A DNA stretch of 50,149 nucleotides from the NCBI GenBank assembly GCA_030145195.1, contig JAQYVY010000027.1, positions 1 through 50,149 of the forward strand, read 5' to 3'. Shown in pieces: positions 1 through 50,149 of the stretch. The notes beneath the pieces are model-generated. The model did not search any database. It saw nothing but the letters and a program-made list of their open reading frames with translations, and was not told where the DNA came from. Each line of letters begins with the position of its first letter. The stretch's first letter is position 1. A program made the position numbers and the translations under genes. The stretch is from Desulfuromonadales bacterium (GTDB lineage Bacteria; Desulfobacterota; Desulfuromonadia; Desulfuromonadales; BM103).

Positions 1-4
1 CGGG

Positions 5-703
5 CTACTCTTTCAAACGTACCAGCAATCGCCCGTCATCAACCTTAATCACATCAATCCCATCGGCGAACGCGCTCCAGAAGCCGCCATCGCCACCAAA
101 CTCCTGCACCAGATCAACGTTTTTAAGGTTGCCCAACCAGGCATTCGGCAAAGGCACACCCCAGAGGCTGATCCCCCGTAAAACAACAATTGGCTGACCC
201 TCGGCATAAGAAAGTTCCAGGCCGGCATTGACCCGAATCGTCTCACCGCCCAGAATCGGAAAATCTTTATCGAGAGGAATCAGCAGTTTGGCACTGGCCA
301 GGTCTTCGGACAGATCAATAGCTAAACGGGTGGCCAGATCGGTGTTTTTTGCCAAAAGAGCATTGAGTTCCTTCTCTGTCAGCACGATCTCACGGCTGGC
401 ACCGACCTCACTGTAGCGTTCCGGCCGCAAAGTTTTTTCAGCAAGAGAGGTTGTTTTTGATTTATGCAAAGCACGCGATCGCTGAACCGATTCAAAGCGA
501 TCCAGCTTTTCGTCAAGGACCTGCTCTTCATGGGTGCTCAGCGTCACCGGTTTGAATTCGCGGGGGAAGACATACACCTTAATCGCCCAGATCGATATCA
601 AAGTCGCCACCACGCTTGCGACCACAACAATTCCCAAAATTTTTAACCAACCGAATCCTGGTTTCTGCTCGACAGGATTCATCTTTTCCAGTTCTTGGTT
701 CAT
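5..703 (-). CDS. Membrane-anchored conserved protein of unknown function
   Basis: The protein has 232 residues from the preferred ATG at 703. That start is preceded by GAGG six bases upstream; an in-frame ATG at 733 would overlap the previous gene's stop but has a weaker site. A short cytoplasmic N-terminus is followed by one hydrophobic segment (about residues 20-40, beginning WLKILGIVVVAS), and the rest is predicted to lie outside the membrane. The C-terminal half contains a pattern of beta-strand-like stretches with no catalytic motif I recognise. It follows the SLC12-like transporter with a 22-bp gap, so the two are probably cotranscribed. I do not know its function; a role with the transporter is only suggested by position. 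Confidence 0.75.
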   Translation of the reverse strand: MNQELEKMNPVEQKPGFGWLKILGIVVVASVVATLISIWAIKVYVFPREFKPVTLSTHEEQVLDEKLDRFESVQRSRALHKSKTTSLAEKTLRPERYSEVGASREIVLTEKELNALLAKNTDLATRLAIDLSEDLASAKLLIPLDKDFPILGGETIRVNAGLELSYAEGQPIVVLRGISLWGVPLPNAWLGNLKNVDLVQEFGGDGGFWSAFADGIDVIKVDDGRLLVRLKE

Positions 704-725
704 AGGTAACCTCAGGTAAAGGTTT

Positions 726-3020
726 TCAGTCATTCATCTCTTTTGGCTCGCTTGCTTCTTCAACATCTTCTTCCTTTACTTCCACCAACTCAGGGGTCAC
801 CAGGTCACCAAGGAACAAGCTACCGTTGTGGACGAAAAAACAGGTTCTAAATCCCGCGGCCAGTTCATTTAAGCGTTGGGCGTAGCTCTCTTCCGCACCT
901 TCATCGGGCATTGCCAGTCCGAGGAGAACCGTTTCTGCAGTGGCACTGACGCGATGCATGGTTTCCACAACACTCTCGGTTTCGCTCTTCAAGGTGACTT
1001 CAACTTCTGCATCAATCCTTATCTCCGGGATCAACTGCGCTAGAAAACGTTCAATTTGACCTTTCATCAAGTCGTTTGAGGCAATACTCAAGATGCGGAT
1101 ACGCGCATTAATCCATTCCGGGTTACGGGTCAGCAGGTAGGCCAGCAACAACAACAGGTCGCCGTTGCGCTTCAACCCACCCCACCAGACATGAATCTCC
1201 TGCACCTGCCCTTCCTGGAACAACTGCAAGGGGTTAGTTTTACCAATAATCAGGCTTCGATTGAGGTGCTTGAGCCGTCGGATAACTCTTAAAAAATTAA
1301 CCAAACGCCCCTGGTCATCAGGCCAACCGACCAAAACCGTATTGCTTTCCATACCGGCTAGACCGCTCGCTTGAGCTACGACCAGAATGCCGCGTTCCAG
1401 GCTCTCCACGACATTAACCGCACCAAAAGCAACAAGTCCTTGTTGCTCAAGAACGCTGTTGATCTGGGCTTGACGTTCTCGGGCTTCAAATTCAAGGTCC
1501 ATGACGTCGCCTTGATGCAGCTCGCAAACCGTGACAACTCCACGATTTTCACAGAACCAGGCACCGAAACGAACCAGATCGAGGCGTTTTTCGACATTAC
1601 TGACAAAAACCAGCAGATGCGGCCGCCAGTTGCGTGCCGTCATCGGTCGACCGGCAAGTTTGACCAGAGACCAACGAATCAGGGATTCATAAAGATCGCG
1701 GCGCACATCGCCCCAGGAATTCTTACGCACGCGTCTTTTCAAGATCAGCCAAAGCGTCAATTCGACGACAATCGCGGCGATAGTCACCTGCCAGTGAATC
1801 AGAAACATCACCCCAAGGCAACCGAGACCGCCGAGCAGATTGAAGCCCCAATGGGCTTTTAGCGTTGGTCGCCAGGATGGATTTCCAGAGAGATGCTCGA
1901 GAGCTGCGACCAGATTAACGGTGCCATAAACACTGAGAAAAATCATGGTGGCGACCGTTGCAACGGTATTCAGGTCGCCGAGAAAGACCGCTCCCAGGCT
2001 CAGCCCAAGCGTCAGCAAAATACCAAGGCGAGGTTCTTCATCGGAGTTGCCAGACCCGGCAAAGCACCGCGGCACCAGACGATCTATTGCCAGAGCCTGC
2101 AAGGTGCGCGGCGCACCAAGCATTGAGCCAACGGCTGAAGAGAAGATGGCGCCCCACAATCCGGGCATAACAAGCCAGGGTCCAAGAAGAGCAACCCGAT
2201 TCCAGATCATTGGGTCCTCTCGCAAAGTCGCCGGATCAGCGCTGAGATAAAGCAGCACTGGCACGAGCAGATAAATGGCAAGCCCAACCAAAGTGGCTAT
2301 AACACTGCCGCGTGGAATTGACCGGCGTGGATCAGCCAGATCTCCAGAGAGACTCAAACCAGCCATGATGCCGGTAACGGCCGGAAAAAAAACCGCAAAG
2401 ACCACCCAGAAACCAACCTGCTCAAAGGGCAGACTGGCGGTCTCCAATGGCACGGCGACCTCTGACCCCTGGAATACGCCAATGGCTAGCGCCAGCAGTG
2501 AAAGCAGAATTAGCACCATCACTGGGATCTGGGCACGCAGGGCGAAAGTGGCGCCACGCAGCGACAAGGCAGCCACAAGGATAATTATCAGAAAAGCCGC
2601 AGCAGAAACTGGAACTTGTGGCCAGACAAACCTTAACGACTCAGCGAGTCCGAAGGCGTAGAGCGTAACCGACAGCGCTTGAGAAACAAAGAGGGGGAAA
2701 CCGATTGCGCCACCAATCTCAATACCCAAACTGCGCGAAATCATGAAATAGGCGCCGCCGATGCCGACGCGGCTGTTGGTGGCAATGGCGGAGAGACTAA
2801 ACGCCGTCAGTAAGGTGATGAGATTGGCGAGTACAACGATCAGAAGTGTCTGCGGCAGCCCCACCTGCCCGACCACCCAACCGAAACGCAGGTACATGAT
2901 AACACCGAGGATCGTCAGGATCGTCGGCGTAAACACCCCCAGAAAAGTCCCAAGTTTGCCACTGGGCTTTGAGCCTCCCAGTCCAACGCTTGGTTTCGTT
3001 TTGGTCACGATTTCAGACAT
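726..3020 (-). CDS. SLC12-like Na-K-Cl cotransporter (APC superfamily)
   Basis: The 764-residue protein has about 12 hydrophobic segments in its first ~450 residues, then a long soluble C-terminal domain. The N-terminal core begins GTFLGVFTPTILTILGVIMY, which is characteristic of bacterial homologues of cation-chloride cotransporters (SLC12), with the glycine-rich stretch GIGGAYFMISRSLG following. The soluble tail resembles the C-terminal regulatory domain of that family. The ATG at 3020 is chosen over an upstream in-frame start because GGAG lies eight bases before it. Inferred role: cation and chloride symport across the inner membrane; the exact ions cannot be read from sequence. It is the first gene of a two-gene unit with the downstream membrane-anchored protein. 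Confidence 0.85.
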   Translation of the reverse strand: MSEIVTKTKPSVGLGGSKPSGKLGTFLGVFTPTILTILGVIMYLRFGWVVGQVGLPQTLLIVVLANLITLLTAFSLSAIATNSRVGIGGAYFMISRSLGIEIGGAIGFPLFVSQALSVTLYAFGLAESLRFVWPQVPVSAAAFLIIILVAALSLRGATFALRAQIPVMVLILLSLLALAIGVFQGSEVAVPLETASLPFEQVGFWVVFAVFFPAVTGIMAGLSLSGDLADPRRSIPRGSVIATLVGLAIYLLVPVLLYLSADPATLREDPMIWNRVALLGPWLVMPGLWGAIFSSAVGSMLGAPRTLQALAIDRLVPRCFAGSGNSDEEPRLGILLTLGLSLGAVFLGDLNTVATVATMIFLSVYGTVNLVAALEHLSGNPSWRPTLKAHWGFNLLGGLGCLGVMFLIHWQVTIAAIVVELTLWLILKRRVRKNSWGDVRRDLYESLIRWSLVKLAGRPMTARNWRPHLLVFVSNVEKRLDLVRFGAWFCENRGVVTVCELHQGDVMDLEFEARERQAQINSVLEQQGLVAFGAVNVVESLERGILVVAQASGLAGMESNTVLVGWPDDQGRLVNFLRVIRRLKHLNRSLIIGKTNPLQLFQEGQVQEIHVWWGGLKRNGDLLLLLAYLLTRNPEWINARIRILSIASNDLMKGQIERFLAQLIPEIRIDAEVEVTLKSETESVVETMHRVSATAETVLLGLAMPDEGAEESYAQRLNELAAGFRTCFFVHNGSLFLGDLVTPELVEVKEEDVEEASEPKEMND

Positions 3021-3354
3021 ACTGATAGCTCCGGAAAAAAAGTTTCCTGTCACGACATAACAAATCTTCTGCACACTTTATCTGAGTCGCAGCTATTTCA
3101 CAAACAGACAAAAATACTTAGCTCTCAGAATTCGTCTTGCACCTCATTCAAACAAGTCGAACTCGCCCTTAAATTTTACTTCATGTTATAGCGCTTTAAC
3201 GGAACAGTGTTTGGGCACAATCTAAGTAAGGTTTAATGAAGCCTTATCCATACCTGCTTATGGATGATATTTATCTGTTATTTCAGCCTATATGCTGCAA
3301 ACCAAACAACCATTAATCATCGCTGTTAACATTTCTCCAAATAACACATCTGGT

Positions 3355-3368
3355 AAGTGATATCACTT
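3355..3368. repeat. 14-bp perfect palindrome, possible operator
   Basis: AAGTGATATCACTT is perfectly self-complementary and lies in the long intergenic region between divergent genes. It is the right size for a dimeric regulator. No regulator can be assigned. Confidence 0.35.
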
Positions 3369-3499
3369 CAATCAAATAACGGTGTTTTCAGTTTAGCAAT
3401 CTTGTCATATTTACACACACATCATAAATCGATACAAACATCTGCTAAATCAGATAGATGCATAGTAAATCCACACAATATGACAATTAATGAATAATT

Positions 3500-3515
3500 T
3501 GGCACCCTTAATGCT
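3500..3515 (+). promoter_or_regulatory. Possible sigma-54 (-24/-12) promoter of the chemoreceptor gene
   Basis: TGGCAC, five bases, then ATGCT gives GG and GC dinucleotides in the exact -24/-12 spacing, with one mismatch in the TTGC box. The start codon lies about 120 bp downstream. Motility and chemotaxis genes in this group are often sigma-54 dependent (established). Use of this particular site is inference. Confidence 0.4.
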
Positions 3516-3643
3516 AAAAGCCTAATAAGCCAAAACAAATAATATCGTTCATGCCAACCAATTAATGGTTCGTATATATCAAACAGATTCAGAACATTAA
3601 GTATTCCACAAATGAGTCTATAGGCCAAAAGGGGAAACCGATT

Positions 3644-5800
3644 ATGTCATGGCGAAATCTGCGGTTATCAACAAAATTTACAGTTGGTTTTGGTTCAGTC
3701 TTGCTGCTTCTGTTAATGGTTGGCGGCTGGGCAGCCTTTGGTGTAAATGGAATAGTCAGTGATGCCACCGAAGTAATCGGCGGGAACAAGCTACGAACCG
3801 AAATCGTTCAGAGGGAAGTTGACCATTTAAAGTGGGCCGTCGCCTTGAATGCTCTCGTTACTGATGATTCTGTGCGTGATCTAAAGATTGAAACGGATCC
3901 ACATAAGTGTGGTTTCGGAGAATGGTATTACGGAACTGGTCGTCAACAAGCAGAAGAGTTGTCACCACAACTGATCAACCTCCTGGCACAACTGGAGGAA
4001 CCACATCGCTCACTACATGAGTCCGCTATTGCAATCAAAAATGTTTTCACCCAGGCAGATCACACCCTCCCCCAATTTCTGGCAGAGAAGGAAACTGATC
4101 ATTTGGTTTGGGCAAATGGAGTCTATGCATACTTTGCGGAAGGGAAAGACCATCTCGACATTGAGCTCGATGACCATAAATGTGGTCTGGGAAAATTTCT
4201 CTATGGACAACGCGGTGACAATTTGAGTCAAGCAGATGCGCAGCTGGCCAGATTAATTGATGAGATCAAGGAACCACACTATCGACTGCATGAATCTGCT
4301 CGTTTTATCCAAGAGAACGGCCAACAGCGGGATTTGGCATACCAAACACTCCAGGAACAGACTCTGCCAGCGCTCAACGCAACCCGGTCAATCCTTGCCG
4401 GCATGAAAGCCCGTGGCAACGAGTTAATCGAAGGCATGAACGCTGCTCAGGAGATCTATGCCACTGCGACAGTCCCAAACCTCGAAAAGGTTCAGGATCT
4501 TTTTAAACAGGTAATAAACGAGACAAACCGCAGAGTCATGACAGATGAAATCATGCTCAGCCGAAGTGAACAGACTCTTGTTGGCATTGTCATACTCTGC
4601 GCGGTTGCTTTAATACTGGGCATTTTTCTGGCCGTGTTTCTCGCACGTGGTATTCTGAAGCCATTGCATAATACCGTAAGCATGGTGACAGCTATTGGAA
4701 ATGGAGATATGAATGCTCGCCTGAAGTTAGACCGCGGTGATGAACTCGGAACCTTGGCAAAAGCCTTGAATCGGTTTGCCGAGAATATGCAAGAAGAGAT
4801 TCTGGCAGCATTTAACCACCTCGCAAAAGGTAATTTGACATTTAAAGCTCAAGGCATCATACGAGAGCCTCTCGCTGAGACAAACGTCGCACTGACAAAT
4901 CTGGTCCGAGATATCTTCAACTCATCAGAAGTGGTCAACAAAGGTAGCCGGGTTATCAGTGATAATTCTATCAACATGTCGCAAGGCACTACCGAGCAGG
5001 CATCCTCAGCTGAAGAGGTCTCAGCCTCGATCGAAGAGATGCTGGCAACAATACGCCAAAATACGATGAACGCAAAAGAGACCGAAGAGCTGGCTGTTAT
5101 GGCTTCTGAGAGTGCGACAAAGGGTGGAACGGCAGTAACTGAGACAGTAGCAGCGATGAAACAAATCGCCCAAAAGATTACAATTATTGAAGAAATAGCC
5201 CGACAAACCAACCTTTTGGCGCTGAATGCCGCAATTGAAGCTGCCCGTGCAGGCGAACAGGGCAAGGGTTTTGCGGTCGTTGCTGCGGAGGTTCGCAAGC
5301 TTGCCGAGCGTAGTCAAATAGCCGCTGGCGAGATCAACGAACTCTCAACCAATAGCGTCGAAGTTGCGGAGAGGGCCGGCAAACTATTCGACGAGCTGGT
5401 GCCAAACATCCAGAAAACTGCGGAACTGGTGCAGGAGATCTCGTCCGCCAGCCGTGAGCAGGATACCGGCATAGATCAAATCAACTTAAGTATTCAGCAA
5501 CTTGACTCTGTCATCCAACAAAATGCTTCCGCAGCCGAAGAGATGGCTTCAACCGCCGGGGAATTATTCAATCAAGCAGAACTACTCGCTGAGAGGATTT
5601 CATCTTTCTCCATCAACGAGGTGAATCAGACTCAGATGTTTTCGGGGGTAAATATGAAGCTGGCGGGTACACCCTCTGTTGAACCGCAGCCCAAAATCAC
5701 TCATGTGGCTCACAATTTTAAATCGAACTTAAATCCAGAAATTTTCGAGGAAGTCTCAGGCCAATCGGACGAAACTGATGGAAAGTTTGAATCCTTCTAG
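3644..5800 (+). CDS. Methyl-accepting chemotaxis protein with two CZB-like sensory modules
   Basis: The 718-residue chemoreceptor has TM1 at about 12-34, an extracytoplasmic region to ~310, TM2 at ~311-334, then HAMP (~335-385) with a second HAMP-like segment. The signalling hairpin tip is near residues 515-560 ([20 protein letters not shown]). The sensory region holds two copies of the chemoreceptor zinc-binding pattern: H61, C89 ([11 protein letters not shown]), H121 and H125, and then H153, C180 ([11 protein letters not shown]), H212 and H216. CZB domains bind zinc through one Cys and three His (established). The protein ends in KFESF, which fits the aromatic-x-x-aromatic CheR/CheB docking pentapeptide. 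AGGGG precedes the ATG. No che genes are adjacent, so it is an orphan receptor whose ligand is probably zinc or a zinc-thiolate-reactive oxidant. Confidence 0.93.
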
Positions 5801-5808
5801 AAGTCGCA

Positions 5809-5849
5809 GACGTCATTGGGGCCGCAGAGAGCGGCTCCAATGACGTTTA
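5809..5849. terminator. Strong hairpin between convergent genes
   Basis: Arms 5810-5825 and 5831-5846 pair over 16 positions (one G-U) around the loop AGAGA. Only a short T stretch follows on either strand. It sits just after the chemoreceptor stop and before the end of the convergent kinase gene, so it probably terminates the plus-strand transcript and perhaps both. Confidence 0.75.
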
Positions 5850-5938
5850 CCACGAACCAATTATGGGGGCACAATATGAATACCATTGTGTCCTCATAAT
5901 TGTATCAGCCATATAACATTAGACGTTGAAAATTATGG

Positions 5939-8176
5939 TTATGGTACTGGAGGATTCTCCATCTCCACCCAAAAGGTTGCACCGCCACCGGGCGTTTCTT
6001 CCACCCAGGCCCGGCCGCCAAAAAGTCGCGCAATCTTTTGCACCGTAGCAAGTCCGACCCCGGTTCCGCTAACCATCTCGCCCATCGCCCCCCGGTAAAA
6101 CACATCAAAAATACGACTGCGCTCCTCAACCAAAACCCCAGGGCCATGATCACGAACGTATAACCGCACCATTGTATTTCTTTGTTCTCCGCCCACTTCA
6201 ATAGGGTTGCCATTTTTCCCAACATATCGGACCGCATTACCAAGCAGATTAGCAAAGATCTCGGTAAGGAGTGTTTCTGGAACACGGATATCAGGCATGG
6301 GATTCCGCTGCACGGTCAGACCGGCGCTGGCGAGCGGGCCTCCCAACTCCAGGAGCACTCCATCAATGACCACCTCAACATCGACCGGCTTTTTCGGTCG
6401 TTCCAGGGTTCCAATTGTAGCCAGAGCCAACAGGTCTTCAATCAGGGCCGCCATCCTGGCACCTTGTTTTTCAATCACAGTAAGAATTTCCTGAACATTT
6501 TCATCCTGGTCACACATTTTCTCATCTATCAATAAGGCGGTAAAACCGATGATCGCCGACAGAGGTGTACGCAAATCATGTGAAACAGTGTAGACAAAAG
6601 CGTCCAGTTCCCGATTAGCCTCGATGAGATGTGTTTCCGCCAACTTGCGCTCAGTGATATTCATAAACGAAACCACAGCACCAATTGGTTTGTTATCTTT
6701 TCTTAAAGGATAGGCCCAATACTCAACCGGAAAGCTACTCCCATCTGCTTTCCAGAACACCTCGTCCTCATAGTGGAACCCTTCATCCTCATAAAATGCC
6801 TGACAAATACGGCACTCTTCCTCCGGATAGTGAGAGCCGTTAGTTCGTGTGTGGTGAGTCAACGCGTGCATACGCTTGCCGAGCAGTGCTTGCTCATTGT
6901 CATAACCGAGCAATTGCAGTGTGGCCCGGTTACAGAAGGTACATTTTCCCTCAAGATCAAGCCCGTAAATACCTTCGGCGGCAGAGTTAAGCAAAAGGTT
7001 AACTTGCGCCTCTCTTGCCACAAGCGCCCTCTCCGCCTTGCGCCGTCCAATCAGGTTGACCAGCAAGGCACCGGCAAAAAAGGTCATAATCCCGAAAACG
7101 ACCCACAACTGGCTTTTACTCAACGAATAGATAGATCGAGGCCGATTGATAATGACGCTGTCCTCAGGGAGAGCCTTTAACGGCACACCAAATCTCTTGA
7201 GTTCACGGTAGTCAAACATATACTGATTGGTGCCGGTTTTTATCACCGCTAGATCTTCAGGTTTAACTCCCTGAAGTATTTTTAAAGCCAATTGTCCGGC
7301 GAGACGTCCCTGCAGCGTAGCGTTCACCAGTTTGCCTCCAACAATACCTTGACCAAGAGGAGAGTCCCATAGGCTATAAATTGGCACGGCACAGTCTTTT
7401 TTTAGCAGTTTTATACTTTGGGTGAGTGAATGAATGTGCCCGGATTGATCAGTGACTAATCCATTAATAAAAATCAGGGAGCCACGCCCCAAGCGCCTGA
7501 GTCTTACGGTCAACTCAGACAACGGCAGATCATCCCAAAATTTAAACTTAACCTGATCTCGAAACTCTGAAAGCACCGTCTGCTGCAAATTTTGTTTGTC
7601 CTGGTTAGAGGTGGTTTGATTGTTGCCTACAAATATAATCTCCTCCGTCCCAGGATGAAGTCGGAGGGCAAGCTCGATCGTTTCACGATAGGCGGGAGCT
7701 TCGATCACCCCGGTAATACCTTGGTCTCCAGAGATCATATCTGGCTTAAAATTATTGACTCCACAAAACACGATAGGGGTTTTTGCGAAAAAATCATCCC
7801 GGTGTTCGAGCGTAAAGGTTAAGGCCTCGTTATCGGAAAGCAGAATAAGATCGAAGGAGTTTCCCTCGAGTTTATAGTGAAGGGCGGAGTCAGAGAGAAA
7901 GGAAGAATGTTCCGAGTTTTTATATCGAGTGATGTCGAGATATTCGACATGGAACTGGAGGTTATCTAGCTTGTCAGCGAGTTCTTCCTGAATTCCGGCC
8001 ATGATATCATCCGTCCAGGAGAATCTGGCTTGATAAGAGTGCAAGATGAGTACATGCCTATGGTCATGAGCCAAAAGGGGATTTGGTCTAAAGAAAAAGC
8101 CCAAGAACACCAAAAAAGCAATCATGCACACCCGTAGGCAAACACTTCTGTAAGGAAACCGCAATGATAAAAGCAT
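5939..8176 (-). CDS. Sensor histidine kinase with ABC-substrate-binding-like periplasmic domain
   Basis: From the ATG at 8176 (AGGG seven bases upstream; an in-frame ATG at 8218 has no good site) the protein has 745 residues. A hydrophobic signal/anchor ends near FRPNPLLAHD. Residues ~36-350 resemble the ABC_sub_bind family of periplasmic solute-binding folds (HVLILHSYQ, then VFCGVNNF). TM2 lies at ~355-376, followed by a PAS domain and a HisKA domain with the phosphoacceptor H533 in SHDLRTP. The HATPase ends the protein, with N-box LLGNAVRYV and G-boxes DHGPGV and GTGVGL. It should phosphorylate a response regulator when a small solute binds outside. No regulator or transporter lies nearby, so partner and ligand are unknown. 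Confidence 0.9.
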   Translation of the reverse strand: MLLSLRFPYRSVCLRVCMIAFLVFLGFFFRPNPLLAHDHRHVLILHSYQARFSWTDDIMAGIQEELADKLDNLQFHVEYLDITRYKNSEHSSFLSDSALHYKLEGNSFDLILLSDNEALTFTLEHRDDFFAKTPIVFCGVNNFKPDMISGDQGITGVIEAPAYRETIELALRLHPGTEEIIFVGNNQTTSNQDKQNLQQTVLSEFRDQVKFKFWDDLPLSELTVRLRRLGRGSLIFINGLVTDQSGHIHSLTQSIKLLKKDCAVPIYSLWDSPLGQGIVGGKLVNATLQGRLAGQLALKILQGVKPEDLAVIKTGTNQYMFDYRELKRFGVPLKALPEDSVIINRPRSIYSLSKSQLWVVFGIMTFFAGALLVNLIGRRKAERALVAREAQVNLLLNSAAEGIYGLDLEGKCTFCNRATLQLLGYDNEQALLGKRMHALTHHTRTNGSHYPEEECRICQAFYEDEGFHYEDEVFWKADGSSFPVEYWAYPLRKDNKPIGAVVSFMNITERKLAETHLIEANRELDAFVYTVSHDLRTPLSAIIGFTALLIDEKMCDQDENVQEILTVIEKQGARMAALIEDLLALATIGTLERPKKPVDVEVVIDGVLLELGGPLASAGLTVQRNPMPDIRVPETLLTEIFANLLGNAVRYVGKNGNPIEVGGEQRNTMVRLYVRDHGPGVLVEERSRIFDVFYRGAMGEMVSGTGVGLATVQKIARLFGGRAWVEETPGGGATFWVEMENPPVP

Positions 8177-8218
8177 GACATGGCCCTGTCTGGTTCGGTA
8201 AGTTTCTCTCGTTGTCAC

Positions 8219-8559
8219 ATAAGAGGGCAGTATAACAAAAACCGCATGTATTATATAGTTCTAATTTTTCAGGGCTATAACCGAAAATAAGATTAGCCAC
8301 CAAGACAAAAAAAATGCCTTGGTCAGTTTTTAAGTTATTCAGAATATGACGGTTGGGATGTTCGGGTTACCCTTAATCAGACCTCTTGGCGACTTTGAGT
8401 CTTAGTGGCCAACAAAACAATGGTTTGAGTTACAAACATCATATTTTAAGGGGAAATTCAGAAGTGACAGCCAAGAAGCCCGCGTGTCTTACAAACAAAC
8501 ACGGGGTCGTCGTTACCGACCACCCCGCGCTTCAATCTCAACCTCACCGCAACTTCGAG
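8219..8559. other. Intergenic region, terminator but no gene seen
   Basis: This stretch lies between two minus-strand genes. Apart from the terminator hairpin at 8502-8527, I see no convincing coding frame. It should contain the promoter for the histidine kinase, but no clear boxes stand out. Confidence 0.4.
8483..8527 (-). terminator. Rho-independent terminator of the DUF4124-glutaredoxin gene
   Basis: On the minus strand a hairpin (8527-8502, GGGGT arm, one C-C mismatch, loop near 8512-8515) is followed by the T-rich stretch GTGTTTGTTTGT. It lies about 30 bp after the stop of the gene at 8560-9078. Confidence 0.65.
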
Positions 8560-9078
8560 CTACAACCCTAACAACTGACCGTAGGCTTCAGGAGAAAAAC
8601 CACGGATAGTCCGTCCGCCAATGACCACCACTGGCACGCCTCCACCCGGGTTAAGCTCTCGATGTCGCTTGGAAGCCCGAGAATCTTTCTCGACATCATA
8701 CAGTTTAAAGGGTACCCCGTTATTTCGGAAATAGGCCTTGGCTTTGGAACAGTAACCGCACCAACTGGTGACATAGAGTTCTACTTCAGGAAAGTCTTTC
8801 CGCAGCTTACGTACCGTACTCGACTCATGTGAGTTACTACTAGCAGCCTCACGTTCGACTTTACTTCGTGCCTCTTCGGCAGGAGTCAGCCCGGAGTCGT
8901 ACTTGATATCAGACAGCGGCTCGGGCTTGACAACCGTCGTGTCTGTTCCTTCCGGCGGCGGCGTATCCCGGAAGACAATAGTTCCGTTCTCACCCACCCA
9001 CTTGTAAATAGCCGCCTGGGCGAGGTTGGCAGTTGCAACCAAACAGATCAGGGCAATCAATAAACAGGTTGTTCTCAT
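8560..9078 (-). CDS. Secreted DUF4124-glutaredoxin fusion protein
   Basis: The 172-residue protein starts at the ATG at 9078, which follows a GGGGG-rich ribosome site. A signal peptide (MRTTCLLIALICLVATANL, cleavage after AQA) precedes a DUF4124 module (AIYKWVGENGTIVFRDTPPP). A charged linker leads to a C-terminal glutaredoxin fold with the redox motif WCGYC, the cis-proline segment GGVPVVVIGG, and the glycine/arginine end RTIRGFSPEAYGQLL. It should catalyse thiol-disulfide exchange in the periplasm. The combination of DUF4124 and a glutaredoxin is recurrent in this bacterial group (knowledge); the substrate is not known. It appears to be a single-gene unit with its own terminator. Confidence 0.85.
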   Translation of the reverse strand: MRTTCLLIALICLVATANLAQAAIYKWVGENGTIVFRDTPPPEGTDTTVVKPEPLSDIKYDSGLTPAEEARSKVEREAASSNSHESSTVRKLRKDFPEVELYVTSWCGYCSKAKAYFRNNGVPFKLYDVEKDSRASKRHRELNPGGGVPVVVIGGRTIRGFSPEAYGQLLGL

Positions 9079-9208
9079 CAGCACCCCCTTCTGAGACAAA
9101 AAATCCTAGTTAAAAACATAGCCAATCTACTGGAAACATATCATAACTGCAAGGTGGCTTAGCCGTTACAGGCCATGACCTCGGCAATCGTTGGCAGCTT
9201 CGGCAGGG

Positions 9209-10675
9209 TCACAGAGAGAACGGCAGCAACTGCCCGTTCACCACCAGCTCTCCGCGATTGAAGGTCGCACTGCTCTTGATTTTTTCGCCATCACGAATGA
9301 TGAAATTCTGAGACAGCAGCATATCCAACTGACTTCCCAGTTGCTGATCAACCAACAGCTCAATCTCTTCATCGCTGATTTCCGTGGAAGTCTCACCCTT
9401 ACGGTCAGCCTGCAAGTCATTCCTCAGGCTCTCACCCACAATGCCGCGAATCAGACTTTCATCCACCGCAACATCGATGGCAGACTCTAGATATTGGAGC
9501 TGTTGCAGCAGGGCAAAAGGGTTGTCCACCGGCACCCCACCCTGTCCGGAAAATTTCATCCGAAAGGTCCCATCGGCCAGCCCCATCGGCGTCGCGACAT
9601 GCAGGCGACTGACATTCAATTCAGGACTCCCGGCTAACAATTTCATGAGCAAATCGCTGTACAGGGGAATGACCTTTGCAGCCAGTTCGTCTGGATCAAA
9701 GTTGTTGGCACCTTGGTAAATAACCTGCATTTGCTGCTGCATTTCACTTAAAGCCATGGCATCAAGGTTTTTCGCTTCCATATCAATGAGCAGAGGTCCA
9801 TAGGTTTGATCATCAAACGTGAGACCATTAAACGTCATCGATTGGTTGAAGTGCACGAGTTTGCCTTCAATACCGCTGTCACCCGTAACCTCGAACTCCT
9901 GCACCTGGATGACCTGGGTTTCCCCGGCCGATTCCCCCGGCACAGTCATATCCATAGCGCCGAACACAACCTTACTGGCTCCGACATAGAGCAGCGGCAA
10001 GGCTTCAACCATATCGTATTCGCCCCTGACACCGTTCCAGGCCATAGATCTATCAGCCACGCGAATTTGCATTTTCGGCAGGTCTATCATCCCGAGCAGA
10101 GTCTTGTCGCCAGGGTTATAATCCGTCGTGACTGTTAACCCGCCGCAACTGATCCGCGTATCTTCCCGCTCTTTCTCAAATGGTGGCACCTGGAGCCGAC
10201 CATTGGTGCGTCCGCTAAATCCAACTTTCAGCAAGGCTATCGAGTCTTTCAATTCTGGAATTTCCGCCAACAGCTCTTCAAGCTCCTCATCATCAGGCGA
10301 GATACCGATCAGCCGGGTCTCAACCAGGGCCAAAGCCGGAGAGAGCGAACTCTGGCCCTCTAGATCGGGTCCGAAGGGGAACGGCCCATGATGCATGGTA
10401 TGTTCAAACACCAGTTGCAGCGTTTCCTCGGTTGGCTCCTGATCCTGATCAGAACCACTGCCCGGAATGGTAACTTCCAAAACAGTTTCCGCGTGAGATC
10501 TTAGAAAACCACGATCATAGCGCTGGTTGGTCAGAGTCAACGGCCCCCACTGACCATACTGCTCCAACAGCCCAAAATAATATTTCTCCACCTTACCGCC
10601 AACGACAGAAGTTGCCCCCACCCAGCCAAGGACACAGGCAAGCACAACCACGGCAAGAACAGCTATTTTTTTCAT
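9209..10675 (-). CDS. DUF945/YdgA-family protein
   Basis: The 488-residue protein begins with an N-terminal anchor (MKKIAVLAVVVLACVLGWVG), then the family hallmark of a GGKVEKYYFGLLEQ-like helix and QRYDRGFLRSHAETVLEV. Members of the YdgA/DUF945 family are inner-membrane-anchored proteins with a large periplasmic domain, and E. coli YdgA is of unclear function. AGGAG lies just before the ATG. The rest is beta-rich, without enzyme motifs. It is flanked by unrelated genes, so nothing in the context points to a specific job. Confidence 0.85.
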   Translation of the reverse strand: MKKIAVLAVVVLACVLGWVGATSVVGGKVEKYYFGLLEQYGQWGPLTLTNQRYDRGFLRSHAETVLEVTIPGSGSDQDQEPTEETLQLVFEHTMHHGPFPFGPDLEGQSSLSPALALVETRLIGISPDDEELEELLAEIPELKDSIALLKVGFSGRTNGRLQVPPFEKEREDTRISCGGLTVTTDYNPGDKTLLGMIDLPKMQIRVADRSMAWNGVRGEYDMVEALPLLYVGASKVVFGAMDMTVPGESAGETQVIQVQEFEVTGDSGIEGKLVHFNQSMTFNGLTFDDQTYGPLLIDMEAKNLDAMALSEMQQQMQVIYQGANNFDPDELAAKVIPLYSDLLMKLLAGSPELNVSRLHVATPMGLADGTFRMKFSGQGGVPVDNPFALLQQLQYLESAIDVAVDESLIRGIVGESLRNDLQADRKGETSTEISDEEIELLVDQQLGSQLDMLLSQNFIIRDGEKIKSSATFNRGELVVNGQLLPFSL

Positions 10676-10772
10676 ACGATCTCCTGATGTTATTGAACCA
10701 AAGACAGCTTCCTAAGATGTGAGCTCAAGATTGACAAGTAGCACAAACCATGTGTATTGGAAAAACAATCAT

Positions 10773-10805
10773 GACCATAAGTGTCCCATATACATATTTA
10801 TGGTC
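10773..10805. repeat. Small dyad upstream of the SpoIIM-like gene
   Basis: GACCATA (10773-10779) and TATGGTC (10799-10805) form a 7-bp inverted repeat 26 bp ahead of the start codon. It could be an operator or a leader hairpin; there is no further evidence. Confidence 0.25.
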
Positions 10806-10830
10806 GACTCCGGTTTTATGAGGGAGCGCA

Positions 10831-11591
10831 ATGCATACTTCGCAAGTCATTCGCGCCTGGAGGTGGCTGATGGAACATTTGGTTATCGCTGCGTTGGTCA
10901 GCTATCTCTCCGTGCTGACGTTATCGGGGCTGGGCCTGGCAAGTCCTGAGACCATCCTCAAAGCGACAACGGTTGGCCTGCGTAATATCGGCGCCCCGAT
11001 CTTGAATCAAGGCGTCGCTTTTGGCATTGACCGGGGGGTTATGATATTTTTCTGCAACCTCACGGTCGCCCTGCTGATCGTTGCCATTGTCTACTGGGCG
11101 CGACTGCTCAACCCCTACAACCAGAACAGCTCGTTCCTGCGGTTACGCACCCAGCTGCAGAAGGACCGCTCGGCCGAGCATTTGCGGAGGATTCCGTTCT
11201 TCGCCCGCATCGAGCCCTCGCAATTGCGACTGACCTCGTTCCTATTGCTGGGAGCACCATTCTGCTCGGAATCATGGCGGGGGTACTGCTCGGCACGGTC
11301 CACCTACTGAGTTCGTCGCCGCTGATCGCCCTGGCCTACATTCTGCCCCATGGCATTCCCGAGATTGCGGCCCTGCTGCTCGCCTGCAGTATCCCGGTCG
11401 CGACCTGGATGACGATCCGCCCGGTGGTCGAAAATGAGCTCCCGGTCGTTGCATTCCAGCGCATTGATCAGATGGTCGCATCGCAACAGTTCCAGAACCA
11501 TTTAAAAATGATTGTCAACCTGCTCCTGATCGCAGGAATCATCGAGGCACACTTAACACTCCGGGTTGTTGCCATGTTCAGTAGCAGTTAA
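10831..11591 (+). pseudogene. SpoIIM-like membrane protein, frameshifted
   Basis: The gene is open in one frame from the ATG at 10831 (GAGGGAGCG just upstream) to a stop at 11310. It then continues in another frame that reads to a stop at 11591. The first part carries two hydrophobic segments and FFCNLTVALLIVAIVYWARL. The second carries TILLGIMAGVLLGTV and the SpoIIM-like block ILPHGIPEIAALLLACS. Read together they make a membrane protein of the size and helix order of the SpoIIM family. The second frame becomes protein-like by about 11205 (RALAIATDLVPIAG), so a single shift probably lies between 11150 and 11225. It may be a real inactivating mutation or a sequencing error. In non-sporulating bacteria this family has no known sporulation role. 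Confidence 0.6.
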
Positions 11592-11625
11592 CAGGGTTGA
11601 CCCCACAAGATTAAGCCCGTGACGG

Positions 11626-11964
11626 TCAGGCCTTCTTGACAAACTCAGACTTCAAACTCATCGCACCGACCCCAGCGATTTTACAGTCAATATCGTGGTC
11701 GCCATCAACCAGCCGGATACTCTTTACTTTTGTTCCGACCTTGACCACCAGTGATGAGCCCTTAACCTTCAGGTCCTTGATCACGGTGACCGAATCACCG
11801 TCTTGCAGCACATTGCCATGAGCGTCTCTGACCACAACGGCTTCGGTGCTTTTTACTGCCGCAGCTTGTTTCCATTCATGCGCACATTCTGGGCAAACAT
11901 ACAGATCCCGGTCTTCGTAAGTATATTCCGAACCACATTCCGGGCACTTGGGTAAATCACTCAT
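11626..11964 (-). CDS. yjdM: YjdM/PhnA-family zinc ribbon protein
   Basis: The 112-residue protein starts with a zinc ribbon: CPECGSEY, then CPECAHEW. It continues with the family's C-terminal beta domain ([16 protein letters not shown], then [13 protein letters not shown]). It matches the YjdM (formerly PhnA) family over its full length. The old annotation as alkylphosphonate uptake protein comes only from neighbourhood in E. coli, and the real function is unknown. GGAGAG precedes the ATG. It converges with the frameshifted SpoIIM-like gene and appears to be monocistronic. Confidence 0.92.
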
Positions 11965-12107
11965 GCAGACTCTCCACTCAATTAATTTGTCAAAATTCTT
12001 CGTATGGGATTAACGCTGGTTAAACCCTTCCCTACTCAGGACCGGTGAATAACCATTCTCAGTGACCAGAGCCACCGCTGTATACAGCATAAAGTCACAG
12101 CAAACCA

Positions 12108-12437
12108 TCATCTCTTCAGATAAACTTCTTCAATACCATTCACATCAAGCAGGATGATTTTATCAGCTTTGGCACTCTTTACTTCCCTGACAACCGGACG
12201 CGAGAATCGGGGGAAATCAAAGGTGAGCGTCTTGCCTTCCAGCATATAGCTCCCCTGATAGTTCCCGTAACCAACACTGGTATCTGTCAGCTCAACGCCT
12301 CCTGCCTGATCAAGTACAAGCACCTGCTTGAGCCTCAGGCACTCCCACGTGCCAACTAAATCGGTAGCAACAACCTTTCCATCGCAACCAGTGAGCAACA
12401 AAAGAAGCAGGATTAGTGGCAAAAGTATTTTTTTCAT
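12108..12437 (-). CDS. Small putative lipoprotein
   Basis: The 109-residue product has a lysine-start signal (MKKILLPLILLLLLL) ending in the lipobox LTGC, so Cys17 is probably lipidated. The mature part contains GTWECLRL and alternating strands (GNYQGSYMLEGKTLTFDFPR) that suggest a small beta-barrel or lipocalin-like domain. AAGGAG lies nine bases before the ATG. I cannot assign a function. Confidence 0.75.
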   Translation of the reverse strand: MKKILLPLILLLLLLTGCDGKVVATDLVGTWECLRLKQVLVLDQAGGVELTDTSVGYGNYQGSYMLEGKTLTFDFPRFSRPVVREVKSAKADKIILLDVNGIEEVYLKR

Positions 12438-12874
12438 TATAGAAGACTCCTTTTGGGAAAAGTTAAAAGGTTAATCAGCTTCCAGGACGACTTCCCTCCA
12501 GTGGACACCAGAGCAGCATTCTTTCCGAGGGTTGCCTTGGATTTTTCTCTATTTAAAGCTCAAAACGACCACAGATATAGCATAGTTAAGGGGTTTTTAC
12601 AGCATCAAAGGTTGAGGCCAGAGGGGTTAGATTAGATCATTTTCCTATGATCTTTCTTGCTTATTTTCATCATTTGATTGCCACCACGTTGAAATTCATA
12701 GAGAACTGTTTCTATTGATATTTTATGACTCAGCTTTTTTAAATCATTTTCTATGTCATTGATATAACCTCGGCCACCTAAACCATTTCTCGTCATATTG
12801 TGCCGCAAAAACAAGTAAAATCGCTAATAGTAGAGGTTTGCTAAGCGACCATCTTCAACAAACGGAACGCGGAT
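12438..12874. other. Intergenic region with one doubtful small reading frame
   Basis: Apart from the small minus-strand frame at 12632-12796, nothing is recognised. A weak inverted repeat GATCAT/ATGATC followed by TTTCTT lies near 12635-12660. The plus-strand promoter of the GIY-YIG gene should be near the right end. Confidence 0.4.
12632..12796 (-). CDS. Possible small protein (54 aa), unknown
   Basis: The frame from ATG 12796 encodes a basic 54-residue peptide with a protein-like stretch (GLGGRGYINDIENDLKKLS, then VLYEFQRGGNQMM). No good ribosome site precedes it, and it has no neighbour in the same operon. The amino-acid pattern looks more like a real or decayed gene than random sequence, but I cannot name a family. 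Confidence 0.3.
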   Translation of the reverse strand: MTRNGLGGRGYINDIENDLKKLSHKISIETVLYEFQRGGNQMMKISKKDHRKMI

Positions 12875-13183
12875 ATGAACTGGCAGGTCTACATCATCCT
12901 CTGCGCGGATGATTCTCTCTACACCGGCATCACGACAGACGTTAGACGGCGTTTTCGTCAGCATTTGGCCGGAACTGGCGCCAAGTACTTTCGCGGCCAC
13001 TCCCCGCGTGAAATCGTTTACCTGGAAGATGGGCACGATCGCAGCAGCGCCAGTCGTCGCGAAGCAAAGATCAAGAAGCTGCGTGCAGAGGATAAGCGAC
13101 GCCTGATCGCGTCTGCGAACAACCAAAGCCAGGACTATTCCGAAGGTTTGAACCGGTCACCGAGAGCGGCGAAGGGAGAGTGA
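12875..13183 (+). CDS. GIY-YIG nuclease family protein (YhbQ/UPF0213-like)
   Basis: The 102-residue protein begins VYIILCADDSLYTGITTD, which gives the GIY-YIG equivalents, then the catalytic-type arginine region RRRFRQHLAG and the glutamate region SREAKIKKLR. It is the size of stand-alone YhbQ/UPF0213 proteins. These are single-domain GIY-YIG proteins, some with DNase activity (family knowledge). Its 3' end overlaps the convergent YajD-like gene by about 49 bp. Confidence 0.9.
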   Translation: MNWQVYIILCADDSLYTGITTDVRRRFRQHLAGTGAKYFRGHSPREIVYLEDGHDRSSASRREAKIKKLRAEDKRRLIASANNQSQDYSEGLNRSPRAAKGE

Positions 13184-13506
13184 GCGAGCGAGGGTTTGTT
13201 CTGCCGGTCGGATGAGTCATCGGTACTGCGTTGTTCCTGCACACCACGAGTATGCTCGTGATCATGGCAGTAAAGGCAGAGTAGTTCCCAGTTGCTGCCA
13301 TCAGGCGGATTATTGTCGTGGTTGTAATCCCGGTGATGCACCGTCAACTCACGGAGCTTTTTACCCTCAAATTCACGGGTGCAACGACCACAAACGTGAG
13401 GAAAGAGCTTGAGCGCCTGCTCGCGGTATCCGGCCTGACGGATCTGATCTTCTTTACGCATCTCCGCGACGATAATATCACACTGTTTAGCTTCGGAATC
13501 GGCCAT
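13135..13506 (-). CDS. yajD: YajD-like HNH nuclease family protein
   Basis: The 123-residue protein has an HNH core: CGRCTREF, then LTVHHRDYNHDNNPPDG, then LLCLYCHDHEHTR. Two CxxC pairs should hold zinc and the HH/N/H residues form the beta-beta-alpha-metal active site. It matches E. coli YajD in layout. GGAG lies five bases before the ATG. The C-terminal ~35 residues are disordered and overlap the end of the convergent GIY-YIG gene. Nuclease activity is expected from the motif; its biological use is unknown. The two convergent nuclease-like genes may simply be neighbours. Confidence 0.9.
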   Translation of the reverse strand: MADSEAKQCDIIVAEMRKEDQIRQAGYREQALKLFPHVCGRCTREFEGKKLRELTVHHRDYNHDNNPPDGSNWELLCLYCHDHEHTRGVQEQRSTDDSSDRQNKPSLAHSPFAALGDRFKPSE

Positions 13507-13772
13507 GAGCGCTCCTGTATGTGAAGGTGATCTCTGATCAGAGCTGGCAAAGACAGGTTCATCTTGGCCAAGACTGTCTCCTTGAGTTATATTGATTGGG
13601 GATCATCCTATGGCAATCTTTGCAAAGCGTCAATTCGTCAATCTTTGCCAAGCGACTTCATGAGTTAACTATGGCTCAAGCAACGCGGTGGATAACGCCC
13701 TTTGCTTTGAACCTTTCTTTGGACTTTGGTAGCCTTTGGGGTCGGCTCCCCCCTCATCAAAAGGTGGATGAC
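13507..13772. other. Intergenic region with short direct repeats
   Basis: CAATCTTTGC occurs twice (about 13614 and 13637), each followed by an AAGCG-containing word. No gene is evident. The region should carry both divergent promoters. Confidence 0.35.
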
Positions 13773-14240
13773 ATGTATAGAACAAGCATAGCGTGCATCA
13801 TCGTCATAGCCCTGTCAGCGTGCAGTGCCCCGACCAGATACAGCTGGCAGGACACCTACCAACCACCGCGAGAAAGCGTTGACGCTGACCTGGAGACGTG
13901 CAAAGCATACACCGCCAGACAGTACCAACCGGGGACACCTACTGGCGCACCATACCTGGAACAATACCGTGGTTACCCGAATGGTGAGGATTGGGGTGGA
14001 AAAGCGCATGAAATGCGCCCTTACGAGCAAGGGGAGTGGCGGCCAGACCGAGACCCTTCACAAGACATCAACATGAATAGTTTGCCGATTCATGACGTTG
14101 AGGTTGGCTACACGGGCTACCCGGGTGAGCTTGATTATCATCCGGGTTATCTCGACGCGATTCTGGAAAAATGTATGTTGGATCGTGGCTGGGTATACCA
14201 AGCGACTGAGGAAACAGGATGGACAGAAGAGAAGAAATAA
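13773..14240 (+). CDS. Putative lipoprotein, unknown
   Basis: The frame is open from 13596, but the ATG at 13773 is preferred. It has AGGTGG just upstream and begins a lipoprotein signal (MYRTSIACIIVIALSAC) with lipobox LSAC. The mature ~137 residues are rich in Tyr, Pro, Gly and acidic residues (QPGTPTGAPYLEQYRGYP; HPGYLDAILEKCMLDRGW). The C-terminal part resembles short outer-membrane lipoproteins with a conserved Cys-x-x-x-x-GW ending, but I do not recognise a named family. Confidence 0.7.
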   Translation: MYRTSIACIIVIALSACSAPTRYSWQDTYQPPRESVDADLETCKAYTARQYQPGTPTGAPYLEQYRGYPNGEDWGGKAHEMRPYEQGEWRPDRDPSQDINMNSLPIHDVEVGYTGYPGELDYHPGYLDAILEKCMLDRGWVYQATEETGWTEEKK

Positions 14241-14438
14241 TTATTTAACACAAGGATCGATCAATTATCAGGATTAAAGATTTTACCCTCCGGCGTAACA
14301 TCGTCAATCACGCTATCTCCGTGCAAGTCCTTGTACATAGTGAACATTCGCGCATTGAATTCTACTCGCGCCTTTCAGTAACCGCTCAGACCAAACCAGC
14401 CCGCCAATCAACAGAACTGTTAAGCATTGACAAACAAA

Positions 14439-14465
14439 AAAACCCACACTAACAGTGAAGGTTTT
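14439..14465 (-). terminator. Rho-independent terminator
   Basis: On the minus strand AAAACC...CACT GTT AGTG...GGTTTTTTT forms an interrupted hairpin followed by seven Ts. It is 34 bp after the stop of the small gene at 14499-14738. Confidence 0.65.
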
Positions 14466-14498
14466 AAAGAACTGTGCGGAAACCTCAGCACAACGCTA

Positions 14499-14738
14499 CT
14501 AATTATACATCAAGCGGCGATCCATACCATTGTACGAAATCACAAAAGCACCACGCTTCATACGCACAGGGTCAACTCCGACAGTCGCCCATCCACTTGA
14601 ACGCTTAAACTTGTGAACCCGATGATTTTCCAACAGAACATTGAGGACACGCGGAGTGAAGTGGTGGTAGGTGCCGTCCTTTAGAATCACATCAATGTAG
14701 GAGCGCTCACTACTTGCCAAGAATACTCGTGTTGGCAT
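14499..14738 (-). CDS. Small conserved protein (GSU3473-like)
   Basis: The 79-residue basic protein contains YIDVILKDGTYHHFTPRVLN and FKRSSGWATVGVDPVRMK. The SGW-TVGxDPxR pattern is one I associate with a small family of uncharacterised proteins found in Geobacter relatives. A near-perfect AGGAGGTG precedes the ATG at 14738, and a terminator follows, so it looks like a well-expressed single gene. No enzymatic motif is seen; the function is unknown. Confidence 0.75.
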   Translation of the reverse strand: MPTRVFLASSERSYIDVILKDGTYHHFTPRVLNVLLENHRVHKFKRSSGWATVGVDPVRMKRGAFVISYNGMDRRLMYN

Positions 14739-14889
14739 GCTACACCTCCTGTGAATAACTCTTATTTAAATTAATTATCACATTTATCAGCGAAACATCA
14801 AGCAAAAAACCTCTACTTTTCAGTCGCTTCCATGATTACCAACGATTACAGACAGTTATCTATGGAGCATTAAAACAATCTCAATCCGG
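14739..14889. other. Intergenic DNA
   Basis: This AT-rich stretch lies upstream of the small gene at 14499-14738 and presumably holds its promoter. No coding sequence was recognised. Confidence 0.35.
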
Positions 14890-15108
14890 TCAAAATTGCT
14901 GTCCCAAATAATCCACCAACAACCCACACAAGCCATTTCGAAGCCAATAGCATTTACGGGTTAGGCGATATTTACCCAAAGAATATATATCTCGCAGATA
15001 GGCATCATACAATTTTTCCTTGTCGGAAATTGCCTCCTTGAATTTACCAATAAATTCTTCTTCACTAACGCTTTCGAAAGAACGAAATAGAAGAGATTCA
15101 AAACTCCC
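14890..15108 (-). pseudogene. C-terminal remnant resembling Pycsar TM effector (DUF5706)
   Basis: Between the small gene and tRNA-Arg a start-less minus-strand frame encodes about 72 residues: SLLFRSFESVSEEEFIGKF, then DKEKLYDAYLRDIYSLGKYR and LTRKCYWLRNGLCGLLVDYL. The order (F/S-E-E-E-F, then DxxxLYxxxxRDIYSLGK, then YRL.R..Y hydrophobic end) is like the C-terminus of PF18967/DUF5706 membrane effectors used in cyclic-nucleotide anti-phage defence. It is preceded in frame by a stop, has no start codon or ribosome site, and the N-terminal domain is missing. It is best read as a decayed fragment. The family match is from memory of the pattern and not tested. Confidence 0.45.
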
Positions 15109-15197
15109 TTAACGTGCAGCACTGGAATAATGGTTCTATACACCACATGCTTGCAAAATGATTCAGGAAAAGCTGCTCGCAGAATTGCTTACAGAAG

Positions 15198-15237
15198 AAA
15201 ACAGCCACTTAGCATATAAACGCTAAGTAGCTGTTTT
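15198..15237 (-). terminator. Terminator downstream of tRNA-Arg
   Basis: Arms AACAGC..CTTAGC and GCTAAG..GCTGTT form an interrupted stem. On the minus strand it ends GGCTGTTTTC, directly after the tRNA 3' end. Confidence 0.65.
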
Positions 15238-15240
15238 TAT

Positions 15241-15317
15241 TGGCGGCCCCGAGGCGATTCGAACGCCTGGCCTACCGCTTAGGAGGCGGTTGCTCTATCC
15301 AGCTGAGCTACGGGGCC
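15241..15317 (-). tRNA. tRNA-Arg (anticodon CCT)
   Basis: The 77-nt cloverleaf is complete. The acceptor arm is GGCCCCG/CGGGGCC, the D arm contains GCTCAGCTGGATAGAGC, and the anticodon stem ACCGC/GCGGT encloses loop CTCCTAA with anticodon CCT. The T arm is GGCG TTCGAAT CGCC, with discriminator G and an encoded CCA. It decodes AGG. It is followed by a terminator and preceded by apt. Confidence 0.96.
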
Positions 15318-15342
15318 TGAAAATCAGAACATTCAGGGTGAG

Positions 15343-15858
15343 CTAGAAGCTGAGTAGGCTGTAAACCTTCCCCTCTGGCAACTTCTTACGCCCCTCAAGA
15401 AACTCAAGCTCCGCCATGAAGGCACACTCGATAACTTCGGCACCCAGTCCCTCGACCAACTTCACAACGGCAGAAACCGTACCACCGGTTGCCAGAAGAT
15501 CGTCGGCAATAACAACTTTTTCTCCGGGTGTGAAGGCATCTTCATGGATTTCAAGGGTGTCGGTTCCATATTCCAGATCATAGGTAACCTGTCGTACCGC
15601 TGAGGGTAGTTTACCCGGCTTACGCACCAAAACAACACCAAGACCCAGTTTATAGGCCAGCGCCGCGCCGAGCACGAAACCACGGGCCTCGACACCAACA
15701 ATTTTATCGATCCGCTGACCAACGTAGCGATGAGCGATCAGGTCGACCATGCGATGGAAGCTGCGACCGTCTGAAAGCAGTGTGGTTATGTCTTTAAAGA
15801 TGATGCCCTTCTTCGGAAAATCAGGGATATCGCGGATAATTTTCTTCAACTCTTCCAT
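15343..15858 (-). CDS. apt: Adenine phosphoribosyltransferase
   Basis: The 171-residue enzyme makes AMP from adenine and PRPP in purine salvage. The PRPP-binding motif [13 protein letters not shown] and the N-terminal [20 protein letters not shown] are diagnostic, and [14 protein letters not shown] is the conserved flexible-loop region. The length is standard. GGAG precedes the ATG by seven bases. It follows rpoS with a 33-bp gap, so it is probably the last gene of the rpoS transcript. Confidence 0.97.
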
Positions 15859-15891
15859 GCATAAACTCCAGTACTAACCATCACTATTTTT

Positions 15892-16875
15892 TCAAACATT
15901 TTCAAGGTCAGGATCTCGCTCTGCCAACATAACCCGCAACTTTTCGAGACTTTTCGCCTCTATCTGACGAATACGCTCACGAGTAACGCCAAACTGTCTG
16001 CCGATTGTGTCAAGAGTCTGAGGATCGCGATCATCCAGGCCAAAACGCAGAGCAATAATCTCTTTTTCGTTATCGTTGAGACTCGCCAGCAAATCAGTAA
16101 TCATCCGATATTTATTGAGCCATTCGGCCAATTCAAGCGGATTGACAACAGAGGTGTCCTCAATAGTATCAATCAGGCTGTAATCACTGTTTTCCCCCAT
16201 CGGATGCTCGATGGAGTAGGTTTTCTTTAGCAGCACCATGAGCCGACGAATATAAGAAGATTCAACGCCCATGGCATCAGCGACTTCCTTGATCTGTGGC
16301 TCACGATTGTATTCACGAACCAACTCACGGGTGATCTTGATGAACTTATTAATATCGTCAGAGACATGCACCGGCAGACGAATGGTTCTGCTCTGGTTCA
16401 CCAAAGCCCGTTCGATTGACTGACGAATCCACCAGGTCGCGTAAGTTGAAAAACGGCACTCCTTGCTCAGTTTGAAGCGTTCAACCGCCTTGATCAAACC
16501 GAGGTTGCCTTCTTCAATAAGATCGAGAAACGGCAGGCCGCGATTCATGTACCGCTTGGCGATCTTGACGACCAGACGCAAATTTGATTCAATCATCCGG
16601 TCGCGGGCAGCCATGTCGCCATCATCAATGCGCCTCGCTAACGCCCGTTCTTCTTCGGCGGTCAAGAGATTGGTTTTCTGGATATCCTTGAGGTAGAGTT
16701 TGATGGCGTCCATGGCATAGTCTTCTTCCTCATCGGCCACATCCTTCACCGCCTCCTCTTTTTCAACCGCTGCCAGAGCCGCAGAATTCGGCTCCTCTTC
16801 AGTGACCGAAACGACAGAATTGGCGACCTCTTCTCCAAGCTCAACTTTTTGATTGCTCTGCATTGCTTTGCTCAC
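15892..16875 (-). CDS. rpoS: RNA polymerase sigma factor RpoS
   Basis: The 327-residue sigma-70-family protein lacks the long region 1.1 of RpoD. After an acidic N-terminus it has region 1.2 (DAIKLYLKDIQKTNLLTAEE), region 2 with YATWWIRQSIERALVNQ, region 3, and the region 4.2 helix-turn-helix (GVTRERIRQIEAKSLEKLR). It sits after an nlpD-like gene as in E. coli and Geobacter, which supports RpoS rather than another group 2 factor. The start is a GTG with GGGGG six bases upstream; an ATG four codons later is an alternative. It should direct stationary-phase and stress transcription. Confidence 0.95.
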   Translation of the reverse strand: MSKAMQSNQKVELGEEVANSVVSVTEEEPNSAALAAVEKEEAVKDVADEEEDYAMDAIKLYLKDIQKTNLLTAEEERALARRIDDGDMAARDRMIESNLRLVVKIAKRYMNRGLPFLDLIEEGNLGLIKAVERFKLSKECRFSTYATWWIRQSIERALVNQSRTIRLPVHVSDDINKFIKITRELVREYNREPQIKEVADAMGVESSYIRRLMVLLKKTYSIEHPMGENSDYSLIDTIEDTSVVNPLELAEWLNKYRMITDLLASLNDNEKEIIALRFGLDDRDPQTLDTIGRQFGVTRERIRQIEAKSLEKLRVMLAERDPDLENV

Positions 16876-16933
16876 AAGAATCCCCCGTAGCTATGGTGAC
16901 ATTAAGATTCGGATTTTAAGGGAGCAGCACCTT

Positions 16934-17707
16934 TTATGGCAAGTAAAAAATAGGATTTACTGCAACCTTACCGTGTCGAATTTCAAAATGAAGTCGGGCA
17001 CTTTGACCGTTACCGGGAGTACCACTCAAGGCGATCTTGTCACCTTTCCCGACATAAGAATCCAGTTTTGCCAGATTCTTCTGATTGTATCCGTAGACCG
17101 TAAAATAGCTATTGGAATGCTCCAGAATCACCAAATTACCGTAGCCGCGAATAGCATTACCACTATAGATGACCTTACCAGGTGCAGCGGCCACAATCGC
17201 AGTCCCTTTCGGCACGGCAATCTCTATCCCTTTAAACGTAGACTTGCTATCAGAACCAAACTTGTTCACCACCTTGCCCTTAACCGGCCAGACAAAGAGG
17301 CCCTTGACCGGTTTGCCCTTTGGCGACGAAGTGGCTTTTGCGGGCATTTTTGCGGTGGATTGCTTAACTGTCGTGGTCTTTGATCTGGGGGCTGTTTTAG
17401 CAGAAACAGGTTGCGACGCGGAAACCCGCGTTGAAGTCGACTGCATAGACGTCGCTACCGTAACAGGCACCTTGCGTAACTGCGTTTGGCCAGGGATATA
17501 AAGTTTCTGCCCAACCTTGACCCTGGTCGGATCGCTGATGTGATTGATCCGGGCGAGTTTCGTCTCATTAATCTCGTAGGTCCTGGCAATACGGTATAAA
17601 GTCTGACCTGGCTGGACCGTGTGGTAAATACCGGTCGGAGCGCAGGCGACAATCAACCACAACGAGATAAGCGATAAAATCAATTTCACACAAAAACAGT
17701 TCGGCAT
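16934..17707 (-). CDS. nlpD: NlpD-like LysM/degenerate M23 lipoprotein
   Basis: The 257-residue protein starts with a lipoprotein signal (lipobox IVAC), then one LysM domain (YHTVQPGQTLYRIARTYEIN), a Ser/Thr/Lys-rich linker, and a C-terminal LytM/M23 domain. The M23 zinc site is degenerate: the usual HKGIDIA reads FKGIEIA and the HLHFE motif reads RLHFE, so three of four ligands are changed. That matches E. coli NlpD, a non-catalytic activator of amidases in cell separation (established). It is upstream of rpoS with a 58-bp gap and may contain the rpoS promoter, as in E. coli. Confidence 0.92.
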   Translation of the reverse strand: MPNCFCVKLILSLISLWLIVACAPTGIYHTVQPGQTLYRIARTYEINETKLARINHISDPTRVKVGQKLYIPGQTQLRKVPVTVATSMQSTSTRVSASQPVSAKTAPRSKTTTVKQSTAKMPAKATSSPKGKPVKGLFVWPVKGKVVNKFGSDSKSTFKGIEIAVPKGTAIVAAAPGKVIYSGNAIRGYGNLVILEHSNSYFTVYGYNQKNLAKLDSYVGKGDKIALSGTPGNGQSARLHFEIRHGKVAVNPIFYLP

Positions 17708-17794
17708 GGGCCTGACTTGTCAGTAGTAAAAAGATTGGTTACATAGGTTAGTCCATCCATGTAAATGCCGTCAACGCCTACGATCAAGAAAGCA

Positions 17795-18391
17795 CTACGT
17801 GAAATACTTAAACAGCAAGAAACCTCCGAAAAACAAAATCATGAAGAAGAGGCACAACACGTTAAAGTAGCGTTCAATAAAGACTTTTATACTCGGTCCG
17901 AAACGATAAAGAAGACCAGCCACAATAAAAAAACGCAGGCTACGGCTGATCAGAGATGCGAAAACAAAGACAGGAAAATTGATTTTAAACACACCGGCAC
18001 TGATGGTAATCACCTTGTACGGGATAAAGGTAAAACCGGCAGCAAAAACCACCCAGAAATCAAACTGATCATACAGATCACGAATTTTTGCAAAGCTTTT
18101 CGGTGTAAAACCTGGGATATAATCAAAAAAGTAACCTGAAACAACCGTCCAAGCCCCCCAACCAATGGCGTAGCCAGCAACACCACCAAGTAAAGAACCC
18201 AAGGAGGCTAAAGCAGCAAAACGCCAGGAACGGGTCGGGATTGCAATACAGAGGGCGATCAGAAGAAGATCAGGTGGAATCGGAAAAACCGAAGACTCGA
18301 CAAAAGCCAACAGAAAAAGAGCCGGGCCACCATAAGGGGTCTCGGCCCAATGCAGAACCCAGTCATACAGACGACGAATCAGTCGCATCAT
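17795..18391 (-). CDS. DedA-superfamily membrane protein (YqaA-like)
   Basis: The protein has 199 residues from the ATG at 18391, whose A is shared with the pcm stop codon (TGATG), with GAGGAAA upstream. It has several TM segments and the family's landmarks: AETPYGGPALFLLAFVESSV-F-PIPPD near the N-terminus, then GSLLGGVAGYAIG and FTFIPYKVITISAGVF. SNARE-assoc/VTT-fold proteins of the DedA superfamily move lipid carriers across membranes; this YqaA subgroup has no fixed substrate. It is translationally coupled to pcm and followed by nlpD. Confidence 0.9.
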   Translation of the reverse strand: MMRLIRRLYDWVLHWAETPYGGPALFLLAFVESSVFPIPPDLLLIALCIAIPTRSWRFAALASLGSLLGGVAGYAIGWGAWTVVSGYFFDYIPGFTPKSFAKIRDLYDQFDFWVVFAAGFTFIPYKVITISAGVFKINFPVFVFASLISRSLRFFIVAGLLYRFGPSIKVFIERYFNVLCLFFMILFFGGFLLFKYFT

Positions 18392-19047
18392 CAAATTTCC
18401 TCGTTCTTCCAGCCATGATTGCCAACCAGGGGCACAAAACGACATCCGAGCATGGATTCCTCATGGAAATCATCTTCACTGGTTCGAGTAATCCGCATGA
18501 GCACCTGGCTTTCGCGGTTACCAACCGGGATGACCAGGCGGCCACCCAGAGCCAACTGGTCTAGGTATTGTTGCGGCACTTGCGGAGCACCAGCTGTCAC
18601 CAGAATCGAATCAAACGGTGCCATCTCCTGCCAACCATAGGTGCCATCAGTCAAGCGAATATTAACCTTACTAAAGCCGTTTTCGTCGAGCACCCGTCGC
18701 GCGCGTCTAGCCAGAGCAGGAAGCCTTTCCAACGAAAAAACCCGTTCGGCCAACAACGCCAGGACTGCGGCCTGGTAGCCGGAACCGGTGCCCACCTCAA
18801 GAACTGTCTCCGTCCCGGTCAGTTCTAAAGCTTCACTCATGACACCAACCATATAAGGTTGGGAAATCGTCTGCTTTTCGCCAATCGGGAGGGGGGCGTC
18901 CATGTAGGCTTTAGCTTCCAGGGCCTCTTCGACAAACTTGTGTCGCGGCACCTGAAGCATCGCCTTAAGGACACGCGGATCGTTGACCCCGCGTGCGGCA
19001 ACCTGCTCTGCGACCATGCGACGGCGGGCGATTGTGAAATCCCTCAT
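18391..19047 (-). CDS. pcm: Protein-L-isoaspartate O-methyltransferase
   Basis: The 218-residue cytoplasmic enzyme methylates isoaspartyl residues in aged proteins, using S-adenosylmethionine. The SAM motif [16 protein letters not shown] and the substrate-loop region [19 protein letters not shown] are typical, as is the N-terminal VPRHKFV. Its start overlaps the surE stop by four bases (ATGA), and its stop overlaps the next start. The surE-pcm pair with rpoS nearby is a common stationary-phase survival cluster. Confidence 0.97.
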
Positions 19048-19829
19048 TGATCGTCCCCTGCCCCATTATCTTTTGTATCATTAAGCATCGGTTCAAATTG
19101 CCACTGGCGTAAACGATCGATTGCCGCATAGTTAGTCAGATCAAGATGCAACGGCGTTACCGAAACAAAATCATTATTAACCGCGTGAAAGTCAGTTCCT
19201 TCAAGATTCTGAAAACCGAGCTCACCGGCACCGATCCAGTAATAACTTCGTCCGCGTGGGTCCTGATTCTGCACAACAGCATCCGCGTAGACCCGTTTGC
19301 CCTGGCGGGTCACTCGGATACCGCGAGGGGCTCCGGCCGGAACATTGACATTGATGAAAGTGTCTGCTGGCAAACCATGTTCAAGGACACTTTTAGCCAA
19401 AGTACAGGCGATACGAGCGGCCTCAGAAAAATCATCATATTGGAAGCTCTCGGATGCCAGAGAAATGGCCAATGCTGGCACCCCCATCAGAGTCGCCTCC
19501 ATCGCGGCGGCAACAGTGCCCGAGTAAGTCAGATCATCCCCCATGTTGCTACCTTTATTGATACCAGAGACAACCAGATCGGGCTTCTGCTTCAACAGTC
19601 CATGGATACCCAGGTTGACAGCATCTGTTGGCGTCCCACTAACCGCCCAGCGGTCTTCACCAACAGCATTGGCCCGTAAGGGTGCATGCAAAGTCAGGGC
19701 GTGTCCAATAGCACTCCGCTCTCGATCCGGCGCAACGACAACAACTCGACCCATAAGCTGAAGCTGATCGGCCAAAGCCTGCAAACCCGGGGAATCTATA
19801 CCATCGTCATTGGTAACCAGAATCAGCAC
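19044..19829 (-). CDS. surE: 5'/3'-nucleotidase SurE
   Basis: The 261-residue metal-dependent phosphatase hydrolyses nucleoside monophosphates. The signature [13 protein letters not shown] supplies the metal-binding DD pair. The [19 protein letters not shown] block and [11 protein letters not shown] complete the active site. The start is probably the GTG at 19829 (LVTNDDG is the normal N-terminus). It is coupled to pcm by a 4-bp overlap. The upstream merR-like gene ends 46 bp away, so it is likely part of the same long transcript. Confidence 0.96.
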
Positions 19830-19875
19830 AAGAATTATTTAATAAACAGGCTGAGGGTGGGAAGGGAAATTAGCA

Positions 19876-20280
19876 TCAAGGCATTTCTTTCAAGCTGGCT
19901 TTGAGAGACAAAATATCCTGGCGGAGTTCATCAAGCAACTGTAAATCGATTGCACCTGCCAACTGGAGAGTCATCTGATCGTTTTCTGCATCAACCACCG
20001 ATGTTGTTGTAACATGTTCGGTGGCCGGTTGAGGCGACTTCTCTCGCAATTTCTTGCGCGCACCGGCAATTGTAAAGCCCTGATTATAGAGAAGATCTTT
20101 GAGATACAGGATCAGCTCAACGTCCTGTTTGCGGTAGAGCCGCTGGTTGCTGCGACTCTTGTTTGGGCGAATAGCACTGAACTCTGTCTCCCAGTAACGG
20201 AGGACATGAGACTTAACATCAGTGAATTTGGAAACTTCACCAATTTTAAAATAAAGTTTATCGGGAATCTGAAAGTCCAT
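19876..20280 (-). CDS. MerR-family transcriptional regulator
   Basis: The product has 134 residues from the ATG at 20280 (GAGG nine bases upstream; one earlier in-frame start at 20295 is less likely). The N-terminal winged helix reads [20 protein letters not shown], then [16 protein letters not shown], as in MerR proteins. The C-terminal ~50 residues are a dimerisation helix without the cysteines of metal sensors. It follows ihfA, the usual arrangement in Geobacter relatives. The target is unknown. Confidence 0.92.
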
Positions 20281-20316
20281 GCGCCAAGACCTCAAAGGTG
20301 GCGGGGCGGACGTGAT

Positions 20317-20601
20317 CTACCCCTCCAACTCGTTAATAGCAGCCTTGAGTACCTGGCTCGGTTTGAAGGTCAGGATGCGACGCGAGGAAATCTCGATCTC
20401 CTCACCAGTTTGCGGATTGCGGCCGCGACGAGTCGCCTTGTCCTTGACGACAAAATTCCCAAAACCAGCGATCTTGATCTTATTGCCGTCTTCAAGGGTC
20501 GTCTTCATGATATCGAAAACCATTTCGACAATCTCAGCGGACTCCTTCTTGGAGAAACCGGTCTTCAGATATATATTTTCGACAAGGTCCGCCTTAGTCA
20601 T
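20317..20601 (-). CDS. ihfA: Integration host factor alpha subunit
   Basis: The 94-residue DNA-bending protein has the HU/IHF fold: MTKADLVENIYLKTGFSKKE at the start, GNFVVKDKATRRGRNPQTGE as the DNA-gripping beta arm with the intercalating proline, and a C-terminal TFKPSQVLKAAI. A position after pheT and before merR marks it as IhfA. AGGAGGT precedes the ATG. It should pair with IhfB, encoded elsewhere. Confidence 0.95.
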   Translation of the reverse strand: MTKADLVENIYLKTGFSKKESAEIVEMVFDIMKTTLEDGNKIKIAGFGNFVVKDKATRRGRNPQTGEEIEISSRRILTFKPSQVLKAAINELEG

Positions 20602-20852
20602 TACTCTGTACCTCCTGATTATATCTACGCGAATTTTCAGGTTTTTATATCACATCAAGAACAAGCTAAGCAATAGATTTCTTCAATTCGAAACCACGAT
20701 TAGTTATATGGAACATATCTTAGAGCCTCTCGTCTGAACAAGCTGCCAGTAAAATATGGGCCAAACCCGAGGGTTTTGGCGGAGACTTCCACGGTGTCTC
20801 GACTAAACAACATCTTGCATTTTGTGAAGACGACAGAAACATAAAAGCAGAC
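20602..20852. other. pheT-ihfA intergenic region
   Basis: The gap contains a compact inverted repeat CCAAACCC/GGGTTTTGG (20763-20780) that could end the pheT transcript, and an AT-rich stretch before the ihfA ribosome site. No gene is seen. Confidence 0.45.
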
Positions 20853-23267
20853 TTAACGCAACTCTGCACCAAGCTCTTTTTCCAGAGCCCTAACCAGCTT
20901 TCCGTGGATATTCTGAACCTGTTCATCCTTCAAAGTGCGATCCAAAGCACGGTAGCAAGCCCGAATTGCCAGGCTCTTTTTCCCAGCAGGAACGCCCTCG
21001 CCTCGGTAGACATCAAACAACACAAGGCTCTCCAGGTCCTTGAGTTTGACCTGATTGAGGGTATCAAACACCTGCTGTGCGGAGATGCTATCATCAAGCA
21101 GAAAGGCGGAGTCTCTTTGCATATCAGGGTATCTTGATAACGGTTGAAACTTGACCGTCCCACCGCTTAACGCCATCAGAACTTCTGCATCCAAATCAAA
21201 AAGCATGGCCGTCCGATTTAGGTCAAAAGCCTTTGCCACTTCGGGATGGAGCTCACCCATGGTCCCGATAAGCTGTTCACCTTTATAAATGGCACAGGAT
21301 TTACCAGGATGATAATAAGCTTCGTCATGCGCCATCACCCAGCGAACATCGGTTATTTTCAGGTTCTGCAGGATCTGTTCAACAACTCCCTTGATATCAA
21401 AAAAATCGCAATCAATATCTTTTTGCGCCCAACCCTGAGGTTCACTACGACCACAGAGGAATGCCGCCAACCTCAGACGTTCTGTGGGCAACTCGGAAGC
21501 GTCACAAGCCTGAAAGACCGGTCGCAACTCAAACAGGGCCAGATCTTCGCATCGATAAGCGAGATTACGCGCCGCTGTCTCCAGCAGACTCGGCATCAAG
21601 GTGGTGCGCATGACACTTTGTTCCTCGTTTAAAGGGTTAAGAATCTGCACACTCTGACGCCGCGCGTCGGTTTCGGCCACGCCCAGCAAATCCAGACTGG
21701 CATTACCGTAAAACGAGTAATTAATAATTTCGGCAAAACCGAGCTCCACCATCCGATCACGCAACTGGCGCTGTAACATGAAATGACGTGGCAATCGCTG
21801 ACAGGTCAAGTTACTCACCGGCATGGTAACGGGTATACGATCATAGCCGATCAACCTGGCGACTTCTTCAATCAGGTCGATTTCACGTTCGAGATCTGGG
21901 CGGAAATTTGGGATTTCGGCATTAATAGCCCCGTCACGACGCTCAACCAACAACGAACATTTAATGCCTATGCTGGAGAGTTTTTGCTTTATATCCGCAA
22001 CATCGACCTCAAAACCAAGAACCTCACTGGTGTGGCATGCGGTTATTATGACGGTGCGCTTTACCAGCTCGGCAGGATAAACATCGACCTGTTTTTGTGC
22101 GACTTCGCCGCCAGCCAGTTCCGCAATCAGGGCTGCAGCACGATCAAGCGCCAGAGGCACCATATCGACATCAGCGCCACGCTCGAAACGATGAGACGAC
22201 TCGGTGTGAAGTCCCAAACGCTTGCTGGTACGGCGGATTGTTACTGGATTAAAGTAGGCACTTTCAAGCAGAATGTCAGTTGTGTCGTCGCTGACTTCCG
22301 AATTTTGCCCCCCCATGACTCCAGCCAGTGCAACCGGCCCTTCCCCATCGCAAATCATCAGGTCAACCCCCATCAGGGTTCGAACCTGGCCATCCAACGT
22401 GGTGAATTTGTCTCCATCCTGGGCTCTACGGACCACAATGCGACGACCGCGCAGCAGGTTAAAATCGAAAGCATGCAACGGCTGGCCCAGCTCCATCATG
22501 ACAAAGTTGGTGATATCGACAACGTTGTTGATAGAACGCATACCGACCGCTTCAAGTCGCTGCACCAGCCAGTCAGGTGAAGGCCCGATCGTGACCTTCT
22601 CGATCAATCGAGCGGCATAACGGGGGCAGAGTTCCGGATCCTCAATCACTACAGAAGTTTTGTCCGCTGTCTTAACTTGGCCCTCAACAATATTCGGCAC
22701 GGGAAGCTGCAACGGAGCATCAACCATGGCCGAGACTTCACGGGCCACACCGACAACACTCAGACAGTCCGGTCGATTAGGTGTGAGACCAAGTTCATAC
22801 ATGATGTCCTTGAGTCCAAGCGCTTGAAAAACCGGCTTACCCAGATCAAGATCCGGGGGCAAGATGAGTATCCCCTCGGAGGTCTCTGTCAGCCCCAGCT
22901 CACTGGTGGAACAAAGCATCCCGCAAGATTCCTGACCACGAATCTTCGATTTTTTGATCTTGAAGTTGCCAGGAAGAACAGTACCAACCTGAGCCAAAGC
23001 AACAAAATCTCCGGGTTTGTGGTTGGTGGCACCACAGACAACCTGCTGTGTGACGCTACCGGTTTCTACCTTACAAACCGTCAGGCGGTCAGCATCCGGG
23101 TGTTTTTGCACGTCAGCCAAACGGGCGACAATAACGCTGTCGAAGCCTTCACCCAAACGTTCCATGGCGTCCACTTCCAAGCCAGCCATGGTCAGGCGGT
23201 GAGATAAATCTTCGGCAGAAAGGTCAACATCAACGTAGTCCCTGAGCCAGTTCAAGGTGACTTTCAT
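20853..23267 (-). CDS. pheT: Phenylalanyl-tRNA synthetase beta subunit
   Basis: The 804-residue subunit has the full family layout: an N-terminal tRNA-binding EMAP-like domain (residues ~40-150), B3/B4 editing region, B5 domains, and a C-terminal anticodon-binding FDX-ACB domain (LSRYPDMQRDSAFLLDDSIS). It forms an alpha2-beta2 enzyme with PheS that charges tRNA-Phe. The motif RLGLHTESSHRFERGADVDM is characteristic of the catalytic-like module. It follows pheS with a ~95-bp gap. Confidence 0.98.
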   Translation of the reverse strand: MKVTLNWLRDYVDVDLSAEDLSHRLTMAGLEVDAMERLGEGFDSVIVARLADVQKHPDADRLTVCKVETGSVTQQVVCGATNHKPGDFVALAQVGTVLPGNFKIKKSKIRGQESCGMLCSTSELGLTETSEGILILPPDLDLGKPVFQALGLKDIMYELGLTPNRPDCLSVVGVAREVSAMVDAPLQLPVPNIVEGQVKTADKTSVVIEDPELCPRYAARLIEKVTIGPSPDWLVQRLEAVGMRSINNVVDITNFVMMELGQPLHAFDFNLLRGRRIVVRRAQDGDKFTTLDGQVRTLMGVDLMICDGEGPVALAGVMGGQNSEVSDDTTDILLESAYFNPVTIRRTSKRLGLHTESSHRFERGADVDMVPLALDRAAALIAELAGGEVAQKQVDVYPAELVKRTVIITACHTSEVLGFEVDVADIKQKLSSIGIKCSLLVERRDGAINAEIPNFRPDLEREIDLIEEVARLIGYDRIPVTMPVSNLTCQRLPRHFMLQRQLRDRMVELGFAEIINYSFYGNASLDLLGVAETDARRQSVQILNPLNEEQSVMRTTLMPSLLETAARNLAYRCEDLALFELRPVFQACDASELPTERLRLAAFLCGRSEPQGWAQKDIDCDFFDIKGVVEQILQNLKITDVRWVMAHDEAYYHPGKSCAIYKGEQLIGTMGELHPEVAKAFDLNRTAMLFDLDAEVLMALSGGTVKFQPLSRYPDMQRDSAFLLDDSISAQQVFDTLNQVKLKDLESLVLFDVYRGEGVPAGKKSLAIRACYRALDRTLKDEQVQNIHGKLVRALEKELGAELR

Positions 23268-23362
23268 AACCTAAAGTCCTTTATAATATAAAAGCTTTAA
23301 CATAATAAAAATTAAGGATTAAACAACAAGGAAATGTCTCAAGCATCAAGCCCCGAACAAAG

Positions 23363-24379
23363 CTAAAACTGCTTCAAAAACCGCATGTCGTTTTCAAAGA
23401 AGAGCCGCAGGTCATTAACGCCATACTTGAGCATGGCAATCCGCTCGATGCCCATACCAAAAGCAAACCCACTATAAAGTTCGTAGTCATAATCGACCGA
23501 CTTGAAAACTTCCGGATCGATCATACCGCTACCGAGAATTTCCAGCCAACCGGATTGTTTGCAGACCCGACAACCACTGCCACCGCAGATCACACACTGG
23601 ATATCGACCTCAGCGCTGGGCTCAGTAAAAGGGAAAAAAGAAGGCCGAAAACGCACATCTATGTTCTGACCAAAAAACTCGGTAATAAAAGTGGTTAAAA
23701 TTCCCTTTAGATCACCAAAGGTAACCTTGCGATCAACCAGGAAACCTTCAACCTGATGAAACATCGGGCTGTGCGTAATGTCTGAATCGCGCCGATAGAC
23801 AGTCCCGGGTGCAATCACCCGAACTGGCGGCGGCTGTTCAAGCATGGTTCGTATCTGCACCGGTGAGGTATGGGTCCGCAACACAACCTCTTCAGAAATA
23901 TAAAAGGTGTCCTGCATGTCACGTGCGGGATGATCTTTGGGAATATTGAGTGCTTCGAAGTTATAAAAATCCTTCTCAACCTCTGGGCCTTCAGCGACGC
24001 CGAAACCGAGCGCAGTAAAGATTTCTACAACTTCCTCTGTCACCTGAGTGATCGGATGCTTGTAACCCTGACGCTGGCTCCGGCCAGGGAGGGTTACATC
24101 AAGCTGTTCCGTCACCAACCGCTCTTTCATGAACGCCTGACGCAAAGACTCCTGCCGTTCAGAAAAAGCCGATTCGAGGCGATCTTTCACCTCATTGGAA
24201 AGGGCTCCAATAATCGGTCTCTCTTCAGAAGAAAGTTGTCCCATCCCCTTCATGATCGCCGTCACTTCACCCTTGCGGCCGAGAAAACGAGCCTTTACTT
24301 GCTGCAGCTCCACTTCGGAAACAACTTCGGCAACAGCTTGCATAGCTGCTTCTTCTATCTTTACCAGTTTGTCTTTCAT
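23363..24379 (-). CDS. pheS: Phenylalanyl-tRNA synthetase alpha subunit
   Basis: The catalytic subunit has 338 residues from the ATG at 24379 ([18 protein letters not shown]), close to E. coli's 327. Class II motifs are present: TSPVQIRTM and [18 protein letters not shown] (motif 2), and [14 protein letters not shown] (motif 3). An in-frame TTG at 24481 would add a stretch that encodes the terminator hairpin and is rejected. The ~100-bp leader after rplT holds a terminator and a second hairpin, so expression may be attenuated. Confidence 0.97.
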
Positions 24380-24404
24380 AATCATCCGGTCGCTGAGAAA
24401 AATA

Positions 24405-24428
24405 CGGCCCGGCGTAATGGCCAGGCCG
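24405..24428 (-). promoter_or_regulatory. Second hairpin in the pheS leader
   Basis: On the minus strand CGGCCTGGC and GCCGGGCCG pair over nine positions (one G-U) around ATTAC, between the rplT terminator and the pheS start. It may work together with the upstream terminator. Function is inference. Confidence 0.35.
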
Positions 24429-24436
24429 AGATTCAG

Positions 24437-24470
24437 AAAAAAAAGAGATGGGGAAGACCCCATCTCTTTT
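24437..24470 (-). terminator. Rho-independent terminator after rplT / pheS leader
   Basis: AAAAGAGATGGGG and CCCCATCTCTTTT pair perfectly around TCTT, and the minus-strand copy continues into more Ts. It lies 12 bp after the rplT stop and ~60 bp before pheS. It either ends the infC-rpmI-rplT transcript or acts as a pheST attenuator. Confidence 0.85.
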
Positions 24471-24481
24471 ATGTTCGGCAA

Positions 24482-24838
24482 TTACTGAAGTTGGGCCTTG
24501 GCTTTCTCGACTATCAAACCAAAATCGACAGGATCGGTCACAGCCAACTGAGCCATTATCTTACGGTCAATACCGATTTCTGCCTTTTTCAGGCCGAAGA
24601 TCAACCGGCTATAGGAGAGTCCATTTAACCGAGCAGCAGCATTGATACGGGCAATCCAGAGAGCCCTAAAATCACGCTTACGAACACGACGGTCACGATA
24701 AGCATACTTCAGAGCGCGGTCTACAGCCTCGGTTGCGCTACGGAACAACTTGCTTCTGGCACCACGAAAGCCTTTGGCAAGCTTTAATACTTTATTCCGT
24801 CTACGCCTTGCTTTAAATCCTCTTTTTACTCTTGGCAT
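24482..24838 (-). CDS. rplT: 50S ribosomal protein L20
   Basis: The 118-residue very basic protein begins [20 protein letters not shown] and contains [20 protein letters not shown], both L20 hallmarks. It binds 23S rRNA early in large-subunit assembly. The ATG follows AAGGAG by seven bases, and that site lies inside a short hairpin. In other bacteria L20 represses its own operon (established). Confidence 0.98.
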
Positions 24839-24842
24839 AACT

Positions 24843-24878
24843 ATTCTCCTTGAGAATCAATTTGGCGGGTCAACCCGC
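24843..24878 (-). promoter_or_regulatory. rplT: Hairpins at the rplT ribosome-binding site
   Basis: On the minus strand ATTCTC AAG GAGAAT forms a 6-bp stem that covers the rplT Shine-Dalgarno. Just upstream GCGGG TTGA CCCGC (24865-24878) forms a second hairpin. This layout would allow L20 or another factor to control rplT translation. That role is inferred from position and known L20 autoregulation. Confidence 0.4.
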
Positions 24879-24941
24879 ACCCGGATCTGAAGGGGGAGAT
24901 ATTTAGCCCCACAGTTCACGGGTTGGAAATCGGTTAATCCC

Positions 24942-25139
24942 TTAAATGTAAGGAATTAATTGCCGAATGTTTTTCACGTCAGCCTTATCCACCAAAGTCG
25001 CCTGGCGCAGTTCACGCTTGCGCTTGGTCGATTTTTTGGTCAGAATATGACTGGTAAAAGCTTTATTGCGACGAATCTTGCCGGTTCCCGTCTTACGGAA
25101 ACGCTTGGCTGCACCGCGGTTGGTCTTGATTTTAGGCAT
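24942..25139 (-). CDS. rpmI: 50S ribosomal protein L35
   Basis: The 65-residue basic protein starts [20 protein letters not shown] and contains [19 protein letters not shown], the L35 pattern. It sits in the invariant infC-rpmI-rplT order. The start at 25139 follows AAGGAG. Confidence 0.98.
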
Positions 25140-25215
25140 TTCTGTTCTCCTTAAAATATGACAATTTGAAACGGTACCCCTTGCACGGGAACACCGGCTT
25201 CACTGATCTTGTTAA

Positions 25216-25731
25216 TTATTTTTTCAGGGGGCTTATAACCATACTCATGAAGCGCCCTGACATATTAGGTCGACCCTCTACCTGACCAATATCTTCCAAG
25301 TCTTTAGCAACCCTTTCCAAAATCCTGCGACCAAATTCTGGGTGGGTGACCTCACGACCACGGAACATGATAGTGACTTTGACTTTATTGGCCTCACCAA
25401 GAAAGCGACGGGCATTTTTGACTTTAAACAGATAGTCATGCTCGTCAGTTTTAGGCCGGAGCTTGACTTCTTTAAGCTCAACACGAACCTGCTTCTTTTT
25501 AGCTTCAGCCGTCCGTTTACTTTGTTGATACTTATATTTGCCGTAATCCATTATGCGACAAACTGGCGGCTTTGCCGTCGGTGAGACTTCTACGAGGTCA
25601 AGACCGCTCTCACTGGCAGTATGAAGCGCAGTTTCAAGATCCATGACACCAAGCTGTCCGCCTTCGTCATCAATAACCCGAACCTCTCTAGCACGTATAG
25701 CCCGGTTGATATTGGTTGTGTCCTTGCTTAT
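25216..25731 (-). CDS. infC: Translation initiation factor IF-3
   Basis: The 171-residue factor blocks premature 50S joining and checks the start codon. The N-domain contains INRAIRAREVRVID and KPPVCRIMDYGKYKYQ; the C-domain has VKVTIMFRGREVTHPEFG and the end GRFMSMVISP. The frame is open further upstream, but no ATG, GTG or TTG fits. A strong AGGAGGTG, overlapping the thrS stop, is followed after six bases by ATA AGC AAG GAC, so an AUA start at 25731 is proposed. IF-3 discriminates against such codons, and E. coli infC uses AUU for autoregulation (established). The thrS-infC gap is ten bases. Confidence 0.95.
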   Translation of the reverse strand: MSKDTTNINRAIRAREVRVIDDEGGQLGVMDLETALHTASESGLDLVEVSPTAKPPVCRIMDYGKYKYQQSKRTAEAKKKQVRVELKEVKLRPKTDEHDYLFKVKNARRFLGEANKVKVTIMFRGREVTHPEFGRRILERVAKDLEDIGQVEGRPNMSGRFMSMVISPLKK

Positions 25732-25741
25732 GACGCACCTC

Positions 25742-27661
25742 CTAGTGATACAGCTTGCATTCTTCCTGAAGAAAACTAACAAAATCCGCAGGCGTCATCG
25801 GCTCCAAGTTTTCACCAGAACGATGTCGCGCGGTCACGGTGCCGGCAGCCACTTCCTGATCGCCGATCACCAGCATATAGGGAACTTTTTCCATCTGGGC
25901 TTCGCGGATCTTGAAGCCGAGCTTTTCATTACGTAAATCAGACTGTACGCGGACACCCTGTGAGCGCAACTCCTCACAAACTTGTTCGACGTAAGGGGCC
26001 TGATTATCAGTTACATTGAGAACCTTAACTTGTAGCGGAGCGATCCAGAGAGGAAAATTACCTGCGTAATGTTCTATCAAGACACCAACAAAACGTTCAA
26101 TGGCCCCCAGGATAACCCGGTGGACCATGACCGGCCGATGCTTCTCGCCGTCACTCCCAACATAAGAGAGATCAAACCTCTCAGGAAGTGTAAAATCGCA
26201 CTGGATTGTAGCACACTGCCACCTCCTGTCAAGAGCGTCTTTTAGCTTGATATCGATCTTCGGGCCATAGAAAGCACCATCACCTTCGTTGATTTCGTAA
26301 GGTAACCCGGTATCGTCGAGAGCGCTCTGTAAAGCATGGGTAGCACTCTCCCAATCTTGATCGGAACCGATCGCTTTTTCCGGGCGGGTCGAGATCTCCA
26401 GTTCGTACTCAAAACCAAAGATTCCCATGACATCCTGGACAAACTTGAGAACATTTTTAATCTCACCATCAAGCTGTTCTGGCATGCAGAGGATGTGGGC
26501 ATCATCCTGAGTGAAACCGCGCACGCGCAACAGGCCGTGCAGCACCCCGCTCTTTTCATGACGATGAACCGTTCCCAGTTCAAAATAACGTAAAGGCAGA
26601 TCGCGATAAGAACGCTTCTTCGACTTATAGATGAGCATATGCGCCAAACAGTTCATCGGCTTGATGCCGTAGCTCTGCTCATCAATTTCAGTGAAGTACA
26701 TGTTTTCGCGGTAGTTATCAAAATGTCCGGAGGTTTTCCAGAGCTCGGTGCGCAGAATCTGCGGACCCATAACGATATCGTAGCCACGCTTGAGGTGCTC
26801 GCGCCTCTCGAAATCTTCGAGAAGAGTCCTCAGCATTGCACCTTTTGGATGCCAGAGCACCATACCGGCACCGACCTCATCGCTGAAAGAGAAGAGATCC
26901 AACTCGCGACCGAGCTTGCGATGGTCACGTTTTTTGGCTTCCTCAATACGAAACAGGTACTGCTTGAGCTCCTTCTTGTCGGTGAAGGCTGTCGCATAAA
27001 TGCGCTGCAGCATGGCGTTCTTTTCATCACCACGCCAGTAGGCACCGGCCACGCTGGTCAATTTAAAGACCTTGAGCATGCCGGTTGACGGAATATGCGG
27101 GCCACGGCAGAGATCAACAAAGCTACCCTGACGATAAAGAGTCACCTCTTCGACATCGAGATCTTCGATCAACTCAACCTTATAATCTTCGCCCATTTCA
27201 CGGAACAGACTGATCGCATCAGCGCTCTTGATGACTTCACGCTCTATCGGCAGATTGGCCTTGGCCAGTTCCTTCATCTTCTGCTCGATCTTGTCGAACT
27301 CTTCCGGGCTGAAGGCATGAGAATCGCTAAAGAAATCATAATAAAAACCGGACTCAATCGCCGGACCGATGGTCACCTGAACTTCAGCACCGAACAGCTC
27401 CTTGACTGCGTGAGCCATAAGATGGGCTGTGGAATGACGATAAAGCTCAAGACCTTCGGGAGAGTTAAGTGTCACCAGACGCAGAGCAACATTGGAGTCA
27501 AGCGGAGTCGAGGCATCAACCAGGGTCTCGCCAATGTATGCAGCAACGGTCTGCCGGGCAAGCCCCTCGCCGATAGAACGAGCGACATCCATAGGAGTCG
27601 CACCTGCAGCAACTTCTTTAACGGTCCCGTCCGGCAATGTTATGTTCAGCATCGACATCAT
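25742..27661 (-). CDS. thrS: Threonyl-tRNA synthetase
   Basis: The 639-residue enzyme charges tRNA-Thr. It has an N-terminal TGS domain ([14 protein letters not shown]), an editing domain with [11 protein letters not shown] and the [12 protein letters not shown] block, and a class II core with zinc ligands in [27 protein letters not shown] motif follows, and the anticodon domain ends the protein. Three in-frame ATGs lie within four codons; the first, with AAGG upstream, is used. It heads the translation cluster. Confidence 0.98.
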
Positions 27662-27737
27662 GGTTCCTTCAACCTGAATCCGTGGGCAATCAACAAATTA
27701 AAGATTTGCTCGGTTGCTCACGAAGGCAGATTTAACG

Positions 27738-27762
27738 AAAAGAGGCATCCATGGATGCCTCT
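27738..27762 (-). terminator. Terminator downstream of tRNA-Val, in the thrS leader
   Basis: GAGGCATCC and GGATGCCTC pair perfectly and are followed on the minus strand by TTTTCGTT. It lies 21 bp after the tRNA and ~80 bp before thrS. It ends the tRNA transcript and could also limit read-through into thrS. Confidence 0.75.
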
Positions 27763-27782
27763 GCGTGACTTGGGTGAATTTT

Positions 27783-27857
27783 TGGTAGGCACGGACAGGA
27801 TTGAACTGTCGACCCCTACAGTGTCAGTGTAGTGCTCTCCCACTGAGCTACGCGCCT
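27783..27857 (-). tRNA. tRNA-Val (anticodon GAC)
   Basis: The 75-nt cloverleaf has acceptor AGGCGCG/CGTGCCT (one G-U), D arm GCTCAGTGGGAGAGC, anticodon stem CTACA/TGTAG with loop CTGACAC (anticodon GAC), and T arm GACAG/CTGTC. The discriminator is A and CCA is encoded. It decodes GUC and GUU. Confidence 0.96.
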
Positions 27858-28089
27858 GCACCCAAAATGCTGGATACATTTAACAAACGAGTCTCGCTCT
27901 GTCAAGCATTTTTCTTCGCAACTTCCGGTATTTGCTATAAGAAACAAGAGACGGCTAAAGAACGGAAATCCCCTGGCCGCAATATAACCGAGACAAGCCC
28001 AGATATCGAACATTAATTGGGTTCATCCTGTTGACTGTTTGCGATCGAAAAAACAGGCATAAAAGTTGAGGTCTGGCCATGTATTCTCC

Positions 28090-29445
28090 TTACTCAGGGA
28101 CCCCTTGTTTATCAACAATAAAGATTTGCCCCCCTTCTTGAGTCAATTGCCCTTTCAACACTCCACCCTCCCTGTGAACCGCTCGAACCTCGACACGCGC
28201 GCCAGCCAAAGCAGCCTTACCTGCAAACCGCACATCCAGGTAATTACGAGAGACTCCTTTCAACGTTCCGTCTTGAGAGGGATTTTCAACGACAACCTCC
28301 AGAATTTTACCAATAAACCCTTGTGCGAACAAAGCTTGTTTATGGGCGGCAAGTTGACGCAACCTCTCGGCCCTGCCCCGGCTGACATCCCCCGGAACCT
28401 GGTTTGACATAGCCGCTGCTGGGGTACCGGGCCGCTTACTGTAGGGGAAAACGTGCAGATCGGTAATGGGCAAGCTTTCGATCAGTCGAAAGGTGTTCTC
28501 GAACTCCTCTTCACTCTCGCCAGGGAAACCAGTAATTACATCAAGAGCGATGGCGGCGTCTGGCAGTTTTGCGCGGATTCGCTTGACCAGCTCGGCAAAG
28601 AAGGTGGTGTCGTAAGTTCGGCCCATCCGCTTGAGCACGGCATCATCACCGGCCTGTAAAGGTATATGGAAATGCGGACAGAGGATCGATGAAGCTACAA
28701 CCGCGTCTATCAGGGCCTCGGGAATTTCCGTCGGCTCAATCGAACCAAGGCGCAGGCGACAAAGTTTGGTTTCAGTTTCGATACGCTGCACCAGCTCAAA
28801 CAAAGAGGTCACCGGTTGCAGATCAGCGCCGTAGCCGCCGACATGGATGCCGGTGAGGACGACTTCCTGAAAACCGGCCTCAACCAATCCACGCACCTGG
28901 ACAACAACCTCATCCGGCAACGCTGAGCGACTGGCACCACGGGCATAGGGAATGATGCAGTAGCTACAAAAGGCGTCGCAACCGTTCTGGATCTGCACAA
29001 AGGCGCGACTGCGCCCGGCAAACGAGGTCAGCGGCGGCAGACAGACCGATTCAGCCTGACGGATATCGGAGACTTCGACTCTTGGTTGCGGATTTTCGGT
29101 GCGGAGATAAGCGAGCAGACGCTGCTTCTCTTCATTGCCAATCACCAGGCTGACGCCCGGCAGACTGCTGAGAGCGTCGGGATCGATCTGGGCATAACAG
29201 CCGGTAACAATCACCCGACAGCCGGGGTTGAGCCGTTGCGCCCGGCGAATCAGGTTGCGCGACTGGGCATCGGTGGCGCTGGTGACGGTACAGGTGTTAA
29301 CCACCACCAGCTCGGCGCCGGCATCAAAGGGAATCACCTGATAACCGGCGTCCGTCAGGATTTGCTGCATCGATGCCGATTCAAACTGGTTGGTTTTACA
29401 TCCCAGCGTCGCAAACGCAACGGTGGGGTTAGACGCAATGCTCAT
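28090..29445 (-). CDS. mtaB: tRNA t6A37 methylthiotransferase MtaB
   Basis: The 451-residue radical-SAM enzyme converts t6A37 to ms2t6A37 in tRNAs. The N-terminal UPF0004 domain supplies three cysteines ([20 protein letters not shown]) for one Fe-S cluster. The radical-SAM cluster motif is CDAFCSYC in [19 protein letters not shown], and a TRAM-like domain ends the protein. The N-terminal pattern and length fit MtaB rather than MiaB or RimO. It overlaps the mnmA stop by four bases (ATGA), so the two tRNA sulfur enzymes are translationally coupled. Confidence 0.94.
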
Positions 29446-30548
29446 TGCTCGACACTCAGCACGGCTTTACAAATCCAGCCGCCACCGATCACGGCATCAC
29501 CTTCATAAAACACAGCTGCCTGCCCCGGAGTGACCCCCTTTTGCGGCTCGTGGAAATCGACTCGAACCGTACCATCTTCGAGCGGCGTTACGGTAACAGG
29601 AACCTCGTGGTGGCGATAGCGGATGCGACAAGTCGTTGGAAAGGGCGACGTGGGCGGCTCGATAAGCCAGTTGACGCCGGTGAGGTGACCAGCGCTGACC
29701 GCAAGATGCCGCTTCTCACCAACGACCACTTGATGGCTCTCGGCATTAATACCGACCACATAGAGCGGTTGCGGCCAAGAGAGACCGAGGCCGCGGCGCT
29801 GACCTATCGTGTAACGGTAAGTCCCCTGATGCTGTCCCAGCACCTGGCCGTCAACATACACGATCTCGCCGTTCATGGTTCCGGCGCCGCGTCGCTCTTC
29901 GAGAAAACGCACGTAGTCCCCATCGGGAACAAAGCAGATATCCTGACTTTCGGCCTTTTCCGCGACCCGCAAGCCGAGCCTGACGGCGTGACCCCGGACT
30001 TCTTCCTTGGTCATGCCCCCCAAGGGAAAACGCACGTACTGAAGCTGCTCCTGGGTCAGAGTGAAGAGAAAGTAGCTCTGATCCTTGTTGTCATCCAGGC
30101 CTTTGCGCAGAGCATAGCGGCCGTTTTGCTCGGTGACCTGAGCATAGTGGCCGGTGACCAGGTAATCGGCCTGCAACTCTAAGGCACGCCGCAGCAGAAT
30201 CTCGAATTTGAGCACCTGATTACAGAGCACGCAGGGGTTCGGCGTGAGGCCGTTAAAATAGTCGTCACAAAAGGGCTCAATCACTGCGGTTTCGAACTGC
30301 TTCTCGAAGTTGACCACGTAGAACGGGATATCGAGAGACTCAGCGACCCGCCGGGCATCGTAGACATCGTCGAGCGAACAGCAGGTGCCAGTGCCTTCAC
30401 CATGTTTTTCGGTAAAGCTCGAATAGTCCCAGACCTGCATGGTCATACCGATGACCTCGCAGCCCTGCTCTTTCAGCAAAGCCGCCGCCACCGACGAATC
30501 AACCCCGCCGCTCATAGCGACTACAACTCTTTTTCCTGGTTCTATCAT
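29442..30548 (-). CDS. mnmA: tRNA-specific 2-thiouridylase MnmA
   Basis: The 368-residue enzyme puts sulfur on U34 of Lys, Glu and Gln tRNAs. The PP-loop [13 protein letters not shown] binds ATP. The catalytic cysteines are in [12 protein letters not shown] and [12 protein letters not shown]. The sulfur comes from a cysteine desulfurase, and iscS lies three genes upstream. A terminator separates it from iscU, so it probably has its own promoter in that gap. Confidence 0.97.
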
Positions 30549-30615
30549 GGGCTATCGAATCCAAACTCCAGAGAAAGCTTCAACCGATCTTTGCTCTGTT
30601 TTAAATCTATAAATA

Positions 30616-30652
30616 GCAAAGAGAGCGACCTGAAACAGGTCACTCTCTTTGC
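30616..30652. terminator. Terminator hairpin between iscU and mnmA
   Basis: Arms GCAAAGAGAG-GACCTG and CAGGTC-CTCTCTTTGC pair almost perfectly around AAA. It lies 25 bp after the iscU stop. The T stretch on the minus strand is short (CTATTTAT), so termination may be partial. Confidence 0.7.
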
Positions 30653-30677
30653 TCGAAAGTGCCTTAACTACTTGATC

Positions 30678-31046
30678 CTAACCATTCTGTTCCCGGTAGT
30701 TTTTGATTGCCTCATGCAAAGCATCTGCAGCCAGGTTGGAACAGTGCATCTTCTGCGCGGGCAGACCATCAAGCGCCTCGGCAACCGCCTGGTTGCTAAG
30801 CTCCAACGCCTCTTCAATCGTCTTGCCGATCGCCATCTCGGTGACCATCGACGAGGTCGCGATCGCCGCACCGCAGCCAAAGGTCTTGAACTTGACGTCT
30901 TTGATAATATTGTCTTCGACCTTGAGGAAAATCTTCATAATATCGCCGCAGGAGGCGTTGCCGACTTCCCCCACGCCGTTAGCATCTTCAATTTCACCAA
31001 CGTTACGCGGGTTGGTGAAGTGGTCCATGACTTTATCTGTGTACAT
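30678..31046 (-). CDS. iscU: Fe-S cluster scaffold protein IscU
   Basis: The 122-residue scaffold builds Fe-S clusters with sulfur from the neighbouring desulfurase. The three cluster cysteines are in NASCGD, FKTFGCGAA and KMHCSNLA, and the N-terminus has the YTDKVMDHFTNPRNVG pattern. It stops where IscU stops, with no NifU C-terminal domains. AGGAG precedes the ATG. It follows iscS by 35 bp. Confidence 0.96.
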   Translation of the reverse strand: MYTDKVMDHFTNPRNVGEIEDANGVGEVGNASCGDIMKIFLKVEDNIIKDVKFKTFGCGAAIATSSMVTEMAIGKTIEEALELSNQAVAEALDGLPAQKMHCSNLAADALHEAIKNYREQNG

Positions 31047-31081
31047 ATGTGTCTCTCCTTATATGCAATTGAGCGTGATCG

Positions 31082-32296
31082 TCAGATCCGCTTGATTGTT
31101 TGACAGGTCTCACAATTGTCTGAAGTTCTCCCACAATTATACAGCGGGCTCATATCCCGAAGGCGTTGCACCGTGGCCGGCAAAACCTCTAGCACCTTAT
31201 CGATCTCTGCTGGCACCGTTTCCGGCCCCAGGCTGAAGCGGGTGCTGGAATGCGCGAGAGTGACTTCGACACACATGGCGCCCATAACGTGCGATGGCTC
31301 CAGCGAACCGGAAGTACAGGCCGAACCGGAAGAGGCGGCAATGCCATACATATCGAGATTCAGCAACAGCGATTCGCCTTCGATATAAGCAAAGCTGACG
31401 TTCAGCGTATTGGGCAGGCGCTGATCACGGTTCGGTGTGCCGTTGAGTTTGATGTCAGGCACCAAGGCGACTACGCCGTCTTCGAGCTTATCACGCAGCG
31501 CCCGGACCCGATGATAGTAGCTCTCCTGTTCTGCTCCGGCCATCTCGCATGCCAGCCCCAGACCAACGATTCCGGCCATATTCTGCGTGCCAGCGCGGCG
31601 GTTGCGCTCTTGATGACCACCATGCAGCAACGGCGTCATCCGCGTGCCGCGGCGTACATAGATGGCGCCAACCCCTTTAGGCGCGCCAAGCTTGTGCCCC
31701 GAGATGACCAGCAGGTCAACTTTGGCCTTCTGCACATCAACCGGCACCTTGCCGACAGCCTGAACCGCGTCGGTATGAAAACGAATATTGTATTTGCGGG
31801 CAATCGCGCCGATCTCTTCGATCGGGTAAATATTGCCGGTTTCGTTGTTGGCCCACATCACCGAAATCAGCACGGTCTTTTCGGTAATCGCTTTCTCCAT
31901 ATCATCCAGGTTCAGCTGGCCATCCTTATCGACCGGCAGATAGGTGACATCAAAGCCCTCTTTCTCCAGCGCCTGACAAGTCTCAAGCACAGCCGGATGC
32001 TCGACGGTGGTGGTGATGATATGGTTGCCCTTTTCCTTGAGCGCCCCGAGGGAGCCTTTGATCGCCATATTGTCGCCTTCGCTACCGCAGGAGACAAACA
32101 CGATCTCGGCTGGAGACGCATTGATAAAGGCAGCGACCTGTTCCCGAGCCTTCTCCAGCGCCCCGCCAACTTGGCGGCCCGCCCAATGCACACTCGAAGG
32201 GTTGCCGAACTGCTCTCGGTAAAATGGCAACATCGCCTCCAGCACCTCAGGCCTGACCGGTGAGGTCGCGTTATAATCAAGATAAATATGCTTCAC
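31082..32296 (-). CDS. iscS: Cysteine desulfurase (IscS/NifS)
   Basis: The PLP enzyme has 404 residues from the GTG at 32296, which has GGAGGAG nine bases upstream and begins KHIYLDYNATSPV as usual. The PLP lysine is in SGHKLGAPKGVG, and the catalytic cysteine loop is SSGSACTSGSLEPSHV. It releases sulfur from cysteine for IscU and probably MnmA. An odd C-terminal tail, CGRTSDNCETC, adds three cysteines after the usual SPLY end. Order cysE-iscR-iscS-iscU indicates one functional unit. Confidence 0.96.
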   Translation of the reverse strand: MKHIYLDYNATSPVRPEVLEAMLPFYREQFGNPSSVHWAGRQVGGALEKAREQVAAFINASPAEIVFVSCGSEGDNMAIKGSLGALKEKGNHIITTTVEHPAVLETCQALEKEGFDVTYLPVDKDGQLNLDDMEKAITEKTVLISVMWANNETGNIYPIEEIGAIARKYNIRFHTDAVQAVGKVPVDVQKAKVDLLVISGHKLGAPKGVGAIYVRRGTRMTPLLHGGHQERNRRAGTQNMAGIVGLGLACEMAGAEQESYYHRVRALRDKLEDGVVALVPDIKLNGTPNRDQRLPNTLNVSFAYIEGESLLLNLDMYGIAASSGSACTSGSLEPSHVMGAMCVEVTLAHSSTRFSLGPETVPAEIDKVLEVLPATVQRLRDMSPLYNCGRTSDNCETCQTIKRI

Positions 32297-32498
32297 TCTA
32301 GGTATCTCCTCCCACATAAATAATTTGGTAATTTGTTCTGTAACAATTCTCTAACATGAAGATGATCAGCCCGAGTCAAGAAAACTTTGCCACAAAAGGA
32401 CGCAGTGAAAACGTAATTTTAAAAAATGTTTTCTCTGTGCCTTCGTGTCTCTGTGCCATCGTGTCTCTGTGGCAAGCCTTTGACTTTGTCGTGCAGAG
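32297..32498. other. iscR-iscS gap with repeat element
   Basis: This 202-bp gap inside the cysE-isc cluster contains the inverted-repeat element at 32387-32475 and the iscS ribosome site. No gene is visible. Confidence 0.5.
32387..32475. repeat. Intergenic inverted-repeat element A
   Basis: TTGCCACA (32387-32394) and TGTGGCAA (32468-32475) bound the element. The right arm is built of repeated words such as CTTCGTGTCTCTGTG and ATCGTGTCTCTGTGG. It resembles the CTTTGCG-type elements elsewhere in the window. It lies between iscR and iscS. Confidence 0.55.
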
Positions 32499-32936
32499 TC
32501 ATTTTTTTATCTGCTTCAAATCCAAATTCTGTTGCGCCTCAGCGGTCAGATCCGCCAAGGTGATTGAGCCCAGAAACTGCCGGATTTTCTCACCGAGACC
32601 GTGCCAGACACTGTGCGTGACACAATGGTCGTCGCAAGCGCAACCATTCTGTTGGTCCATACACGAAACCGGCACCAAAGATTCTTCGACGCTATCGATG
32701 ATTTGATCGACCTGAATCTCCTGTGCGGGCCGTGACAGCATATAGCCGCCACCAGGACCACGAACACTCGTGACGATATCTCCGCGCCGCAACTTAACGA
32801 ACAGTTGCTCAAGATAAGCCAACGAGATCGACTCGCGAGCAGAAATATCCTTGAGAGAAACAGGTTTTCCCGCTGAGTGCAAATCCAGGTTCACCATGGC
32901 TCGCACCGCGTATTGGGCTTTGGTTGACATCCGCAT
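32499..32936 (-). CDS. iscR: Rrf2-family regulator IscR
   Basis: The 145-residue regulator has the Rrf2 winged helix (MSTKAQYAVRAMVNLDLHS, SVRGPGGGYMLSRP). The cysteines of the Fe-S sensing loop are in SCMDQQNGCACDDHC, spaced like the 2Fe-2S ligands of IscR. It should repress the isc genes when its cluster is loaded (established for E. coli). It lies 8 bp after cysE and before iscS, so it controls its own operon most likely. Confidence 0.94.
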   Translation of the reverse strand: MRMSTKAQYAVRAMVNLDLHSAGKPVSLKDISARESISLAYLEQLFVKLRRGDIVTSVRGPGGGYMLSRPAQEIQVDQIIDSVEESLVPVSCMDQQNGCACDDHCVTHSVWHGLGEKIRQFLGSITLADLTAEAQQNLDLKQIKK

Positions 32937-32944
32937 AGGTCGCC

Positions 32945-33724
32945 CTACTCTACCTTGTCGCTACGTGACGACTTGGCAGGCGTTGCGGGTTTCTTCACAG
33001 CCTTCTTCGCAACAGACAACTTGGCAGGCGTGCGCTTGGCGGCTGGCTTGGCTTTCGGCTTGGGCTCTTGCTCTTCGAGTCGTGCGCTCAGGATCTGGAC
33101 TTTCTTCTCTAAAGAGCGAATCTGATCAAAGAGACAACTAATCGCCTTGGCTTCCGGGTCGGGAAGATCGCCATGCTGCAGATCAGGGCGTTCATCAGTC
33201 TCCGGCTTGGCCTCCTGAAGTACGGCGCGCCCAGGGATTCCGACAACGGTAGCGTTCTCAGGGACCGCCTTAACCACCACCGAGTTAGAACCGATCTTGG
33301 CCCCTTTGCCAACGGTAAACGGACCAAGCACCTTCGCGCCGGAACCAATCACAACATTATCTTCCAACGTCGGATGACGTTTGACCTTATCCCAGGTCAC
33401 GCCGCCCAAGGTGACGCCATGATAAAGAGTCACGTTATTGCCGATCTCGGCGGTTTCACCGATCACAACGCCCATGCCGTGATCAATAAAAAACTGCTCG
33501 CCGATCTGGGCACCGGGGTGAATCTCGATACCGGTCAGAAAACGACCGATATGGGAGGTAAAACGACCCAGAAAATAGCATTTACGGAGCCACAACCAGT
33601 GCGCCACCCGATAGAACCAAACGGCATGCAGACCAGGATAACAGAAAAATATTTCCAGAACGCTACGCGCAGCAGGATCCCGATCAAATACCGAATTAAT
33701 GTCTTCACGGATTTTATTGAACAC
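32945..33724 (-). CDS. cysE: Serine O-acetyltransferase
   Basis: The 259-residue enzyme starts at GTG 33724 with AGGGAG eight bases before it. It makes O-acetylserine, the precursor of cysteine. The N-terminal helical region ([20 protein letters not shown]) leads to a left-handed beta helix of hexapeptide repeats ([40 protein letters not shown]). The catalytic DH is in IDHG. The last ~45 residues are an unusual Lys/Ala/Pro-rich tail after a short coiled coil. Position before iscR links cysteine supply with its use by IscS. Confidence 0.95.
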
Positions 33725-33797
33725 GCTAATATCTCCCTCTCTGTGATAGAGCCAGAGCGACATGACAGCTACCCGCCATCCACTTGACGTGCCTAAA

Positions 33798-33826
33798 GGG
33801 ATAACATACCTGAGTAAAACTGTCAA
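33798..33826 (-). promoter_or_regulatory. Candidate promoter of the cysE-isc operon
   Basis: On the minus strand a perfect -35 TTGACA (33826-33821) is followed after 17 bases by TATCCC (33803-33798), a poor -10. It lies ~75 bp before the cysE start. The bases between include TGA...TCA, a weak half match to an Rrf2 dyad. IscR control is a guess. Confidence 0.35.
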
Positions 33827-33947
33827 TTACTTTAGAGGGGGTTTATTGTGAATTATTACAGGCATGTAACCGAGGCCAAAGCGGTAAAAATTAAAGCCGA
33901 TAATTGAATTGCTGTTGCGTTACTCTCAAAACTCAACAGACAACAGG

Positions 33948-35456
33948 TCAAAGAAACATCTGATAAGCAGCGTTCTCGGTTTCTTCGACGTAACGATAAC
34001 CAAGGCTATTGAGGAATCCACCCAAAGCAGCTTCCTGACGCGATGGGAGCTCCAGACCAATCAGCACTCGGCCAAAGTCTCCACCCTGAATTCGATAATG
34101 AAAGAGAGAAATATTCCAGTCGGCACCCATGGTGGCGAGGAAGCGAGCTAAAGCGCCAGGACGTTCTGGGAACCAGAAGCGATAGAGCTTTTCATTACGG
34201 ACGTCAGCGGAACGGCCACCGACCATATAGCGCACGTGAGTTTTGGCCAGTTCATTATCGGTCAAATCAACATTATCAAAACCCTGCTCAGTCAACTGCT
34301 CACGGAAAGCCAGGCGTTGTTCATCACCATTAATGGCAATACCGACGAAAATGTATGCGGCCTTACGCCCGGACAGTCGATAATTAAATTCGGTAATATT
34401 TCGCTCGCCGATCACTTCGCGACAAAAACGGTAGAGCGCCCCCGGTTCCTCGGGAATCGTCACGGCAAAGAGTGCTTCTTGCTTCTCACCAATCAAAGTC
34501 CGCTCAGCAACATAGCGCAGTCGATCAAAGTTCATGTTGGCGCCGGAGTTAATCGCGATCAGGGTTTGCCCTGTGACCTGACGCTCGTTCACATATTTTT
34601 TCAGCCCGGCCAAGGCCAGCGCTCCAGCAGGCTCGACGATAGAACGAGTCGCCTGGTAGACGCTCTTGATTGAACTGCAGATTTCATCGACGTCAACCCG
34701 GATGATCTCATCAACATGCTTGCGACAGATGTCGAAAGTCAGGCGACCAACCTCACGCACAGCCACGCCATCAGCAAAGATTCCGACGGTATCGAGCTTA
34801 ACGCGATGGCCCGCCTCCAGAGAACGTGCCATGGCGTCGCTATCGACCGGCTCAACCCCGATGACCTTGACCTCCGGGCAGAGCGATTTCAAAAAGACCG
34901 CCATCCCGGCAATCAGGCCTCCACCGCCAACCGGGATGAAGACCGCGTCCATATTGCCGGAGCTTTGGCGTAGCAGTTCATTGGCGATCGTGCCCTGCCC
35001 GGCGATGACTAAGTTATCATCAAAGGGCGGAATAAAAACCATGCCGTTCTGGGTCACCAGATACGCGCAATGTTCGGCCGCTTCTGAATAGTTGTCGCCA
35101 AAGAGAACCACCTTGGCACCATAAGACTTGACCGCAGAGACCTTGATCGCAGGCGTCGTCACGGGCATCACGATGATGGTTTCGATGCCGAGTTTCTGCC
35201 CGGAGAATGCGACCCCCTGAGCATGGTTGCCAGCGGAAGCGGTGATCACGCCCTTCTCCCGCTCTGCCGCGGTGAGATGCGCAATCCGATTATAGGCACC
35301 ACGGATTTTAAAAGAGAACACCGGCTGGAGATCCTCGCGCTTAAGCAGCACGCGATTATTCAGCATCTCCGACAAGACAACCGCTTCTTCGAGCGGTGTT
35401 TCAATGGCGACAGCGTAAACCTTGGAGGTCAATATTTGTTTGAGCATTTTCTGCAT
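33948..35456 (-). CDS. ilvA: Threonine ammonia-lyase, biosynthetic
   Basis: The 502-residue PLP enzyme starts at 35456 and makes 2-oxobutanoate from threonine, the first step to isoleucine. The PLP lysine is in FSFKIRGAYNR, with SAGNHAQGVAFS and GGGGLIAGMA around the cofactor. Two C-terminal ACT-like domains (about residues 330-500; EEPGALYRFCREVIG and ERPGALARFLATMG) mark the allosterically regulated biosynthetic form. The repeat pair B lies upstream. Confidence 0.96.
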   Translation of the reverse strand: MQKMLKQILTSKVYAVAIETPLEEAVVLSEMLNNRVLLKREDLQPVFSFKIRGAYNRIAHLTAAEREKGVITASAGNHAQGVAFSGQKLGIETIIVMPVTTPAIKVSAVKSYGAKVVLFGDNYSEAAEHCAYLVTQNGMVFIPPFDDNLVIAGQGTIANELLRQSSGNMDAVFIPVGGGGLIAGMAVFLKSLCPEVKVIGVEPVDSDAMARSLEAGHRVKLDTVGIFADGVAVREVGRLTFDICRKHVDEIIRVDVDEICSSIKSVYQATRSIVEPAGALALAGLKKYVNERQVTGQTLIAINSGANMNFDRLRYVAERTLIGEKQEALFAVTIPEEPGALYRFCREVIGERNITEFNYRLSGRKAAYIFVGIAINGDEQRLAFREQLTEQGFDNVDLTDNELAKTHVRYMVGGRSADVRNEKLYRFWFPERPGALARFLATMGADWNISLFHYRIQGGDFGRVLIGLELPSRQEAALGGFLNSLGYRYVEETENAAYQMFL

Positions 35457-35572
35457 GGTTTCGGTTCCAGGCCAGCGAGGGTTACAGCGAAAGCCAAACA
35501 ATATGCGGAAGTGACTGAAATTTCAACATGAAACCACAGACAAATCTCGGGCAAAGGCAAATAATCAAACCA

Positions 35573-35998
35573 GACAACCAAAGCATAAAAATAACGCAAA
35601 GGCGCAAAGACGCGAAGAAAACCTATACTAAACAATCAAAACAAAACATGAGAAGCATAGAACCTTGAAGTCTGCTGCTAGTTACCTTCAACCATTGGGT
35701 CTTTAATCACCCAAAATATAGGTTCTGGTTTTGTGATCAGCTTTTGCCTTTGCGACTTTACGACTTTGCGTTAAAAGGCCTGAAGTAAAACCGGACAACC
35801 AAACCATAAAAATAACGCAAAGGCGCAAAGCCGCGAAGAAAACCTATACTAAACAATCAAAACAAAACATGAGAAGCATAGAACCTTGAAGTCTGCTGCT
35901 AGTCACCTTCAACCATTGGGTCTTTAATCACCCAAAATATAGGTTCTGGTTTTGTGATCAGCTTTTGCCTTTGCGACTTTACGACTTTGCGTTAAAAG
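35573..35998. repeat. Tandem intergenic repeat B (two ~205-nt units, 221-nt period)
   Basis: Units 35573-35777 and 35794-35998 are almost identical. Each begins with CGCAAAGGCGCAAAG and GCGAAGAAAACCTATA and ends with TATAGGTTCTGGTTTT and CTTTGCGACTTTACGACTTT. Each unit is therefore an imperfect inverted repeat with nested arms. It has no convincing coding frame. The two units differ at only a few positions, so the duplication is recent or maintained by conversion. Confidence 0.85.
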
Positions 35999-36067
35999 AA
36001 TCTTGCCTGGCATTAAAATGCCTGTGTTCGCTGATCGTTGCTCAAAATCATAAGCAACACTTAATTA

Positions 36068-36096
36068 TCGACAACTGTATACAGTTTCGATATACT
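36068..36096 (+). promoter_or_regulatory. Sigma-70 promoter with operator-like palindrome for fumarase
   Basis: TCGACA, 17 bases, TATACT gives a good promoter ~75 bp before the fumarase start. The perfect palindrome AACTGTATACAGTT (36073-36086) fills the spacer, where a bound repressor would block polymerase. The shape is like a GntR-type site, but the regulator is not identified. Confidence 0.6.
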
Positions 36097-36170
36097 GCGA
36101 AATCAGTTTAGTTCTAGGGTTACAGTGCCCTGGAGATCTTATTTCATATCTATATTCAAGGAGAGAAATC

Positions 36171-37790
36171 ATGCCAGAATTCTTTTACCAGGATCCCTTT
36201 CCCCTGGCCAAGGACAACACCAAGTACCGCAAAGTTGAAGGCTCGGAAAAGTATGTCAGCACTGCGAACTTCGATGGGCAGGAAATCCTCAAAATTGCGC
36301 CCGAGGGCTTGACGGTTCTCGCCAATGAATCCATGCGCGACATCTCGTTCCTGTTGCGTCCCGAGCATAACGAACAGGTCGCCAAGATCCTGAGCGATCC
36401 CGAAGCGCCACAAAATGAAAAGGGCGTGGCGGTGGCGTTCCTGCGCAATGCCGAAGTTGCGGCCAAGTTTGAGCTGCCGACCTGCCAGGACACTGGCACG
36501 GCAACTATTGTGGCGAAAAAAGGTCAGAACGTCTTTACCGGCTTCAATGATGCCGAAATGCTCTCCAAGGGTATCCACAAGACCTACACCGAAGAAAGTC
36601 TGCGTTATTCGCAAACCGTCGCCCTGGATATGTACACCGAAAAAAACACTGGCACAAACCTGCCAGCCCAGATCGACATCATGGCCACTGAAGGCAATGC
36701 CTACAAGTTCATGTTTATTGCCAAAGGCGGCGGTTCAGCCAACAAAACCATGCTGTACCAAGAGACCAAAGCGCTCCTGACCCCCGACAATCTCGAAGAC
36801 TACCTGGTCGGCAAAATGAAGACTTTAGGCACAGCCGCTTGTCCGCCTTACCATATTGGCTTTGTTATTGGTGGCACCTCAGCTGATGCCGTGATGAAGA
36901 CCGTCAAACTCGCAACAGCAAAAGAACTCGACGGTCTGCCGACAACCGGCAATGAGCATGGTCAGGCTTTTCGCGACGTCGCGTTGGAAGACCAGCTTTT
37001 GGTCAGGGCACAGCAGCTCGGCATCGGCGCCCAGTTCGGCGGCAAATATTTCGCCCACGACATCCGTGTCATCCGCCTGCCACGCCACGGTGCCTCCTGC
37101 CCGATCGGCATGGCCGTCTCCTGCTCCGCCGACCGTAACGTCAAGGCCAAGATCACCAGCGAAGGTCTCTTTGTCGAAGAGCTGGATCGCAACCCTGGCC
37201 GTCTTATCCCCGATGCCTATCGTGGCAAGCACGACCACGGCGTCAAGATCAACTTGAACCAGCCGATGGAAGCGATCTTGGCCGAACTGACCAAGCACCC
37301 GGTGTCCACCCCGCTGCTCCTGTCCGGGACCATCGTGGTCGGTCGCGACATTGCACATTCCAAGTTCAAAGAGATTCTTGATTCCGGCAAGCCGCTTCCT
37401 GATTATCTCAAAAAACATCCGATCTACTATGCTGGCCCAGCCAAAACTCCGGAAGGCAAGCCCTCCGGCTCCTTTGGCCCGACGACGGCAGGACGCATGG
37501 ACTCCTACGTCGGCCTACTACAAGCCAACGGCGGCTCCATGGTGATGATCGCCAAGGGTAACCGCTCCCAGCAGGTGACTGACGCTTGCAAAGAGCATGG
37601 AGGCTTCTATCTCGGCTCAATCGGTGGCCCCGCTGCCCTGCTGGCCGAAGAGAATATCAAGAAGGTTGAATGCATTGACTTCCCGGAACTCGGCATGGAA
37701 GCCGTCTGGAAAATCGAAGTTGAAGACTTTCCAGCATTCATTCTGGTTGACGACAAAGGCAACGACTTCTTCAAGAAGCTCGGCCTTTAA
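36171..37790 (+). CDS. Class I fumarate hydratase (4Fe-4S)
   Basis: The 539-residue single-chain enzyme interconverts fumarate and malate. The N-terminal catalytic half has CQDTGTATI with a cluster cysteine, [14 protein letters not shown], and [13 protein letters not shown]. The C-terminal half has [15 protein letters not shown] and the [13 protein letters not shown] block. This is the oxygen-sensitive iron-sulfur type (FumA/FumB), not the class II FumC type. AAGGAG precedes the ATG. It has its own promoter and terminator, so it is monocistronic. It serves the TCA cycle in either direction. Confidence 0.96.
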
Positions 37791-37821
37791 TAGTTCAGCA
37801 ATCAACCACAGCTCAACAAAT

Positions 37822-37850
37822 AAAGCCCCGACAATGTCGGGGCTTTTTTA
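37822..37850 (+). terminator. Terminator of the fumarase gene
   Basis: AAAGCCCCGACA and TGTCGGGGCTTT pair with a minimal loop, followed by TTTTA on the plus strand. It lies 32 bp after the stop, between convergent genes. Confidence 0.9.
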
Positions 37851-37892
37851 TTGCCACATGCATAAAGGCACTCACCTCAGCGCTAAAAGCGA

Positions 37893-39314
37893 CTAGGCCT
37901 CAACAAACTCGACCGCCGCAGCGGTGAGTTGCTGCAATGCTACCTCGCTGGAGGCCTCGGCATAGACCCTGACCACCGGCTCGGTTCCTGACTTACGGAA
38001 CAGCACCCATGAGCCATCATCAAAGAGCAGCTTGACGCCATCGACGGTGATGACTTGAGCAACCTTTTTCCCTGCGAGTTGATCCGGTGGCGAGGCGAGC
38101 TTATCGCCTATTTTCTCAGCCAGGTCGGAAGAAAGACGGAGGTTTTTCCGTGCCGTGTGATATTCACCAACCCGGCTATAGAGATCGCTCAAAAGTTGAC
38201 CGATGGTTTTACCTTCAACCGCAACCATTTCGGCAACCAACAGGCAAGCAAGAATTCCGTCCTTGTCCGGCACATGACCGCGCAAGCTGAGCCCGGCGCT
38301 CTCTTCGCCGCCGATGACGATCTGATTGTCGCGGATAAACTCACCAATATATTTAAACCCGACCGGAGTTTCTCGCACGGCATAGCCGTGATGGGCGGCC
38401 ACCGCATCAATAAAATGCGAGGTGGCAACTGAACGTGCAGCATCGCCCCGCTCGCCCTTGCGTCGAATCAAGTAATCATAGAGCAGCGCAAGAATATAGT
38501 TTGGCTCAATAAAAGCACCATCGGCATCGACAATGCCGTAGCGGTCAGCATCACCGTCGGTGGCCAGACCAAGTGCGATCTGCTTATCGCCCTTCACCCT
38601 TGTGATCAGATCATTGAGATGGGCCGGTGAAGGGTCCGGCGGCAAGCCACCAAAATACGGGTCACAGCCGCCATTGATCGTCTGCACCAACAGCCCCGCC
38701 TCAACCAGCAAACTCTCCATGTAGTCGCGACCGGCACCAAACATCGGGTCAACCACAATGGTCATTCCAGAGCGACCGATGGCGTCAAGATCAATCTTGC
38801 TGCGCAGATCGTCCAGGTAGGCAGGCATCGGGTTGATTTCTTCAACCAAACCGTTGCGCACCGCCTGATCCAGCGGCATGTCCCGATAACAGACTTCACC
38901 GAGCATGGCGTTGGCCCGACGTTCTATATCTGCGGTCACCTCCGGCAAGGCCGGGCCACCCCAGGCCGTCGAAAACTTGATGCCGTTATACTCGTAGGGA
39001 TTGTGACTGGCCGTAAAGTTGATCGCCCCGGCGCAGCCGCGACGCATGATTTCAAACGCGATCACCGGCGTCGGCGTGTCACCCTTGCAGATAAAAGAAG
39101 GGACCCCTGATCCAGCCAAAACCCTGGCGGTTTCACGGGAAAAACGCTCACCGAAAAAACGGCTGTCATGGCCAATGATCACTCCCTTTGCCGGGTCGCT
39201 ATCCGTGTGCAGATAATCGGCAATGGCCTGAGTGACAATCCGAACATTTTCCAAAGTAAAATCTTCAGCGAGAATACCCCGCCACCCCGAAGTGCCAAAC
39301 TTGATTGGATTCAT
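37893..39314 (-). CDS. Phosphoglucomutase/phosphomannomutase family protein
   Basis: The 473-residue alpha-D-phosphohexomutase starts at the ATG at 39314 (AGGAG upstream) with IKFGTSGWRGILAEDFT. The phosphoserine loop is TASHNPYEYNG, the magnesium loop DGDADRYGIVD, the sugar-binding loop GEESAGLS, and the phosphate-binding loop FRKSGTEPVVRVY. It moves phosphate between C1 and C6 of a hexose phosphate. Whether glucose, mannose or glucosamine is the main substrate cannot be told. It is monocistronic. Confidence 0.94.
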   Translation of the reverse strand: MNPIKFGTSGWRGILAEDFTLENVRIVTQAIADYLHTDSDPAKGVIIGHDSRFFGERFSRETARVLAGSGVPSFICKGDTPTPVIAFEIMRRGCAGAINFTASHNPYEYNGIKFSTAWGGPALPEVTADIERRANAMLGEVCYRDMPLDQAVRNGLVEEINPMPAYLDDLRSKIDLDAIGRSGMTIVVDPMFGAGRDYMESLLVEAGLLVQTINGGCDPYFGGLPPDPSPAHLNDLITRVKGDKQIALGLATDGDADRYGIVDADGAFIEPNYILALLYDYLIRRKGERGDAARSVATSHFIDAVAAHHGYAVRETPVGFKYIGEFIRDNQIVIGGEESAGLSLRGHVPDKDGILACLLVAEMVAVEGKTIGQLLSDLYSRVGEYHTARKNLRLSSDLAEKIGDKLASPPDQLAGKKVAQVITVDGVKLLFDDGSWVLFRKSGTEPVVRVYAEASSEVALQQLTAAAVEFVEA

Positions 39315-39391
39315 TCTTCTTCTCTCCTGACAAAGATATGTCTGCTGCAACAAACAACAAAAACAAAACAATAAAAAAGAAACAAAAAAGA

Positions 39392-39664
39392 GTTATCGCA
39401 AAGACGCCATGGACAACCAGAAAGACGCAAAGGATGAACTACCCAGCCCATCAAATGTTTTCTTTGCGTCTTGCTTTAAACCTTTGCGCCCTTTGCGTTA
39501 AGGCTTACGGGTTTTTGACTGGTTTGCTTACAACAAAAACCAAACAAAATAAGTTAACGCAAAGTCGCTAAAGACAACCAGAAAGACTCAAAGGATGAAC
39601 CACCCGATCAAGCATAGGTTTTCTTCGCGTCTTGCCTCACCCCTTTGCGCTCTTTGCGTTAAGC
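39392..39664. repeat. Tandem intergenic repeat C (two 112-nt units, 161-nt period)
   Basis: Units 39392-39503 and 39553-39664 share GACAACCAGAAAGAC, AAAGGATGAAC and a CTTTGCGTTAAG end. Each starts with CGCAAAG and ends with CTTTGCGYYCTTTGCGTT in the opposite orientation, an imperfect inverted repeat. They resemble repeat B but are shorter and more diverged. Confidence 0.75.
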
Positions 39665-39727
39665 ACTTAAAAGCCTTTACGCTAAACGCCTAAAAGCCTT
39701 TGACTGGTTTACGTGTCAAGCAGGCCA

Positions 39728-40369
39728 TCAAAGCCGCTCACCAACAAAACTCACCAATCCCAACCAACCGAAATAAAGTCCAAAACCAAGCAGGAATACC
39801 GCACAGAAACCGACCAGCCCGCGGTATACACGCACAGTCAGGATATTTCGTCCCAGGCTCACGGATCCGGAGATGAAAGCATACCATACGAGATCGGAAA
39901 GCACGTGGAAGAGGTAGAAAACCAGCACTCCGATCGGGCCCGCTTCGCCAGCAACCACCATGTAACTGAGACCGACGGTGGCCCACCATAAAGTGAAATA
40001 CGGATTGGCCAGACTGACCAGCGCGCCAGCGACCACCGGATGCAGACCTGATTGTTTATCACCGGACAAATCGAGCGTCAGCTGCGGCAAACCGCGCAAC
40101 ATGCCAAGGCCCATCCAAAGCAGCATGAGACAGCCGATGATGGCAATGCTGCCAAACACCGACGGTTGCAGAACCCAGTCACCGAGACCAAACAGCACCA
40201 GCAAAACAACACAGCCTTCCAGCAGGCCATGACCAAGCACCAGCAAAGGCCCGGCCCATGCACCGCGACGCAGCGTTTCGTTGATTGTTACCGTCAGCAG
40301 CGGCCCAGGCATACAAGCGCCAGAAAGGCCCAGGACAAAAGAACTTCCAGCGATAATCAGGAGTTGCAT
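39728..40369 (-). CDS. LysE-family amino-acid exporter
   Basis: The 213-residue membrane protein has about six hydrophobic segments and the LysE/RhtB N-terminal motif GLSGACMPGPLLTVTINETL (G-x-x-PGP-x-x). The mid-part SLANPYFTLWWATVG is also typical. These proteins export amino acids or related small solutes by proton antiport. The start overlaps the end of the YkgJ-like gene by 13 bp, so the two are translationally linked. The substrate cannot be assigned. Confidence 0.92.
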   Translation of the reverse strand: MQLLIIAGSSFVLGLSGACMPGPLLTVTINETLRRGAWAGPLLVLGHGLLEGCVVLLVLFGLGDWVLQPSVFGSIAIIGCLMLLWMGLGMLRGLPQLTLDLSGDKQSGLHPVVAGALVSLANPYFTLWWATVGLSYMVVAGEAGPIGVLVFYLFHVLSDLVWYAFISGSVSLGRNILTVRVYRGLVGFCAVFLLGFGLYFGWLGLVSFVGERL

Positions 40370-40680
40370 GAATCGCTCTCTTCATCTGTCATGCTCGGTG
40401 CAGGATAATCGTCAAGATCGGCAACATACGGACAATCAGCAGGCAAGAAGCCTTTAGCCACACTGTCGGGAGTCAAGCGGATACAACCAGGCCGCACCTT
40501 GTCCCTCTCAGGGTAGACACGGCACAGGTTGGTCTTCAGGTCCAGATGTTCACAGGGGATATCCGTATAATAAATCCGACCCTCAAAATCGATTTTTTCA
40601 TAACAGCATCGACCACAACGGTGACAACGTCGATCCCATTCAACACGTATTTTATCTATATTCTTCATCTTGGGGTGCAT
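40357..40680 (-). CDS. YkgJ-family cysteine cluster protein
   Basis: The 107-residue protein carries the cluster CHRCGRCCYEK, then IPCEHLDLKTNLCRVYPER, and a later PGCIRL. The eight or so cysteines fit the zinc/iron chelate-binding YkgJ family. The family is widespread and mostly uncharacterised. The start may be the first ATG (40680) or the fifth codon. It is followed by the LysE-like gene with 13-bp overlap. Confidence 0.9.
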   Translation of the reverse strand: MHPKMKNIDKIRVEWDRRCHRCGRCCYEKIDFEGRIYYTDIPCEHLDLKTNLCRVYPERDKVRPGCIRLTPDSVAKGFLPADCPYVADLDDYPAPSMTDEESDSCNS

Positions 40681-40801
40681 AGATCCTTTGCCTGGGCTTT
40701 AGCTAAGTTTATCGTGCGTCAGCAACCACAACAGATAAGGTTGAGACAAATTACCTGAAGTGGGAAAACCGGTCAACTATACAGGCCTCTGAGTTTTGGG
40801 G

Positions 40802-40831
40802 TTGACAGACGTCAGCAAAAGAGAGTAAAAA
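40802..40831 (+). promoter_or_regulatory. Candidate promoter of the PxxKW gene
   Basis: A perfect TTGACA (40802-40807) lies 17-18 bases ahead of GTAAAAA, a poor -10. The gene starts ~52 bp downstream. Confidence 0.35.
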
Positions 40832-40882
40832 GTGTCTCTTAAAATACAGAATAAGCCCGCAAAGCTAAAAGGAGTACCCCAA

Positions 40883-41161
40883 ATGCAGTGTCAAACAGTT
40901 CTTCCAGATACAGAATGTACATTCTGGAGCAAAAACGGTTGCATATTCGAAGGTAACACTTGTCAGAATGTTATTGAAATGTGTGAAGGTTGCGACCACA
41001 TCGTTGACGGTTCAATCGGTCCGGTCTGCGTTAAAGCCCCCGCACCAATCAAGAAATGGTCTACAGGCCTATGCAACTTCGCCACACACCGCAAAGTTGA
41101 AGTCAAAATTTCTGACGTTAAAGTTAACCCGATCAAGGCATCGAAGCGCGCCGGTCGGTAG
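40883..41161 (+). CDS. PxxKW-family cysteine-rich protein
   Basis: The 92-residue protein starts at 40883, behind AAGGAG. It has seven cysteines: CQTVLPDTECTFW, NGCIFEGNTCQNVIEMCEGC, then VCVKAPAPIKKWSTGLCNFA. The PIKKW element is the name-giving motif of the family, which is typical of Desulfobacterota and related anaerobes. The cysteines probably hold metal or a cluster; the function is unknown. A strong terminator follows immediately. Confidence 0.9.
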   Translation: MQCQTVLPDTECTFWSKNGCIFEGNTCQNVIEMCEGCDHIVDGSIGPVCVKAPAPIKKWSTGLCNFATHRKVEVKISDVKVNPIKASKRAGR

Positions 41162-41187
41162 TTTCAGCAAAGATCACTGTGTACTTA

Positions 41188-41223
41188 ACAGGGCGGCAAC
41201 CAATGGGTTGCCGCCCTGTTTTA
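41188..41223 (+). terminator. Terminator of the PxxKW gene
   Basis: ACAGGGCGGCAACC and GGTTGCCGCCCTGT pair perfectly around AATG or similar, followed by TTTATT. It lies between convergent genes. Confidence 0.92.
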
Positions 41224-41278
41224 TTGTCAAGAGGATCTCGTTTCCCACCCGACATCTTTATTCATCGGGAGGAAGGTT

Positions 41279-41977
41279 CTAGAATTGTGTCACAGACATC
41301 AGTATCGGCAAAAGGAAAGTGGTCATCAAGCCGTTCAAACCGATAGCCAAACCAGCGACCGCACCAGCCAGTCGATCGACCTCAAGCATTCGCGCCGTAC
41401 CGATCCCGTGGGCCGCTGTTCCAACTGCGAGACCTGAGGCGACCGGAGATGTCACCCCAATCATTCGACAGAATTCCGGGCCGCAAACAGCTCCGATACA
41501 ACCGGTCATGACCACCAAGGCAGCGGTTAGGGGTGGGACCCCGCCGATCTTCTCGACAATGCTGATGGCAATCGGCGTCGTTACCGACTTCGGTGCCAGC
41601 GATAAAACAACCTCACGACTGCCACCGAGAATCCAGGCTAAGCCACAGGCCGATAGAATCGAAGCCAACGCGCCAGCAAAAATGCCGACCAGGATCGGCA
41701 ACTTTCGCTTCCAGAGTTGCAACCGGCGTTGATAAAGCGGCACAGCCAAGGCAACAACCGAGGGTCCGAGCAGGAAGAGAATCAGGTCGCCGCCGTGAGC
41801 ATAATTACGGTACTCAATATCACCAAGCTTGAGCACCAGGATAATCGAAGCGATTGATACCAGCACCGGGTTGGCCCAGACGCTGCCAAGACGCTTATAG
41901 AGGACCTGGGCCAGCATGTAGGCGACCAGGGTCAGTGTGACGCCGAACAGCGGCGTTGCCGTCAGTTCAGTCCACAT
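41279..41977 (-). CDS. lrgB: LrgB-family membrane protein
   Basis: The 232-residue protein starts at the ATG at 41977 (AGGAG seven bases upstream). It has many TM segments and the LrgB core: FLLGPSVVALAVPLY, APKSVTTPIAISIVEKIGG, and SGLAVGTAAHGIGTARMLE. LrgAB proteins influence autolysis and have been linked to small-carboxylate transport in some bacteria. The start overlaps the lrgA stop by 11 bp. Confidence 0.94.
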   Translation of the reverse strand: MWTELTATPLFGVTLTLVAYMLAQVLYKRLGSVWANPVLVSIASIILVLKLGDIEYRNYAHGGDLILFLLGPSVVALAVPLYQRRLQLWKRKLPILVGIFAGALASILSACGLAWILGGSREVVLSLAPKSVTTPIAISIVEKIGGVPPLTAALVVMTGCIGAVCGPEFCRMIGVTSPVASGLAVGTAAHGIGTARMLEVDRLAGAVAGLAIGLNGLMTTFLLPILMSVTQF

Positions 41978-42320
41978 CGTCATGCTCCTGAGTTTCCAAG
42001 CGTTGGGCAAGTTTTCCGGTGACAGCCATAACCACGAAGGTACTGACCACCGTGGCAACAGTGATCGGCAGCCATTCTCTGGCAATAAGATCACTGTAAA
42101 CCATCACCCCGACTCCAGCCGGGACAAAAAAGAGCGCCAGGTGAGACAGAAGAAGTTCAGAGGCCTCCACCAACCATTTGATCTCAACCAGGTTGCTCAT
42201 CAGAGCGAGCAGCAGCAAGCCCATGCCCAGGACGTTACCTGGGATCGACAGATCCAGCCCCCGGCTAATAAACTCCCCGCAGAGTTGAAATAACAGTAAT
42301 AAGGCAAAACCACGAATCAT
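41967..42320 (-). CDS. lrgA: CidA/LrgA-family membrane protein
   Basis: Starting at ATG 42320 gives 117 residues with four TM segments. Family features are LLFQLCGEFISRG, IPGNVLGMGLLLLAL and FFVPAGVGVMVY. The ribosome site is weak; upstream in-frame starts to 42398 exist but add unrelated residues. It is holin-like in topology and paired with lrgB. Confidence 0.9.
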   Translation of the reverse strand: MIRGFALLLLFQLCGEFISRGLDLSIPGNVLGMGLLLLALMSNLVEIKWLVEASELLLSHLALFFVPAGVGVMVYSDLIAREWLPITVATVVSTFVVMAVTGKLAQRLETQEHDDVD

Positions 42321-42506
42321 GACAATACTCACAGGACCGACTAAATAAACAACCCGAATGACGTCGTTACAACGAAAAGAAAAGCGTTTGAGTGACAATC
42401 TTCGCGGCTCTGGGTCTCAGCGACAATAGGCTTTAAATGTTTGTTATCCTTCTACTTGCAACCGTACTGAGTCGATTCGCTGAAGGAAAAGTCATAAAGC
42501 AAGTTC

Positions 42507-43292
42507 TCATAATTCGCTGCTAAGTCCTTCTACCAAAGCAGAAACCTCACGACGGATATCTTCTGACAAAGGGCTCTTTTCCAGTTTGATAAACTTCTGA
42601 AAACATTGTATCGACTCCTGAACCAGCTCCTGATCGAGGCAGATATTCCCGAGCGTCAAGTAAGCAAACGAAAATTCTGGGTCAAGAGTAATAGCCTGAC
42701 GACAACAACGTTCGGCCTCTTTGAGGTCACCCTCTTCGTAACAGAATTCGGCCAGGTTGAAATGGCCCTGCGGATTGTCAGGCTCCATCTCCAGAGCCTT
42801 TTTAAAGCACTCCAGAGCCTCGTCATTGCGCCCGGCGGCAAAGCAAATATCACCGAGAGAATGCATCGCAAAAACCGAATCAGGCTGCCGCTCAAGAGCC
42901 TTGCGGCAACAGGCTTCCGCTTCGGGCATCCGCTCCTGGTAGAAGTGAATCAGTCCAAGGCTAACCTGAGCGTCGACCTGATCAAGATCACGTTTCAGAA
43001 TTGCTTCATAGACCTTGCTGGCATCCTCGGAGCGCCCTAACTCAAAGTAAACATCACCAAGATCGTACTGCAGATCGAAATCATCAGGCATTTTACTGAC
43101 AGCATCCGCCAGCACCTTTGCAGACTCCTCAAGATGACCGGCTTCCACCAATGCTTCACCAAACAAAGCGAGCGCATCCAGATTTTCCGGCTGCGCACTA
43201 AGCAGACGCCGCAGAATAGTTACCGACTCTTCCGGCGCGCCGTTTTCCAGGGCCTGTTGCGCCCGACTTAAAGAAATTTGATCTGTATCCAT
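42507..43292 (-). CDS. TPR-repeat protein
   Basis: The 261-residue soluble protein consists of six to seven tetratricopeptide repeats, for example AEACCRKALERQPDSVFAMH and ALECFKKALEMEPDNPQGHF, with the usual W/L-G-Y/F-A-P positions. The ATG at 43292 is preferred, since GGAGG lies eight bases upstream. TPRs form a protein-binding superhelix; the partner is unknown. It is followed by the lrgAB genes and preceded by the DUF512 gene. Confidence 0.9.
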   Translation of the reverse strand: MDTDQISLSRAQQALENGAPEESVTILRRLLSAQPENLDALALFGEALVEAGHLEESAKVLADAVSKMPDDFDLQYDLGDVYFELGRSEDASKVYEAILKRDLDQVDAQVSLGLIHFYQERMPEAEACCRKALERQPDSVFAMHSLGDICFAAGRNDEALECFKKALEMEPDNPQGHFNLAEFCYEEGDLKEAERCCRQAITLDPEFSFAYLTLGNICLDQELVQESIQCFQKFIKLEKSPLSEDIRREVSALVEGLSSEL

Positions 43293-43387
43293 CGTAAAAT
43301 CCTCCACTATGGGTATCTATTTGCCCGGATCAACACTAAAAGAGCAGAGACACTCAACGCCAGATTCACCCTCTAGAGCTTGATTGG

Positions 43388-43415
43388 TCATTCTTTGCCT
43401 CTTAGCGTCTTTGCA
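43388..43415. repeat. Half element E of the CTTTGCG family
   Basis: TCATTCTTTGCCTCTTAGCG and TCTTTGC resemble the right arm of repeats B and C. A matching left arm is weak, so this is probably a decayed half. Confidence 0.35.
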
Positions 43416-43465
43416 ATATTTATTTCTTTTGGGGTCCTAAAGTCAGTTTCTGAAGTTATCTGCAA

Positions 43466-44773
43466 TCAAAAGTGGTGCCCTCTTTCCAAAGCCAGGGTTT
43501 CAAGCGTATCCCATAGCCCCCATGGATCAGCAGCCACCACTTCTATCTGAACATCAAGCTTCTGTTCGAGATCGGCCACACTCAAATCGTCAAGCAAGAG
43601 GTCATCATTCTCACGGAACATAACCTCCGGTACCAAGAGGATTTCACCGAGCGGCTTACCGGGCAACTGTTGCAAGAGGTCTTGACCAGTGAGTAAGCCT
43701 GTTACGGTGACATGACCGCCGAAAAACTGATTTTCCATAACATGGACTTTAAGATCAAGGCCGCAGACCTCTGCCAGTTTTGAAACGAACTTCGAGACAT
43801 CATCAGCCGCCGACACACCTGTCACCAAACTCATGGCAGGGAGGTCAAGCGGCACAGCCTGCAGCAAAACGTCGGTCGCCTGAGAACGAAACTGCGGAAT
43901 GAGCCCGACCCCATTTTCAATTTGCGACAGGTCCTCATAGCTCGCCAGATCGGGGAATTCAATCCCTGCGTTCAGATATAATTCATCGGCGGCAAAGATC
44001 AATCGGGAGCCCAGTCTTCTCAGACACTCGACTTGGTACGCTTCAACACGACCAATAATCTCCGCAGACTCAGCAGGAGTGAGCGGGCGTAACTCAGGTA
44101 AGTTCTGCCGGTGCCCCGTGAGTCCAACCGGGACAATGGCCAAAGACTTTATCCCTGGTGCCAGAGCGATCAGATCCGAACAGGTCTGATGTAACGGCTC
44201 ACCGTCATTGTAACCGGGACAAACCACAATCTGCGTATGCACCTCGATGCCGCCGGCAATCAATCGCTGCAAAATCGGCAGAATGGGTGGTGCCTGGCGA
44301 CCAAGCAGTTGTTGCCGCAGTCCATTATCAGTGGCATGCACGGAAACATAGAGCGGAGAGAGCTGTTTCGACAGGATCCGGTCGAGATCAGTCTCGGAGA
44401 TATTTGTCAGAGTGACATAGGCACCGTAAAGATAGGAGAATCGGTAGTCTTCATCCTTAACATACAAAGGCCGACGCATCCCGCGCGGCAACTGGTGCAC
44501 GAAACAAAAAATGCAGTTATTACCGCACTGAGAAGGTTCAGGATGGGGCAGCATCAGACCGAGAGGTTCATCGCTATCATGCTCAATTTCAACCTCCCAG
44601 ATGTCTCCGGAAGCAGGTGCTATTTCGAGCAGGAGATGTTCACTGTTTTCCGCAACCAGATAATCAATCAAGTCACAGACCGACTCACCGTTAACCGACA
44701 GAAGACGGTCGCCCGCTTGCAGGCCCAGTTCTTCGGCAATACTCCCGGACTCAACATTAAGAATTTCGAGCAT
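43466..44773 (-). CDS. DUF512 radical-SAM protein with N-terminal PDZ
   Basis: The 435-residue protein begins with a PDZ-like domain (SIAEELGLQAGDRLLSVNGE), then CGNNCIFCFVHQLPRGMRR, a CxxxCxxC radical-SAM cluster motif. The C-terminal part is DUF512. The same architecture is found in many Firmicutes and Desulfobacterota, and its reaction is not known. The start ATG 44773 has AGGTC upstream. It lies downstream of hfq with 108 bp between. Confidence 0.93.
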   Translation of the reverse strand: MLEILNVESGSIAEELGLQAGDRLLSVNGESVCDLIDYLVAENSEHLLLEIAPASGDIWEVEIEHDSDEPLGLMLPHPEPSQCGNNCIFCFVHQLPRGMRRPLYVKDEDYRFSYLYGAYVTLTNISETDLDRILSKQLSPLYVSVHATDNGLRQQLLGRQAPPILPILQRLIAGGIEVHTQIVVCPGYNDGEPLHQTCSDLIALAPGIKSLAIVPVGLTGHRQNLPELRPLTPAESAEIIGRVEAYQVECLRRLGSRLIFAADELYLNAGIEFPDLASYEDLSQIENGVGLIPQFRSQATDVLLQAVPLDLPAMSLVTGVSAADDVSKFVSKLAEVCGLDLKVHVMENQFFGGHVTVTGLLTGQDLLQQLPGKPLGEILLVPEVMFRENDDLLLDDLSVADLEQKLDVQIEVVAADPWGLWDTLETLALERGHHF

Positions 44774-44881
44774 TTTTTGACCTGAAATGTCGGAATCTCA
44801 ACCGACCTGAAAAACAAAAGCCCCTGTTAAGAGCAACACACTCAAAAAGGGACCCTTGCAATGACTGTATCTGGCAGGAAT

Positions 44882-45115
44882 CTAGTCGCGGCCACCATGC
44901 AAACGGAAGTTTCCATCTGCAGAGGTAATTGACGAAATCGCATGTTTGTAGAGCAGAAGGTCACCACTACTGTCAACCAGCACACAAAAGCTGTCGAAAG
45001 ATTTGATGTGACCCTGCATCTTCACTCCAGACATCATGGCGATGTCAACAAGAATACGTTCTTTACGAGCCTGATTGAGATACTGATCTTGGATATTGAA
45101 GGGTGACTTAGGCAT
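44882..45115 (-). CDS. hfq: RNA chaperone Hfq
   Basis: The 77-residue Sm-like protein starts FNIQDQYLNQARKERI, has the Sm1 part VKMQGHIKSFDSFCVLV, and the Sm2 motif YKHAISSI. It forms a hexamer that pairs small RNAs with mRNAs. AAGGAGAGG precedes the ATG. It follows miaA by 14 bp, the classical miaA-hfq order. Confidence 0.97.
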   Translation of the reverse strand: MPKSPFNIQDQYLNQARKERILVDIAMMSGVKMQGHIKSFDSFCVLVDSSGDLLLYKHAISSITSADGNFRLHGGRD

Positions 45116-45129
45116 AAACCTCTCCTTTT

Positions 45130-46077
45130 CTAAATGTCATGGAATTTATAAATTAACTTTCGAATTGTAACAAAGTCAACAGAGGAATCAACCCAAATAA
45201 TTGATTTGTCTGCACGAAACCAAGTTAACTGCTGTTTGGCATAACGCCGAGTGGAACGTTTTAAATCTTCGACGGCTTCAGCGCGGGACAATTTGTTGCG
45301 GAGCAACGCAAAAGCTTGACGGTAACCTATCGTCTTCAGAGACTTCAGTTCCGGGTCATATCCTGCAACCAATAGAGCTTCGGCTTCCGCAAGTAACCCG
45401 GACTCAAACATCGCCTCGGCCCGCTGATTGATGCGCGCATAAAGATCTGCCCGATCCATGTTCAGCCCGATCTTCAAGGTTCGATAGGGTGTATCCTTGA
45501 ATCCGTGTTCTTGCTGAAAGAACGACAAGGGACGCCCTGTCTGCTCGTAGACTTCGAGAGCCCGAACAATCCGGAGTAAATCGTTCGGGTGGAGTTTTTC
45601 CGCCGTTACCGAGTCGATGACTGCCAACTCCTGATGCAACACAGCACTGCCGACCTGCTCCGCACGATCGGTAAGATGTTTTCTGACTTCCGGGTCGGAA
45701 CCGGGAGTTTGCAACAGACCTTCGGTTAAAGCCTTAATGTAGAGCCCGGTACCGCCAACCAGTAGCGGCATTTTGTTGCGGCCAATGATGTCCTTGATCG
45801 CGACTGCCGCCCGAGAGGAAAAATCCGCGGCATTAAACTCTTCGTTCGGCCAGACAACATCAATCAGGTGGTGTCTCGCGCGCTCCTGCTCAACAGCCGT
45901 CGGCTTGGCGGTACCAATATCCATTTGACGATAAACCTGGCGAGAATCTGCGGAAACAATTTCACCATTAAAGCTTTCCGCTAAATCTATAGCCAGCGCC
46001 GTTTTGCCGACTGCGGTCGGGCCGCAAATTATCGGCAACAATGGGCGTATATCAGATCGTTTAGGGGACACTCTCAC
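45130..46077 (-). CDS. miaA: tRNA dimethylallyltransferase
   Basis: The 315-residue enzyme adds a dimethylallyl group to A37 of tRNAs that read U-starting codons. The P-loop GPTAVGKTALA, the DSRQVYRQMDIGTAKP motif and the C-terminal RYAKQQLTWFR are diagnostic. It starts with a GTG that overlaps the mutL stop by four bases (GTGA). Cotranscription with mutL and hfq is likely. Confidence 0.97.
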   Translation of the reverse strand: MRVSPKRSDIRPLLPIICGPTAVGKTALAIDLAESFNGEIVSADSRQVYRQMDIGTAKPTAVEQERARHHLIDVVWPNEEFNAADFSSRAAVAIKDIIGRNKMPLLVGGTGLYIKALTEGLLQTPGSDPEVRKHLTDRAEQVGSAVLHQELAVIDSVTAEKLHPNDLLRIVRALEVYEQTGRPLSFFQQEHGFKDTPYRTLKIGLNMDRADLYARINQRAEAMFESGLLAEAEALLVAGYDPELKSLKTIGYRQAFALLRNKLSRAEAVEDLKRSTRRYAKQQLTWFRADKSIIWVDSSVDFVTIRKLIYKFHDI

Positions 46078-47873
46078 ACTCGATGGAAAAACTTTTCAAC
46101 ATCACGACGACTCAGTCGTCGCATGACGGGACGCCCATGCGGGCAGCAACTACCAAAATCGATAGCCGCCAGATCAACGATCAGCTGTTGCATCTCCATT
46201 TGTGACAAAGCTTGATTAGCGCGCACCATAGCGTGACAGGCCATCACCGATAGCACCCGCTCTATTTCAGCATCCAAACTTCCGGCCCGACCGATTTCAT
46301 TCAGTTCTGCGGCGACGTCACGCACCAGACGTTCGGTATCAACATCAACCAGAAGCTGTGGCACAGCCTTGACGGTGAAAGAACGTCCACCAAAAGCATC
46401 TATCTCAAAACCAAGTCGCGCAAAATTGTTCAGGTGAGTCGTCAGGACCGACGCTTCACGATGATCGACCTCAAGAACCAGGGGGAAAAGCAAACTCTGG
46501 CTTTCGATCCTATTGACCTCAAGCTCTTTTCTGAGACGTTCAAAACCAATTCGCTCGTGAGCTGCATGTTGATCGATCAAAACCAGATCTTCGCCCGCCT
46601 GACAGAGCAGATAACTATTCAGATACTGTCCAATCAAACGCCAACCATCAGGCATTTGAGCCGTCGACTGAGCTGATTCAGACCATCTAAAAGCCTCCCC
46701 TTTGATCGTGGCCACCAAGGGAGAACTGGCCTGCACCGTATCGACCTTTTCATTAAACGCCGCCAGGGACTCCTGAATCCGTTCACGATAGTCACGTTGC
46801 AGTGGGTTTGGTACAACCGGAAGTGCTGTGGGAGCAGATGATTCATATGACAGTTCTGGCCGCTTTGTGCCAGCCAAATCGACCTGTTGCAACCGCTGCC
46901 GAACTGTTGTTGTTATAAAATCATGGACTTGCTGCCGGTTGCGAAAGCGCACTTCATGCTTGGTCGGATGGACATTCACATCGACCATTTCTGGCGGCAT
47001 ATCGATAAACAACACAGCGACCGGATAGCGACGCTTCTCCAGCATGGTCCGATAAGCATCCAGAATCGCATGCTGAACAACTCGATCGCGCACAAAACGA
47101 CCATTGACATAGGTATAAATATAGTTTGTGGCAGAGCGACTGAGACCAGGACTCCCCAAAAGTCCAACCATCATTTCACCGGTCTCTGCTTCAGCCTCAA
47201 CCGGCAGCATATCCTTAAACAAATTACGACCAAGCAGCGCAGAAGCGCGTTCTTCGAGACGGTTGTGGCGATAAGCTTCGAGATAGGTTCGACCGTTATG
47301 AGTCAGTCGGAAATGAATATCTGGACGTGACAAGGCAAGACGCGTCACATTTTCCGCAATATGGCTGAATTCCGTTTCGTCCTTACGCAAAAACTTGCGG
47401 CGTCCCGGCGTATTAAAAAAGAGGTTGCGAACTTCAACGACTGTTCCCGGCGGAGCACCAACAGTCTCTGCCTGCCGTACCGTTCCCCCTTCGGCATAAA
47501 TCTGCCAGCCAGCCTCATCATCGACCGCTCGGGTTGTCAAACGCAGTCGCGCAACAGAAGCAATGGCAGGCAAAGCTTCGCCACGAAAACCCATGGTGTG
47601 AAGCGCGAATAAATCCTCGGCACTCTTGACCTTACTTGTTGCATGACGCTCCAAACAGAGGAACGCATCATCCTTACTCATACCGCAACCGTTATCGGTC
47701 ACGCGCACCAAAGCCTTGCCACCCTTTTCTATATCTATAAAAATTTCATCTGCAGCAGCATCGATGGAATTTTCAATCAACTCCTTGACAACAGAAGCGG
47801 GTCGCTCAACGACCTCACCCGCCGCGATCTGGTTCGCCAGGTTTTCTGGCAGGATGTGAATCTGTGTACTCAT
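46074..47873 (-). CDS. mutL: DNA mismatch repair protein MutL
   Basis: The 599-residue protein from ATG 47873 has the GHKL ATPase motifs: NQIAAGEVVERPASVVKELI, ENSIDA, DNGCGM and GFRGEAL. The C-terminal domain has the endonuclease motif DQHAAHERIGFE, fitting DQHA(x2)E(x4)E, and CPHGRP near the end. This is the nicking form found in organisms without MutH. No mutS is in the window. No good ribosome site lies in front of the start. Confidence 0.95.
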   Translation of the reverse strand: MSTQIHILPENLANQIAAGEVVERPASVVKELIENSIDAAADEIFIDIEKGGKALVRVTDNGCGMSKDDAFLCLERHATSKVKSAEDLFALHTMGFRGEALPAIASVARLRLTTRAVDDEAGWQIYAEGGTVRQAETVGAPPGTVVEVRNLFFNTPGRRKFLRKDETEFSHIAENVTRLALSRPDIHFRLTHNGRTYLEAYRHNRLEERASALLGRNLFKDMLPVEAEAETGEMMVGLLGSPGLSRSATNYIYTYVNGRFVRDRVVQHAILDAYRTMLEKRRYPVAVLFIDMPPEMVDVNVHPTKHEVRFRNRQQVHDFITTTVRQRLQQVDLAGTKRPELSYESSAPTALPVVPNPLQRDYRERIQESLAAFNEKVDTVQASSPLVATIKGEAFRWSESAQSTAQMPDGWRLIGQYLNSYLLCQAGEDLVLIDQHAAHERIGFERLRKELEVNRIESQSLLFPLVLEVDHREASVLTTHLNNFARLGFEIDAFGGRSFTVKAVPQLLVDVDTERLVRDVAAELNEIGRAGSLDAEIERVLSVMACHAMVRANQALSQMEMQQLIVDLAAIDFGSCCPHGRPVMRRLSRRDVEKFFHRV

Positions 47874-47895
47874 AAGGTTAGGAATAATCGCGAGC

Positions 47896-47999
47896 TTTGG
47901 CCACGAAGGACCAAAGACTTCAGGGAGGGCAAAGACACTAAAGTTCAAATTTCATCAAAACTGCTTTTTTCTCTGTGACGTAGTGTCTTCGTGACCAAA
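47896..47999. repeat. Intergenic inverted-repeat element D
   Basis: TTTGGCCACGAAGGAC (47896-47911) and GTCTTCGTGACCAAA (47985-47999) form an imperfect dyad. It lies between mutL and the ExeA-like gene and belongs to the same general type as elements A-C. Confidence 0.55.
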
Positions 48000-48058
48000 A
48001 CTCGTTGTTATATCAATATTGAAACCGGCAGGTCAGACAATCCGGCTACAAAATCAAC

Positions 48059-48973
48059 TTAAATTGAAGGGACCTGCTTCTGTTCGAGCTGATCAAGCAT
48101 GTTTTCAATCTCCGCCAGGTCGTCTTTGGCCCGAGATTGAGGGAATTCAGATAAAGGCTGTTGCAGCAGGCCGAGATCACCGGCAACACTGTGCGCAATC
48201 TTGCTGTCGACCTTTTTCATCTTACGCAGATAAGCTTCAAACAAGCAGTTATCACTAATGGTATTGATCAGGCGCGGCACACCACCAGCGTAACGGTGGA
48301 TCAAAGTAAGAACCTCTTCGGAAAAGAGCAACTGTTTGGCACCGGCCACCTGAAAACGGTACTTGATATACGAGGCGGTGGTTTCCAGCAGCATTGATTT
48401 GAGATTGAATTTAACGGCGACCCTCTGAGCCAGAGGTTCGTCGAGAGCCAGACAGTCTTCGACTTCCGGCAAACCGAAGAAGACGATGTTAAGCAGTTTC
48501 TTTCCGGGGACTTCCAGATTCAAAAGACCACGGAATTCTTCCATCAGTTCGCGGCTTTGCAGCATCTGGGCTTCATCGATAAGGACCACGGCACGGCGCC
48601 CCTCAGCTTCGATCTCGAGCAAACGAGTATAAAGCTGCTTGAGTAATTTGAGACGATCTCCAGCTGGCTCCTGAACCCCAAGTTGCAGTGCGATCCGGGT
48701 CAGAATCCACTCAGGAGTGATGCCGGAATGGACCATAACCAGTAGCGACGACTCATAGCTCTTTTCCGGCAAGTTATCGAGCATGCGCCGGGCTAAGGTC
48801 GTTTTACCAGTACCGACGCCGCCGACCAGTACGGCCAGCCCCTTGTTTGAATCCACGGCATACATAAGTCGCAGCAACGCCTGACTATGCTGCTCGCTGT
48901 TATAATAAAAACGGGCATCAGGAGCATTAGAGAAGGGTTCCCGATCAAGCCCGTAATATTCAAGATAACTCAT
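48059..48973 (-). CDS. ExeA/GspA-like AAA ATPase
   Basis: The 304-residue protein begins YLEYYGLDREPFSNAPDARF, the usual ExeA/GspA start. The Walker A is GGVGTGKTTLARR and the Walker B is VVLIDEAQML. Sensor and C-terminal lid regions follow (YAGGVPRLINTISDNCL). There is no TM segment or peptidoglycan-binding domain, so it is shorter than true ExeA. AGGG precedes the ATG. It lies 23 bp after a TPR protein, suggesting one operon, perhaps for secretion or pili. Confidence 0.92.
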   Translation of the reverse strand: MSYLEYYGLDREPFSNAPDARFYYNSEQHSQALLRLMYAVDSNKGLAVLVGGVGTGKTTLARRMLDNLPEKSYESSLLVMVHSGITPEWILTRIALQLGVQEPAGDRLKLLKQLYTRLLEIEAEGRRAVVLIDEAQMLQSRELMEEFRGLLNLEVPGKKLLNIVFFGLPEVEDCLALDEPLAQRVAVKFNLKSMLLETTASYIKYRFQVAGAKQLLFSEEVLTLIHRYAGGVPRLINTISDNCLFEAYLRKMKKVDSKIAHSVAGDLGLLQQPLSEFPQSRAKDDLAEIENMLDQLEQKQVPSI

Positions 48974-48996
48974 AATAGCCCTGCCATCCTATTTTG

Positions 48997-50149
48997 TCAG
49001 ACGTAAGAAACACGATCACGATTGCCCTGAGGACCGTTATCTTCGGAACCCTCATCTTCAAGACCAAGCTCCTTGCGCAACCCCTTTATTATTTCACCAA
49101 CATCGCGGAAAAAAGAATCTTTCTCGGCAACAAGCTGGAAGGTCTCAAGCGCTTCCAGCACTTGCCCATCCATCTTGAAGAGAAGCCCCATCTCAAAGTT
49201 CAAGGTCATACGACCTTCATCACTCAATGTTTCCTGAGAAAGACCGTCCCTGAATGTTGCCATGGCGGCCTCATGGGCACCCGAAGCCATATGACATTGG
49301 CCAATCAGACTAATGCAATCGATCAGTCGAACCGGATCTTTGATTGCTTTTTCGAACTCTTCGATTGCATCATCATAGAGGTCCATCTCCTTGTATGCAA
49401 TTCCAAGATTATAGTGAGACTCCGTGTCTTCCGAATCGAGATCTGTCGCCAAATTTAAGGTAAACGCATCGTCTGCATCGGTCGCAGGATCCAGTGCTCC
49501 GAGAAAATCGGTGGCACCAAAGAGTTCGTCATCCTGAATGTCGGCCATGATATCAACAAAGTCGACACTCTCCTCCGAACTTTCCTCAAGCTGACGTTTC
49601 TCACTGATTTCATTCAACTTGGCTTGTAGTTCTGGGAGTTCAGGCCGGTGCTCCATCAGGGTCTGAATCACCCTTTGCGCATCGTCATAAAGACCTTGCT
49701 GCAAATAGAATTCCGCCTCTTCGAGCTCCGCATCAACATTGAGAGAAGCCGCAAAGCCACCAGACGCAACTTCTTCAAGCACTTCGACTTCATCAAGAAC
49801 TTCAAGTTCCTCGATATCTTCCAGGATCTCAAGCTCTTCGACTTCTTCAATGACGTCAAGAATCTCTAGCTCTTCATTTTCTTGAAGAGCTTCTAGTTCC
49901 TCAAGCTCTTCCAAGACCTCAAGCTCTTCCAGTACCTCAAGCTCTTCCAGTACCTCAAGCTCTTCGACTTCCTCAAGAGCTTCAAGCGCCCCTATTTCCT
50001 TGAGTTCTTTAAAGCTATCGGCGGCTTCGGCGGCTTCGGCGGCTTCGGCGGCTTCGGCGGCTTCGGCGGCTTCGGCGGCTTCGGCGGCTTCGGCGGCTTC
50101 GGCGGCTTCGGCGGCTTCGGCGGCTTCGGCGGCTTCGGCGGCTTCGGCG
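48997..50149 (-). CDS. TPR protein with acidic repeat region (partial)
   Basis: The frame is open to the window edge, so the N-terminus is missing. In coding direction it starts in a run of Ala-Glu-Ala units, then [15 protein letters not shown]. Four 18-nt repeats (49901-49972) follow, giving EELEVL-like hexapeptides, then a further acidic Leu-Glu region. The C-terminal half has TPR-like helices: [18 protein letters not shown] and [20 protein letters not shown]. Its stop is 23 bp before the ExeA-like gene. The partner and role are unknown. Confidence 0.85.
49901..49972. repeat. Four 18-nt tandem repeats in coding sequence
   Basis: The unit is TCAAGCTCTTCCAGTACC with small changes, four times without gaps. 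Each unit encodes six residues (like EELEVL), so gain or loss keeps the frame. Confidence 0.85.
50021..50149. repeat. 9-nt tandem repeat at the window edge
   Basis: GCGGCTTCG is repeated more than 14 times without interruption up to the last base. In the minus-strand gene it encodes Ala-Glu-Ala. The true length is unknown because the window ends inside it. Confidence 0.95.

What the first reader, a model, noticed from the sequence alone, without database searches (positions are those of the whole stretch)
35573..35998. Recent tandem duplication of an intergenic mosaic element
Two ~205-nt units with a 221-nt period are almost identical. Each is an imperfect inverted repeat made from CGCAAAG words with nested arms (AACCTATA/TATAGGTT). 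There is no gene inside, and the unit is not a known insertion sequence that I can name. Such a unit looks like a non-autonomous mobile or structural element.
Basis: partly seen in the sequence, partly recalled or inferred. Interest (0 to 1): 0.55.

Follow-up and report, generated by a model that had tools for sequence, protein, structure and literature searches.

The report
Duplicated CGCAAAG inverted-repeat intergenic element
A short non-coding DNA element, duplicated back to back between two genes, belongs to a family of repeats sharing an eight-letter motif that is found many times in this genome and in bacteria of unrelated groups, where at least one relative looks like a small mobile element.

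Summary
In detail: two 205-nt units (35573-35777, 35794-35998; 3 mismatches, period 221) lie in the divergent ilvA-fumarase spacer. The whole unit occurs nowhere else in the genome, but its arms do: AACGCAAAGNCGCAAAG (up to 2 mismatches) has 267 matches against 4 for a reversed control. Neighbouring arms are mostly inverted pairs (51 of 65 within 300 nt), mostly between genes, around unrelated middles. Of 20 relatives sharing the spacer, 19 lack arms and one has a different element, so this copy was probably gained in this lineage, then duplicated. A second tandem duplication (39374-39663) and a seven-copy array show that tandem growth recurs. The core is multicopy in all 32 named genomes tested (chosen because they hold a pair; about nine phyla). 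In Sorangium it is the centre of a 162-186-nt dispersed repeat, absent at two matching sites in sister genomes. No element-specific pairing, target duplication or RAYT link was found, nor a phage or plasmid carrier in limited searches. Best reading: a non-autonomous, MITE-like intergenic repeat with unknown mobilising enzyme; movement is supported in Sorangium, inferred here. Whether the cross-phylum core is one lineage or convergence is open.

The parts
35573..35777 (.). unit 1 of the tandem duplication (non-coding)
   Evidence: 205 nt, 3 mismatches to unit 2; period 221
35778..35793 (.). 16-nt linker between the units
   Evidence: sequence and repeat coordinates
35794..35998 (.). unit 2 of the tandem duplication
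35592..35617 (+). left octad arm of unit 1
   Evidence: inverted repeat I1; family match
35748..35773 (-). right octad arm of unit 1
   Evidence: inverted repeat I1
35813..35838 (+). left octad arm of unit 2
   Evidence: inverted repeat I3
35969..35994 (-). right octad arm of unit 2
   Evidence: inverted repeat I3
35620..35627 (+). inner word AACCTATA, unit 1 (second copy 35841-35848)
   Evidence: read in sequence
35717..35724 (+). inner word TATAGGTT, unit 1 (second copy 35938-35945)
   Evidence: read in sequence
33948..35501 (-). left flanking gene: threonine dehydratase (ilvA-type); start codon not certain
   Evidence: PF00291 E 6e-83 and PF00585 E 6.5e-48
36171..37790 (+). right flanking gene: class I-type fumarate hydratase
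   Evidence: PF05681 and PF05683
39374..39663 (.). second tandem duplication of a member of the same family (129-nt copies 39374-39502 and 39535-39663, period 161, 80%)
   Evidence: sequence

Best explanation
The unit is one member of a family of short, non-coding, intergenic repeats. Each has two inverted arms of tandem CGCAAAGN octads (opening TTTAACGCAAAG, closing CTTTGCGTTAAA) around a middle that differs between members. SHOWN: the arms are multicopy here, mostly in + then - order and mostly between genes; the ilvA-fumarase spacer lacks them in 19 of 20 relatives; tandem copies recur in this genome; in Sorangium the same core sits inside a dispersed, longer element that is absent at two matching sites of sister genomes. 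INFERRED: members spread as non-autonomous, MITE-like elements moved in trans by an enzyme not identified; this copy arrived in the spacer after this lineage split from the sampled relatives; it was then duplicated in tandem by local slippage or unequal recombination. No host function is needed to explain it.
For: Own genome: 267 arm matches (overlapping registers counted) against 4 control. In 722,860 bases of stretches picked around arms plus the window: 145 merged arms; 51 '+ then -', 11 '+ +', 2 '- then +' and 1 '- -' neighbours within 300 nt. 8 of 51 elements overlap an ORF of 100 aa or more, against 91% of random placements (crude ORF caller). Locus: divergent ilvA-fumarase spacer in 20 relatives, 154-417 nt between tblastn match ends (own 669, which is 227 without two 221-nt periods); arms in 1 of 20, a different element in G030. 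Tandem growth: 39374-39663 and seven copies at 78-85-nt spacing in L084. Sorangium: 19 loci aligned; CTAGTTCCGC-type ends (up to 3 mismatches) recognised on both sides in 16 of 17 So0157-2 loci, 162-186 nt. 35 further So0157-2 places at 84-94% identity, 20 of the 35 with both ends within 10 nt of the query element's ends (my count, which scored 40 candidates a genome, so a lower bound). Joined flanks match in one piece: the L150 site in 4 of 5 other Sorangium genomes, the L180 site in 1 of 5. Sample not chosen for arms: in 800 kb of relative G004, CGCAAAG (13 sites) is the only tandem octad above one occurrence among the 25 most frequent listed, apart from its own shifted register. Copy number in the family varies 0-184.
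Against: No other full copy of this unit in the genome, and middles of other elements are mostly unrelated (7 spacer alignments at E <= 1e-3: the window pair, four within contig C50, two between contigs), which plain copy-and-paste would not predict unless copies are old. The elements were picked by the arm motif, so arm likeness is partly built in. No target-site duplication. No arm pair within about 1.5 kb of five Y1_Tnp genes. In G004 only 5 pairs were seen among 28 arms, so many arms there are unpaired at that stringency. At 5 of 11 spacers comparable with G004, arms occur in both genera, so part of the set may be inherited or replaced in place. No same-genus genome was available. Two of the four joined Sorangium sites were not resolved, and at the two that were, the spacers are too diverged to fix the insertion point to the base.
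Confidence: 0.6

Rival explanations
1. Protein-binding sites: tandem octads in two inverted clusters are bound by a nucleoid or global regulator (HU/IHF-like), and sequence-specific binding keeps the arms while the middle drifts.
For: Arms keep the octad while middles do not (arms were picked by motif). Geobacter metallireducens has paired, oppositely oriented four-octanucleotide sites (consensus GTTGCTYN) at variable distance, proposed as global-regulator sites (PMC2700814, passages and supplement legends seen). Arms occur in both genera at 5 of 11 comparable spacers.
Against: Copy number varies 0-184 within the family, with no match in 2 of 22 genomes. At one shared spacer the G004 arm is closer to a non-orthologous element of this genome (41 of 42) than to its positional partner (35 of 42); three non-orthologous arms score above the partner.
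Confidence: 0.2
2. RNA-level hairpin (terminator, mRNA stabiliser or small RNA) under selection for pairing.
For: Folds better than shuffles on both strands. Across genomes of different phyla the two arms of one element resemble each other outside the core more than arms of other elements (z 2.3 to 6.0).
Against: That excess vanishes when arms are permuted within genomes (n = 46, z -3.4 to -0.9; without Sorangium n = 29, z -1.0 to -0.5), and in this genome arms of one element are no more complementary to each other than to arms of others (n = 50, z -1.9 to +1.0). Gene context: 31 same-strand, 8 divergent, 4 convergent of 43 scored, against 121, 58 and 44 of 223 gene pairs with gaps of 100 nt or more, so no leaning to convergent 3' ends. 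No Rfam match up to E = 1. The one terminator-like site in 35450-36200 is outside the units.
Confidence: 0.08
3. REP/BIME element moved by a RAYT transposase.
For: Intergenic palindromic units in inverted pairs and high copy, as in BIMEs; five Y1_Tnp matches in the genome.
Against: No fixed GTAG or CGTC tag in the arm consensus (tags as in PMC3733652, passages), although CGTC arises inside an arm where the free base of the octad is A; no arm pair near any of the five Y1_Tnp loci, one single arm near one of them.
Confidence: 0.07
4. Convergent slippage product: the octad array arises repeatedly by replication slippage and template switching, so the cross-phylum likeness is not descent.
For: Octad number varies between elements; sister octads with the same layout exist (two CACAGAG pairs in G004; L103 spacer in G004).
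Against: CGCAAAG is uniquely frequent among tandem octads in 800 kb not chosen for arms; slippage alone does not predict one octad in many phyla.
Confidence: 0.15

Closest known systems
Paired octanucleotide-repeat sites (classes 1 and 2) of Geobacter metallireducens (PMC2700814)
   Same: Tandem octamer clusters on opposite strands, variable distance, multicopy (legends)
   Different: Octad GTTGCTYN or TCTCCGTS[Y], not CGCAAAGN; called unique to that genome by its authors; the alignments are in supplements that were not readable here
MITEs (miniature inverted-repeat transposable elements)
   Same: Short, non-coding, inverted ends, dispersed and polymorphic (Sorangium copies)
   Different: No target duplication found, no parental transposase found, middles not shared between copies in this genome
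REP/BIME repeats (GTAG or CGTC tagged) with RAYTs (PMC3733652)
   Same: Pairs of short repeats between genes, known from many phyla
   Different: No fixed tag, octad arrays instead of a single 20-40-bp hairpin, no RAYT association

Membership tests
MITE | Inverted terminal repeats on a short non-coding element | tested here: met
   51 of 65 arm neighbours within 300 nt are + then -; Sorangium ends CTAGTTCCGC/GCGGAACTAG in 16 of 17 loci with up to 3 mismatches
MITE | Dispersed near-identical copies | tested here: inconclusive
   Met in Sorangium (35 further places); not met for this unit in its own genome
MITE | Empty sites in relatives | tested here: inconclusive
   Two of four joined Sorangium sites gave one-piece matches elsewhere, but spacers are too diverged to fix the insertion point. 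For the window locus the spacer lacks arms in 19 of 20 relatives, also too diverged for an exact empty site
MITE | Target-site duplication | tested here: not met
   49 elements of this genome: no offset beyond the permuted maxima and no longer direct repeats than permuted flanks; a slight overall excess of shared 2- and 3-mers (about 2 sd)
MITE | Ends shared with an autonomous element | tested here: inconclusive
   Only two long arm-bounded stretches looked at; their ORFs read as ordinary genes to me, no family search made
REP/BIME (RAYT-mobilised) | GTAG or CGTC tag at the repeat end | tested here: not met
   Arm consensus opens TTTAACGCAAAG with a variable base between octads
REP/BIME (RAYT-mobilised) | RAYT gene flanked by the repeat | tested here: not met
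   5 Y1_Tnp loci, none with an arm pair, one with a single arm
Geobacter paired octanucleotide sites | Tandem octads on opposite strands with variable spacing | tested here: met
   against the legend
Geobacter paired octanucleotide sites | Octad consensus GTTGCTYN | tested here: not met
   Octad here is CGCAAAGN
Geobacter paired octanucleotide sites | Binding by a regulator | not testable with these tools
   no binding data
Rfam RNA family | Covariance-model match | tested here: not met
   0 matches up to E = 1 in 34500-37000

The most novel reading that the evidence does not exclude
One ancient class of chromosome-borne, enzyme-dependent element, defined by inverted CGCAAAGN octad arms, has spread across about nine bacterial phyla. 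It keeps its octad core while its outer ends and middle are remade in each lineage, and it is moved or homogenised by a host-encoded activity not yet described rather than carried by phages or plasmids.
Probability: 0.3. Interest if true: 0.78.

Novelty: new variant of a known kind. Interest (0 to 1): 0.5.

Why it matters
From general knowledge, short intergenic repeats are mostly lineage-specific. A non-coding core with the same 16 fixed bases, multicopy in genomes whose record titles fall into about nine phyla by my grouping, needs either very wide horizontal spread or a shared process that keeps remaking one octad. No carrier was seen: 0 viral contigs hold the exact pair and the unit has no match in plasmids or phages, but these searches were narrow. 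Pairing was demanded by the pattern; outside that, the 50 exact places listed for G438 include 13 neighbours within 200 nt, all + then - (my count). Either answer would be informative, and the Sorangium copies give a system where it can be tested. I found no description of the motif in print: CGCAAAG alone (266 papers, 20 listed, none on bacterial repeats by title), 15-mers and a translation (0 papers), AACGCAAAG with intergenic and repeat (6 papers, none about such a family by title), and topic searches (one search lists 10 of 610). The library lacks most subscription journals, and supplements could not be read.

Tried and rejected
Rejected or weakened: RNA hairpin or terminator; RAYT mobilisation; target duplications; an autonomous parent between far-apart arms (ordinary metabolic genes by my reading of the translations, no family search made); a conserved peptide (for stop-free runs; for the 68-aa ORF). 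An integron attC site was considered from memory only and not tested.

Led nowhere: the exact paired pattern with a 15-45-nt gap found 0 of 395 genomes, the own genome included, so it says nothing. Exact single motif: 1 of 148 phylum genomes, the own one. Viral contigs: 0 for the paired pattern and 0 for its reversed control. Plasmids and phages: no match for the unit in distant blastn with BLAST's low-complexity filter on. In one search some G004 alignments (L088_13217, L091_15846, part of L089) are too poor to use; one row (L088_5231) rests on 24-28% identity. In one search genomes with one or two matches are not above control: 18 genomes have a control match.

Full report
OBSERVATION. The finding is real. 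Two 205-nt units, 35573-35777 and 35794-35998, differ at three positions and repeat with a period of 221. The units lie between a threonine dehydratase gene on the - strand and a fumarase gene on the + strand, so this is a shared upstream region, not a terminator region. The longest stop-free run across the units is 50 codons.

FAMILY IN THIS GENOME. Searching the genome with one unit gives the two tandem copies and then 63 short matches, to the arms. The arm motif AACGCAAAGNCGCAAAG with up to two mismatches has 267 matches, overlapping registers counted, against 4 for the reversed control. I took 40 stretches around such matches plus the window (722,860 bases, so a chosen sample). There, 145 merged arms were found; of 65 neighbour pairs within 300 nt, 51 are + then -, 11 are + +, 2 are - then + and 1 is - -. 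The 51 paired elements, both window copies among them, were extracted. They were picked by the arm motif, so the likeness of the arms is partly built in; the contrast with the middles is what counts. Middles are mostly unrelated: 7 spacer alignments at E <= 1e-3 (the window pair, four within contig C50, two between contigs), against 2,454 alignments for whole elements that include the arms. Using a crude ORF caller, 8 of 51 overlap an ORF of 100 aa or more, against 91% of random placements.

TANDEM GROWTH RECURS. In the window a second member of the family is duplicated at 39374-39663 (129-nt copies, period 161, 80%). On contig C31 seven copies with one arm each stand in a row at 78-85-nt spacing.

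THE LOCUS IN RELATIVES. The divergent ilvA-fumarase arrangement was found in 20 of 23 fumarase loci from 22 relatives; in three rows ilvA was out of reach. Spacers are 154-417 nt, measured between tblastn match ends, against 669 here; taking away two 221-nt periods leaves 227. Arms are present in 1 of 20 (G030, another family of the order), and that element is a different one. No same-genus genome was available, so an exact empty site could not be shown.

COMPARISON WITH G004. In 800 kb of a same-family genome, 13 of 51 elements had both neighbours found close together; these are 11 distinct spacers, one of them unreliable. Arms are also present in G004 in 5 of the 11 (one arm only in two of them). 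At one of these the G004 arm matches a non-orthologous element of this genome at 41 of 42 positions and its positional partner at 35 of 42; two further non-orthologous arms also score above the partner. Replacement, re-insertion or conversion would give this; simple inheritance would not. In this sample, which was not chosen for arms, CGCAAAG is the only tandem octad above one occurrence in the 25 most frequent listed, apart from its shifted register; but only 5 pairs were seen among its 28 arms at one mismatch. Copy number in the family runs from 0 to 184 over 22 genomes, with reversed-control counts of 0-2.

OTHER PHYLA. Record titles name Sorangium, Chlamydiae, Acidobacteria, Bacteroidetes, Verrucomicrobia, Chloroflexi, Planctomycetota, Proteobacteria including Beta- and Gammaproteobacteria, and Desulfuromonadales/Geomonas; grouping these into about nine phyla is from my own knowledge. 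Most are metagenome bins, but two Sorangium strains, Geomonas paludis and Thioalkalivibrio sulfidiphilus are not labelled as such. All 32 genomes tested, each chosen because it holds a pair, have 3-282 arm matches against 0-2 in the control. In 96 genomes of the phylum of G442 31 have a match; without the centre I count 133 matches against 26 in the control, and 14 of 95 genomes with three or more against 1 of 95; genomes with one or two matches are not above control (my tally). In the window's own phylum the exact motif was in 1 of 148 genomes, the own one. Phage and plasmid collections gave nothing, in narrow searches.

SORANGIUM. Nineteen Sorangium loci align over a longer element. In So0157-2, ends like CTAGTTCCGC...GCGGAACTAG (up to 3 mismatches) were recognised on both sides in 16 of 17 loci, giving 162-186 nt. 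Searching So0157-2 with one locus found 35 further places at 84-94% identity, 20 of them with both ends within 10 nt of the query element's ends (my count, a lower bound). In So ce26 the left flank of that locus continues without an element, while the right flank lies elsewhere. Of four joined sites searched in the genus (6 genomes), L150 matched in one piece in 4 of 5 other genomes and L180 in 1 of 5; for L126 and L138 I saw only matches to one flank (a cut list). The alignments show no element in those spacers, but the spacers are too diverged to fix the insertion point. In the L150 alignment the neighbouring gene seems to end in TGA where the site is free and in a TAG supplied by the element end where it is occupied; this is my reading, the frame was not checked.

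TESTS OF MECHANISM. If the hairpin itself were selected, arms of one element should match each other better than arms of other elements. In this genome they do not. Across genomes they do outside the core, but not when permuted within genomes, so I read the excess as lineage-specific ends. No target duplication was seen. Five Y1_Tnp genes have no arm pair nearby, one has a single arm. Rfam has no match.

LITERATURE. The nearest anatomy is the paired octanucleotide sites of Geobacter metallireducens (PMC2700814; passages and the section of supplement legends seen), with other octads. PMC2996986 (passages) reports further multicopy families in G. bemidjiensis whose sequences are in supplements. 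PMC3733652 (passages) defines GTAG and CGTC REPs; PMC4853749 (passages) describes MITEs in Thiomargarita. None of the passages seen shows the CGCAAAG octad.

VERDICT. A real, recent tandem duplication of one member of a large intergenic repeat family. The family behaves like MITEs in Sorangium; membership in any named family is not met on all tested features. Cross-phylum likeness of the core is the part worth following.

Noticed in passing
window 36068-36096: A TCGACAA..TGTATAC..TATACT stretch upstream of the fumarase gene has counterparts in the four relatives' spacers that were printed; it looks like a conserved promoter with a palindromic operator.
   Followed up: partly
window 32432-32471: A single arm made of a sister octad (TCTCTGTGCCTTCGTG repeated), related in layout to CACAGAG pairs seen in G004.
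   Followed up: partly
L103 1136-1531 against G004: At the same spacer this genome has CGCAAAG arms and G004 has CACAGAG-type arms in the same inverted layout.
   Followed up: no
L081, L091, L093, L099, L100, L104, L110 elements: In about nine elements the outer octad is interrupted by a second recurring word, AACGCYCGTTCGCNTTGCTCACTCAA.
   Followed up: no
L084 11405-11520: A long TTTTGTTG-type simple repeat follows directly on the last arm after the seven-copy array.
   Followed up: no
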